Assembly (NCBI GenBank): GCA_037974965.1 | Contig: JBBPFI010000001.1 | Location: 1-64,000 of the forward strand | Direction: 5' to 3' | Length of the DNA stretch: 64,000 nucleotides | DNA from: Dacryopinax spathularia | Lineage: Eukaryota > Basidiomycota > Dacrymycetes > Dacrymycetales > Dacrymycetaceae | Shown: piece after piece, positions 1 through 64,000 of the stretch | How positions within the stretch are numbered: position 1 is the stretch's first letter | How the letters are laid out: each line of letters opens with the position of its first letter | Notes under the pieces: model-generated | Databases searched by the model: none | What the model was told of the DNA's origin: nothing | What the model saw: the letters and a program-made list of their open reading frames with translations, nothing else | Made by a program: the position numbers and the translations under genes

Positions 1-129
1 ACCCTAACCCTAACCCTAACCCTAACCCTAACCCTAACCCTAACCCTAACCCTAACCCTAACCCTAACCCTAACCCTAACCCTAACCCTAACCCTAACCC
101 TACCCTAACCCTAACCCTAACCCTAACCC
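1..129. repeat. Telomere repeat, chromosome end
   Basis: About 21 head-to-tail copies of CCCTAA start at the first base, so the C-rich strand reads inward as expected for a left chromosome end (G-strand repeat TTAGGG). One copy near 98-102 is shortened to CCCTA. The run ends at about 129, where unique coding sequence begins without a non-coding subtelomeric buffer. The shortened copy supplies the TAG stop codon of the adjacent gene. Confidence 0.98.
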
Positions 130-3100
130 AGACAGGTCGGACGAATCGCTGTCATGCGAGGAGTCATGTTCAGACTCACCCGCGGCCGTCCTCTTAGGGC
201 GTTTCGCTGCTGGACGCTGGCCGCTGGGGGATGCGTCATCGGCAGGTGCTATCGAGGTCTCGGAGAGCGTGTGCTTATGGCCTGCTTGGCTGGCAGGCGG
301 CACCGGGGCAGCTGTCGTATCAGCAGTCTCACCTTCTGCTGGCTGGTTGGTCGCACGCGCACGGCGGATCGTGCCTTTCTTCGGCAGTCGCATGGGCGGG
401 AGGGGCCCCTGCGAGGGCGCAGCGGTGGTCTGAGGCGGGCCACGTCGCTCCTTCTCCTTGTCATCCTCCAACACCGCTCGCGCAGTATTGAAGGATTGCT
501 TGCGAGCGAGCTGACATGCCCACGTTAGCCCTGCACAAACACTGAGAGACGCACTTACCCTTTGCAGCCCTTTCTCCAAGTCTTCCCGCCCTACCTCAGG
601 CCATATCTCCAGCAACGAACTCATATGGCCCAAGACCAAGTCTTCAAGCTTCACCGCCTCTGCCTTTACCTTTGCCTTCTCCTCTGCCCGCAGCGCTGTA
701 TCGTCCTCCTCCTCCTCCTCCTCTGCAATTGGCTCGGGAATTGGCTCACCAATCTTCCACTCCTCAGGCACGCTCTCAAAGACCGTCGGTCGCAGGCCGT
801 GGTTGATGCGATAGAGATGGGTGGCAGCGGCGGCTTGATCTTTCCAGGCCTGATCGATCGAGCGGAGAACACGGCGCCAGGCGGGATGGTAGTTGAGCTT
901 GCTGAACAAGAACTCGGACCGGAGGGCCACAGGCAGCCAGCGTTTCACACGCTCCCTGAACGTCCGCTTGCTGTTGTCGTCGGTTTGACCGGGCTTCGGC
1001 TTCAGGAGCGGCCAGCCCTCATCGAAGACAGTCTTGAACTTGGCCCAATCGGCAGGCTCGGCAGGCATGACGCGCGGCGGGTTCCGCAGGAAGTTCTTGC
1101 GGCAATACGCCCAGGCATAGTCGATCAGGCTGGTGAGGTGGTCGTTGACGTAGGCCTTCGAGAACGCCTCCACTTGTTCCGCGTACCGTGCCGTTACGTA
1201 AGCCAGCGTGCGCTTCATCTCCTGGAGGTGGTTCCAGGACGAGGGGAGGTACGGGTTCAGCCAGAGCATAAAAGGCTGCAGGAGGAGGAAATACTCGTCG
1301 TCCGTGATGCTGTCGAGCGAGTCCTTGCCAGTCTTCCGCATGACAAGTTGGGCAAGCACGGACTCAATCCGATGCTCGGCTTGGCTGCCAGGACCGTTGG
1401 TGATGTAGAACGGGTTGACGTACTGCCCAAGCTGCGAGAGATGAGTGAGAGCGTCCGTTAGCGAGCCAAAGTTGCACGTACCAACTGCAGCACATCATCA
1501 AACACCGCAAACTGCATCACGTCGTTGTAGAACGTTGCCGAGGTCAGGATCGCCACCCGAGGGTTTTCCTCCAGACGCCCACGCAGCCAGCGCATAAAGG
1601 GACGGGCGTGGGCCAGATGCTCCGCAGGGATCTTGTCCTGCGACTCCTTCGCCGCCAACGAGACCTGGCCCAGCCTGATCACCTCGCCGTTCTCATCCTT
1701 CTCATCCTCCATCGGTGCGTCTCCAGCCAGCAGCTTCTCGACCACGTTCACCATCGCGCTCTCCAACTCCTTGGCACCCACCGCTTCCTCCTCTTCCTCC
1801 TCCTCCTCGCCTTCATTCTCCTCCGTCTGCTTCGCCTTGCCCTTCCCCTTCCGCGAGCGCCTACCGCGCTTAATCGTAACTACACTAAGCTCTTCTTCTA
1901 TGGATGCTTGTAACGTAGCTAGAGAAACCAGACCATAACGCCGCGAAATCGCCTCCTGAATAAAGCACCATGCCGCCACCGGTTCCGAGTAGACCGTGTT
2001 CACCTTGGTCGTCTTAGGCTTACCAGTGAGGATAAGCCAATACTGAAGAATACCGTTCGTGATCGCAGTCCACAGGTGACGATCGGAGATCTCCGGATAG
2101 CCGGTATTGCGTTCGAGGCTCTCTCGAGAGAGCAAGACGTACGTGCGCTTCATCATATACCACCAACCCTATGTCTATATCAGCACCGCGGCTCTATTAG
2201 AGTCAATGAAAGAACTTACGTCAGCAAAGTGAGAGTCACGTGCACGGACGATCGGGGCCATGGCCATGTTGTGGAACTCCGAAATGCTGAAAAGCTGCTG
2301 GACGACCTTACGATAGCGCTTGTACTTGAAAGTACGGATGTTGGCCTGATCGTTGCTGAGCTCGACATAGGCCGTCAAGAGACGGGACGCTTCGTCAGCC
2401 TTCCAATCGACGTTCTCCATGACCGCCATGGCCGAATCCCACAGGTTCTTAGCGCTCGCAGGCTTACCGACATCACGGCGATTGCTCGCCAGCTTACGGT
2501 AGAGCTCGAGGCCAGGTCCAGATTCTTTCAACGCTGTTGCGCACATCAGTGGGTCAGTCACAGAGGCTGTAGAGGGCAGTACGTACAAGGCTTGTAGATC
2601 TGGACGATCCACCAAGGGACATTGTCGCCATCCCCATTCTCATCCGTCGCAAACAGATGGGCGTACTCGGGGTTGTGGCGATAACGCTCATAGAGCAGAC
2701 GCACCGCATGCGTGCGATGCTGTCCAGCAACGACCATTACCTTGGTCATATCGATGAAGATGACCTCACGCCACGTGTCGGGTTTCTTAAGGTCAACCTT
2801 GTTGCCGGTAATCTCACGGATGTTGGCGATATTGTCGACATCGGTGAGCAAGACGATCGGGTTGGGCGTGCGGCGGAGTTCGGTGGACATAGAGACCACA
2901 AGGGACTCTACGTGCTTCTCATCAAGAGCGCGACCAAACTGGCGCTCGTACTGAGGCTGAGGTTCGTCGTCAGCCGGAATGACCCAGCACGCTTCGCCGA
3001 CCATGAAGCTGGGAAGCATTGCAAAGAGATCCAAGGCCTCCCGCTCACTCTGAGAGGGCGCAAGCGACCTCTGAGAAGAGACGGTCAGCGACTGAGGCGT

Positions 3101-3163
3101 ACCGGTAGGCGTGCCCTGAGAGGCGACACCGCTCGATTGCTGCGAGTTGGCGTTTGACGACAT
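100..3163 (-). CDS. ParB/sulfiredoxin-like domain protein, 3' end in telomere
   Basis: Four exons (3163..2587, 2533..2220, 2168..1482, 1431..100) with GT..AG introns of 50-53 bp give 969 residues. Residues 72-160 look like a ParB/Srx fold: a conserved R-x-LDE-x-HV-x-SLVVSM stretch, a PIVLL strand, then VVAGQHR (144-150), which resembles the GHRR box of ParB and the DGQHR box of DndB-like proteins. The rest is unrecognised and mostly helical, with two acidic runs (poly-Glu) and a basic KRPKR nuclear-signal-like motif near the C-terminus. The last residues, a Leu-Gly repeat, are encoded by telomere repeats, so the original C-terminus was probably lost when the telomere was added. It is divergent from the 4223-8260 gene, with palindromes in the shared upstream region. 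DNA binding or nuclease activity is inference from the fold only. Confidence 0.72.
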
Positions 3164-3623
3164 TGCTGGTTAGGCGATATTCAAGAGACAAGATTCTGTG
3201 AGAGCGAGAGTCAGTGAATGCATGCGGGAAGAAGAACGTGAGGAAAAAAGAAATGCGGAAGTGCGAAAAATGAGCAAATACATGCGTTGCAGGCAATACG
3301 GCTTGCCGTAGAGCTGCGAACGCATGCAAAACAACAGTTACGCATGCCAGGCATCCGTACGGACCTGCGTACAGGCCGTAACGTGCCTGCGGGAAGCGTC
3401 ACAGCGCAATCGCACATGCGAAAAGCAAGAAAATGGCCAAACGAGGCCTGCGAACATGCCTCGCAGGCCTCGCAAGCCCAAATAAACGCCGTACAGGCGT
3501 CTGCGAGGGGTCCTAATGACTCCCCGATATGCGAAAACTACCTACGGATATACGCTAATAACTATTACTATTGAAAAGTAACGCGCGTACGCGAAAAGTG
3601 AAAAAACGAAAAAAAAATGCGAA

Positions 3624-3936
3624 CCCATCACGAGCTCGCGCGCGAGCTCGTGATGGTCACGTGACCTCCGGACGCGCCTTACCTGAGGTGGTGGTAAGGG
3701 AGAGAGAGGTGAAGGACCCCTAGAGGAAGAAAACGCGCGTTTAGGACGCGCGTTTGCTTCCGTTAGGGTTCGCACAGCCTCTCGAACCCATCACGAGCTC
3801 GCGCGCGAGCTCGTGATGGGTTCGTTTCGCTTTTTAACCCATCACGAGCTCGCGCGCGAGCTCGTGATGGGTTTTTTCGTTATTTCGAAAAAGCGAAACC
3901 AACCCATCACGAGCTCGCCTGCGAGCAGGTGATGGA
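3624..3936. repeat. Left palindrome cluster (4 copies)
   Basis: Four long palindromes lie in the 1.06-kb divergent gap between the genes starting at 3163 and 4223. Copies are at 3625-3656 (32 bp, perfect), 3783-3824 (42 bp, perfect), 3836-3873 (38 bp, perfect) and about 3901-3936 (imperfect). The common half-site is CCATCACGAGCTCGCG, joined at a CG|CG centre, with flanks CCC and AAC in the longer copies. The arms could form hairpins or be sites for a dimeric DNA-binding protein. The same half-site recurs at 8488-8684. The rest of 3164-4222 holds no convincing gene. Confidence 0.95.
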
Positions 3937-4222
3937 CGGTTCAATCGGGGGTGTTTAGACCTCCCGTTGTAACCCGTTACGGCCTCGTTCGCAAGCTGCG
4001 GGGCCGAAAAAGGTCTCATTTCAATTCAATTCATAACTGTACAACTGTGGATTGCTTCCCCGTGGAAGCTTTAATCGTCCCCGGACTCCCGGGTCTTCTC
4101 TTCTCTTCTCTCTCCCCAACCACCACCATCTCCCGTTAGCTAGCGTAGCAGTTTTAGATAGAGAAATTGAAAAAGCGGCCCATTCGTACTAACTTTTATT
4201 AACAGAAAACCTTTTCAAAAAA

Positions 4223-7200
4223 ATGTCAGAACCAGAATCGATCAGGTACGCATTCCCCGTCTTTTCTTGGACGCATACGCTAACACGTCTGACAGCGATA
4301 GCGATATGCGTCGTGCAGGCCTTCATCGTACCAACTCGTTTGGGAGCGATGTGCCTGACGACGGCCCTTTCGAAATGCCCGTTCATGGCGCAGCAGCCGA
4401 CTTAGGCGCAGACACGGTTGACGACAATCCTGAAGAACAGGCCAATACCGACTTCTTCAAGGACGCGAGCGGCATCTCGATCGCCACAACGGTGACGCCC
4501 GCATTCCTGCATGAAGGCAGGCGCGCATCCGAACGCCTGGCAGCAGGCGGCAACGGCATCCACGATGATGTCAATGCCGACATGTGCTATCTCCCGATCA
4601 AGGTGAATCTCCTCGATGACAACGAGCCGGCAGCGTACAAGGTCACAGAGTACGCCACGCTCGACTGGGGGACGCGTGACCTCTTTCTCGACTCGTTCGG
4701 TGCCATCTCTGAAGAGCCTGGCCTTGGCGTCCTTTTCCCCGGCGATACCCACTTCAGCTTCAACGAATATCTCACGCTCCATGCTGGCCGCTTCACCCGC
4801 ATGCTCTTCGACAAGCACGAGTTCATCGGCTTCCCATCCCGCCATCTTACCTTCTATCTCGGTGAATCGGAAGGACGGCACATCTGGCTTGTCTTCCGTG
4901 CCAAGCACAGGGAGCAGCGTTTGCAAGGCAATCACGACGGCAAGGAACGCTGGATCAGGCGCATGCGCTACTTCCGTGGCTTCCTCTGCTGGTGCTGTGC
5001 CCAGCTGCCAGGCAAGAACATCGTCTCCGAGAGCATGCTGCACTGGGGAGATGAAGATGTGTCCACGCTTGTGTACGTACCCCTCCGCATGCTTCCCGTA
5101 TCCCTGAATCGCTCGCTCACCATGGCCGCACAGGCACGGTCACGTCATCCTCTCACCGGATGAGGTGGAAGACCTGCACCGGATCATGACAACCAGCTAC
5201 GAAATCTTTGCAGGCCTTATGCAGCCCCTTGATCCATTCTTTCTCAACCACGAGCCCTTCTCGGTCACCCTCAAGTACGGCCAGGACAACCCGATCTCGG
5301 AGACCCGCACGGCATGGGACAACTTCAAGAAGAGGTGGGACGCCTTGTACAGGTTTGAGGCCATCGGCCGCTTTGTCTGTGCGCTCGCCATGGTCCAAAG
5401 GTCAGTACGCTCGCTCGCAAAGACATGACGCGCTGAGTCAGTGGCCCACAGAGTGAAAGATGAGGATGGGGAAGAGTGTGCGGTGCTCTGCGACTACAAC
5501 CGGATGAAGGCAGAGTTTCTCGGGAGGGAACGTGGAGGCCAGGGCGCAGCGTTCTATCTGCTCGGCTTCACCAAGGACGCGTGCAACATCCAGGCGAACA
5601 CCCTCCCAAGCTTTTTCGCCACCGTCCTCCAGCGCCTGAACCAACGGTATATGGTGCCGAGCGAAAACGAGCAAGGTGAGGAGATAGCGGGGCCTGACCC
5701 GTTTGAGTGCATCAAATGGCAGGGCTACTCGGCACAGAAGAAGGTCTTCCGGAACTCGACAGACGAGCACGAGATCAGTCTTGGTCAGGAGGCCGCTGCG
5801 TTGGGTGTCTGTGGCGTTGGGGGCGGGTTTGAACGCAAGGTGCATGAGATGATCGAGCGTCTCAATCGGCAGTCAAGCTTCGACAAGACCGCGACACGCA
5901 TCCGGCAAGGTGAGGGATCGCTCGGGATCCGCTCGGAGATGGAGCTCGTCATCCACCCAGACAGGCTTGCCCCTGAGCATCGTAGCGGAAGGTAAATCTC
6001 TTCCCTTTCCGCGCACGCATGGTGTGTTAACGGACCGATCTAGCTGGGTGGTCAGCAAGCTCCTCAAGCCGATGACAACGGTGTATTATTCGGGTCTGCC
6101 CTCAGCGCAGTTCCGGGCATCGCTGCTTGTGCTCAGGCCTTCCGTACGCTTCATGCAGCATCCAGCGCAACCTCTGACATCACGCACAGGTCTATCCGAA
6201 CCTGCTTCTGGACGCGGCATGGTTCTGGACGGTGAGAGCGCGCCGTGTGTGGAAGGATGCGATGACGATCACCAACAACGGGACACGTCCTTGTCCCTGG
6301 TATCTCATCGAGGGCATCGCAATCTGCCTCCGGAACATTGCGCTGGCCCAGACAGGGGACATGCGCACGATCTCAGGGCCTGTCTACCGTGCTGCGGGCC
6401 TGTGGTCTTCGATCCGTGAGAACGGTGTGCCGACCATGCTCAAGTCGTTCTGGGCGGGAGGGCCGCAAGGCCAGCTTGTGCCCAGCGCATGGCCACGGCC
6501 CATTCAGGGCGGGCTCCGTGCATCCGTAGCGGTAAGTGCGATCACGGCACACTTTGGTAAGGAGGCCGGCCTGGCCTATCGTCGCCGTTTTGAGCTCGAG
6601 TGGCGCCTCGACATGCTTGCAGAGCAAGGGAATGGCAGCGGCTCCGCCCTTCGCCAGGCAGCAGCGCAGCAGATCATCGAGGCGTACCGGCAGGAGATCC
6701 AGGAGAACGCCCTTTCAGCTGCAGGCCTGCTTCTGAGCACCAGTCGAATGTCGCTCTGGCGTGCCGGAGAACGCCATGCATTGGTCAGCCAGGTGATCGA
6801 CCGACGAGAGCGCGCCATCAACGAATGGAAGGCCGAAGGAATGCCCCTCGATGCCACCAACGGGTATACGTACATCACGCGCATGCTCGGCACAGAAGAC
6901 CTCGTCCCAGCATTCCCTCTCTCTGTCCAGCGTGCGACCATATCGACAGTGGACCTTGTCGATCTGATGCTGAAGATGGCGCGGGGGAAGAGGGCGATGG
7001 GATCTCCTTTCTTTGGTAAGCGCCGTATGCTCACCCTGTCCGTCCTGCAGACTGCGATCGGGCATTTGACCCGTGGCACGCCGGCCGAGCTGCACGAGCA
7101 AGTGATCGGCTGGTTACGGGACGCCATGTGCCATGTGCTCAGGGCATCAAGGCTGAACATTGTGCCTTGGGCTGGTCGGCGCGGTCTCTGGGCCAGTGCG

Positions 7201-8260
7201 CTTCACTGGATCCACGTGGTCGATGACAACCCCCGGCAGGCCCGGTCTGGCCGCTATGTGCCTGCGGATGAGGACGAGTACGTGACGATGCAGATCCAGG
7301 CTGAACGCGACCGTGTCAACCCCCGGCCGCATGCCTGGAAAGCTCAGCTCCCGCCAACGCTCTGGTCGATTCCAACCTTCCGCAGGGACCTGTCCGAGGA
7401 GATGAACAACGGCTTTGAAGAGCTCTGCAAGGGCGGGGGGCGTGGGGCGACAGGTGCGCAGTATCGACCGGCATTCGAGCACCTCCGTGCGCTCTTCAAG
7501 GAGCGGATCGAGACCGACCTGCACCAGTACATCCTATTCTGTGCCACGCTGCTCTGCAAGATCCACCCACGATACCGATACATGGCATCCAACCCAAACG
7601 CACGTCTCAACACGGTCGAGGATGCACGCAACGTGGTGAAGAACATGGTAATGCTGGTGCCAGAGCGTGCCGCAGGGACAACCCACGTGGGGATCGTGGC
7701 CGCCTCGTTCATCGCCTGGCTGATGTACATGCTCTACGATCAGCAGGAGGAGCTTGCGACACATTGGGGGGTGACAGATGCGATGATGAAGACAAAGACC
7801 TGTGAGTGTGACTGGATACGGGATGGATGCTATGCTAATGACCACAGCGAACCATGCCTTGCATTGGGGTCTGTTCGCATCCTGGGGCTTCTACACCGTC
7901 CTCAGCCCGCACAAGGATATGCTGGGTAAGCGTGGTCCACGCCAGCGCCAAACGAACGGCATCGAATACTGGCGAATGGCCAAGCATAGCCGGATCGAAG
8001 CGCTCTGGAGGGAGATCAAGGACTGCTGGGAACGAGGACAGCACAAAGAAGGGCTACGGCATATCTGGTCGGATGCAGACATTGCGCACTGGGAAGCTAC
8101 AGGTATGTTGCAGCGTCCCGCACAGCGCAATACGGGCGCAAGCCCGGACAAGAGGGCGACAGTGCAGCAACGGCATGCCCCGATGACGCAGGAGATGTTG
8201 CGTAACCTGACACGCAGCATGCACTCGTCCTGGCTCGAGCTGAACCCGCGTGGAGTCTAA
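4223..8260 (+). CDS. Unknown 1243-aa subtelomeric protein
   Basis: Seven exons (4223..4245, 4296..5072, 5134..5400, 5452..5991, 6044..6143, 6190..7801, 7848..8260), with introns of 46-61 bp that all restore frame, give 1243 residues. I recognise no domain. After the 8-residue first exon the N-terminal part is acidic; the remainder is rich in Trp, Arg and Leu and looks globular, with a patch around LNIVPWAGRRG and an aromatic HWGLFASWGFY segment near the C-terminal end. No signal peptide or clear membrane helix is visible. Seven phased introns and sustained coding bias over 3.7 kb argue for a functional gene. It sits between two palindrome clusters and is divergent from the ParB-like gene, so a shared role or mobile unit is possible. 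It could be an unknown recombinase-like or structural protein; I assign no function. Confidence 0.75.
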
Positions 8261-8487
8261 GTCGGGAGCGGATAAAGGGAGTGCAACGAAATAAACGTAG
8301 AGGCTGTATATAAAGAAAGGATACCTTGTATTATAATGTATTATATGTATATTATGCTGTAGGTGGCCCAAGGAGGCCTTGGAAAGAGGCAGAGGACGAT
8401 ACGGTGCAACGGAGATGCAAGAGAGGGGTTACGGGGATGGTCGATGTGCTGCGAGCATTGCAGCGTGCGCCTAACGAATGACCCGTG

Positions 8488-8684
8488 CCAACCCATCACG
8501 AGCTTGCAGGCGAGCTCGTGATGGGTTGGGCCGCTTTTTCGCTTAGCACAGCCCCTTCACGAGCTCGCGCGCGAGGAGGTGATGGGTTCGTAAGCGTTTT
8601 CCCATCACCTCCTCGCGCGCGAGCTCGTGATGGGTTCAAATGCGTGCCAACCCATCACGAGCTCGCCTGCGGGGAGGTGATGGG
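8488..8684. repeat. Right palindrome cluster (4 copies)
   Basis: Four copies of the same palindrome family lie in the convergent gap between the genes ending at 8260 and 8748. 8488-8529 is 42 bp with two mismatched pairs. 8556-8590 and 8601-8634 each join one normal half-site to a variant half-site (CATCACCTCCTCGCG). 8651-8684 is imperfect. Left and right clusters bracket the 4223-8260 gene. Confidence 0.93.
8557..8630. repeat. Perfect 30-bp inverted repeat with 14-bp loop
   Basis: Bases 8557-8586 and 8601-8630 are exact reverse complements, separated by 14 bp. Each arm is itself a near-palindrome with one normal and one variant half-site, so the two copies are mirror images of each other. 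The segment could fold as one long hairpin or as two small ones. It lies between two convergent genes and could also act as a transcription-end structure. Confidence 0.93.
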
Positions 8685-8747
8685 TGTTACGGATAGGGAG
8701 ATAGGGAGGTTTCGGGCCGCATTTTCGGCGTACCCTACCCTCAACCC

Positions 8748-10589
8748 CTATCCGTACTCACCCATAGACCCCTGTAGGATGAGGTGTTTGAAGCGTGCGG
8801 TGACAGGCCCAATATTGCGAAGTGCGAAGAAGCCTCCAGACTGGGTCACGCATTCCATGATTAACCACCGCTCGATGGGAGTTGTGGCGGGACCGGCAGC
8901 AGTGTGGGCAGTGGAGATGATGGAGAACAGGAACTTGTAGAGCCAGGCGAAGAGGAAGCCGGGCTCCGCGGGCTCTGCGAGGGTTTCTTGCACTGTGGTC
9001 AACAGCCTAATTTGCGCTGTGGCGAGATGAAGTGGAAAGTCGATGGCAGGACTCGCTTGGCCATGTTGACGCAGACAGGCGATGAGAAAGTGGAAGATCA
9101 TGTCGCCGAGGCGGTGTTTCGACTGCTGCTGTTGATACGGACGATGGGGCGTGCCGGTTTCCCATGTCGTGGTGTCGTTGTTGGGGCAGACGAGGGGGTA
9201 CGTGGCGTCGAGTTGAGGTATTTGTTGGTCATGGATGGCGATGATAAACTCTCGGCAGGCCGCATGGAGGGGCGCATACTGCTGTTCATCGGCGGACAAA
9301 GGAGCATGGGCCAAGTTGTACAAATCCGTCAAGTCCAGATGCTCGAGCACTTCCGACCAGGACGTCAAAGCTTGGAAGCGGCTTAAAGTGCGGACATCGA
9401 TGGGATGTCCGACAAAGTCTGGACGCTCAACGGTCATTGTTTCAAGCTTGGTGACGAGGGCTGCCATGGCAGGGTTGTAATCTGCGGGGTTGCTTTCGGA
9501 GACTTGGAAGTAGCGGCTCCCCGTACGTCCGGGAATGTCGAAGAGTCTCTGGCATTGTACCGTATAAGACAGGGTGGACAGACGGCGTTCGCTATCGGCG
9601 CCCTTGATGTGATGGTCCTGGAGGTGCTTACGGATGGCTGTCTCAGACGCCCAGACTCGTGCACAATCGGGATGGCCTGACCCTACAGGTTTGCATTGAT
9701 CCGGCCGGCATCGCCAACCCTGTATGGGTCTGCGAAGGACCAGGGAGGTACTGAAAACGTCTGATGCGATATCCAGGTCGGCGTTGCAAAGCCCATGGAC
9801 ACTCGCGGCTGTCAAAAGGGCAGTGTCGTCCTTGTGGGGTGCGTGGAAACCGAATGCTTCGTGATGGCATGCACGGTAGTGCCTGTAGAGAGATTGGGGC
9901 TGAATTGCTTGGCCGCAGAGGGTGCAGACAGCGACGTTCCACGGCAGATGCCTCACATAATGGTGTGCGGAGAGGATAGCATCAGACCGGTCGACAGTAG
10001 TCGGTGTGATGGGTGCGGTGAGACCGATCTCTTGGAGGTCACGGTTGACGAGCGTATCATCTTCTTCAATGGGGCTATCGTGGGAAGAGGGAACCCTCTG
10101 TGGCTCTTCCTCGATGGGATCGTCGGCGTCGGGTGATGGCCCAGCAGGAGTGGTCGGAGTTTGTATGGGCGAATAGAAGAAGGGCTCGTTGGGGTTGCTT
10201 GCCAAGCTCATGTTGCCTTTGGAGCACCGTAAGGCGTGGGACTCGGCGTCTGTGAGGGAGTGAGTGTTCATCGCGTTTGAGTCCAGGTGCGTGCGCACCC
10301 TGTTGGTCATGGGTGTCGAGGTGACGTCCGAGCGCCCTCGGGTTCCGAGAGTGAAATTGGCATGCGTCAACGGGGCAGTCAAAGTATGCATCCACACGGT
10401 GGATGATGACATCGAGTTTGAGGAATGTCTTTTTGGTGGTTTTTTGGTGGTAGGTACGAACGTGCTCCTTGTGACCTGTTGGGTTCCCCCGCTTTTCCCC
10501 CGCTGAGGGTCCTCACGAAACCCGCAGTCAGGCCACTCGCAGAGACTGTTGGGCGGTGTTTCGTTGTCGGGCGGAGTGACGGAGGACAT
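8748..10589 (-). CDS. OrsD-like protein with two C2H2 zinc fingers
   Basis: Three exons (10589..10517, 10475..10299, 10249..8748), with introns of 41 and 49 bp, give 583 residues. Splicing restores two fingers that straddle reading frames: a first Cys/His group (CEWPDC ... EHVRTYH) and a clear second one with C-x4-C-x12-H-x3-H spacing (CPVDACQF ... RHLDTH). A Ser/Pro/Glu-rich linker follows, then a region with paired Cys/His (VCTLCGQAI, HYRACHHEAF, RVWASETAIRKHLQDHH) typical of the fungal OrsD family (DUF3505). In some fungi this domain is joined to RecQ-like subtelomeric helicases. No helicase motifs are visible here and the frame stops just before the right palindrome cluster, so this may be a stand-alone form or a truncated one. 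Likely nuclear and DNA-associated by family; the role is unknown. Confidence 0.7.
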   Translation of the reverse strand: MSSVTPPDNETPPNSLCEWPDCGFREDPQRGKSGGTQQVTRSTFVPTTKKPPKRHSSNSMSSSTVWMHTLTAPLTHANFTLGTRGRSDVTSTPMTNRVRTHLDSNAMNTHSLTDAESHALRCSKGNMSLASNPNEPFFYSPIQTPTTPAGPSPDADDPIEEEPQRVPSSHDSPIEEDDTLVNRDLQEIGLTAPITPTTVDRSDAILSAHHYVRHLPWNVAVCTLCGQAIQPQSLYRHYRACHHEAFGFHAPHKDDTALLTAASVHGLCNADLDIASDVFSTSLVLRRPIQGWRCRPDQCKPVGSGHPDCARVWASETAIRKHLQDHHIKGADSERRLSTLSYTVQCQRLFDIPGRTGSRYFQVSESNPADYNPAMAALVTKLETMTVERPDFVGHPIDVRTLSRFQALTSWSEVLEHLDLTDLYNLAHAPLSADEQQYAPLHAACREFIIAIHDQQIPQLDATYPLVCPNNDTTTWETGTPHRPYQQQQSKHRLGDMIFHFLIACLRQHGQASPAIDFPLHLATAQIRLLTTVQETLAEPAEPGFLFAWLYKFLFSIISTAHTAAGPATTPIERWLIMECVTQSGGFFALRNIGPVTARFKHLILQGSMGEYG

Positions 10590-12058
10590 GGGTGGCAGGA
10601 GTGCGTACGGTGAAAGATAAGGACAGAGAGGAAGGGAGTGAATCGAAGTGCGATTGGACCGAGGCGAGAAAGTGATGCGAGAGTGGTGAGCGAGAGAGTA
10701 GAAGAGAGATGGCGAGTTTCAACCGTGCGAAGGGCCGCTTTTATGCTGTCCAGAGCTCGTTGAGTGATTGCGGAAAGTGCGAAGAGATCAGACTGACGTT
10801 GGCCATCGTACGATGTGTGACAGTTTAGCGAGTGAGATCGCACATGAAGACAAGCGCCATGGTCTTGCATCGGTGGTAGACGATGTGACGGGCAAGGTGC
10901 GCTCCACCCTTCATGGTTGGATCGGCTGGTTGGGTCGGCCTATCCCCGCCGTTCGCATTGCTCAAAAGAAATGTCGCCCAGCGGGGGAAGGGGATGACCC
11001 TAAATTGTTGTGACAAGGCGTGAAACTGCTGCAAACCGGTGATCGTTTGGGGTGGTGGACGGTCAAGGTACCGGTGCCAATCGACGATTGCGGTGTCGCT
11101 GTCCCACCGTTCGCATTGCTCGAGAGAAATGTCGCCCAGCGGGGGTAGCGTTTCGCCGCAGAGGGGAGTGTGACGAGGTGATGGAGTTAAAATAAAGGTG
11201 GCCACAGAGCTTGAGGGGGGGCTGGCTAGAACTGCGAAGGTCGATCCAGCTGGAGATGAGGTCGGTCGCAGTTGTGAAGAGTGCGAAAGGGGGGCGTACC
11301 AGCGGAGATCGGGGGATGGGCGATCCTGGAAAGATCGCACGCAAGCCGGCAAAACAGCTGGAGTACACCGTGGGAAAAGGGGGGCATGGTGGATATGGGT
11401 GGGGAACAGGGGAAACGGGACGAGAAAGGGGGAGAGAGAGGTAGAGAGAGGGGGAGAGAGAGAGAGAGGGAGAGAGAGAGAGGGGGGGGGGGATTGAATG
11501 GGAAGAGAGGGAGACGAGGACCGAATGATATGAGTTGAGGGGAAGGTGGTGGGTGGACGACGACGAAGGCCCTAAGGTCAACGAGGTCGGTGGCGAGGGT
11601 GGTCAGGGCCATGAGGCAGTGCCGCCTTCGGCAGGTGACGCGCGCGTCAACAAGACCCTGAGTGGGGTGTCACGCGCGCTCAGGGCCTTGGCACAGCGGG
11701 AGCAACCTGAAACGCCAAGTGAGGCCCCTGGGCGATTAAAATGCCTCCGTTGGGCCTGTTTAATATTTTCCCTTGCCCTTTTCGTCGTCTCTCTCTCCCT
11801 CTTCCCCTCTTCCCCTCTTTCCTCGTCTCTATCTTTCTCTCGTTCTCGTACCCCTCCCAATTGTACCATTCCCACTAATCCCTCATCCTCATCATACCCA
11901 TCGCACGATACTCTTCTCCACTCTCCAGCACTAATAGCGATCGATCGTACTCGCCCTTTCCTCGTCCCTGAACGGCTGGACGCCTCCTTAATCGGTAGAA
12001 GTCGACACCCCGCTCCTCGATCCTTCCACCTAGCACGTACTTTCTCAACGAGACTACC
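10590..12058. other. Low-complexity gap with an internal duplication
   Basis: No convincing gene. Bases 10949-10987 and 11107-11145 are near-identical (37 of 39 positions by eye, core CCGTTCGCATTGCTC) and 158 bp apart in the same orientation. Open frames here are Ser/Pro/Leu-rich by-products of base composition. A minus-strand frame covers both duplicated segments (10825-11352) but reads them in different phases, so it is probably not coding. Confidence 0.6.
11424..11493. repeat. GA-rich microsatellite with G run
   Basis: A purine tract of GAGA and GGGA units ends in an 11-12-base run of G. Such tracts can adopt triplex or quadruplex forms and are prone to length change and assembly error. 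Confidence 0.9.
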
Positions 12059-12322
12059 ATGAGCTCGTGGTGGGAATATCGTCGGTATTCGTTTACCTGG
12101 CGCAATGGCCGCATTGTGGGGCCCATACCGAAATATCTCCAACCCCCGGCAGGTGCTGCTGACTTGTTCTACTGGGAGACGACGCCGATCGACATTGCCG
12201 CAGCGATGGAACAAGCTGCGCGACCGAAGCCCCGACCCCGAGCTACACCGGTGGATCCCAATACACCACGAAGACGGTCGAAGAAGGGGCTGAAGAAGAG
12301 ACAGGCGATGGCTACACCCTGA
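12059..12322 (+). CDS. Small hypothetical basic protein (87 aa)
   Basis: An intron-less ATG frame of 87 residues with an aromatic start (SSWWEYRRYSF) and a Lys/Arg-rich end containing a nuclear-signal-like RRRSKKGLKKR run. The upstream 300 bases are pyrimidine-rich with CTACC just before the ATG, a plausible fungal start context. I recognise no family. It could be a small real gene, a remnant exon, or chance. Confidence 0.3.
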   Translation: MSSWWEYRRYSFTWRNGRIVGPIPKYLQPPAGAADLFYWETTPIDIAAAMEQAARPKPRPRATPVDPNTPRRRSKKGLKKRQAMATP

Positions 12323-12369
12323 TCGCTGCCGTCTGCCCTACAAGTGGGAACATTGCGACCACATCATAC

Positions 12370-12640
12370 TTGCACTCTTCCGACTCTCCTTCTTTCTGGC
12401 TCACTCTCGACCTCACTCTCTCGACCTTTCTCTGCTCTCTCGGCCTCGCTCCCCTCTCTCGACATCTCTCGACCTCCCTCTCTGTCTCTCTCTCGACATC
12501 TCTCTCTGTCTGTTTGTCGACCTCCCTCTCTATCTCTCTCTCGACATCTCTCCGTTTCTCTCTCTCCGACCTCTCTCTCTTTCTTGCTCTCGACCCGTTT
12601 CGCTTTCTGTCTCTCGACCTGTCTTTCGCGCATTGTCATG
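12370..12640. repeat. CT-rich degenerate tandem repeat
   Basis: A degenerate CTCTCTCGACCT-like unit repeats many times on the plus strand. All three plus frames stay open as Ser/Leu-rich strings, which is a composition effect. From about 12640 to 13380 I see no supportable gene. Confidence 0.85.
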
Positions 12641-13387
12641 GCAAGCTTTCGCGTGCACGTTCGACCTGTCGTGCCCGCACAACCGCTCGGCCTTTCTCAA
12701 TCCTGTGTCGGCCTCTCCCTACGACGCACTCCCGCGACTTATCACTCTCTGTTTTGCTCTGTCGACCTGTCTTTGTCTCGCTCTATCTCGACCTCGCTGT
12801 GCGTCTTTGGTCTCGACCGGCCCCGGTGTCGTTCTCACCCTTTGTCAGCTGTTTCTCGTCTTCTTGGTCGAAGACCACATGCACGACTCGATATTCATAT
12901 GGCGACCATCACGGCCTTCAAGAGAAACACAATACTCTATCTGCTGTTCACAGGAGATATATGCGCACGTACTTCAACCCCTACGATTTCTGTGGACCCT
13001 ATTCGAGGTCTGCTTCCGCTTTTGGACCAAAACGACGTCGAGTTGGGGTCACACGAGGTCCAACCGAGGGCCTCATTATCGGTTGTGTGGGAGGGTGGTG
13101 TAGGGGGTGGATTGGGTTGAGGGCGAGGGGCGGGCGAAGTGAGACCGCGTTTGGGCGAGGGGAAGTGGTGTTTCGGACGGGGTCACCCTGTGGGTCACCC
13201 TGGCGTATGCGACCTCCGGACCTGTTCTCGCGCATTCTCTTTTCTGTTGTTTTCGCATTAATACTGTCTGATTTTATTGGGTCCCTCGATGTGTAGCGAC
13301 CTATACGAGACGTTCCAGTTTTCAGATATGTTGTAGCTACCTTAGTTGTGTTGGGGACCTGCGATCGATGAATGTTCCACCACCATC

Positions 13388-13582
13388 GCGGTGGGCCTGC
13401 GGCCCACCGCTAGGGTTACAACAACCCTAACGGGGTTACAACAACCCTAACGGGGTTACAACAACCCTAACGGGGTTACAACAACCCTAACGGGGTTACA
13501 ACAACCCTAACGGGGTTACAACAACCCTAACGGGGTTACAACAACCCTAACGGGGTTACAACAGCTCGGTGCCTTCGGCACC
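13388..13582. repeat. 20-bp tandem array between two hairpins
   Basis: From about 13413 to 13563 the unit AGGGTTACAACAACCCTAAC (with CGG spacing) repeats about 7.5 times with no visible change. Each unit carries AGGGTT and AACCCT facing each other, so the telomere motif is present in both orientations. The left side is a 10-bp-arm hairpin (13388-13397 with 13401-13410); the right side is a 6-bp-arm hairpin (13568-13573 with 13577-13582). The array lies at the border between the subtelomeric genes and the hydrolase cluster. The next 460 bases (13583-14047) show no gene. Confidence 0.95.
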
Positions 13583-14047
13583 TCACCTAACCTAGACAGT
13601 TCCAACTCAAGTCTTCACCGAACTACCCCTGGGTAGGTTACTCCGACCTTGACTTCTGTACCCTGTTGGTAAGCAAAGACCGGCTCAGCTGCTGAAGTTA
13701 AACTGCTTCCCAGCCCCTCCTGCAGAGCTCACTGACTGCGGACAAACACTGAGGCGAGGTTTTTGGGTGGACGTTTCGACGGAGTCTGACACTCTTCACT
13801 AGCCAAAGACTGCTCCCACAGCTCGACTGTGTCGTCTGAGAAGAGCGGGCTAACCTCGGTACGCGCAACGCAACATGCTCTGTGGTCACGGTCCGGCGAC
13901 TTCGCACTCGACAGTCACGTTTGCGTCGTTCAGCCGTAAAAGAGTCTCTACACGCGTCATCTCATGTCCGACGTTGCTCTGTAGTCGTACAAAAAACACC
14001 CTAACGGGTTACCTCTTCATCACAGAACCTCCCTTTTCCAAGCGTCC

Positions 14048-15356
14048 TCATTCCAGGTCGACCCATTTTGCAATCCGCTTGACCAACTCGGTACGTTCTG
14101 GCTCGTACGGGCTGCAGGAAGTTTCAGCATGCACCTCCTTTCCTCCCTCTCAGACGACATACCTGAAGGCGCAAAAGTCGTGCGGCATTGCCGGTGTTAC
14201 ATCGAAGACAATGCTGCTTGGGTCCGCCACTGACTTGGAAAGACGTTCATACAGAGTACGCCCTTCGTCCAGGAACTGCTCGTCTTCGCCCATGGCTATG
14301 TACGTACGCGGCCAACCTTCGAATTTGGGTGGTGCTATGTCTCGACATGCCGGAGAGACGTAGACCAGCGTATCAGGAATGAGGTCGTCAGGCCCTCCGA
14401 GGAAACCGAGGTACGCTATCGACCCTGGCTCGACACCGCTGTGCAGTATGTCCTTGTCGTAGTTGGTAAGTCGCGTCATGCCCGGTTTCGTATGCGAGCC
14501 GGAGACGTCAGCCCAAGGTGAGAGGAGGATGAGCCCGCCTGGTCTTATGTTCTCCTGGTAGAGCAGGTAGTAACACATCGCGAAAGCCAAGTTACCGCCG
14601 GCCGAGTCGCCCATCGGGTAGATCTGTGATGGCTCGAAGCCAAGTGACAGAAGATGGTGAAAGGCCGTAAGAGCGTCGATAAGTGCTGTGGGGAAAGGGT
14701 TGCGAGAGCGGCCGGATCCGGCGGGAAGTGAGGAGAGCCGGTACTCGACTGAGAGAATACGATGACCAGAGTTGGCGAATTTCACCAGATGTGAAGCGGC
14801 AAAGGAGGCCGGATCGTCAGGCGTCGCGGAGCCGTTCTATCCAGACATCATCAGAAGGTTGCCTGCAGTTGAGTAGGTCGTATGTGCGCACCGCATATCC
14901 TCCTCCATGGAAGGACATGAACACCTTCTCTCCCGGTCGAGCTGGCTGGTCAAGCGCAGATGCCGGATCTGTGGCGTCCCCGAACCAATAGCAAGGCACA
15001 TCCACCCTCTCGATACCTCTCCTCTCGGCATACTTTGCGACTTCTCCCTTCAGCTCGCCTTTCCACGCTGGTGCGGTAATGTACAGGACGTTGCGCTTCT
15101 CCAGTTCGGCTTGCAGAGGAACGGCGCGAGCTTGCAGAATGTCGGCGTTGGCCTTACGGAACAGCAGGAACCATTGGAGGAAAGGTATGACCAGTGCTCG
15201 ACGGAATGACCATCTCGGGTCGGGTCGTAGTGAAGGTATGGCGTTGCGCAGGCCGTGGTATGGTAGGAGGACGGTCAAGGCGTATGAGACGGAAGCGAGC
15301 ATGCGCAACCGCCGGTAGAGCAGGTAGATCAGAGAGTACTTTGGGTCTTCAGCCAT
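14048..15356 (-). CDS. Alpha/beta hydrolase, HGGG class (paralogue A)
   Basis: Three exons (15356..14892, 14836..14163, 14111..14048) give 400 residues. The start was chosen because residues 1-30 (YSLIYLLYRR) align with the other three copies; the open frame further upstream does not. A hydrophobic segment at about residues 17-32 may anchor it to a membrane. HGGG (150-153, oxyanion hole) and GDSAGG (nucleophile Ser about 233) are intact, and MPHDF supplies the His (about 374). The acid is probably in the GEDEQFLDE segment. The closest general class is hormone-sensitive-lipase-like esterases and steryl-acetyl hydrolases. The C-terminus YEPERTELVKRIAKWVD is shared by all copies and was found only after splicing the second intron. 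Confidence 0.85.
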
Positions 15357-15747
15357 GTTGTGCAGAGGCGTGCAGACAGTGAGGGCGATGTTGGCATCAT
15401 CGCTGCTTTTGTAAGTAGGCTGGAACTTTGTGCGTGGTCGGATGATGACGAGAGCCGGAAGGACGATGTTCCGTGGGTTTCTTCCCACGACCCCGCGCTG
15501 GGTGACAAACCCTTTGTGTGGGGGGGACAGTGAGCGTATGACACAATTCATTACCGCCAAGGCTGACTGTCCCCTGCCACTACTCTCTGGGGACGGCGGA
15601 CGCCGAGCAGCGGTCAATGCCATCTCGGACTTTGCTGCACGAGGTCGCACGCATCAAGTCGAAGTCGGGGTATCATATCATCGTACAAAAGACTATCATA
15701 GTCCTTGCTTCAAATCTACAACTCTAACTCCTTCCCCCTCGACATGG

Positions 15748-17002
15748 TTATCGTGGAGCCGCATCGATCCAGTCCGCAATACGCTGCATCACCTCAGTCC
15801 TCTCGGGCTCATACATGCTAAAGACCTGGAAGTTATGCGGTGTGTGCTCGGTGATGTTGAGGTGCAGGTCGTTGCTTGACAGGTACTTGCCCATCCTCGC
15901 GTGTAAGGTCTTGATCTCATCGAGCAACTGCTCATTCCCGCCTGCATTGATGAACGTTCGTGGGAAACGTTCGAATGTCGGTGATGGAATGTTCTGGCTT
16001 GCGGGTGAGATGTAAGGTGACTCCGGCGATGTCATATTCTCGCTCGGCCCAAGGACGGCAGAGAAGACGTAGGAACCGGGCTTGAGGTCGTCACCCAGGT
16101 AGTCGGTCTTCCTGTTGTTTATGCGAGAGAGACCGGGCTTGCTGTGCGAACCAGAGATATCGGTCCATGGTGAGAGAAGTACGAGGCCACCAAGCCGTGT
16201 GTCCTCCTCATACAGAAGGTAACGACAGAGGCCAAGAGCGAGGTTCGCCCCAGCAGAGTCACCGAATAGGTAGATGTTCTCCGCTTGATAGCCTAAGGAT
16301 AAGGCATGCTTGACGGCGGTTAGACCGTCTATGAGCGCAGCTGGGAAGGGATTGACGGGCTCTTTGGCACCAACGGGGAAGTTAGAGAGCCGATAATCGA
16401 CCGTACAGCATACATCGATCGTCTTGGACAGCTTGCTGACGGTCGTCGGAGCCCAGGATGTCGGGTCGTCCGGGCTACCCGAGTTGCCCTGGGAAATATA
16501 AGTATATGCACCCAAATGCCCACATGACAGCACGTGCCACATATGCTCCACCGTGGAACGACATCAGCAGACGGGCATCCCGTCGTTCCAGTCCCTCCTT
16601 GCGCGCCGAGGTATCCGACCAGTAGAGCGACACGTCTGCGCTCTTGACTCCTCGTCTCTCAGCAGCCTCCTTGATCTCTCCCTTCAGCTCGCCCTTCCAT
16701 GCAGGTGCTTCCTCATGTCTCACTCCTAGCTCGTCAAGTCTTGACTGCTCGATCTTGCGCGGAGGTAGAGCGATGAAGACATCCCGGTATGTTCCAGTGA
16801 AGGCGGACACCCATCTCACACAGTCGATCCATACGGTTCTCGTCCTTGACACCTTTGGATCAGGTCTCAGGGCTGGGATTGCGTTGCCTATGATTTCGGA
16901 TGGGATGACCATGAATGCGCCATAGGCCATTGTCCCGAAAGCTCTCGCTCTGCGGTAGTAAAGATAAGGAAGTGAATACGTGGGTGGCTTTGGCAAGTCC
17001 AT
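15748..17002 (-). CDS. Alpha/beta hydrolase, HGGA variant (paralogue B)
   Basis: Two exons (17002..16538, 16488..15748) give 401 residues. Exon 1 is exactly 155 codons as in copies A and C. The first intron aligns with that of the paralogues but begins GC (GCACGT) instead of GT, so a GC-AG intron is the best model; a GT two codons earlier would also keep frame. The second intron present in A, C and D is absent. The oxyanion motif is HGGA, not HGGG, which may alter substrate fit. GDSAGAN holds the Ser nucleophile and TPHNF the His. Probably an esterase or lipase on a small ester; substrate unknown. Confidence 0.83.
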
Positions 17003-18539
17003 CGTGGTGTATGCACGGGGGCGTGAAATGGATTATGCATCGAGTGCATGATACGAGCGATAATATATGCCATTGGAACTGTTTTGGTTGGAGGTGATGG
17101 GTGTACGCTGCGGACCAAAAATGCGCTGCGAGAGTGGATACATCCTGTTCGATTGAGCGCTCGTCATAGGGGACCGCATCGCCCGATCTCTTCTTTCCCG
17201 GTTGGAAGCTCGGAGGTCTCCTCGGCTTTCCGTCTTCACCCCGGGTGGAGCTTCACCAAACTCACAGAACGACCTGTCACGGCCTCCGACTTCCGAGCTT
17301 GACATCTCGTAAACAAAGAGGAGAGATGTCTACTATCTCGAGAAGTGAGAAGCAACCGCTTTGAAAAGTCCGGTTCCACAGGCGTTACAGCTGGAAACAA
17401 CCGTCAGAGTGCAACGATGGGCAGGCTGATATGAGCGCCTAAAAACATCGGCAGATGAAGGGGCAGAAAAAACATGTGCCCGAACGCGGCGAGCGCATGC
17501 CGATCTTTTCCTACGGCGCAGTCGAGCGCCCATCCTACAATAAAAGACACCCGGTCCCAACCTTCTTTTCTGCACGCCATCACTGCCTGACGACCTGCGC
17601 ACGCGCATTGCTCGGTTACCAGCTTTAAGTCCACGATCTCGGAGGCGGTCAGCGTCCGGGCTGCATTGATCATTTCCTGGCCTCTTTACCCGGAAAGCGT
17701 GCAGTTTGCACAAGAAGCAGATGGTCAATGTTTGGGCGTAGACTTGTCTTCCAATACCGGCAAGAAGGATGACATTGCACGATTGCAACGCACTTAGACG
17801 GGGGATGTGATAGGCCGAGATCATCTCCGGAAGAGAAGGAGGAAGTAGCGGGCTGGGAGTCCCGGGCCAAACAAGAGTGAAGACCGTAAGAACCAGCGCT
17901 GAATGCGATGATCGAACGTACGAGGGAGTCCTCGCCAGCTGGCCTCAGCTACATGTCGGAAGGGATCCAGTTCGTGATTCGGCGCAAAAGATACCGTTCT
18001 TCCCGTTCCCATACCGCGCTATCCAATAGTCAAGTGAGCGCCGGCGAAGGTTCAACAAAAGGCGACCTCGCAATCTCAGCATTACAAATGCGCAGGGCGC
18101 CCACGGCGCGCAGGGTGTTGAGTTTCATTGTCAGCTTGTTCCCCGAAAGATCTGGCTTCTTGCGCTCATACATGGGCTTCGCTCCGTCCGCCAACTGTGA
18201 GATGTCGGCGAGCTGATACGTGACCGAGGCAACCATCAAAGGTTATCGTCAGGAGCCAAGGAATGCGACATGCTCGCCAGAGCGTGCGTCGCAGCCGTTG
18301 CCGATGTGCTCGGGTTCCCTGTGCTCGACGGGTGACAGACCGACATCGGCGAAGGCATGGAGCGCAAGTTGCCCGAACCATATATGCTCCCCAGCCCTCC
18401 CCAGAGACCGATACATGCTGATATTTCGTAATGCTGCAAGGGTGCCTATTCCACCCCTCACCGCTAACCCATCCATGGCTGCACTGGATCAATCGCCCAT
18501 TCAAACACCTCCGTATATGCCCGGGCCCCTGGGTGAAAG
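17003..18539. other. 1.5-kb gap, possible gene remnant
   Basis: Several short minus-strand frames between 18239 and 17404 look mildly protein-like, for example a frame starting MVASVTYQLADIS (18239..18030) and one starting MINAARTLTASEIVDLK (17673..17404) that ends in a hydrophobic stretch. I could not join them into one model with good splice sites, and I recognise no family. They could be exons of an unknown small gene or decay products of a duplicated unit in the hydrolase array. Confidence 0.3.
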
Positions 18540-19849
18540 TTACGTTGTCTCATCGACCCACTCGGCGATCCGTTGCATAAGTTCTGTTCGTTCTGGCTCC
18601 CAAAGGCTCCTGCGAACCGATGTCAGCCGAGAGGAGATGCACTTCCGTAAGATTGTGGTACCCGAGAACAATGAAGTCGTGTGGCGCATGCTCAGTGACA
18701 TCTAGTCGCAGGTCATTCTCCGAAAGGTACGCTCCCATTCGGGCGTGAAGAAGCTTGATCTCGTCCAAGAACTGCTCGTTTCCGCCGGCACTGATGAATG
18801 TCCTCGGCAATCCCTTGAAGGAAGGCGACTCGATATCTCGGCATGCTGGGGAGATGTAGGGAGACTCGGGCGACATCAGGTCGCCGGGACCACCCAGGAA
18901 GGCGAAATAGTTGTACGAGTTCGGCTCGCAGTCGTCGCCCAGGAAGTCGCACTTCTTGTTGTCGACACGAGACAGGCCAAGCTTGCTGTGAGATCCGGAT
19001 ATGTCCGCCCACGGGGACATAAGGATGAGACCGCCGACCCGGATGTTCTCCTCAAAGAGGAGATAGCGGCACAGCGCAAGAGCGAGGTTTCCGCCAGCCG
19101 AATCTCCGAAGAGATATAGGTTCTCTGCCTGGTATCCCAAGGAGAAAATATGCTTGACTGCGGTCAACGCATCCAGCAGAGCCGCAGGGAAGGGATTGAT
19201 GGACCTCGACTGACCAACGGGTATGGAAGACAGGCGGTAGTCAACTGTGCAGAAGAGGTCGATAGTCTTCGACAAGTCCGTGATCTTTCGAGCTGGGTAA
19301 GAACTTGGGTCGTCTGGATGAGCGGTATTCCCCTTTTTAGGCCGTCATGTCAAGGAAGTCAGTTAGACTAAGGAATATACGTACGACATATCCACCTCCA
19401 TGGAAAGACACCAACACCTTCGCTTCACCACGGTCTAGGGCCCCAGTTTGCCCCTTCTTCCCACCCCAGAAGATTGAGACATCGACTGCCTGAATTCCCC
19501 TCCGTGCCGCTGCCTCGCCGACTTCGCCCTTTATTTCGCCTTGCCATGCAGGTGCCTTCTCGTACTGAACACCCAGCTCGTCCAATCGACTTTGTACAAT
19601 CGTGTACTCAGGAAGCGGGTTGAACACATCCCGGTATCCTTTGACCACGCCGATGAACCATCTCAAACAGGAGACGGCGACTGTGCGCAGAGCCGAAACT
19701 TCGGGATCAGGACGCCAGCGAGGTATGGCATTGCAGATGATCTGAGAAGGAAGATAGAGAAGAAGGCCGTATGCTAGGGTTCCGACAAGGCGAGCGCGTC
19801 GATACCAGAGGAAGGGCAAAGAATAAGGTAGGTTCGGCGATGAAGGCAT
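18540..19849 (-). CDS. Alpha/beta hydrolase, HGGG class (paralogue C)
   Basis: Three exons (19849..19385, 19332..18662, 18609..18540), both introns 52 bp, give 401 residues. The N-terminal hydrophobic segment, HGGGYV (exon 1 end), GDSAGG nucleophile elbow, GGNEQFLDE acid region and APHDF His box are all intact. Both intron positions match copies A and D exactly (phase 0 after the HGGG exon, phase 2 before the C-terminal EPERTELMQRIAEWVD helix). The head-to-tail arrangement with A, B and D indicates tandem duplication. Confidence 0.86.
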
Positions 19850-20148
19850 TCGTGGGATGGATGCGTTTTGTAGGCAAGCTCAATCAGCGGGGTGTTCATC
19901 GCGATAGAGGATAGAAGTTTGGTTATTGAGGAATCGCGTTATCCGCAGCATCATGAGCTGGCAGCTGCTTCTCGAGCCGTTCGTAGGATTCCCATGCTTC
20001 CTGCAGCTGATCCCTGAGCGAGTGTCGGATTCCTATTCTTCCCTCGGCTGATTCTTGAGGGATCTCGGATTTCCATAAACCCTGTGCTTCAGCACTGAGG
20101 AGCATTCGGAAACGGAGAACTACTGCTCCATCAATTACCCTACCAGGG
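19850..20148. other. Intergenic spacer with a 60-codon frame
   Basis: This 299-bp gap between two hydrolase genes contains one ATG frame (20105..19923, minus, 60 codons) with a helical, Glu/Gln-rich C-terminal half. It begins 44 bp after the stop of the upstream gene. I cannot tell whether it is translated; chance is as likely. Confidence 0.2.
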
Positions 20149-21472
20149 TTATAATACAGAGCAAGACTGGGGAACGGAATCTATCCATTGGGCAATACGC
20201 TTCATAACGTCTGTCCGTTCTGGTTCCCAGTCACTAGAAAGAGCATGAGCTACAGGCGCGACAAGCGGGAAGTACGGACTCACTTGAACACATAGAAGTT
20301 GTGCGGCGCGTGCGGAGTGATGTCCAGCACCAAGTCATCGGGCGACAGGTACTTGCTCATCCTGCCATGTAAGGTCTTGATCTCATCCACAAACTGCTCG
20401 TTCCCGCCTGCATTGATGAACGTGCGTGGAAATCCTTCGAAAGACGGTGGATCGATGTTCAACCCTGCTGGGGAAATGTAAGGCGTATCCGGTGACGCCA
20501 GATCATCCGGACCGCCAAGGAAGGCAGTATAGTGATAAGAAGCCCGCTCGACGTCTTCGCCCAGGTAGTCGGTCTTCTTGTGCGTTATACGCGACAGACC
20601 TGGTTTGCTGTGAGACGCTGAGATGTCTGCCCATGGCGAGAGGAGGATTAGGCCGCCTAATCGAGTATCGTCTTCATACAGGAGATAGCGGCATATAGCG
20701 AGGACTAAGTTGCCGCCTGCGGAATCACCAAGGAGGTAAAGATTCCCAGGCTGGTAGCCGAGAGACATGACATGTTTGACGGCGGTAATGCCATCTATCA
20801 GAGCGGCAGGGTATGGGTTGATGGACTTGCGAGCTCCGACAGGTAGGGCAGAGAGACGATAGTCAACCGCACAGAAGATGTCGACCGTACGGGAGAACTT
20901 GGTTACCGTCAAAGGCGCAAACGTACATGCATCGTCTGGGTGAGCAGAGTTGGCCTACAGTCAAGCTGTTAGCATATATGCGGCTTTAGCAAAGAGGTAC
21001 GGAGGCGTACAGTGTATCCCCCTCCATGGAACGAAAGCAGTACCCGAGCGTCTCTCTTGTCACTACTCTGGACGTGACCAGGCTTCCCGCCCCAAAACAG
21101 AGGTACATTCACGCTCTCGATTCCCCTGCTCTTTGCTGCTTTCGCGACCTCTCCTTTCAGCGGGCTCTGCAAGGCGGGCGCTTCCTCGTATCGCGTGCCG
21201 AGCTCATCCAAGCGGGCCTGAACCAGCTCACGAGTCGGGAAGGCGGTAAAGACATCGCGGTAGTTGTTGGCAAAGGCGACAAACCATCGCACAACGCCAA
21301 GGATCACCGTTCGTCGACGGGATAGGGCGGGGTCAGGACGAAGAGAGGGTATGACATTGGCGATGATGAGGAAGGGAAGGGATAGGATGCCTGATGCAAG
21401 GGACGCGAGTGCTCGGAACCTTCGGTAGTACAGGTAGGGCAGCGAGTAGGACGGCGGGGGGACGAGCAGCAT
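20149..21472 (-). CDS. Alpha/beta hydrolase, HGGG class (paralogue D)
   Basis: Three exons (21472..21011, 20954..20284, 20233..20149) give 405 residues. The start aligns with the paralogues (SYSLPYLYYRR). HGGGYT, GDSAGG, GGNEQFVDE and APHNF boxes are present, so the catalytic set is complete. It carries a longer C-terminal tail than copies A-C. A TATAAAG box lies at 21510-21516 on the coding strand, about 40 bases before the ATG. It is the most telomere-distal member of the four-gene array. Confidence 0.86.
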
Positions 21473-21509
21473 CTTAGGTAAAGATCTGTCTGCACTATCA
21501 TATTGACCT

Positions 21510-21516
21510 CTTTATA
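21510..21516 (-). promoter_or_regulatory. TATA box, hydrolase D
   Basis: TATAAAG on the minus strand, about 40 bases upstream of the ATG at 21472. It is close to the start codon but within the range seen in fungi. No other element is clear in the 21473-21790 gap. Confidence 0.35.
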
Positions 21517-21790
21517 CTTCTGACGGGGCTGGATAAACGGCACACAACACACGCTGAACATTTTGCAGAAGAGAACGGTGCCGGGTGCCGTGCTAGGCAG
21601 TGACTGGGCGACGTTGGTCGCTGTTCGGGCGTTTGGTCGGAGTCAGAACGACGCGCGTTTCCGGAAAAAGGAGGGGAGCGAAGGACAATCATCGACTGCG
21701 GGTATAACGCTAGATAGCCCAAGAATGGGAAGAATGACAAGATGACCTAGGGAAACAATGCAAAAAATGGAAATAGAAAGAATACAGAGT

Positions 21791-23118
21791 TCAATCAGCC
21801 TTGGGCTGTAGATGGTTCTTTTCCGCCGCTTCGCCTTCTGCAGCACTGGGATGAGAGGCCGCTTCTGCCTTCTGATGCGCAGTCCCATTGTCCTTTGCCG
21901 CTTCTTCCAGCTGCGGCTTTTCACCATCATGCCCTGCCGGTGTTATTGCTCTGGCAAGCTCTTCCTCTGCATGAGGTGTGGGCGGAGCGTCATCCTCCCC
22001 GCTGCCATTCGGCGAGGTCGGAGTTTCCGACGCTGTTGGCGTCTCCGACATATCTTCCTCCATATGCGGGTCTGCAGGCGGTAGTTCACGCTCCTCTTCG
22101 AAGTCTTCGTCCATGCGCTCGAGCGTAACATAGCCTGCAAAAGACATGATCAACATAGTCCGTCGTCCCCACGTCAAGTGTGCGCACCTTCAGGCACTAT
22201 GCCGGTCGTCCCGTCCTCGTTCAGTGCGATGACCCATCCCACCGGCCCACATCTCGAGATGATCCGGTACACCTCTCCAGCAGTCATCGCCATCTCTGCT
22301 GGCCCCTCTGGCACGAAGTCGTACAGACAGCGATACCATCCAGGTACCCACTCTGTCTCCGACAGGTCCTGTTCCTCCTCATATGCGGGATATGGACCAT
22401 GGTCGAGCTGCATACGAATTAGCACAAGACTAGTGCGGTATAGTTGCATATCACGCACGTCAACATCATGCTCTACCGCCTGACCAAAACCCCAATTTGT
22501 CTGGAACGGCTCTCTTCTGGGCGAATCCGGCTTTGGCTCTGGCTGTCCCTGTCTCTCCAACCCTTTCCCATAATGTCGCTCGTCCGACTCATCATACGCA
22601 AAATCCCGCACAGTCATCGCAGCCATGGACGACGTCGTGAGGGCGAGTGACGACGCTGTAAAGTCGCCTAGTTGCATATTCAGAGATGAAGTGCTTGACC
22701 CAAGGTCGGGTATGACGATCGTCGTTTCGTCCAGCGTGCTCGAGGCGGGTTTATTGGGCGATGAGGTGGGGAGAGACATGGTCGAGCTCGAGGAGAGCGA
22801 GTGGCGGGACTGCCGTAAGGGTGTGTCTAGGAGCGTTGCGGGCTGTGAGGAGGTACGTTTCTTCGTCGGCGTCGAGGACGTGCTGCCCTGCGCTTCAGCG
22901 ATAGACGGCAGTCCCGATGAGGGAAATTCAGATGGTGATATCGAGCCTCTGAGACTGGCGCTAGACTGCGAGCGGAAATCCGAGTCTGATTCGAAGACGG
23001 AGGATGAGAGCGGGAAAGGCGATGTGGGCGATGTCGAGCTGTCCCTTCTGCGCGTTGCATCCAACTGCAGCGACGGTGGGCGGTGTACGGGGAAATGGTC
23101 GACGTCCGCCATGGACAT
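21791..23118 (-). CDS. SH3-domain protein, Nbp2/Skb5-like
   Basis: Three exons (23118..22459, 22407..22188, 22134..21791) give 407 residues. The first intron is 51 bp and in frame, but it has GTGCGT and ATGCAG ends and reads as a poor insert, so I splice it out. A long Ser/Thr/Pro-rich N-terminal half precedes one SH3 domain at about 244-298 (YRCLYDFVPEG ... GWVIALNEDG ... GIVPEGYV), which the last intron interrupts. The tail is acidic and Ala/Glu-rich. The layout, one SH3 after a disordered region, resembles yeast Nbp2 and fission yeast Skb5, adaptors for kinase and phosphatase signalling. Family assignment is tentative; the SH3 fold is clear. Confidence 0.82.
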
Positions 23119-23526
23119 CGTTCAGTGCGCTGTCGTGTGTTTTTGTTGAGGGGTGTGGTGGCGAGGATTGGCGGTGTGCAAAGGGTGACAGACGCCGGCG
23201 TTTGAGGCGAGCGGGGCACGCGAGTCGTTGTGTTTGGGGGCCTCTAAGGGACGCCAATACTCCCGCAATAATGGGCCTGTGTGTCGGCCACGCTATCCAT
23301 TCTATCGTTCATCAACAATGACTCGCCGGAAATCTATACAGAAAAGCTTTTCAAGACTCGACGGAAACGTGCAAACTCGTTGCTGGCAGCCACACCTTCG
23401 GTTATTAACACACGAATTCTGCTTTTATTGTCGTGCTTCCAGAAGCACGACGCGTTGCGAAGGCACTCCGGGCGCCTCTGACAACGTGGAATTATGAGAA
23501 TGACTAACCTAACCTACTCTAATGAA

Positions 23527-26187
23527 CTAGTTTGGAGCGATCTGCGGGGCTGATCCAGTCAACCCCAAATACTGCAATAACGCTTGGATACTCGTCTGCT
23601 CCTGCTGCTGCCTCTCAGCTTCCTCTCGCCTCCTTTGCTCTCTTTCTTCGTATATATCGTGCAGCTGCTTCAGGCTCGTGATCGCGAAATCCAAAGCTTG
23701 CTTCAGGTTCTCCTCGCCGTTAATGGAGTTCACGTCCAGCTTGGAAAGCTGCTCGAACGCTGCACTGGTGCGCTGCTCGTCGGTCATGGGTGCCGACGCT
23801 GCGGCCGCTTTCTGCGCATTGAAGGCTGCGCGCTGCTGGCGACGCGCCTCGGCGACCGCGGCGAATGACTGTTGGGCCGCTTGCGCATATAGCATGTGCT
23901 CTTCGCTGGTCATGACTGACCGGCTCAGCACCAAATGGGTATGACGCTGATCCGGGTTGTTCGCCATCAGGAACATGGTCGAGTCGGTCATGTTGTCCAG
24001 TTCTCGGAACTAACACAATAAGATCAGCTCTTGCACGCCAAATAAGGAAATAGGATGCACGTACCTGCCGAACCAAATTACGCCACTTTTGCTCGAACTT
24101 CTGCTTTCTCTTCTTCTCGCTCGTGATGAAGTCGGGATGGAACGGCCCGTTCATCTCCACATCCGAAGGCTCGTCAAGCCAAACATCATCCTCATTCTCC
24201 TCGCCCTCGGACTCAGTGTCCAGCGGCACGGTGCTGTCTCCCGACTCGGAAGGCGGAGGACGGCGACGCGAGCGACTCCGGCTTGCGCGCGGACCTCGGA
24301 GAGGCGGACGAGGCTCATCAAGCGGGAGAGGGATATGCGAGGGCGAGGAAGCGAGCGAGGCGGGATAATGCATTGGCAGGAAAGGGTTCAGCGGCCCGGG
24401 ATAAGGGGACGAAGCGACGGAGTTGATGATGGATGGCGGGCGGCGTGGGGTGCTGTCCGACGGACGACCGCGGATGACGGGAGTAGGTGGGATAGGTGCC
24501 ATTGGCCTTGGCCAAGAACCGCCAGTCGGAGCAGCTGAGAGAGGCGGACCGCCCACGGACGCCTGGCGGGACGGGTATCGCTCGAATGGCGCAAGAGACG
24601 GGTAAGTCGGCGCGAATTCCGAAGATGGATAAGTGGGAACCGGTGCCGCTACCGGTTGCGTTCCCATCTGCAGCGCCATAAGAAGCTGTTGGATCGAATT
24701 CGGCTGTTCAGGCGGGAGACTTCCAGCAGGATTTCGAGGAGTGTTCGCCATCGACGTTAACTGATCATCGCTTTCCGTCTGGATGAGCATAGATGTTGCG
24801 AGCGGGGAAGAGGGGTTTTCTGCGGGCTGTGGAGATGCGTGAGATGGTACTTCCGGTCCGAGGGCGGCGATACGGGCCTGTGTGACCACTTGCCAACCGC
24901 CGCTGCTATTTTCGACATCAACATCATCATCTCCCTCATCCCTATCATCGACCAATTTGGGCGATTCTTTGACTTCCCGCAGAACGACCGCACTGCTTAT
25001 GACGCTCGCCTGTGTGACGGGTGGTTTGGCAGTCTCATACGCATGCTGGGAGGAGCCGCTGCTTCCGCTCGCCGTTGTGGGTGCGCTCTGTAACGTCGAA
25101 CCGGAAGTGCTCGGAGAAACGGGATTCGAAGTCGGAAGCGGGATACTATAAGCTTGAGTGGACTTGCTAGCCGGCTGTCCAAATAAGTTGCCGAATCGAG
25201 CCGCAGCACTATCGTTGGGGGGTTGAAGGCGGTTCTGAGCGTTGTTGTTCGGTGGATTTGGCAGCGGTCGATCAGGGACACCTCGAACAGATTGGGGAGG
25301 GTTGAATGCCGACATCGTCGCCGCTGGTGGGCTTCTTGAAGGCGGCGAGAACCTCGTAGTCGTTTCGCCGGGGTCGGAGCTTTCTTGATCTGCGAATGGG
25401 TTCGTCTGACCAGGTGGAAGTTGGAAGGAACGAGTCTTGCGCGCTCTTTCGGATGCGCTGACCTGGCTTTGTCTGACGGTCGAGGCTTGTTGGGCAGAAA
25501 CATCCATTCGTGCGTATTCTTTGAATTCATTGACGAGCTCGCGAGTGAGCGGCCAGACCTGGATAGCAATACTCAGACATACGCAGCGGATTAGGGTTTG
25601 GGGCTAGGGCTCACCTCGGGTTCGCTCTCACTTTTGTACGCTGGCGCCGGTACTCGCGGTATATTGCGCTTTGGTGGGCTTGATTCTTGCGGGCGAAGGA
25701 TAGGAGGAGGTTGGTATGGCGGGCTCGACTCCTGCGACCTAATCGCCGGTGCGGGGGGATATGGTGGACTCGGGTAGCCAGCAAGGCTTGAAGCATCGGC
25801 CATAGATGCGCTCAAGAGCGACAGCAGTTGCGAATGCGAGGTCGAGCGAGGCAGACGGACCGTCCCCATCGGGTCATCCGTCCTCGTAGCACCAGGTCTT
25901 GTAAAGTAGCCAGAATTATAGTTCGAGCCAGCATCTCGTGGAGGCGAACGATGTCTCGTAGTATAGCTATCAGAGTTAGGCGGCGAAGGGTATTGGTGCT
26001 GGCTGTTGTTGTTGGGACGCATTTTGGACGTTGATGTTGAGTGGTGAGAGCCGCCGCTCCCCGAGCCAGAGTAATACAGCTCGATGTCGTCCAGGGGCTG
26101 AGCAGTGCCAGTTTGGACCTGACTCGACCTGTGCGCCTGCGCGCTGGACGAGCCCCTATCAGAGCCCCTCGGCGACGTAGCCTCCAT
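23527..26187 (-). CDS. Ser/Pro-rich protein with conserved C-terminal coil
   Basis: Three exons (26187..25615, 25558..24065, 24009..23527), introns 55-56 bp, give 849 residues. The N-terminal two thirds is disordered (Ser, Pro, Gln). The best-ordered region spans the second intron: an acidic DVWLDEPSDVEMNG stretch, a basic KKRKQKFEQKWRNL helix, FRELDNMTDSTMF, and a C-terminal coiled coil (EEREQRRREEAERQQQEQ). I do not recognise a named family. The ATG at 26187 follows a TTCG microsatellite and has a good A-rich context. The frame is open up to 26694 but the extra sequence differs in composition, so I treat it as leader. The gap 26188-27295 shows no other gene. Confidence 0.75.
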
Positions 26188-27295
26188 CGTTTGTTGTTCT
26201 GTTCGTTCGTTCGTTCGTCTGCGCAGCCCAAATGGCGGTCGAACAATTCCTGAGCTTCGAGAATATATAGCCTTCCGCTCAGCGGTTCCTCGTACCGACA
26301 GTCCCAAATTTTCGCGAGAATAAACAGGAAAGACCCTTGGTGGAGCTCGAGTTCTCGGTCGTGCGGCTTTAACGTGCAGTGAGGAGCGGGTTGGGCGTTG
26401 GGTGTGCGCTTTGCGTGCGATGCTGAGGTGTAAAGGGGTTTGCCTCGAGGCGAAGGCGTTGCGAACCAGGCCACGAGGGAATGCTTCCGCTTTTTGTATG
26501 GGGTTGGCGACTGGGGCGACGTCATTGTCGTTACTCTTGTTCCTGTAAACCGGCTTCTGGGTGTGGTTGAGGCGTGTAGGCTGGGTTACGACGATGTGGA
26601 GGCGAGAGGCGATGAGTAGGGAGAAGCAGGTCGGTTTGATGGAGAGCGAGTACTGGTTGATCTCCTTCCGAGACATATATTGACTGGAATGCATCTGGTC
26701 TCATCAATCGCCGCTTCCTCCCTCTTGGGACCAGGAGCGCCCCGGTTCTCCGTGGCGATCATTCACCTGGTCCGACGAAGAGCCTACAACATGCGGACAA
26801 CTTCCATCTAGAGTTGTGGATAGGTCAGGAAGCGGGCAAGAACCTACGCTAAGGATAATATCAATAAAGAAAGATGCAGATTGTCCATACGATTCTAGGG
26901 CTACAATACACCGATCAACCGATCTACGGATTCCGGGATACTTTAACTTGGATGCGAACGATGCGAACGAGTGCGAGGGGGAGAGAGAGTGGGTAATGCG
27001 GATGCGAGTGTCTGGTGGGAATAAACGATTGCCTGGTAAAAAGTGAGTGTCCTTCCCCTTTCTTTATTGTGAAGGCGGATGCAAGGAATGAGCGTTGTGT
27101 CCGTAGTCAATTCCGTTGTCTCCCCTAAAGGAGAGATTTTATGTGAGTGATGGGTGTTTTGACTGCAGCCCGTGGTGACTAGTAGGTGGGTTGGAGAATG
27201 AGCGAGGACTCGGGAAAGCATGTCGTCTGTGGTGGGTCGTGCGATGTACTGTAGTTGCCGCCCTGGACGGCTGCGTGGTCGAAGATGATGGTATT

Positions 27296-28949
27296 TCATG
27301 CATCCGAAGCCGGCAACTCCCCATCTCCGCTCTCAGGATACCCCAGCGCCCTCCTCAGCTCTAAACTCTCCATCAGTCACCCTGCTCTTCCACGAACAAG
27401 AAAGAAGAACAACTCACGAAAAAGGATCATATCCCCCCACAGCCAAGCAGCGGGCAGCGGCCCCGGATGCAGCTGATCATGCTGATGCGCATGTTGCCCC
27501 AACAGAAGATTCCCCCAATTACTGTATTTCACCCCTTCGACGCCTAGTTCTCTCTGCGCCCTGTGCCACTCCTTCACCGCCCCTGGCTGGGTAAGGGAGT
27601 GAGGAGGGGGAAGGAACAACGAGCGAGCTGCGTGATCCAGCTGTAAGAGCCGGTTCTGGTGAAAGAACGGTCTGTGCACTTCGGGCTGATCCCAGCTCCA
27701 GCCCATGAACCAGTCTATCTTCGCGCTCCCGTCAGAGGGCCAGTGACTCGACCTCCACAAGAGCTCCGTTTCTGGCCAGAGCTGCCTCGCGAACCGGATG
27801 GAAGCAGCCAGACGGGAGCGCCACCATTCCAATCTCTCCCCCGTAAGGTCCGTGATAGTCGGTTGGTGCGAGTCCAAGTCATCCCGAGCAAACTTGGCAA
27901 GATCCCAGAGCGTGCTGCTCAGCTCGATCAGGTCCGGGATGGGGGAGCGAGGATGGGGTGCGAGCCCGCCTTCTGAGGCTGGGAGGGCGAGACGGGCGAG
28001 CAGGGGGAGTGCGATCGCTTGCATGCGGTGCTCGAGTGGGCCGGGGGGGTTGTATTGGTCTTTTGTCCGCCAGTAGTCTGTTTCGTCCATCCTGTCGGGC
28101 GCGTTAGCTAAGTGCTCACTCTGTCTCCTACATCCTGCTTCGCTTCGACAGTGGGAACAGTAGGGGAAGGAAGGCAAAGGAGGAAGGAAGGAAGGAAGGA
28201 ACATGGAAGTAGAGACGCAAAAAGCGTACTCACCCCCAATGAAAAACCGACACGACCGCAAAGTCCCACTCAGGGACATAACACACCGTCGGCCTACTCC
28301 GATCCTCATTCTCCCTCCTCCAGCCCTCCCACCCCTCTCTCTCCCTATACTCCCCCGGCACCCATTCATCCGGCACCTCATCCACTAAATCCCACGCGTG
28401 CCCTCGATGGATTTGAGTAGCTGAAAGGGAGACGAGAGAACAGAATTGCTGGACTGTGTTGCGCGTTACGGAGTCGCCTAGAAGGAGGACGGTCCGGTTC
28501 TGCAGGAAAGGGAGGGTTTCACGCGCTAGGTGGGAGGGCCAGGGGGTCAGGCCGGGAGAGCGCAGGTCGAGCGATTCTCGTAGGGCGCGCATGAGCGGTG
28601 GGGGGGTGCATGTCCCGCTGCTTGTGCTTGTGCTGGAGTTACTTGACGCTGCTGCCGGTGGATGGGAGGGCAAGAGCGGAAACGGCCGCCAGATATTCGA
28701 CTCTGGCACCTCGGTATTGACTTCCAGCCTGCCCCAGCTCATCCAGGGATCACACCCTCCCTCCTCTCTCCTCCCCACAAAGCCCAGGTCAAACCACCCC
28801 GCCAAATAGCAGACGGTTAGCAGACAGGTGAGACCGGCTAGGAGCGGGATTAGGGGTGCTCGGCGCCGGAGTTGGAGTGAGATGGGAGATTGGGAGCGCC
28901 AGGCTGGGGGGAGGAGGGAGTATTGGTAGGTTGGGTAGGTTTTTTTCAT
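27296..28949 (-). CDS. Type II membrane PC-esterase-like protein
   Basis: Three exons (28949..28234, 28091..27418, 27360..27296) give 484 residues. The first intron is unusually long for this window (142 bp) and contains a GGAA repeat. A short basic N-terminus and one membrane helix (about 32-51) predict a type II Golgi or ER protein. LLLGDSVTRN (GDS at 158-160) and a late HDQLHPG (a D-x-x-H box near 450) match the catalytic Ser and Asp-His of the PC-esterase/SGNH group, which includes sugar O-acetyl transfer or removal enzymes. The short last exon was found by requiring frame (acceptor at 27361). Substrate is unknown; a wall or capsule polysaccharide would be a reasonable guess. 28950-30311 contains no supportable gene, only a 16-bp direct repeat (TTGGCTCCGTTAGG) near 28967-28990. 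Confidence 0.75.
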
Positions 28950-30311
28950 CGTTGCGCTCTTGGCTCCGTTAGGCTCTTGGCTCCGTTAGGTCGATTGGAG
29001 GGCAGCTGAAGGGTGGTTCAGGGGAGGTTCAAGGGCGGGTCAAGGAGTGCGTTGTCTGGGTGCCAGCGCTGGTGCAGTGAATATACGTATAGAGCGGGAT
29101 GAACGAATGTGAAGGGCGTGGGCCTCAGGCGTCAAGTAGTCAGCAAAGTCGTGAATCGGGTTGTGCTGGCGGTTGAGGCGGTCGTGCAAAGGGTTGCGGT
29201 GACAAGACCACACAGGAACGATCATCATGCCCTAGCCCATCAGCCCATCCCCATCCCGTCCCCCATCTTCCCCCTCCGCCCCGGGGTTTCCATTCTGTGC
29301 ATACCGTCTCCCGCTCATTCCGTGTCTGAAAAAATGGACGAACCCCGCTTCTGGGGTTACGGGCGGGTTGGGACGAAGAATGAGGCGCTTCGGTTCGGTT
29401 GCACTTTGAGTGATTGATCGAAGACCCGCCTCTTCCCGTCCTTGTCGCGCTGGGGTCGAACGGGTGCGACGCGACAATTTCACACGCGCCTTTCGTGGAC
29501 TCAGACGCGGTTGACGTCACCGATTAGGGAAGTGTCGCTGCGCATGCACTCTGGCAGTGGTGCTGGTTGCTAGCCAATTTAGCCGGGAATGCCACACGAC
29601 CCAAAGGGGGACTAAGAATAGCTATGTGCTTGGCAGTCCCCTCTCTCTTTTCCTCTTCAACGCAAGACAGCAGGAAACAGCAGGTAGCTGGGATGACAGT
29701 CAGGGAGAATGGGACGTAAGATGGAAGGAGGGACGGGATGGATCAAGGGTCTCGGTCTGGGCCTTTGTGCCCCTAAGGGAAGGAGGGTCGAGGCGGGGCC
29801 TGGATCCCAAGCGAGAGCTGGCGCTGATGCGTGCGGTGCGTGAAAAGGCGGGTTGATGGAAGGTCGGGAAACCGCTCTTGCGGGTTGGATGTTACAGCCG
29901 TTCATGCTATGAGGATACATACGAGTATGCGATCAGTTGTTAGGAGGATAAGAGCAGCCATCCTGAACCTCTCTTTGCTCTGAGAACCGGGAATGAACCT
30001 TCCAGCTCCAGCCAAACCTCATTGCGCAGTTCTCCAGCAAAGACAAGGATGAAAATTCATAAGGGATCGGAATCGACGGAGTCAATTTGCACTCAGAAAG
30101 GCGCGAGTCAGGGTTCACTGATCACCAACTTACACGCGCCGTCTCAAAGTCAACTTAGGAGGAAGTGAACATTCCAACATCGACCCATCGATACTCCGAT
30201 TCATAGCTGCTGCTGTGCACAGGATACGCGCTGTAGCTTCAAGACTCCCGCCCCGGCTTTCTCTAGAAGGGCTGAGAGACAGAGCATAGAGCGTGGTTGA
30301 GGAAGGGAAGG

Positions 30312-32929
30312 ATGAAGCGCGTCGACCGCTCACCGGGCACATCGCCGTCCACCTCGCCTCAGCTCAAGAAACAGCGCATCCCCTCGCCTCCCCCTATCCC
30401 TCCCACATCATCTAACCACTCAAGCGCTACTGCTTCTGCTGCTGCTTCTCTGCCGGGTAGGGCGGCGAACGGCCAGACAGACGCCCGGATGCTCGCTCTG
30501 GCACAGCAAAACCTCCTTCAAGCCCAAGCCCTCCGGGCCTCCTCTGAGCAGCTGAACGGGAATGGCACGGGAACTAGAGAAGTCGGGGGAGGGGGAGGAG
30601 ACGGATGGACGAAAGTCGACCGTGGGAAACTCAAGAAACTGCAGAAGAAAGCTCAGAGGGTCGAGGTCCGTCTTCTTTCCCCTGTCCTCCCGTACTCCTT
30701 CCTGGTACTGGGGTGGAGCGAAGCAGCTGACGAGGAGTCGGGGGTAGGCGCATCCGCCGGTGTTTAAGTACCTCGTTCCTGGGTTGAAGAACCGAAGGGA
30801 ACCAGTGTCGATCGATGTGCGTCCCTCTACCCTCCCCAAATCTATGAGCACTGACGCCCGGCACTGCGCAGAACGTGCGGGATTTCACACTTTCTTTACT
30901 GGCGGACGTCCCGGCTCAGCAATGGATCACAGCTGAAGTGCGCCCCCCTCTCTCATCAGTAGCAGGAAAAGCGGTGTACTGATGTTTATTGGGTGGGTGG
31001 TAGAACCCGCGAAGCATAACCCACGTCTTAGCGCTCTTCATCCCTGGTCTCCTAGCGTCTGACCTCCTCCTGCCCTCTCCCAACCCTCAAACACCCGCCA
31101 TGCCCCTAGAGCTGCCTCGCGTTCCCTCCCCTTCCTCCTCCACCTCTCCCTCCTCATCGCAGCCTCTACCCTCCCCTGCCGAGCAGGAAGGTCCGAAGAC
31201 GAAGACAGAGACCGAGACGGAGAGAGAGACAGAGAGAGAGACCAAGCTCCCCATTCTGCATACTCTCTTTTCGCATGCGTGCCCGACGAGGGCGCCGGGG
31301 GAGACGTATAGGATGCATTCGTTTTTGGGGCAGTTTTTGAATGTTCCTGTGGGGGGGGAGGAGGCGAGGAAGCGGTGGCAGGAGAGGCAGTTGCGTGAGT
31401 CCCCTTCCATCATGCTTCCTTCTCACATCGTTTCCGCATCTTCCTTTCGTGCACTCTTTATCTTCCTGGCTTTGATACGATGGATTGTGTTGAGACTGCC
31501 TCTGCGGGCTGGTCTTGGTTTGGTTTGGGGGCCTGAAGCTGACAGGAGAGCAGAACAATCTACCGCCCTCACACCCTCCGACCTCGTACTCACCTACCCC
31601 CAAATGAAAGAAAACGACTACCCGATCCCCACCTACCTCCGTCCTCATCTACGCGGCTCCTCCCCCACCCTGCCCTTCCCTTCTCCGTCCTCTTCCGCCG
31701 ACCCCAGCTCCTCCGCACTAGAACCAGGCTGGATCGAGACCCCTCCCACTTCCTCCACACCAGCACGATATACCCTCCTCGCGCTAGACTGCGAGATGTG
31801 CGAGACTACCGCCGGGCAGGAACTGGCCAGGGTGAGCATTGTGGATGGTGGAACGGGGGAGACGATATACGACACCCTTGTCCTACCCTCAAACCCAATA
31901 ACGGACTACCAAACCCGTTGGTCGGGCGTGACAGAGGCCAAGTTACGGGGGATAACCACGACTCTGCAAGACGTGCAGCAGCATCTGCTGAGCATACTTC
32001 ACCCGGAGACGATCCTGTTGGGTCATTCGCTGGAGAACGACCTCAAAGCTCTCAAACTCGCTCATCCCCGAGTAGCAGACACCAGCGTGCTATTCCACCA
32101 CCCCCGTGGCGGCCCTTACAAACCAGGACTCAAATGGCTCGCCCAACGCTGGATGGCCCGCGAGATCCAGAGACACGACGGTCTCGAAGGCGAATCCGGC
32201 GGCCATGACCCGGTAGAGGACGCACGGGCCGCTTTGGACCTGTTTAGGCTTAAGCTGGAGAAGGGGGCTGCGTTTGGCGAGTTTCAGAAGGACGTTGAGA
32301 GTGTTTTTGAGCGACTTGCGAGGCCGAGCGGGAAACGGCCGGGCGGTGCGACAGCAGCGGTGGTGGACCATGGAAATCCGGGACAGTGGCACGGCGCGAA
32401 AGCGAAGACCGCCGTCCCTTGTTCTTCAGACGAGGAAGTGGTTAACGGGGTGTTGAGCGTGGTAAGGGAGCATGATTTCGTGTTTGCGAGGATGATGGAG
32501 CTTTCGCATGCGAGGGGGTGGAGTACGACGAAGCACGCGGGGCAGTGGCCGATGTCGAATGTTGAGCGCTGTTCCTCCCCTCCGGGGCAGGCGGATACGG
32601 AGGCTGTCAATCGGGCTTTCAAGCAGCTGAACGACCGACTTACGCGCTTACACCGCTCGCTGCCCAAGTCGACCGCTATCGTTCTTATGACTGGTCACTC
32701 GGATCCCAGAGCAGTCGTGGCGCTCAACGCGAGGAAGCAGAACTGGGAACAACAGTGGCGCAAGACGGGGGATATGAGCAAGATCCCCAAGGAGGACTGG
32801 TGGACGATGGAGGACGATCGGAGGCTCGCTATGGAGGTTGAGAAGGCTAAAGCGGGGCTGGCGTTCTTTTGTATTACGAGACAGGAGCCTGTGCCGGTTC
32901 TGCCGGCGCCGGGGGCGTTCAACGAGTGA
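30312..32929 (+). CDS. REX1: Rex1-type DEDDh 3'-5' RNA exonuclease
   Basis: Five exons (30312..30665, 30748..30816, 30872..30937, 31004..31394, 31554..32929) give 751 residues. The two small exons (23 and 22 codons) encode FKYLVPGL and NVRDFTLSLL segments conserved upstream of the exonuclease domain in Rex1/REXO1 proteins. The catalytic domain starts at LLALDCEMCE (Asp and Glu at about 372 and 374), continues with GHSLENDLKAL and ends with HDPVEDARAALDL, completing the D-E-D-D-h set. By family it trims 3' ends of tRNA, 5S rRNA and other small RNAs in the nucleus. The first intron has a GTCCGT donor. The N-terminus is Ser/Pro-rich. A closely related Rex subfamily is possible. Confidence 0.88.
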
Positions 32930-33114
32930 TGATGACTTTTGATGACTGTGTGCGTGGGCAGCAAAACAAGATATTGGATTCTGGGGTTCCTATCCCTATC
33001 CTATGAAGGGTACATGGGCAAGAAAAGATGGTATCTACCGTGAATCATTACATCGCTCCGGGTCCATCCGTGGTATTTACATATTTACATCACATCGTTG
33101 AAGACAGGTACGTT

Positions 33115-36100
33115 TTAGCGGATACCGTCAGGATCGGGTTCATCCTGGATTTCGACATTCTGGAAACGAGGCGTCTTCTTCATCGCGGATCGCAGTGTCG
33201 ATGCCCGCGAAGCTGGGCGAGAGGGCGGTACTTGACCCGCGAGAATGGACTCGTGCCGGCCGTTGGCGAGGTACGCCATGTCGATCTCGTTGGCTGCCGG
33301 GTTCGGATCACGGAACGTCGACCTCTGCGAGCGGTGCGAACGCATCGATGCTCGCGAATGACTTCGCGGTGGCAGTTGAGACGGGCCGGCGAGTCCGTCG
33401 TCCGACTCCGGGGCGGCGTCGTAATACGGACTCTTGGATGCCTGTGCAGGCGGGATGAACCCTCCCACGCTCGGTGCGCGGTTCAGTGGCCGGCCGTAGT
33501 CGGTTTGTGCTGGGCTGCCCCACTCTGTACCGCCTTCGGCAGGCAAGGGCGGATAGTTGCTCCTCGCTGTGCCGGGCGGGCGCATGCTGTATCTCTCCTC
33601 AGGGCTGCCCCACTCCGTACCTCCTCCCGGGGGGAGAGGGGGGAGAGCGGCATAGTTGCTCCTTGCCGTTCCCGGTGGCCGTATGCTCCCTGCTCTGCTG
33701 GGGGCCCGAACAGGCGGAGGCCCACCCAAGGGTGCGAGAGGGCGGGTGGGAGGTGTTGGACTTGCTACCATGCTCATCGCTCCCCGCGATGCAGGTCGAG
33801 GAGGATTGTCACGGACCGGGGAGTACGGGTTAGGCAGGTCACTGTAGCCATATCCGCCTCCTTCAGGCGGAAGAGGAGCGAAGGACGGAGCAGTCGAGTG
33901 AGGGAGAGGAACAGCAGTGGGATCAACACCGTACCCACCACCGCCCAGGTCGTTCCTCGCCGACGCGCGACTAGGCGCACGATATGGGTTATCGCCGAAA
34001 TCGCGCGCACTGGGTGCGACACTAGCCGCCCGACTCGCAGGACGGGCAAAATCTTGCGTGACGACTTCCCGCTGCGTGGCATGGCTGGCGGGTCGGTCGT
34101 ACGCTGATCCCACTGCGCTGGCTGCACGGCTGGGCGGCCTGTACACCGGTTCAGGAGCTGTATACCCCACCCCGGCACCAGCAGCGACACCGCCCGCTCG
34201 ACTCGGCGCTCGCCTGTATTCAGGCTGAGCATACGCATCGTCCCTCACACTCGCTGCCCTGCTCGGTGCTCTAGACCCATCCGCATACACAGACGGCGCC
34301 CTCTGAGCTGGCTGGGCGTACGAGCGCCGGGAGGCCACACTAGCCGGCCTGACTGTCCTGTCAGAGTCGGGGCTGTCGATATCCCTCGTTGGGGTGTTGG
34401 GTATATCGGGTATATCGGGCGCTACCATACTCCGTCGCCTCATTGGTGAATTGGGATCAGACTGCCCGCGATCATCAGTATTGACAGAAGGCTGTAGGGA
34501 GAAGAGGGAAAGGACTCACAGGAGGCTGGACAACAATGGTAGGTGCCCGACTCGTAACGCTCGTCGCTCGCCTTCTATGTCCTCTCCACGGCTCGGTCGT
34601 AGGCGGGCCCATGGGCTGGCTGACGCTCCTGCTCGAGCGGACACTAGCTGCTCGGGAGGGTGCGCGTGGGTAGCTCGAGGGGTCGAGAGGCGCGGGAGGG
34701 ACGATCTCCCTCGGTCTGCGCATATGGGAGAAGCTGCGTGCGCTGCCCTGTACCGCACAGAAACACGTTAGCACCAGACTACTTTCGAGAAGAAGCAGGA
34801 GGCGAAGAAGCAGGAGGAGGAAAAGGAGCAAGAGAAAGTGAGGGACGCACCCCCGACCCAGCAGACCGATTCTGACTCATAAGCTCCTCCACCACCTCGG
34901 GATCACTATTCCTCAGCTCGTACCTCATCCTCTCCCTATCCACTCCGTCTGCCCCTGGCCCGCCGTAGGCCGAACCACCTTCCTGGCGCATGCTATATAC
35001 ACTGGGGGCCTGACTAGCGGGAAGCTCTCGCCGTGCAGCGTACCGGATCGAGTTGGGCGAATACTCTCCTCTCTCACTGCGGCCTTCAGAGATCCTCGAC
35101 AGCCTGCCATTCCCATTCCCGTTCGCGCCGTTGCGAACACTACCTCTGCCGTACTCCGACCCCCCTGGGGGAGAGCGCACAGACCGAGAATCCGCATAAT
35201 ACCCCCCCTGCGTCTCCCTCATCTCCCTCATATCCGGCCTGGAACGGATCTCGCGCAGGGAATGGTTTCCCTGCCCTCTGTCCGCTATTTGAGGGGATTG
35301 GGAGTCGAATATGTTCGCAGGGTCGAGTACGCGTTGAGGAGCAGGGGAGATGATCTCCCTCCGAGGCTCGTATCTCATACTAGCTCTGCTCGGTTGGCGG
35401 GATATCGACCCCCCTCCATTGGGGTAGGTGACCTCCCCCATTCGGTCAGCTTCGGCCTGGGTTTGAGGCAAGACCCCGCGCGTAGGCTGGACCTCATGTG
35501 GCGGAGGAAGGGAGATGGACTCGTTCGCCCTTACGACGGGTACGTATCCGTCCGGAAGCTGAGCGACGGGCGTATGAGGCCGCGAGTGGGAGGGGGAGAG
35601 GACCATAGGCTGGACATAGGCCTGCTGGGGCATCGGCGGGGGAGGGGCGAAAGGCGCCACATCCGGGACTTGGGGCGCAGGGGGCAGTTGTGGGCCAGGG
35701 GAAGGTTGGCGATTCAGGCGACTGGGACCGGCTGGGCCGGGGTAGTCTTGTGCGGCGGAAGTGGAGTAGGGTGAGGGGCCGGGAGGAGGGCGGTTAGGGA
35801 TGGAGTAGGAGTAGGAGGGTTCGCCGGCTTGTTCTAGGCGGGACTCGATCGTTTCTATTGGTCGTTCGATTGGCCTGCTTGGGTCCCTCCGCCCCCAGCG
35901 GGAGGGACTCTCGTAGTCCTCCCTTCCTCCGCCTCCTCCTCCGCCGCCAGCGCCAGCGCCGCCGCCATCCCGCCCATATCGCAGCGCGGGACTGCTCACA
36001 TCGTCCGGTATGCCATCTGGCCACGTCCGCTCCAAGAACTCATCGAAAGCGCGCAACGCCCGACTGCGCTCAGTCGTCGCCCCCTCCGCTCTGCCCCGGG

Positions 36101-37007
36101 CAATCCCCTCCCTCAGCCCCTCCCGCCTCCCTTCCCTCAGCCCTGCCTCCCTCGCATCCCTCAACGCAAGCGTCTGCATCAGCTGCCTCTCCCTATCCCT
36201 CGCCCTGGCCGCCGCTTCCTCCGCCCTGTCCCTCTCCGCATCAGCATTATCCACCGTAGCCTGCGCCTCCCTAATCTCCCTCAGCGCCACTTCAAGCTGA
36301 AGCTTCACGCGCTTCGTCTCTTCCTGCAGCTTGCCCATCTCCAGCTCTGCTTTGTGCCTAGCGACGTCATGCGCGATAAGCTTCGCCTCGCTTGCGCGGA
36401 GCTGGGACTCCAGCTCTCCAGAACGCCTTTTCTCGGAAAGAAGCTGGTCGGCGCTGTCTTCCAGCAGCTGGCGGAGCTCGGAGGCTTCAGCCTGCCACTG
36501 CTCGACAGCGCGCTCCATATCCCGTATCGTGACCCCGCTCGCGCGTCTACTATGTCTCCCTTGATGCGCTCGGTGCTGGGCAGCGCGTTGGGGTTGGGGT
36601 TGGGGTGGGTGGTGGGGGACGTTGCTTGCTCTTGGTCGTACGGAAGGCCCGGGCTGAGGTTGGGGTTGAGGGTCGTATTGCGACTGAGACTGAGACTGGT
36701 CCAGAACTGACTCGGGTACGTCGGGGAGAGAACGCTCGTCGTCGTATTCCTCTTCTTGTAGGCGGGTTCGTCTGCGTCGGTCCCAGTCGTCGCCGCTCCG
36801 GCCTGTGTTCAAGGCAGTCGGTTGCCCAGCTTGGGTGTAAGAGGGATAACGTCTCGCCATATCCTCCCCTGCTTGCCCAATTCTAGCCCCCAATCAGCCA
36901 AGAAAGAGAGAGAGAGGAAAGAGGGGAGAGGGGACGTACGTAAATGGCGAAGGCACCCTACCCAAGTCAGGCCGGGGAGGGTCGGGCTCGCTGTCCGTCG
37001 AGAACAT
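33115..37007 (-). CDS. Large coiled-coil protein with PSRA/PPGTAR repeats
   Basis: Four exons (37007..36940, 36882..34851, 34747..34520, 34491..33115) give 1234 residues. The start lies in a 68-bp first exon (MFSTDSEPDPPRPDLG) found by splicing. A long coiled coil at about 141-285 (Glu/Arg/Ala heptads) is followed by a disordered region full of Arg-Pro-Ser-Arg-Ala motifs and two copies of a RPPGTARSNY ... PLP ... GGTEWGSP unit. The basic C-terminus ends KKTPRFQNVEIQDEPDPDG. No enzyme motif is visible. A structural or cytoskeletal role is likely from composition only. A second gene with the same repeat unit enters the window at its far right end. The flanking gap 37008-37758 shows no gene. Confidence 0.78.
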
Positions 37008-37758
37008 CCCTTTCCTTCCTCTTCCCTTCCGTACTCTGGCCTGCTATCTGCAGAAGAACTCGTCAGCGAGTTCTGGAGTGTGTGGGGTAGAGGCTTCGGG
37101 CTCTTCGGAGTGAGGCTGGGGGGAGGGGCGTGGGTTACACGAGGCGCTGGGATGCAGCCGAAGACGTTCGCCTGAAAGGTGGGTGTATGCGCTCTCCTTC
37201 CTTAACGCCGCTCGTTGTTTCAATAGGGTATAGCACTCCTTCCCAATGAAGAGCGTGGTATCATCCCCCTCACCCACTCACTCACACCAGCACAGAGGAG
37301 AGCGAAGGACAGGGGGGAGCAAAGAGGGGGAGATGCGATGCTGCCAACGGGTGGCGCGAGGGTTTCCCGGAATCGTTGGAATGACGGCGTAGATGTTGGA
37401 TGTTGGGCGGTGTCACATTCTTCGGAGGCTTTCAGCGGCATGTTGCGGCATGCACTTGGTCGGCGATATGCACTGGAATGCCAATTCCTAATCTCCGACC
37501 ACTTTTCTGCTTGCGTGTGTTCAGAGAAGAGTGAGGGGCTAATGGTACACATCACTTATTTGCGGTCCGAGATCTATTTCGATTGGGTATAAGCGTGTAT
37601 CCACGCAAGGGTATCCTATCCTACACCCCACCCACCCAAACCAAACAACACCCCAAGAGCTACAAGACAATCACAAACTCAAGCCCAAGACGCCCCTCTG
37701 GATGCCTCGCCTAAGTAAACACTGAACCACAAGACCAGAAGGACCAGGAACGGAGGGT

Positions 37759-39721
37759 TCAGATCCACGTCTTCTCCCCTGCCAAGGGAGGAACATGAGC
37801 AACGGCCCCACTCCTATCCCTAATCAACTGACTGACACTCCTCTCCCCTCTCTCCATCTCCCTCTCCCTCTCCCTCTCCGTCGCCGTCCAACTCCCAGGC
37901 GGAGCAGGCGACGGCGACCTCGATCGACTCCCCTGCCCTTGCGCTTCCGCTCTAGCGAGTAAAGCCCCTGCATACGGGTTAAGACGGTTTATAGAGTTCG
38001 GCGTCACTGGGCGGCTTGTTGCTTGAGGCGTGCCTGGGCGCGAGCTCGGAGCGCCGGCGGGAGGGGAATAGACGGAGAGAGTCGCCCCAGTCGTCGAAGT
38101 GGTCGCTGTCGACCGAGCTGTACCCGGTGTCCGGGGCTTGCCCGCCCCTTCAACACGCTCATAAGCCGGCAAGACCTCCTCCTCCCCGTCAGGTCCAGTA
38201 ACATCCACCTCCAACCCCTCCCTCCCCTCCCTATACACCGCCGGGAGCTCCTCACCCCCCGCCAGAGCCTGCAGTATAGTGCGTCGGATCTCTTCGAGCT
38301 CTTTTCTTCGTTCTGCGAGCGCGAGCGTTGTTTGTTTGAGGGAACGGTTGGCGGATGCGAGCCGGGCGTTGCTGTCCGTTTGGTCTTTGGTGACGGTTTG
38401 GAGGGCGTGGTGGACTGATCTGAGGGAGGCTTGGATCTTCTCTGCGGGTTTGTTAGCCCTCGGTTGCAGAGATAGCCGGTAAGCGGGAGAGAGGAGAAAG
38501 GAGGAGAGAGAGGTGGATAAGAGCAGAGGAAGACAAGCAGAGGGAAGGAGAAAAGTGGACGTACCGGCAAACATGATATCCGTAAAGATATTGTCAAAAA
38601 CAATATTGACCAAAAAATCCAGCTGGGCCACATCAACCGCATCAATAAGCCTCACCATCGGCTGTTTCTTCCTCGCCTCCTGGACGAGCGCCTGCGCCCT
38701 GCACGCATAAGCCTTCGCGTCGATCAGCGCGTTGTTCTCGAACATGTCGGAGAAAAACCCGCCGCCGAACATGTCGTTGTAGTTCCAGGACTGGGCTTCG
38801 AGCAGGAGCTGCTGGGTGCGGAGGAGACAGGCTTTGGCGTTGGCGAGGAGGGTCAGGACTTGGGATTCTTGGTTGACGACGGTTTGGAACTGCGCGAGTG
38901 AGCGTTAGCGAATGAGCCCACGCAGCTTAAGGAAGAAAGTGGCGAGCGGGGAAAGAGATAGAGAGGAAGGAGAGGGAGAGGCAGGGAAGGAAGAGACGCA
39001 CGTTAGCATTCGCATCCTCTGCTTGACGGACATGTTCCTCCGCCTCATCCTCATACGGATAATCCGGTGTATACCCCGTAAACAAGCTCTTATACAGCAA
39101 ATCCAGCCTCGTCCTCAGCTGCTCATGCCGCGCCGCCTTCACCCTCAGCTCCGGGTTCTACGCGCCTCCCTATCAGCGCACACCCAGGGGAGAGAAGTGG
39201 AAAAGATAGCGCACCTGGGCCTCCAGCCGCTCTTTCTCCGCCTGCAGCGCCCCCCTCGCCTCCTCCGCAGCTTGTTCAGCCTGGAGCGCCTCAACAAACT
39301 CCCGCTCCTCCTTCTGCAGCTTAAGCTCCACAGCCTCCTTCTTCCCCCCATGCCGGAGCTTGACGAGCAACCGCCGACCAGCGCTGTTCTGCAGCTTGGC
39401 AAAATCTTTATGCTCTGATTTCCTGCCGTGCAACATCAACTTCTGCAGCCACACCGATTTAGTGAGAAGGAGAGAACGCACGTCTTCTTGTGCAAAATGG
39501 CGATCTGGGCGCTCGCGCTGTCGATTCGTTCTTTCAGGCTAGCGATGGCAGCCTCGTTGTCCTTCAGCGCCGGGGGAGCCCATTCGATACTAGCGAGCTC
39601 ATCGATGATTGCTTGATGCTACGCGTCCCGGACTTATCAGCGCCAATATAGAAATAAGAGGCGGGGGAAGGCACACCTCTTCGGCTCGCCGGGCGAGGTC
39701 TTGTGTTGTTGGTGGGGGCAT
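37759..39721 (-). CDS. Coiled-coil protein, unknown family
   Basis: Six exons (39721..39677, 39618..39482, 39422..39215, 39157..39002, 38889..38565, 38441..37759) give 517 residues. The acceptor of exon 3 was set at 39423 because the nearer CTGCAG would break frame. The N-terminal half is coiled coil (DNEAAIASLKERIDSA; LQKEEREFVEALQAEQ). Then come an ordered central part with YKSLFTGYTPDYPYEDEAEE and MFGGGFFSDMFENN segments and another helix. The tail is Ser/Pro/Thr-rich with REREREME. The ordered core looks conserved-protein-like, but I cannot name the family. It is probably cytosolic; no signal peptide or membrane helix is seen. 39722-40683 contains no supportable gene. Confidence 0.76.
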
Positions 39722-40683
39722 TCTGTAGAGCGGGCTCTGGCAGATAACGTACTAGAGGGAAGTATGCACAAGGAGGTCCCACCCGCTCGCCGCATTATAT
39801 ACAAAACGCAGGTCTGCCTCCAAGCAGCGGCGGCAAGGCCCCCACCCCACAGCTCAAACACATTCGTCGACTGGGTCATCGCACCGCCCTCGTACTCTGC
39901 TCGTCGCCGCATTAGGAGACGACCCTAGTTGCACGTGCCCAATCCCGTGCAAAGGCTGTGCGTTGTACTAGGGTGCTTCTTTTCCGTCGGCTTCTTCGGG
40001 TTTGCTGTGACCCCAGCGGGAGCCTGCGTTGGAGGAATGCGCAGGAATATGAGGGAATTCTGGGGGGACGGGAGTGAATGAACTTTTCCCGCTATCGGCA
40101 TTGACTCGACTGCCGGTAAGTAGACTCGCTACGTTCGAGCTGGGTAGTAGGCGCGCGTTGGAGATTGCGCCACGGGAATGCCCCATCAACAGTGAGCCAT
40201 TTCCCGCCTATTTCGCGCAAACCCCAACGAGCGCCAATCTCCCGATGTCCTGACGTGGCAATGAAGCGCAAAACGTGGGAGGCTGACTTGACCGTTAGTG
40301 GCCTATCACCGAGCGGACTCCATCTTTTGCCGATCATCGGATTTGCACTTTTCATGCGAGAGTACCGTTCTGGTGCTCGGGAAGTTCCTGGCGCACGAGA
40401 GCGCTGTCTTGCTACATTCCGGCCACACTTATTCTGTGTTAACCTCAAGGTCCGTGTATCCCGCACGTCGATCTAAATCCCGCTCCTGCAGAGCGTCGCT
40501 CCTGTCGCCAGCTGGTCGCTCACCACGCACGTGAACTTCAAAGATCAAACCCCATGAATAACCCATACCTACACTCCAAAACCAAATATGATACAAACGA
40601 TCCACTAACCAAATGACAGAAAGAGGAAGAGAAACTAGATCCAAACACATACACAAACACATAAGTACACAAACAGAAGCAAG

Positions 40684-43600
40684 CTAAAGCAGCTCCACCC
40701 CCACCTGTTCCTGCTTCACCCCTCTCCTCTCTCCCCCAGCGGCGGTAGAAGGATTAGAAGGCGGAGCAGATGGGCGAGGGTGCATCCACGCCTGCCCAAA
40801 AGCCCTCGTTTCCGGTACTTTCGGCTGAGGGAACGTATCCGCCATCAACTCCCTCACTGCGCTCGACGAGCCGGAGGAGGACGAGCTGGCGTAGGCTGCT
40901 TGGTTGGGGGCGGAAGGGGCGGAAAGGACCCTCGAGTGTCCGTTCCCGTTGCTGTTGCCGTTGCTCGTGCTGCTGGAGCGGATGTCGGAGATTGGCGCTC
41001 GGGTGCTCATACCCCCTGGACCCGTGATCGCACTAGTCGCGGCGGTAGGGGTATTGCTGCTCGGCGGCGCGGGCGGGAGGGAGGGGAACGAGGAGGGAGA
41101 GACGTCACTTTGCACCCTACGCATTGGCAGGCTCTGGATCCCGGCAGAGGACATCGATACGGTCGTCTTAAGCTTCCCGCTCGCGCTTGGATCGCCGCCG
41201 TTGTAGTTTGTGTGCGTGTTCTTGTTCGATTGATTGGTGCCCATAGAGGGCTGGGAGGACAGCTCGGCTGTAGTAGTACTAGTTAAGACGTCCCGCGTGG
41301 AGACGTCTTGAGATTGGGAATTATCGCTGCTCGTGAGCATGGTGCTCGCCGAATGCGACGAAAAGGAGTGGGAGGACGGCTGGGAGGCGGAGAGGTTCAG
41401 TGACTGAGACTGCGACTGGGAGAGGGACTGCGAGCTGGAGGCGTTCTGCGATGAAGGCCGCGAGCCGGCTCCTCCGTCTTTTCGCTCGGACCGGCGGATT
41501 TTCTTTCTGCATCTGTAGCGGGCGTCAGTACTTTCGCTCATTTTCAGTCAAGTTGGAAGGGAAACCACGAGAGGAAGTTACGCCACGAGCAAGAACAAGA
41601 AGGAAGAAGGAAAGGCGAGAGAAGATGAGAAAGAGAAAGGACCACAGAAGAAGTGACGAGGAGAGAAAGAGAAACAAACACGCACTTATCACAAACAGTC
41701 CCCGGCCCCATCGGCCCCGGACCCCACTTCTCCACACACCGTCCATCCTTATACTTCCCAGGAAGCTTACAATGCAAACAACATCTCTCTCCCCTCTCGT
41801 TAATAGTCCCCGGGGGTGCAGCGCCTGTGCCTGCCTTCCCTCCTCCGCTCCCTATGGGGCCGGTAGTAGGGGCGCCTTGAGAGGAAGGCAAGGGCTGCTC
41901 GGAGGGAGGAGGGAGGGTGAAAGGGGGTTTGTGTCTCCGTCGACTGGGTTGAGAGTGAGCGTGTGAATGGGAGCGAGAACGGGATTGGGATCGAGAACGG
42001 GAGCGCGAGCGTCGGCCTGGGTCCGCGGCGGCGAGGATCATCTCGTCTAGATCGTCTTCGCTCATCGGCTCATCTACCTCTCCCTCTCCCTCGCCATCCC
42101 CGTCCCCATCCGCTTCCTCCTCTGGGTCGGGGGCATGGGCGAGGTCCGGCTCAGGGTCAGGGTCGACGTCCACGTCGTCCAGGTCCGCGTCAATGTCCAG
42201 GTTCTGCGCGTGCCCGGTGCCGTTGCCGTTTGGGTGTGAGGGAGGAGGAGGGGGGGAATCGACTTCTTCGTCCGATTCGGAAATATGACTTCCCGTGCCC
42301 GTATGCGTCCCCGTATGGGTACCAGTTCCCGCTCGCACAGCGACACCAGTCCCGCCAGTTGCGCCAGTTGCAGTAGGCAGGTCAGCCGAGTGCCGCCCGT
42401 TCTGACGACCAGCCTCCCGTTCTCTTTCTCGTTCTCGTTCGCGCTCGCGCTCCCTCTCTCGCCCCCGTTCCCTCTCACGCTCTAGCAGGGTTTGGCGGAC
42501 AACCCCATCCTCACCCGCCGACCTCCTACTCTCGAGCCGCGCATCATGCTGATCGAGATCCATATCCACATCCCCCTCTCCCCCATCTCTCAACTTCTCC
42601 CTCTCCCATCCACTCCTCCCCGCTCCTCCGTCCCCGTACGACCCAGACCCATTAACCGGTGTAACCCTTTCTCTCACAAGATCCCGCTCTCTCTCTTTCC
42701 CCTTCCCCTTCCCTTCTTCCCTCCCCTGCGAAGCCATCAGATCCCTCCCATCCCCTCCACTGCCCCCCGCCCCAACAGCAGAAGCAGAAGCACCAGAGGC
42801 AGAAACCCGAGAATGCCACATCGCCGGCCCACTCACAAGCGGAATCGCATTAGCCAGTCCCCTCGTCAACTGCGGTACGGTCGTCCCCGGCTGAGTATGC
42901 GCCGCTCCGCCCGCAGATCCACCGCTCCCGACAGATTGGGCAGATTGGGCGTATTCTGGTGGAGCTGGGCGGGCGCGTTTGGGCGGGGGAGGGCCGTAGG
43001 TGTTTTGGGCGTGTTGGGCGGAGGAGTGGGGAGGAGGGAAGGTGTGGGATTGGGAGGGGGAGGTGGAGGCGAGCGAGTCGGCTCGGCGGCGGACTTGGGG
43101 GATGGTGGATTGTGGGGCGGGGTAGTGTCCCTGTTGGGTTAGTTGGTGCTGGGTGGTTGAGGATGGGTAAGTGGGGTGTCGTCTCCAGTTGCCCCCTCCG
43201 CTACCGCTTGCATGCCCGTTCGAGTATGAGGTGGAGCCGGGGAACATATGTGCCGGCGGGGCGGCGGGAAACGGTAGAGCGGTCCTTCTGGGATCGGCGA
43301 CTAGGTCGCTCACTCCTCCCGAGCTGCTCGACCCAGCCAAGAGCGAGCTCGCAGGCACAGGTCGACTCGGGCTCCCGCCCGCTCCCGGCCTGCCTGAGGA
43401 AGAAGACGCAGAGGGGTTACTGGAATCCTCCACTATGTCCCTGAACGTATGCGCAAACGACGCCCGCGCGTCCGCGGACCGCACCTCGAGCATCTGCATA
43501 TACCTCTCCAACAACCCCCACGCCTCGCGCATCTTCCCCACTCTCACGAGCAGCTCATCCCTCGCCCGTTCCGCACTTTCCGCCCGGTGCTCCAATTCCG

Positions 43601-43856
43601 CCAGCCTCCTAGCTGCTGCACCAGCAGAGCGGTCAGACTCGGTGATGGAGGCATACAGTTTCTCGTATTTGTCCGCGCGCCGCTTTTCGTGCGAGAGGGA
43701 GGCGCGGAGGGTGTCGAGTTCTGTGTAGGAGGCGGAGAGGAGCTGGGCGAGGGAGGCGGCGGGCGTGTGGGGGTGGATGGTGGAGGACGGGGCGGAGGGG
43801 CCGAAGGAGGGGAGAGGGGGGAGGGAGGTGGGGGGGGAGGGAGGGGAGGCGGGCAT
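40684..43856 (-). CDS. Atypical GATA-like zinc-finger regulator
   Basis: Two exons (43856..41686, 41512..40684) give 999 residues. Splicing rebuilds one zinc finger: C693-x2-C696, WGPGPMGPGT, C722-x2-C725, then RKKIRRSERK. Order and basic tail are GATA-like, but the loop between Cys pairs is 25 residues rather than the usual 17-20. An N-terminal coiled coil at about 35-140 (RASLSHEKRRADKYEKLY) may mediate dimers. Between them lie long disordered stretches, an Arg/Glu run, an acidic Asp/Glu patch and an Arg-Ser run. A nuclear transcription regulator is the likely role; target genes are unknown. The large 5' gap (43857-45586) is GC-rich and holds no convincing gene, so this gene may have an extended promoter. 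Confidence 0.78.
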
Positions 43857-45586
43857 CCTGCTTCGTGCGGGCTCGGTGCTTGGGGCGGGGCGTTCTGGAG
43901 GGCAGAGGTGATGATGGCGAGGTGATCGTCAGAGATCAGAACGCCGTCTTTTTGCTCCGCTTCTTCGCTCAGATGATCGTAAACAGTCAAACTCCGCTCT
44001 TGAGATCGACCTTTTCCTCGTCGTTCTCACCGTCCTCTTCGCCGTGATCGTCGTACTAAGCCCAGTGATCGTCGTCCTAGATAGAGGGCGCACGTACACC
44101 CGTCGTCCTATAGCAGAGGGAAGAAAAGAGGCAACAGTCACCCCTCCTCCAATCGCTTAAGTACCTTCAGTGGCAGCAACAAGCACGCAAGGGAGGGACG
44201 GAGGGAGGAAGAGCGGGAGCGGAGGGACCGTGCGTTCTGTGTGTGCGTGATCGAAGGCGGGGCGTCCGTAGGCGGGAGCGAACGGCGGCCCCCTGCCAGA
44301 GCGGGGGAAGACGCGGGAACTCACCCGAACCGAACCGCTCTTAGGGAAGGCAAGGGGCGGGGCGGCGGGGCGGCCAGCGCCGCGCGTGGGCCTGGCGCGC
44401 TCGGGGGTTTGCTTTGGTGTGTCAGGGTTCGAAGGGCGCGAAGGCGACTGCGCCGAGCGGGACGAAAACCGGCTGATCATGACTGTGCCCACGCCCTTCG
44501 GTTTTCCCTTTCCCTGGGGGGCGGCACAGCCCAAAAGAACCGGGACGGGAGCTGCAGTTCTGTTCGGAGGTTTTGCTGACAGGACGGCGGCCGCGCCGCT
44601 TTCCCCCCTCTCCCAGCTCTCGCCCGCCGATCCTCCCTTCTGCGCCCGACGAACACAGGCACTGCAAGCCAAGCCCATTCGGCCGACCACCGAAGAAGCA
44701 TCACGCGCTCCCCACCCGCCGAGTACAGTAGTGGCGCACAGTCACCCTTTCACCCGTCCACCCTTCTCACTTGACCCTCCGGGGTCCAGTCACAGTCACA
44801 GTTTGACAGCGCACCCCGGTAACGCGGGGCGTGTGAAAATCCAAGATTGGCGGGCTTTGCCGGGGATCTCCCGCGTTTCGAGCGCAAGGTGGAGGGGTCT
44901 TCGTGGCTTCTTTTGGGTGTTGCCTATTTTGGGTGTTTTGGGTGCGGCGCGATCGTGCCGCGGTTTGCCGTGGTTTGCCGGATGGTTTGTGGGTGGATGT
45001 GCTCGGTGGTGGTACATAGCTCGTCTGCTGTTGTTGGGCGGGCCGTCGCTTTTGCTGTTGTTTCAGAATAGTATCTTGCCCTCCTACCAGTTCTGATCAG
45101 CTGGTCGGTCGAACCGGGTCAATAAATCATGCCCCCGTCACCTATGACCCGCTTTGTCTTTAGAACATAACAAGTGCGGGGTCAGGTCTTCAGTTTGGGT
45201 ACAGTAGGCGGGGTGACTTATATGTCCTAGCTCTGCAGCGGTGGTGAGGATGGCCGGTACGCGGCCGGCACGCAAGCTCCTGTGGTACAATGTGAATTGC
45301 ATAGAATGTACACTATTCCAAAGCTACAAGCATGATCGGCCCATGCAATGAATGCAAAATATGCGGGAAGGGCGTGTATGCCATCCATCCATACCATGTA
45401 CGTAAACAAGCCAAAAAGCGGGCGGGAGGGTCAGTAGTATACAAGAATAATAATACATCCAAAGCTGAACGCGATGGCGAAACGTGAAAGTCGTCGAGTG
45501 GAGTGGAGTAGGGAGGTCTCGCCGACCGTCCTGAATAATACCATAGTTATACAAAGGATGCAGGGAAAGAATGCTGACCGCAAGGA

Positions 45587-48500
45587 TTACTCGTAGATAG
45601 CAACATAGCCGGCGTTGCCGACGAAGCCGCCCATGGCTGGTCCAAGCTCAGGAGAACGCAAGCTACCGGATCCCGTCCATTCGGCGCGAAGGCGAGCAAA
45701 GACAGCACGAAGCGTAGCGGATGCGCCCTTCTCCATGGTGAAAGTAATCACCGTCGGACCGCTGAAATTCTGGTTTGGGTCGGGAGAAGCAGCCACGGAA
45801 GGTGTGATCGGCGTCAGGAGAGGGTTCGAAGTCGGTGGGGTCATGGTGTGCCCAGCGCCGCTGAAGTGGATCCTGAACTTGACCGTCTTGAACCACGGCG
45901 ACGTAAGCGACTCGGTGGTCCAGCACCGGAGAGACCAAGAGCCGCTTCCGGCCCCTCCGTCCTCTTCCAAGACAGCGTATACCTCCATTCTTCGGAGCAG
46001 CCGTTGACATTCGTTCCTGGTATCGATGATACCCATAGATGAAGTCAGCTGGTAGCGCTCGCCTTTGCCGCGGAACAGGTTCGCAAGCCAGTTCGACTTG
46101 GTCTCCGATCCGGTTGTAGATACAGGCGTAGGCAGTGGCGGCGACTGCGATGAGGGGAAGGCGTATGGGCCCGCCTGGAACGAACCTGCAGGAGGCGAGC
46201 CGAAATGGGATGGCGGAGGCGAGAAGAAGGCGGAAGGTTGCTGGTACGGGTGCTGATGAACAGGATGGAAGTGCTGTGCTGCAGGGTGCATATACGGCAG
46301 CGTAGGATTCATATTCAAGTTGGTCAGGTTCAGAGCTGGCGGTGGCTGATACCTCTTGTTCGGCTGGTCTCGTCCGTAGGGGCCGTTCATGCCAGAGTAT
46401 GCTCCAGGCATGGCGACCTCGCTGACCCGCCGCATGCTTTCCTGATGGGCCGCAGGATAACCGGCGCCGAGTCCCGTGTTACGCCGCAGCTTCCCTCTGT
46501 CGCCGCAAACAGCATTCTCCTTGTCTTCCTCGTTGTTCACCTCGTTACGGGGCTGAACCGAGTACGACAAAACCGTCATCCTCCGTTGATGACTCGAACT
46601 CGGACGGTATTCGGGCTCGGCACGTGGGCGCAAGTCCGGGGAAAAAGTAATCCGAGCCGAGTGCGGTGATTTGACGGACGTGGAAGGAAGCGGCTGAGGC
46701 GCAACAATCGTCCTCGTGCGTTGTGGTATAGCTCGGGGCGCGACCGACCGGCGGCGATAACCCGCGGCGTGATTGCTCCTGTCGGTATTCGCCGGTTGGG
46801 GAGACACATTGACCCAGGTCGAGTCCGTGCTCTTAGGCTCGGGTGACGTTGAACCGGGAGGGCACTGCACATCTTCGCCAGCGATGGATTGTTTGGCGGC
46901 ATCGGCCTTCTGCTTGAGGGCACGGAAGAAATCTTGCATGGCGAGATCTTCCTTGGGTACAGCAGGCACGCGGAGGCCCATGACGGTGCTCGGAAGAGTA
47001 GAGGGCAGTGGCCTATCCGGCGTCACGGTGCTGGGGACCTGCAGCGATGCTTCCTTGACCGGAGTCTGCTTCAACCGTAACAGGGAACTCCCGCTAAGAT
47101 CCATGTCCAGGGTCGTATCGATAGCCAAGTGAAGACCCAGACCGATGAGTTCGTTTCTGAGCGGTTCGATATGTGGTAAAGACAGATCCAGCTGAGGTGG
47201 TGCCGATTTCGGGGTCGAAGCTGGGCAAATTTCCAGCACCTCGTGAACAGATCTAGCGTGAGCGGACGCCGACGGCTCACCGGGCGCCCCGACGTTATCA
47301 GCTGTGGCAGCATAAACAGATCCCGAACCGGGATCTAGCTTCATGGGCGATGAAGACGCTCCCGTTTGTTGGGTTCCGTCCGCCGCATCCACGTCCATTC
47401 GCGACGTCGAAGATGGCGCGTAGGTTGACCGCATACTATCATCGTCATCGAATACCGGGAGGAAGGACTTCGGAGCATCTCGAGCGTCACTGGAAGTGCA
47501 GATGGTAGGTGGTGCAGCATTGGCGGTAACATCTTTGACCGGTACTGAGCTTTCCTTGGGCACACCAACTCTCGATACAGGTGTCGGCGTGGTCTCAAGC
47601 AGGCGACGCGCTTCCAGAGACCCGCGAGGGTTGACTGGGTTCGGCGTGTCCTTAGTTGGTGTAGGGGTGTTATCGGTCTGGTTCGAGGAGCGGGAGGTAT
47701 CGGCCGAAGAGCTGCCGTTGAGCAAGCGTAGCCTGTCCTGATACTTGCAAAGCAACCAGTAGAAGACCTTCTCCCAGTTGCCCTTATTTTCAAAGAGGGC
47801 TTGTAGGATGTCGTCTTCGTCGCGGTTGCGCCACAGAGCACGCATACCTCTCACGATTGCGAGCTCTGAGGTAGACTTCGGATATATAGGACGACACAAC
47901 TCTTCGCGTGTGGGTGGCATCGGAACGGCCGGCAAGGACGACAGCGGCGGATTAGCCCAATTGAAGAAGGGGTGCTTGAATATATCGTCCATCTGTCGTC
48001 ATAACATCAGCATGCGAACACGCCTCAAATTCTAACCGGCGCACCTTAATACGCCGCTCAGGATTGATGTCGATCATGCGATGCAAAAGATCCTGTGCTT
48101 CGTAGGGTAGGTTGCGAGGCATATTGAACTTCCCCTCCTTCACCTTCGAAAGCAGAACACGCATATTGGGATCATCGAAGGGCAGGCGACCCGTGAGGAG
48201 GGCATGCAAGATAATGCCACAAGACCAGATGTCGGCTGCCGAGCCGTGATACGGCTTGCCCGATATGAGCTCTGGAGCAGCGTAATGCGGGCTACCACAG
48301 CTGGTCTCGAGCATAAGATCGTCCTTCTGGAACGTAGCCATGCCGAAGTCGGCGATCTTGATATTCATGTCCTCGTCCAGTAGAAGGTTCTCTGGCTTGA
48401 GATCACGGTGAGCAACACTGAAGCGGTGGCAGTAGTCGACACCTCGCATGAGCTGACGAAAGAAGTGGAGGGCCTCCCCAGCTGGCAGCCGACCGCGCGA

Positions 48501-49083
48501 GCAGATGTGGTCGAACAACTCTCCGTTGGGGACGTACTCAAGTAGCATGTACCTGCAAGCACAGTGGTGAGTCAGTACACGCGTGCGGTCACCAGCGAAG
48601 GACGGACATATCCGTATCTGTCTCGAAGACATCGAGTAGCTTGACAAGATTGGGATGGTCGATGAGCTTCATGATGCAGATCTCGCGTTCAATAGCCATC
48701 AACAAGCGCTCGTCCTTCTCCGCTCCTTCGGCGAGCGCCGTCAGGGAAACGCGGGAGGTAAGGACACTGGACTTGGGGACGATCTTGACGCACGCTACTT
48801 GTTGCGTTAACATATGATGGGCGAGCTTCACCCTGCCTATACGTAGTAATATGAGCGCATATATCGAGCTTTCAAAGGGACACGTACCTGAAGCTCCCTT
48901 GCCAATCATACGCCCGAACCGCCAATGACCATGCGAGTCGACGTCTGTACGACGCTGTATCGGTCCGCCCATCGCTTCTTCCTCCTGCTGATAGCGAGTC
49001 TTATGAGGTCTACGAGCCGGAGTTGCCACCGCAACCTTATCGGTCGTGGAGGCGGTGGCAGATCCGGGTGCGACAGCGGGCAT
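45587..49083 (-). CDS. Gin4/Hsl1/Cdr2-like Ser/Thr protein kinase
   Basis: Five exons, with 3 introns before the large last exon: 49083..48888, 48836..48608, 48552..48045, 47992..45587 (four coding exons in total) give 1112 residues. The kinase domain covers about 54-315: IGKGASGRVKLA loop, VACVKIV Lys, HRDLKPEN (190-196), DFG (210-212), and SCGSPHYAAPE activation segment, as in AMPK-related kinases. A helical UBA-like stretch follows (RNRDEDDILQALFENKGNWEKVFYWLL). Then comes a long disordered region, and near the end a KA1-like domain (NECQRLLRRMEVYAVLEEDGG ... KFRIHFSGAG). This order is typical of septin-linked morphogenesis-checkpoint kinases acting at the bud neck or cell cortex. Intron 2 uses a GTCCGT donor. 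Confidence 0.9.
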
Positions 49084-49705
49084 GTTACGGTGGAGTATGT
49101 GAATGGATAGATAGAGGGGTGGTATGTAATCCAAGGATGAAAGTGTAATGATACTGATGAGTCTGATGTGAACGGGGGAGGGGGAGGGGGAAAGGGGAGT
49201 TGCGAAGACGAACGGATTGAAGGTGGGAAGTGGATGGGAGGAACGCGAAGGGTGGGGGCATACATCCAGCACCCGCGCGCGTATTTGTACGCGAGCGACA
49301 CAGGTGAGGTTGGACGCCGATCTTCGCCTAGCTTGCAAGCCTTTACTTCAGAACATCACATATCTCAGCAGGAAGATGTCTCTGCTGAGACATGGTTGTT
49401 GCGATCAGACCTCTTCGTCCATTTCGACACAGAGCGGCAAGCGTCATCGGATCGCAAGCTCAGAACGATTCACCATAAGAGCATGAGAACGACGCTCAAA
49501 AGATAGTCGACGACACAGTCAACGCCGAGCAATATTATATCTCAAGTTCACGAGTTAAGGAGGAAGAGGGGGCACGAGGGAGAGCGTGTCGTTTTGCACT
49601 GGCAAGTGAGTCTTGCCGAATTCGGCAATGCAAAACCCTGACGTCTCGCCGCATTCCCACGCTTTTCGCTGCAATTGCTGTTCCTCCAAGTCGACCAACC
49701 CAGAC

Positions 49706-50529
49706 ATGGCGGCTCCAGCACAATATGACCGATTCGCAGACTTGTACACACGATCGACTGCTTCAAGCCTACATAACGCGTATGTCCGTTGTTGTTGTGA
49801 TGTCGCCGAGAGTTGTTGCTCCTTCAAGCCATGGTCGTCACTGGAATGATGACTCACCTTGCATGTCCTAGCTATATCGAGCGACCTGCGATGCTCGGTC
49901 TCATCGGTGACGTGAGCGCTCTCCACGTCCTAGACCTAGGATGTGGATCGATGGTGCTAGGAGCGCGACTGCTGGAAGCAGGCGCAGCCTCCATCACCGG
50001 GATAGATGCAAGCAAGGGGATGCTTCGCCTCGCCAAGGCGCGCATCAGCCCAGAACGGGAAGGGGATGTCTCACTGATCCAGCACGACCTAAACGAGCCG
50101 TTCGACCTCACTGATCGACCAAGATTTGACCTGGTCACTTCCTCGCTCGTTATCCACTATTTGGAGAAATGGCAGCCAATCTTGACTTCGGCTCTGAAAC
50201 ACCTCAAACCGGGCGGTCGATTCATCATCTCCTGCCATCACCCATTCGCAGACTGGCTGAACCATCCTGAGGTTGGATCATACCACGGCGGTCCCACCCT
50301 TATAAGCGAGAAATGGAAAACGACCGAAGGCGAGGTGATCGAGCTCAGCTTCTACAGGAGGTCACTTGCTGTCATGTGTGGCGAATTCCACAAAGCTGGA
50401 TGGCTGATCGAACGCATCGTCGAACCGCAACCAACCCAAGAGTCGAAGAACTTGTTCGAGTCAGAGCGATGGAACCGAGTGGCTTCTAAGCCGAGCTTTA
50501 TCATCTTCGTGCTCTCTGCCCGCGGCTGA
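49706..50529 (+). CDS. Small SAM-dependent methyltransferase
   Basis: Two exons (49706..49779, 49872..50529), intron 92 bp, give 243 residues. Motif I is VLDLGCGSMVLG (DLGCG at 46-50), in which the usual second Gly after GCG is replaced by Met. Motif II ITGIDASKGML, the FDLVTSSLVIHYL segment and LKPGGRFI follow as in class I methyltransferases. The N-terminal QYDRFADLY block is common in small-molecule methyltransferases of the UbiE/arsenite type. The substrate is unknown. It is convergent with the sugar porter ending at 50667 (137-bp gap). The 49084-49705 region upstream is the shared divergent promoter with the kinase and holds no other gene. Confidence 0.85.
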
Positions 50530-50666
50530 CCCTGAGGTGGTCGCGGGTCATCGCGAATGTAAAGGTTCATGATTACCATGAATGATTCAAGTAAAATGTA
50601 CAATCATACAACAATCCAGTCACCAGAGATACCGTGAACCAAAAACGCCATGGATGAAATGCGGAG

Positions 50667-52589
50667 CTACGCCTTGTTGACCGTCTCGATGTATACCACC
50701 TCCTGCGACTTCTCGTCGATGGGCGAGGAGCCGTCATCCGAAGCCTCGGGACGCTCCCGACCCGGGATGTTGCCGGTGCAGACGTAGTTCTTAAACTTGC
50801 GTGCGGGCAGGCGAAGGTAGAACTGAACACGCCCATCAATAAACTGCAGCACCTTTGTAGAGAGTAGCTTACCATCTCATCGAGTTCTTCCAGGGTGCGG
50901 TCCTTTGTCTCAGGCATGACCCACCAACAGACGATAGCGGTAATGGTGCAGCTTGGGAACCAAATGTACCCGTACTTGGGACCCCAGTTCAGCGCATCAG
51001 GGTTGCTGAAGGCCCATTTAGCAGATGAGGCTAATATAGTAAGTGCGGACTCACATGAAGTAAGGTGCAGTGAAGGCCGCGAGCCACCCTTGCAAGAATC
51101 CAACGCAGGCGGACAAGCCGAGAGTCATGGTGCGGAGGCGTTGGGATGGGATCTCGGCGGCTATCAAAACTGTCAGTCGCCAGCAAGCACAGAGGAGCGG
51201 CAGCGCTTACCGAGCAACCATGCATATGCGCCGATGCAGCCATTGTAGAAGATGAGGTAAATGACGCCCATGCCGACGATGACCTTGCCGGTAGTCTCGG
51301 TGCCTGGCGCAGCTTGATAAACTGCAGCAGTGACGAGTTGACAGACACCGGACATGAAGATGCCGGTCAGGACGAGTACACGTCGGCCGACCTTCGTGAT
51401 CGCATACCACGAGAGCATGTTGACGATGACGCCAACTCCGCTGAGGATGCACGCGTTCTGGAACGGCTGATTGACCCCGGCCATCTCGAAGAAGTAGGTG
51501 CCGTAGGAGATCATGTACATCGCACCACTGTAATGTCTTAGTAATCAGGCGATGAGTGAAGGATACGTCGACTAACCTTCCACCCAGAAGAGAAATGGCG
51601 ACCAAGCTAAGAAGCGTTCGACGGCGATCGACGGGGTCTCTGAACAGGTCCCAGAAGGTGACGCTGGAGTTGTTCTTGACTTCGGCCTCATGAGCAATCC
51701 GGATTTCCTCGATCTCCATGTCAATGTACTCCTTATCCGGCCGAAGCCAGTCGAGAGCCTTCCTCGCTTCCTCGACCTTGCCGTGCTCAACTAGCCAGCG
51801 AGGTGACTCGGGGATGAAGAACATGCCGACGGCCAGAATGCAAGGAACGATATAGATGAGCGCCAGGGGAATGATGTAGCAGAGCCGACTATCGATCTTG
51901 GCAGTGAAGTTGTCGACCACTGTGCCGACCAAACTCCCTACGGAGCACCACCATTGGAAAACACCCATCGCCAAGCCACGCCAATGTGCCGGGGCGCATT
52001 CCTATCTTATGTTAGCCACATAGAGAAGTACGGACGTCGCGTGCTTACATTGATATAGAGCTGGCTGAACGTCATGAACCAACCGTTCGCAATTCCGATC
52101 AAAAGCCGTCCTGCGTACAGACCACCGATGTTTGTGGTGCCAATCATGATAGAGTTAGACATAGCGCAGAATAGGCATGCCAGCCAGAGGGAAGACCGGC
52201 GACCGAGGTAATTGCCAATAGGACCTGCAATGATCTTGTGAGAAAAACTGCTCCGCCGTCACGTCTAGTAGAATTACCAGCGGAGACTGAGCCGATGCAT
52301 GCCCCGAGCGTCATCAAGCTGGTAATCAGCTGCTGGACTTCCGGCGAGATGTTCCATCCAACCAATGCATTGGTATCCTGGTAACCAAAGACCTATCAAG
52401 CGATAGAGGGTAAGCGAGCCGTCTAGCAATTCATCAGGGCTGACCAACCTTCAAGAAGCCAATCATAGCTTGCAGGCCACCGATCAAGCCGAAATCAATG
52501 CCATACTGGAAGGGTGACATTGAGATAAGCGTGCAGGCGGCCATGGCCTTCCAGTTATGGAGGAGAGAAGTGCGCGGAAGGGCAGCCAT
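50667..52589 (-). CDS. MFS sugar porter (paralogue 1)
   Basis: Eight exons (52589..52449, 52392..52278, 52224..52049, 52001..51577, 51527..51211, 51160..51055, 51005..50873, 50822..50667) give 522 residues with about 12 predicted membrane helices. Sugar-porter signatures include GNYLGRR, PESPRWL, DPVDRRR, AEIPSQRLR and PETKDRTLEELDEMF. The first exon holds FQYGIDFGLIGG, the usual first helix. It acts at the plasma membrane by proton-coupled uptake if it follows the family; the sugar cannot be read from sequence. It is tandem with the next minus-strand porter. The splice joining exon 6 gives LAAEIPSQ where paralogues have LGGEIPSQ. Confidence 0.9.
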
Positions 52590-52677
52590 GTCGGGCGTGC
52601 GGCAAACGACTCAGAGACAGTTAACAGGTTGTGCTCCGAGATACAGAAGTCGGATCGTGTAGACACCAGCTGCCATG

Positions 52678-52684
52678 CTTTATA
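52678..52684 (-). promoter_or_regulatory. TATA box, sugar porter 1
   Basis: TATAAAG on the minus strand, about 90 bases upstream of the ATG at 52589. The plus-strand porter at 59648 has the same box at about the same distance. The rest of the 52590-53768 gap contains no gene; a GAGGAGGAAGCAC direct repeat lies near 53213-53252. Confidence 0.45.
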
Positions 52685-53768
52685 TCTTGAGCAACATTCT
52701 ATCACGAACAGTACCATGACCAGGCATGCGAAAGGCACGCATGAAGAAGTCCGAGTCAAATGACCTTCCCAAAATTGGCAGAAGGTTGGCAGGCCGCAGA
52801 TACCTGCTTCGAACAAAGATATACCCAGATAGAAGCGAACAAAACATCCGGCAAGCGGTCGGCAGCAGGGTTGGTGTGGGGTAATGCGGGGAAGTGTGGG
52901 GTGGACAGCCAAGGTCGCACAGTTCAATTCATTTCGGTTCCGTAAGATGCGTTATGGTTGGCCAGAACGGCTAAAGAAATGCTCCGTTTGTCCATCGAGT
53001 GCGGCAAGGATGAGCTTCTTTCGAAGCTTGAAGCGTCCAGTTCGTCCCTGACCATCGGCCTCATCTTCTGTACAGGCTAAACCATTGTGATTGTGTGGTC
53101 GTGAGATCTTATCTTGCGCCAGCTGAAGCTAGGTAACAGCCACAATTCGCTGTCATGCGCAATGCACGAAATGAAATTTCGTCGAAATGAGCAGCGTCAT
53201 CGGTAGGCCACAGGGAGGAGGAAGCACAAGGCACCATGAGGAGGAAGCACGATGAACGGAGGCACGTGCTGCTGGGATCAATGTTATATCCGCCCTCAAC
53301 CGGAGGATCCAGCCGGAAGAACCGCCGGAATCATGCCCCGAAATAGCCAAGACAAGAGAATGGACAGCTATGAAAGAAGACCCAGGTTGAACAATCTCAA
53401 GGTATATGTTGATGTTGTGCCTTGTCGCCAGAGAAACAGCTGGGCCTCGTAGGAAAACCGACGAGAGAAGAGACTTTGACTGGTAGCTCTCTGCAGATAC
53501 CCCACGTCGACGGAGGTAAGACGTTACAGGGTTCGCTAAAATAGGGTTTGACGGGTGCACATGGAACCGCGATATTAGTAGGGCCGTTTGTCCGGACCAC
53601 AAATGCCGTCTTTTCTGCACTGCGACCAGCATCTAGCATGGAAAGAGACCGGATAGCAATGAGGAAGAATATATCTAGCCAGGAGCAACCTCCAATCCCA
53701 TTGCGGCGGCCGCCTGCCCCTGCCTATCCTGCCCGAGCGGCCCTGTGCCACTGCCTCTTCGCACGCGC

Positions 53769-55701
53769 TCACACTTTTGGCAAAGCCTCGGGGACATATT
53801 CCACACTTTCGGCCTTCTCCTTTACCGGAGAGCTGAGAGAGTTGGCATCGGAAGATGCCGTCTCGCTTTCTGCCCGAGCTAACCCAACACAGACGTAGTT
53901 CTTGAACTTGCGCGCAGGGAGGCGAGCGGCAAACTGAACAGCGTAAGACAACGCAACGACCTGAAGTATCATTGCTCACCATCTCGTCTAACTCCTCCAG
54001 AGTGCGATCCTTGGTCTCCGGCATGACGAAGTAGATGACAATAGCGGTGATTGTGCAGCTTGGGAACCAAATATAGCCATACTTGGCAGACCAGTTTCTA
54101 GCGGGCGACCAGTCAGACGGACAGATGTGGAGCAGGCAGCACAAAGGAACTCACAATGCGTCGGGATTACTGTATCACCGAAAACTGTCAGTGATCGGAT
54201 CAAAGGTATTGGCAGATTATACCAACATGAAATATGGAGCCGTGAAAACCGCCAGCCATCCCTGGATGAAGCCGACACATGCGGATACACCAAGGGTCAT
54301 GGAGCGAAGACGTTGAGACGGGATTTCGCCGCCTTTTCGGTGATCAGTCTTTGTATGGACGAGACATCACTTCAATCAGCACTCACCCAGCACCCATGCA
54401 TATGCGCCGATGAGGCCGTTATAGAAAATAATGTAGACAACGCTGAGACCGACGATCGCCTTGCCAGTCTCTGCGGTTCCGGGGTTCTTCGTGTATACGA
54501 TAGCGACGACCAGCTGAACAAGGCCAGAACCGGCAATCCCGGTAATGACCAGGAAGCGACGTCCAACTCGAGTGATGAGCAGCCAGGACAGCATATTGGC
54601 GATGACGCCCACTGCCGTCAGGATACAGGAGTTCATGAAAGGACTGCCAACGTTGGCCATCTCGAAGAAGTAAGTACCGTAGGAGATAAGGTACATTGCG
54701 CCGCTGAGATGTGTCAGGTCTGTACGCTCAGTCGAGAGGACTGAGAAATGTACCTCGCGCCCAAAATAGAGACAGCAGCAATGCTGAGCAGCGTACGGCG
54801 GCGGTCAACAGGGTCCCTCCAGAGATCCCAGAACGTAACTCCTTTGCTGTTGGCGGCCTCTGCCTCCTTGGCGGCGACCACCTCGGCAATCTCAGCTTCG
54901 ATGACGTCCTTATCCGGACGAAGCCACTCCAATGCCTTGCGGCCTTGTTCGAGCTTGTTGTGCTCAACAAGCCAGCGCGGCGACTCCGGGACGAAAAACA
55001 TGCCGACGAAGAGAACGCATGGAATGGCATAGATGAGAGCGAGGGGGATCATGTAGGATGCTCTGCCGTTGATCGGGGACGTGAAGTTGTCGATGATCGT
55101 ACCAAGCAAGCTTCCAACCGAGCACCACCATTGGAAGAAGCCCATGGCAAGACCACGGAAATGCGGAGGGGCGCATTCCTGCCTGTTGTGAGTTACATAC
55201 TATGGGGCAGAGTTAATGACGTACATTGATATACAATTGGCTGAAGGTCATGAACCAACCGTTGGCGATACCGATGAGGAAGCGACCAGCATACAGCCCG
55301 CCGATATTCGTTGTGCCGAGCATGATGGAATTCGAGGCCGCACATAGGATACATGCAGCCCACAAAGCCGGTTTCCTGCCAATGTAGGCACCTATCGGAC
55401 CAGCCGAGAGCGAGCCGACGCAAGCGCCGAGCGTCATTAGGCTGGATATGAGCTGCTGGACGGTCGGTGTGAGGTTCCAGCCGTTTGGCGCCAAGGGATC
55501 AGCATAGCCGAACACCTGGCCTCATCATCAGCTTGCGAATGCTAGGACCAGAATCGTTCGTACCTCAAGGAAGCCGTTCATGGCCTGTAAACCACCGATC
55601 AGGCCATAGTCAACGCCGTACTGGAACGGCGACATAGAGATAAGGAGGCATGCTAGCATGCTCTTCCAGTTGTGAAGGAGCGATGTTTTGGGTGCGGCCA
55701 T
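53769..55701 (-). CDS. MFS sugar porter (paralogue 2)
   Basis: Eight exons (55701..55564, 55515..55225, 55178..54754, 54703..54387, 54332..54227, 54169..54155, 54097..53980, 53933..53769) give 524 residues. Exon 6 is a 15-nt micro-exon coding for INPDAL, bounded by canonical sites and needed to keep the conserved INPDALNW segment. Compared with paralogue 1 it lacks the second intron and has one extra near the C-terminal end. PESPRWL, DPVDRRR, GGEIPSQRLR and PETKDRTLEELDEM are present. Twelve membrane helices are expected. The role is sugar uptake by family; the substrate is not assignable. Confidence 0.9.
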
Positions 55702-56878
55702 TTTTGCTACTCTTCCGACCAGGCTGAGCGATGTCCAAGTAGACGGTGTGGAACTTCCCAAGTTGAAGTGGGGTAGAGATCAGACATGCTGGACCTCCTG
55801 GTATTTGAGCTCCTGGCAAGTGGTCTGCCAACATGATTGCGGTCGGAGCATCGCTTGCGGCGTCTTCTCGACACAGGCACAACACATAATGCGGCCAAGA
55901 AGCACAGAAGTCGGATCTCGTCCCACAGGCTGGAATGGAATTATCAGTCCCATGCTGTCGTTGTTTACTATGACGTTATCCCATTTTGTCCCTGTAGACG
56001 GTGGGGTAGATCTGATCTCCGCGGCTTCCGTCCAATATCTGAGATCGCCAGCAAAGCGAATACAAGAGCAGTACTCTCGCATGAGGCGGGAAGATCGATT
56101 GAGGCGAGAACATGGAAGAAAAACGCGGTGTAAAATCGCCAAGCTAGTTCAGGATGGTCTCGCATGGATTTGATAAGGCTGAATGGTTCCAATCGTCATC
56201 CCTTGAGGACCTCCCTCTGTGTACGCATTTGCGAAGGTTGACGAGCATATTGTCGCATCCGGTTGCCTGATGGAGGTATGACTCCCCAGCGTCGAGTACG
56301 TGTCCTATGATAAGACGAACTCCATAGACGTACACCGTACGTAAAGGGGCAGGGCGCCAGCAGGGATATCAAGAACCTCAAAACCTGCTAGCAAAGCCAC
56401 TTCAGAGAACGCCGGACGAGCCCACCAGGATATGTTTCATCAGGAGTGGACAGCGGCCATGCAAGGATCAGGGGTAGTCGAACAGCTTGCCTTCGTGGTC
56501 CTCTAGTTCGTTCGCCAACGCGTAGTTTCATGATCCAGCCTGAGGCACACTGGAGGAACATAGGGACGCGATCTGGAGAGCGTCCTCGGGAGCAGTCGAA
56601 GGAAGACGAGGGCGCATCAGGCAGAATTCCAAACAGACTCGTACCAGAAGGATCAAAGTGGTTAGGACACCCAGCAGACGCTAATGTTTAGAGAGCCTTT
56701 CAAGTTGTGGTTGTTCACCAGGTCTGGCACCTCAAAAGAGCGCGCATCCAGTTTACTCAGTTTCCGAGCGCTTCTTCGGAACCAAATTTCCCAAAGCGCG
56801 ATTTTGCCTCAACGCGTCTTTCGCCACTCTCAGCAGCCCGACGTTCACCTGTCCCTCCCCAAAAATACACAGGCGACA
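55702..56878. other. Divergent gap between porter 2 and RVB1
   Basis: About 1.2 kb with only short, unlikely frames. It must contain the promoters of both the minus-strand porter (ATG 55701) and the plus-strand RVB1 gene (ATG 56879). I see no clear TATA box, repeat or RNA gene. Confidence 0.6.
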
Positions 56879-58516
<1,638 letters not shown>

Positions 58517-59647
58517 ATTTGTGCTGTATCTTAGGCTGTCAATGTATTTTGGGCGAGACGATCTGACACAGACTTTGCTAGAATCCTGGCTGTACGAGCA
58601 GGTATTTGTCAAGCCGGGGGCGTACAGGGTAGGCAGCGTCATATGCCGTGACTCACATGCGCTTTCTGCGGGGTCTCGATCCCTTTGAGGTTGCCGGTGG
58701 GCGGGGTAGATTGTCCTTCATCGGTGACGCTCAACCGTGGTTTACATTGCCAAGATGAACTGATAAGCAACATAGTTGGCCTAGGGGGCACGAGCAATGC
58801 GATATTAGACTGAACCCGGCTTTGTTGCGTGATTATCGCCCACTGTGGCATAGCCGACGGCGAAGTCATAAATGATTTTGCCGCGCCCAAACCTTGTTGG
58901 TGAGCTAGGACAGTCTGAAGCGTAGCTACTCTAACGCGAAAAACGATGATTGTCAACCACCCGTTAGGTGAGACAAAGACTGGCATGTATTTTGGCTTGA
59001 TTTTCGTTCCTGAACGTGGTAGCTGGCAACCGAAGTTCTAAGAGAACACGAGAGGATTCGCGATTCGTCGCGATGAAAGCCCTGGCCCGAATCAGAATAC
59101 CTTGGCGCGTGACATCCGTGCCGTCATCGCCGCTTCACGGCGGTAATTCGAAGCTCGACCGGCATCGATGCACGGGCCCTTTTACCCTCCGCGTCTCACA
59201 AAGTTCGGCTTTCTGTGGACTACAATTCGTCTACAAGGTGGTGGCTGTCGCTTAATCTTTGTTACACTTCGGAGCTAGCCCAGGAACACCTCCAACTGCC
59301 ACTTGCGGGGATCCATGTGGTGCCCCGCATGGGAATGGAAACACAACGGTGGCCGCCTTTTCCGATCTTCGAGGAAACGGGTAAATGTATTCACCCAGTA
59401 TGCGGGACCAGATTATGGTCCAGCTGCCGGTGCTGCTAATTCTGGGAAAAAAGGGAAGCATGCATGCCGATGCGGCGCTGCGGGGGAAGCATGGTTTCTC
59501 CGCGTAATTGATGTGCGGGGATGCGGGGAGAAGTGATTGTCCGGGTGGTATAAAGCCCGGCTTCGAGTCAGGAACGGCCTTAGTGTGGGTTTTGCAAATT
59601 CCCCTCACGAACCTCGGTGGACGACTCACAAACCAGGCATCGCAGCC
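58517..59647. other. Intergenic region upstream of porter 3
   Basis: About 1.1 kb without a supportable gene. It serves as the RVB1 3' flank and the promoter of the porter starting at 59648, including the TATA box listed separately. Confidence 0.6.
59549..59555 (+). promoter_or_regulatory. TATA box, sugar porter 3
   Basis: TATAAAG about 95 bases before the ATG at 59648, framed by CCGGG and CCCGG. The spacing matches the box of the minus-strand porter 1, suggesting conserved inducible promoters after duplication. Confidence 0.5.
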
Positions 59648-61393
59648 ATGTCGCCCAGCAACGAAAGCCGAGTCGCCCTGCTCTTGAAGCACAGGAGGTG
59701 CATGGCAGCATGTATCCTCATCTCTATGAGCCCCTTCCAGTACGGCATCGATTTCGGTCTGATCGGAGGTCTTCAAGCCATGGTCGGCTTCTTGAAGGTA
59801 AGTTGCTCTTCGCACCGCATTTTTTCACGTTGTTAACCTGGTGGCGGAATTCAGGTCTTCGGTTATGCTGATCCATCTACACCCGTCGGCTACAACATCT
59901 CGTCGGAAGTCCAGCAGCTGATCAGCTCGCTGATGACCCTTGGTGCTTGCGTCGGCTCGATCACTGCTGGTCCTCTTGGTTCTTGGGTTGGTCGTCGTCA
60001 TGCACTTTGGGCTGCCTGTCTGCTCTGCGCCGTCAGCGACGCGATCATGCTGGGCACCACGAACGTGGGCGCTCTCTACGTCGGTCGTCTTTTCATCGGT
60101 ATCGCCAACGGCTGGTTTATGACCTTCTCCCAACTCTACCTCAATGAGGTCGCCCCGGCCGAGCTGCGTGGTCTCGCACTCGGCTTCTTCCAATGGTGGT
60201 GCTCGATCGGATCGCTCGTTGGAACAATCGTCGACAACTACACCTCTCCTCTTGAGGGCAGGGAGAGCTACATGATCCCTCTGGCACTCATCTACATCGT
60301 CCCCGTCATCCTCACCATCGGCATGATCTTCATCCCCGAATCTCCTCGCTGGCTCGTCCAGAAGGGCAAGTACGAGCAAGCTCGCCAGAGTTTGGCTTGG
60401 CTCAGGCCCGATACCGATAAGGTCGACGATGAACTCCAGCAGATGAGGGATGCTGCAGAGCTCGAAGCTGAGACAACCAAGGGCGTCACTTTCTGGGATA
60501 TGTTCCGCAACCCGGTCGATCGCAGACGTACCCTGCTCTCCGTGATGGCCGTCTCCGTCCAGGGTGCCAGGTAAGCATTCCCCTCTGTTCAGAAGTGGAC
60601 AACAGCTGAACGACTGTCTTAGCGGTGCGATGTTCATGCTTGTCTACGGCACCTACTTCTTCGAGATGGCAAACGTCGGCCAGCCATTCCAGAATTCGTG
60701 CATCCTCTCCGGTGTCGGCTGCATTGCCATCACGCTCTCCTTCTTCCTTATCACCCGCGTCGGCCGTCGCCCACTCATCATCACCGGTATCTTCATGTGC
60801 GGGATCTGCCAAGTCGCCGTCGCCGCTGTCTACCAGCATGCTCCAGGCACCGAGAGCACCGGCAAGGCCATCGTCGGTCTCAGCGTGGTGTACATCATCT
60901 TCTACAACGGCTGCATCAGCGCCTACGCCTGGCTGCTCGGTGGTGAGATTCCCAGTCAGAGGCTGCGTAGCATGACTCTCGGTCTGAGCGCTTGCGTCGG
61001 GTTCATTCTCGGCTGGCTCGCCTCCTTCACCGCTCCCTACTTCATGTAAGTCTCCGCCTCGAACCGCTTCGAACCCGAACTGACCATTCCTGCAGTAACC
61101 CCGAGGACCTCAACTGGGGCCCCAAGTACGGCTACATCTGGTTCCCCTCTTGCTGCGTCACCGCCGTCGCCCTCTGGTTCTGGCTGCCCGAGACCAAGGA
61201 CCGCAGCCTGGAAGAGCTCGACGAGATGTTCGCCGCCCGCGTCCCAGCTCGCAAGTTCGCCAACTACGTCTGCCACGGCATCACCGTCGACGGCGAGGGC
61301 CACGCGCATATCGAGAAGACCGTTGGTGGCAGCAGCGGCGGCGAGACGCCGGATGAGAAGGGCAGTGTCGAGTATGTTGAGAACAAGGTGTAG
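59648..61393 (+). CDS. MFS sugar porter (paralogue 3)
   Basis: Four exons (59648..59797, 59855..60570, 60623..61045, 61096..61393) give 528 residues. Only three introns remain and all sit at positions shared with the other two porters; the others have been lost. Motifs: FQYGIDFGLIGG, GSWVGRR, PESPRWL, NPVDRRR, GGEIPSQRLR, PETKDRSLEELDEMF. The C-terminal tail is Gly/Glu-rich and cytosolic. It lies on the opposite strand from its two paralogues, on the other side of RVB1, and its coding sequence is visibly more C-rich at third positions than theirs, which may indicate higher expression. Confidence 0.92.
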
Positions 61394-61587
61394 AGTGCGA
61401 TGATGTAGAGTAGACTACAGTACTTGCTTGTTCGGTCATTCGTCTCTGTCATTCCTTACGTTCAGGCGTGATCGCTTCCTTTGACGACACCTATAATGAA
61501 TGTATAACGTGCACGTTCTTGACGTTCACTGATGTCATGCCGTAAGACAAATTCATACATAACATACATACACACTATTGGGTATCT

Positions 61588-63216
61588 TCAAGGATGTCCT
61601 TCCGGCTTATCAAACTTCTTGTTGATGCTCTTCACCATGTAGTTCTCCTTCGTCCACCAATACCGGGATGCCATCTCCCGAAGATCCGAGATGAATGCTT
61701 GCGGGCAGTCCAGAGCGGGGAAGTGGCCGCCTTTTGCGTGTTCTGCAGACACATCATTAGACCATATACAACCTTGGAAGGCGGGAATGCCAACCTTTGT
61801 AGAAGACCATCGGACCGCACCGAGATACGCTCCTATGATCCATCGCACCAATTTCGTAGGGCTAAAGACATGATCAATTCAACCCCGCACTCCGAGTGAG
61901 GCGAGGACGTACGAAATACGAAAACCCAAACCTGCACTTTATCCTCCACAACCTCGAGCTCACGCTCATATCGTTCCTCGCTTTGCCCGACATCTTATAG
62001 ATGATAACGCTCGAATGGAACGTATTTGTGAGGTAGTAGAGGGCGACCGTGCTCAGAATATCGTCGTCTGAGAGGAGGTCGGGGTCGGACCATGCGTGAA
62101 ACTTCTCGCCGATGTAGGCGAGGAGGGAGAGAGGGGTATGGAGGGCGTATCCGATCGTGCTGGGCTATTGTGGCGAGTAGATTAGCGGTGACAATAGGGA
62201 AGGGCGTGCGAACATACCCTTGTCGCTTGAATGTCAGAATAACCCCGGCCCTGGGCTCTGAAGTCTTCGTAGCGCTTGATGAGTTTGTAATCGTTCTGAC
62301 TCAGGAGCCACCACCTCGCGTGATCCTTGATGTCGCTCGCGTATGCGCCTATGAGGGGTAGGTATTGAAGGTAGTCGAGGTAGTCGATGTACCCCAGCAG
62401 GCCGGCAGGCGGGCAGCGGAACATGTTGAAATGGGCTAGGCGGCATGAAGGGTATACGGAGGCCATGATGCGAAGGATGTACGAGCCCTACGATATGCTT
62501 TGGTAGGGGCCACATCTGGTAGGGAAGAGCAAAGACGTACCCAGTCTCCTCCTTGCCCAAAGTAGGTCTTATACCCCAACACTTCAGTCATCAGCTTGTT
62601 GTACACCCGCGCCGTATCCTCAATAGACCAAGTCTTCCTCGGCAGGGAAGAGAACCCATACCCCGGCAGCGACGGTATGACCACATTGAACCTGCCTCTG
62701 CATTCAGTACATATGACCTGAAGAGGGATAATAGGCGCGCACGAAGGCATACACGGTCCCGCGGGCTTATGCAGCTGCTCGACAACCTTTCCAAAGTCCC
62801 AGAACGTGCCCGGCCAGCCATGCATCAAGATAAGCGGGACCGCACCGTCGTCCGGGCTCGGCTGATGCACGTAATGCAGGATAACATCTTCGAGCTCGAC
62901 CGTATAATGCGGCAGCCTACTCGCTCATCAGCACTTGCCCCAAGCCGGAAGAGGCGGCAGCCGAGGAGGAGGAGGAGAGGGGGAAGGGTAAGAAGGGGAC
63001 ATACGCGTTCATCTCAGCCTCGACCTTCCGCCAGTCAAACTCATTCTGAAACTTCTCCTTCAGCTCCTTAAGCCGAGCAAGGGGGATCCCATCCTCCCAT
63101 CCCATCCCCGGGACATCCTCCTCCGGCAGGCGGGACGAAGCGAGCGAATCGTACATCCCCCTCACGTCATCCTCACTGAAGCGGATGGTGAACGGTTTGG
63201 GCGTGTAGGGTGCCAT
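61588..63216 (-). CDS. Epoxide hydrolase (EHN plus alpha/beta hydrolase)
   Basis: Seven exons (63216..63005, 62916..62755, 62697..62541, 62487..62218, 62164..61913, 61861..61795, 61742..61588) give 424 residues. The N-terminal EHN-type region (FTIRFSEDDVRGMYDSL) precedes HGWP (103-106, oxyanion hole), GQGGDWG with nucleophile Asp 176 split by an intron, a lid Tyr in SSVIIYKM (about 323), FSYFPYEI, and EHAKGGHFPALDCP with the catalytic His (about 380). This is the microsomal-type/juvenile-hormone-type epoxide hydrolase layout. It opens epoxides to diols, in detoxification or secondary metabolism. No strong N-terminal membrane helix is seen. It is convergent with sugar porter 3 (194-bp gap). 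Confidence 0.92.
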
Positions 63217-63490
63217 GGCTGCCCGTGTAGCACGGACAGGGGATTGGTAAAATGGTCACGAAAGGGTATTTATGTGTAAACCTGCCAAGCTGGTGACAGT
63301 CGAAGCACGGTTTACAGTCACACAGTAGTAAGGGTTCCGACGTCAGCAAAGTCCCTGAAATGGACTGCGGGGTTCCTCTTGGCACAACACGACAGGATCA
63401 CTTGGCAAAGCATTATACACACAATGACAGCATACGGCGAAACATGCCCAGAACATTCACATAACAGCAGAAGAAAAGCCAAGAAAGAAT

Positions 63491-64000
63491 CTAATTATAG
63501 CCCCCACCACTGCCGTACTCCGTCCCCCCGGCCGTAGGCAACGGCGGGTACTCGGTCCTCGCTGTCCCAGGCGGCCGGACACTCGGTGCCCTACTGCCCC
63601 TCTCTAGTGGCCTGCCGCGAGAGGTCTCCACGGGACTGCCCCAAGAACTGTGCCTCCCTCAGGAGGGAGAGGTGGGTAGTACGTCCCCGTTGTTCCTGGT
63701 GGTACACCACCTCTGCTGCCTGCGCGGCTTACGGGCCTGTTGGGAGGGGAGAGCGTCGCTCCGAGCATTGCACCTCCCGCAGGGACCATCGGACTCCCTG
63801 CGACAGTCGGCGCACGAGAAGCGGGACGGGTGAACTGCTCGCCCCTGTCGATAGAGCCATACGCCGTCCGGTTATCCGACGGCGGGAGGGGGAAGTTGGC
63901 CGCCGCTGCAGGGGTCTGGTACCACCCCTGGCCAGCGCCAGGTCGCGGGGAGAGTGGAGCGACGGACGGCGCCATAGACCGTGGGAGGGGTATGCTCGCT
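63491..64000 (-). pseudogene. Partial paralogue of the 33.1-37.0 kb repeat protein
   Basis: The 3' part of a minus-strand gene runs off the right edge. It carries the same Pro/Gly/Arg-rich unit as the coiled-coil gene at 33115-37007: RPPGTAR ... YPPLP ... GGTEYG. One frame (from the edge down to 63604) ends soon after PPLPPEGGT; the matching continuation (WGSPVETSRGRPLERGS ... GGGYN, stop at 63491) lies in another frame. The switch, near 63648, needs a net two-base change and no GT..AG intron fits. Either the gene is broken, the assembly has an indel, or the short C-terminus is genuine. The N-terminal part is outside the window. Confidence 0.5.

Follow-up and report, generated by a model that had tools for sequence, protein, structure and literature searches.

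Arrays of telomeric retrotransposons have a single polarity and are truncated on their distal side, and to our knowledge all of the mobile elements so far described from chromosome ends are reverse-transcribing. Helitrons insert at AT, carry inverted repeats near their 3' end and have a CTRR 3' end. Elsewhere the ParB/DndB protein family is known from plasmid partition in bacteria and from the control of DNA modification. According to one study, the promoter of DndB contains two palindromes to which DndB itself binds, and one of the footprints covers 33 nt (PMC4507180). Published accounts place FoTeRs together with telomere-linked helicases, and elements at chromosome ends (PMC12857005, PMC7367193, PMC5537684), and describe subtelomeric multicopy RecQ helicase genes beside the telomeres of Agaricus bisporus (PMC7473861). 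The word palindrome is absent from the available text of the A. bisporus chromosome-end paper and of a fungal telomere review, and no description of a fungal ParB-palindrome element was found in the literature searched by title and the start of the abstract. A match to 'ParB' in a Microbotryum paper was a table footnote mark and was discarded.

The window analyzed here is a whole stretch of 64,000 nucleotides of Dacryopinax spathularia DNA; its features are collected in Table 1. The terminal ParB-like gene with three perfect palindromes and one imperfect palindrome upstream, as described in the original prediction, was confirmed by the sequence, and the gene (ParB1) runs into the telomere. The spliced model has four GT-AG introns of 48-53 nt and a protein of about 950 residues or more, the C-terminus of which is lost to the telomere in the window; the copy on contig C17 runs on past that junction. 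Exon 1 is 98-100% identical in the copies on C6 and C17. The pN/pS ratio between the window and the C17 copy is 0.06 (23 differences), and that of the fragment on C6 is 0.49. Judged by its splice model and pN/pS, the gene looks real. ParB1 was rejected as a host telomere gene, because the telomere truncates it and C17 holds more of it.

Table 1. Positions of the features at the left end of the 64,000-nucleotide window.
Feature	Position	Strand	Details and evidence
Telomere	1..128	.	20 CCCTAA hexamers, arrays 2-97 and 103-126; fused directly to ParB1 coding sequence
ParB1 (DGQHR/ParB-like gene)	100..3163	-	Five exons: 3163-2587, 2533-2220, 2168-1482, 1431-559, 510 to telomere
DGQHR/DndB/ParB-like domain	2588..2980	-	Approx. 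residues 62-190, GQHR box; weak profile matches
Cluster A, site 1	3625..3656	.	Perfect palindrome, 32 bp; sequence
Cluster A, site 2	3783..3824	.	Perfect palindrome, 42 bp; sequence
Cluster A, site 3	3836..3873	.	Perfect palindrome, 38 bp; sequence
Cluster A, site 4	3904..3935	.	Imperfect palindrome, 3/16 pairs broken; sequence
Partner gene PG1	4223..8260	+	1243 aa, 7 exons, matching no known family, divergent from ParB1; gene model and alignments
Cluster B	8493..8683	.	Four imperfect sites: 8493-8524, 8554-8585, 8602-8633, 8652-8683; sequence
Right end R1	8757..8780	+	...CTGTAGG, then shared AT; sequence comparison of copies
Target remnant	8781..10589	-	OrsD end of a subtelomeric gene of helicase type, broken off at the junction; OrsD E=5e-4, below cut-off

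The sequence suggests a ParB/Srx/DndB fold for the ParB-like protein, which we regard as probable, not proven. The ParB1 domain matched the NCBIfam DGQHR profile (TIGR03187) with E=0.0023 (17.7 bits vs 58.85 required), Pfam DndB (PF14072) with E=0.13-0.2 (11.1-11.8 bits vs 29.1 required) and PHROG 1033 with E=0.059-0.12. The DndB and DGQHR matches occurred in one each of the nine ParB-like members, and the other members gave chance matches of similar size to unrelated families. In the fungus' own genome ParB_N (PF02195) had no match at E<=10, whereas 11 of the 14 control genomes were positive, 9 of them above the cut-off; the DndB profile also had none at E<=10, with 2 of 14 control genomes positive. 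AlphaFold, run on the single sequence of the domain without an alignment (window 2588-3046), returned a pLDDT of 37, and PDB sequence searches gave no relevant match. Matches in PADLOC to PprRE (E=0.034, ParB1) and PycC (E=0.0062, another member) disagree with each other and with the other libraries and were set aside. A tblastn search found no match in phages. In plasmids, a domain from the C16 family gave two matches (E=3) to one ParA-annotated gene beside a pilus ATPase gene, which were taken as chance. Viral contigs searched with PG (alignment A2) and ParB1 gave no match. Of the ParB/Srx-like domain in the original prediction, the GQHR box and the weak DGQHR and DndB matches remain; all of these matches fall below the curated cut-offs, even that to DGQHR, and genome-wide neither ParB_N nor DndB was matched.

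The partner gene has relatives in other families: PG1 agrees with PG2 at 34-44% over four matched stretches and with PG16 at 42-54%. Its orientation in the C16 family is opposite to that in family 1. The pN/pS between PG1 of the window and the C17 copy is 0.14, and a single in-frame stop interrupts PG1 on C6. The PG copies keep their introns, with uninterrupted identity of 98-99%, and introns are kept on both strands. PG had no match in Pfam except a chance-level one to DUF3179 (E=0.071) and no relevant match in the PDB. No reverse transcriptase was detected in Pfam at E<=5 with the whole of PG1 or with the N-terminal halves of PG2 and PG16, and a simple motif scan of the three aligned proteins found no conserved RT (xDD), HUH or tyrosine-recombinase pattern. 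A ParA-like match was absent for PG1 in Pfam, and a helicase match was absent for both PG and ParB1. AlphaFold of PG1 exon 4 (window 5453-5989), again from a single sequence, gave a pLDDT of 37.

The three perfect palindromes of cluster A are the only ones of at least 18 bp in the 64-kb window; 20 shuffles, which were mononucleotide shuffles here as in the other shuffled controls, gave a mean of 0.35 and a maximum of 1. The original prediction saw this single cluster and missed the second, cluster B. Five palindrome sequence families occur in the genome. By a 32-bp criterion that was set after the first families had been seen, a palindrome with no more than 3 of 16 pairs broken lies upstream of all seven distinct element-borne or subtelomeric ParB-like genes, in five sequences; each set of (near-)identical copies (ParB1 on C17 and C6, ParB3 on C21 and C5) entered the count a single time, and for ParB22b, C6b, C2a and C2b, whose starts are uncertain, the first methionine or ORF start was taken. 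The limit was set at 3 broken pairs because, when as many as 5 are allowed, the shuffled sequence of each locus contains roughly one 32-bp site. At the same threshold none was found at three internal ParB-like relatives or in a 55-kb control of the window. The latter includes the region upstream of an OrsD-type ORF, and the idea that the palindromes are a general promoter feature was rejected on this ground.

The co-occurrence in all seven genes indicates that gene and palindromes belong together, as the original prediction supposed; that palindromes occur widely without a ParB gene qualifies it, although these lie beside right ends of the same element. Genome-wide, 67 family-1 sites were found within 3 mismatches (reversed-pattern control, 0). 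Of the 50 that were listed, 42 have a right end at a distance of 400 bp or less, and the remaining 8 make up the cluster upstream of the three ParB1 copies; family-1 palindromes accompany the element's right end more than they do the ParB gene. Because three divergent ParB-like proteins of C22 (domain identity only 15-31%) have one palindrome sequence in common, the palindrome tracks the element and not clearly the ParB sequence. The distance between palindromes and right end is about 75-290 bp in families 1-3. The palindromes are internal to this sharp end, and the idea that they form the termini of a simple inverted-repeat transposon was rejected.

The order in family 1 is telomere or 322-bp array, ParB-like gene (-), palindromes A, PG (+), palindromes B and a sharp right end. 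Similarity of the target gene to its relative on C6 ends at 8778, exactly at R1, and the helicase frame of C6 has no match in the window. Before the AT, the right ends of the three families terminate in TGTAGG, TATAG and TATAG. They abut AT in unrelated sequence with 40 distinct flanks (21 R1, 15 R2 and 4 R3; flanks were read at 24 of 31 R1 sites and 15 of 15 R2 sites, and two R2 flanks resemble each other). An AT precedes the junction in the insertion-free relative of the target in 10 of 11 cases, the remaining one having GT, and the target flanks are non-telomeric sequence. Right ends were mapped genome-wide for families 1 and 2, and R3 flanks were read at individual loci; 45 of the 46 mapped ends face the centromere (30/31 in family 1, 15/15 in family 2). 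The lone end of opposite polarity, on C3, is 104 bp from the contig end; its junction is the same as in three other C3 copies, and it is possibly a fold-back. No copy with both target flanks was present among the loci read. As to the remaining assignments, the link of ParB3 to PG3 in family 3 rests on palindromes that are 6-9 of 32 bases apart, and family 5 is based on one ParB-like gene and its palindromes, together with a PG-like match at that contig's end.

Six right ends of a single polarity lie within the first 25.4 kb of C17, in the order R3, R1, R1, R2, R3, R3. The telomere sits directly on ParB or PG coding sequence in 7 of 25 telomere-bearing ends (600 bp of each of 45 of the 48 contig ends were examined); in these, PG reads towards the centromere (5/5) and ParB towards the telomere (2/2). 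On their distal side, copies of the element frequently stop at a telomere or at another element's right end. One C6 copy, located about 130 kb inward of the contig end, breaks off within ParB1 and continues into unrelated DNA, with no telomere array at the junction. The polarity of the right ends and the telomeres on ParB and PG coding sequence therefore show that chromosome ends include nested, head-to-tail, distally truncated copies.

From this sequence evidence we think it likely that ParB1 and its palindromes form the distal portion of a mobile element by which chromosome ends are built. An enzyme encoded by the element, most likely PG, would join the right end to an AT close to a chromosome end. 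Joining would cost the target its distal part, and the new copy would become the chromosome end, or else the unseen left end may only have been eroded. The new end would later be eroded and capped by telomerase. The 32-bp palindromes may be bound by one of the element's own proteins. The best candidate is the DGQHR/ParB-like protein, which by the precedent of DndB may regulate the divergent promoter; the palindromes near the right end could be a recognition site for the end-joining complex. Several observations count against this reading: the lack of a recognised catalytic motif in PG, the C6 copy without a telomere array, the one right end of opposite polarity, the one GT target, the reversed orientation of PG in the C16 family, the in-frame stop and the pN/pS of 0.49 on C6, and the palindrome sequence common to three divergent ParB-like proteins of C22.

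An ordinary DNA transposon with a preference for subtelomeres, moving by cut-and-paste or rolling circle, shares its anatomy with this end-building element and differs from it in the last step, and the odds of the two are not exclusive. It would account for the AT target, the position of the palindromes close to the right end (about 75-290 bp away, families 1-3) and the introns retained in PG copies, while polarity and absent left ends would have to come from erosion, selection and copying between ends. The one polarity of 45 of 46 right ends, on 36 distinct R1/R2 flanks, and the lack of both target flanks in any copy among the loci read speak against it, as do, for a Helitron type, right ends without CTRR and a HUH motif that is not conserved; we consider such a transposon rather unlikely. 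The polarity, nesting and distal truncation are also those of telomeric retrotransposon arrays, as would be expected of a HeT-A, MoTeR or Terminon-like retroelement whose reverse transcriptase, within PG, has diverged beyond recognition. However, no reverse transcriptase was found in Pfam at E<=5, the xDD motif is not conserved, introns are kept on both strands, and the targets are AT in varied sequence and not telomere repeats, which leaves this reading very improbable.

It is improbable, to a lesser degree, that the palindromes are merely promoter operators of a DGQHR-regulated subtelomeric gene family, spread by subtelomere recombination with no element enzyme. Their place upstream of 7/7 ParB-like genes and the DndB precedent (PMC4507180) agree with it, but 42 of the 50 listed family-1 palindromes lie 3' of PG and no more than 400 bp away from a right end, and recombination alone does not account for one precise end on 40 different flanks. 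The original prediction had envisaged a new segregation, end-protection or selfish-element system. The selfish element looks right, given that 7/7 genes have palindromes; segregation is without support, and nothing indicates that the protein segregates or spreads on DNA in the manner of ParB. In favour of a ParB-parS-like system for segregation or end protection stands the ParB-like domain beside palindrome arrays near chromosome ends; against it, ParB_N was not matched, PG1 has no ParA-like match, and most family-1 palindromes are beside right ends and not beside a ParB gene. We give this system hardly any probability.

The end-building element may, tentatively and at somewhat less than even chances, represent a new class of eukaryotic elements that carry chromosome ends without a reverse transcriptase. 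It would consist of a telomere-bearing segment, a protein of the ParB/DndB superfamily and cognate 32-bp palindromes, and its right end would be joined at AT and replace the distal arm; the sequence of the end would then be set by the element as well as by telomerase. A free linear form of the element, capped by telomeres, could also be maintained by the palindromes and ParB-like proteins. If this is true, building ends by a DNA route would be a mechanism new to the maintenance and exchange of chromosome ends, and the ParB-like family would give five natural protein-site pairs for tests of sequence-specific recognition. The element could also help to account for the fast turnover of subtelomeres.

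Provisionally, the element is unlike any described mobile element that we found; the comparison was made without eukaryotic genome collections or Repbase, and it may exist under another name. It resembles MoTeR/FoTeR and HeT-A/TART in its location at chromosome ends, uniform polarity, distal truncation and nested arrays, and differs from them in that no RT was found, introns are kept, two divergent genes and palindrome arrays are present and the AT targets lie outside telomere repeats. With Helitrons it has in common the AT target (10/11 here) and inverted repeats near the 3' end, but it lacks a recognised Rep (HUH) or helicase protein and a CTRR end. ParB-parS likewise combines a candidate DNA-binding protein with palindromic sites, but the locus here has no ParB_N match, no ParA-like match and 32-bp sites that differ between families. 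To DndB/DGQHR proteins it is linked by the GQHR box, by weak profile matches over the same residues and by the binding of DndB to palindromes upstream of its own gene (PMC4507180); ParB1, however, is far below the family cut-offs, eukaryotic, intron-containing and about 950 residues or more in length, and no Dnd gene was noticed in its vicinity. Finally, the telomere-linked RecQ-type helicase genes (TLH) are also subtelomeric multicopy genes beside telomeres (PMC7473861); PG and ParB1 differ from them in having no helicase match, and a gene of roughly the TLH type is here the target of the element.

The window opens with 20 CCCTAA hexamers (the telomere repeat of this genome being TTAGGG), and the ParB-like gene ParB1, on the minus strand, runs directly into this array. 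The splice model has five exons, four GT-AG introns of 48-53 nt and 953 residues; the C-terminal residues are ...DLSGLGLGLGLG, the last of them translated from telomere repeats. In a 98.8% identical stretch on contig C17 the coding frame goes on beyond the position at which the window copy is cut by the telomere. Judged by its reading frame, ParB1 of the window is a truncated gene and not a naturally terminal one. An independent parallel occurs on C16, where another ParB-like gene (domain identity 39%) enters the telomere of its contig. The original prediction of a gene beside three perfect palindromes and one imperfect copy at a chromosome end was confirmed by the gene model and a palindrome scan. 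The perfect palindromes upstream of ParB1 measure 32, 42 and 38 bp; no further one of at least 18 bp was found in the 64 kb (mean of mononucleotide shuffles, 0.35).

The predicted ParB/Srx-like domain was only partly borne out by profile searches. The domain gave a single match in each of three libraries, all to one superfamily and all covering one and the same stretch of residues (NCBIfam DGQHR, E=0.0023; Pfam DndB, E=0.13; PHROG ParB-like, E=0.059), but the NCBIfam and Pfam matches lie far under their cut-offs, and the ParB_N and DndB profiles had no match at E≤10 in the genome. A fourth library gave a different weak match (PprRE, E=0.034), eight of nine aligned ParB-like members lack the superfamily match, and other members have chance matches of comparable size (SLFN-g3 helicase, E=0.011; PycC, E=0.0062). 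With these chance matches weighed, the sequence makes membership of the ParB/DndB superfamily moderately probable. According to PMC10853773 this superfamily takes in DndB and counts nucleases and NTPases among its members. DndB binds two palindromes in its own promoter, with one footprint of 33 nt, and regulates its own gene (PMC4507180). It is the nearest tested precedent for a 32-bp palindrome array upstream of a gene.

Divergent from ParB1 lies the partner gene PG1 (seven exons, 1243 residues), with palindrome cluster A between the two genes and cluster B on its 3' side. Two homologues align with PG1 almost from end to end, PG2 at 34-44% across four matched segments and PG16 at 42-54%; 398 of the 1243 positions are identical in all three. 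Pfam gave no match for PG1 at E≤5, a chance-level one in one of the three members (DUF3179, E=0.071) and, in an earlier ORF scan, NMB0537_N (E=0.17). A PDB sequence search found nothing relevant, and a simple motif scan detected no conserved reverse transcriptase, HUH or tyrosine-recombinase pattern. Comparison of the window copies with those on C17 gives a pN/pS of 0.06 for ParB1 (23 differences) and 0.14 for PG1 (38 differences). On C6 the truncated ParB1 has 0.49 on 16 differences, and PG1 has 0.21 and one in-frame stop.

The genome (29.2 Mb, 24 contigs), in which the TTAGGG telomeres, the short introns and subtelomeric genes of OrsD/helicase type are suggestive of a fungus, holds 14 ParB-like loci representing 10 distinct genes, 13 found by search and one by reading C22. 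The strongest result came from scoring 32-bp sites in the 900 bp upstream of each gene, with up to 3 of the 16 pairs allowed to be broken. All seven element-borne or contig-end-proximal genes have at least one (ParB1, 4; ParB16, 1; ParB22a, 3; ParB22b, 1; ParB22c, 3; ParB3, 1; C6b, 2). The three internal genes (C9, C2a, C2b) have none; that on C9 has one with 4 broken pairs. A control of 55 kb of the window contained none, and three at up to 4 broken pairs. C9 and one C2 gene (C2a) have weak inverted motifs in common (ATCAACA...TTGATTTT). The upstream sites comprise five sequences unrelated to one another; their half-sites are CCATCACGAGCTCGCG, CCGTTAGAATACGTCG, AGTGGTTTCGTTCTGG, GGTGGGACGACGCACA and TGTTTGAACA-N12-TGTTCAAACA. 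Length and position are kept and sequence is not, the pattern that co-evolution of protein and site would predict. The family-1 pattern occurs at 67 sites genome-wide with up to 3 mismatches (reversed control, 0). Of the 67, 50 were listed: 42 are no more than 400 bp from R1, the sharp right end of family 1, and the remaining 8 belong to cluster A upstream of the three ParB1 copies. The palindromes are a component of a larger unit.

In families 1 and 2 of this element, ParB-like genes and PG occur together with palindromes and mapped right ends. Family 3 is represented by PG3, palindromes and right ends; the tie to ParB3 rests on palindromes that differ at 6-9 of 32 bases. Family 4 (C16) has ParB16, PG16, with PG orientation reversed, and its own palindrome array, without a mapped right end; family 5 consists of a single ParB-like gene with palindromes, and the contig end that bears it also has a PG-like match. 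The right ends (family 1, ...CCCATAGACCCCTGTAGG; family 2, ...CCTCAAAGGGGTATAG; family 3, ...AATATACCTATAG) all run into an AT, after which the sequence differs, in 40 distinct flanks: 21 for R1 (24 of 31 sites), 15 for R2 (15 of 15 sites, two alike) and 4 for R3. Eleven targets could be compared with an insertion-free relative, and in 10 of them the relative has AT immediately ahead of the junction; flanks C11R and C13L were left out as their relatives matched only further in. Among the ten, the C9 case, inside PG1, has a first flank base unlike the relative, and C9L has a relative of 92.5% identity. In the exception, C6L, the relatives carry GT (three examined, 85-91% identical over 68-81 bp).

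A genome-wide pattern search located 31 R1 and 15 R2 sites, of which 30 and 15 face the centromere, here assumed to be on the far side of the contig. Two sites on C6 lie at 135 kb from a contig end; every other site is no more than 55 kb from one. The one site of opposite polarity is 104 bp from the C3 end and shares its junction with three other C3 copies, and may therefore be a fold-back or an assembly artefact. The three C3 copies examined have a distally truncated PG1 and an identical AT junction. Family-1 palindromes recur there at a spacing of 3145 bp, and the copies look as if amplified by recombination.

Coordinates of features in the window and on other contigs
Feature	Location
PG1 (+)	4223-8260
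End of target similarity, at the R1 junction	8778
Target gene fragment (N-terminal, OrsD, C2H2-like)	8781-10589
Short perfect tandem repeat; self-match offsets of 40, 60, 80 and 100 bp point to a 20-bp unit	13413-13563
C6 relative of target (L040)	C6:1798500 on
Internal ParB-like genes with degenerate box (AGSTRIKA, SGATQIKA)	C2:1115349; C2:2532236; C9:439528
322-bp tandem array	L026 (C17) 4746-7576; C22:208-4693
Family-4 element with its palindrome array	L031 (C16) 1387-1418 and 6342-6632
Decayed family-1 right end adjoining the family-4 element	L031 (C16) about 7357-7508
Family-1 palindromes spaced 3145 bp	C3:2597261-2603740
C3 copies with truncated PG1	L010, C3:2577506; L011; L012
Inverted element end in the last bases of C3 (the site of opposite polarity)	C3:2613557-2613975

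The elements are nested. The first 25.4 kb of C17 contain six right ends of a single polarity (R3, R1, R1, R2, R3, R3), joined successively into PG1, a 322-bp tandem array, family-2 sequence upstream of PG2 and, fourth, PG3. We inspected 600 bp at each of 45 of the 48 contig ends; 25 carry telomere arrays, and at seven of these the telomere abuts coding sequence of ParB (C1L, C16L), PG1 (C5L, C7R, C14R), a further PG 63% alike to PG1 (C8L) or PG3 (C12L). All five PG genes read towards the centromere and both ParB genes towards the telomere. At the other 18, the first 600 bp matched none of the reference proteins. The distal part is most complete on C22, where the telomere, the 322-bp array, three ParB-like genes and their palindromes are followed by PG2, which extends to the contig end. 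No sharp left end was found. In two families the array lies telomere-proximal to the ParB-like genes; that of C17 (shifted copies about 75-88% alike) is placed similarly to that of C22, and the natural left side may therefore consist of array and telomere.

In the window, R1 abuts the OrsD end of a helicase-type subtelomeric gene. A relative of this gene on C6 has DEAD and Helicase_C domains in a neighbouring frame (the frames were kept as separate models), the make-up of a telomere-linked helicase. The similarity to this relative (25.6%) stops at the junction, and nothing in the window matches the C6 helicase frame. The target appears to have lost its distal half, as expected under end replacement; later telomere breakage could also have removed it. 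The most economical model is replacement. PG, perhaps with the ParB-like protein on cluster B, would attach the right end at an AT close to the end of a chromosome, and the arm distal to the join would be lost. The new end, with the element genes outermost, would then erode until telomerase recaps it, so that PG or ParB is left in truncated form next to the telomere. Lying between the divergent genes, cluster A is likely the regulatory site. The three C22 ParB-like proteins are mutually only 15-31% identical in the domain and have one palindrome sequence in common; the palindrome therefore follows the element, and its binder could instead be PG.

The papers listed by the literature searches describe no similar element, and we provisionally regard this one as a new class, on a sequence comparison that did not extend to eukaryotic sequence databases. 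Introns are retained in ParB1 and PG, which disfavours an RNA intermediate. The elements described here share their array logic with MoTeRs, FoTeRs and HeT-A, but those three are retroelements.
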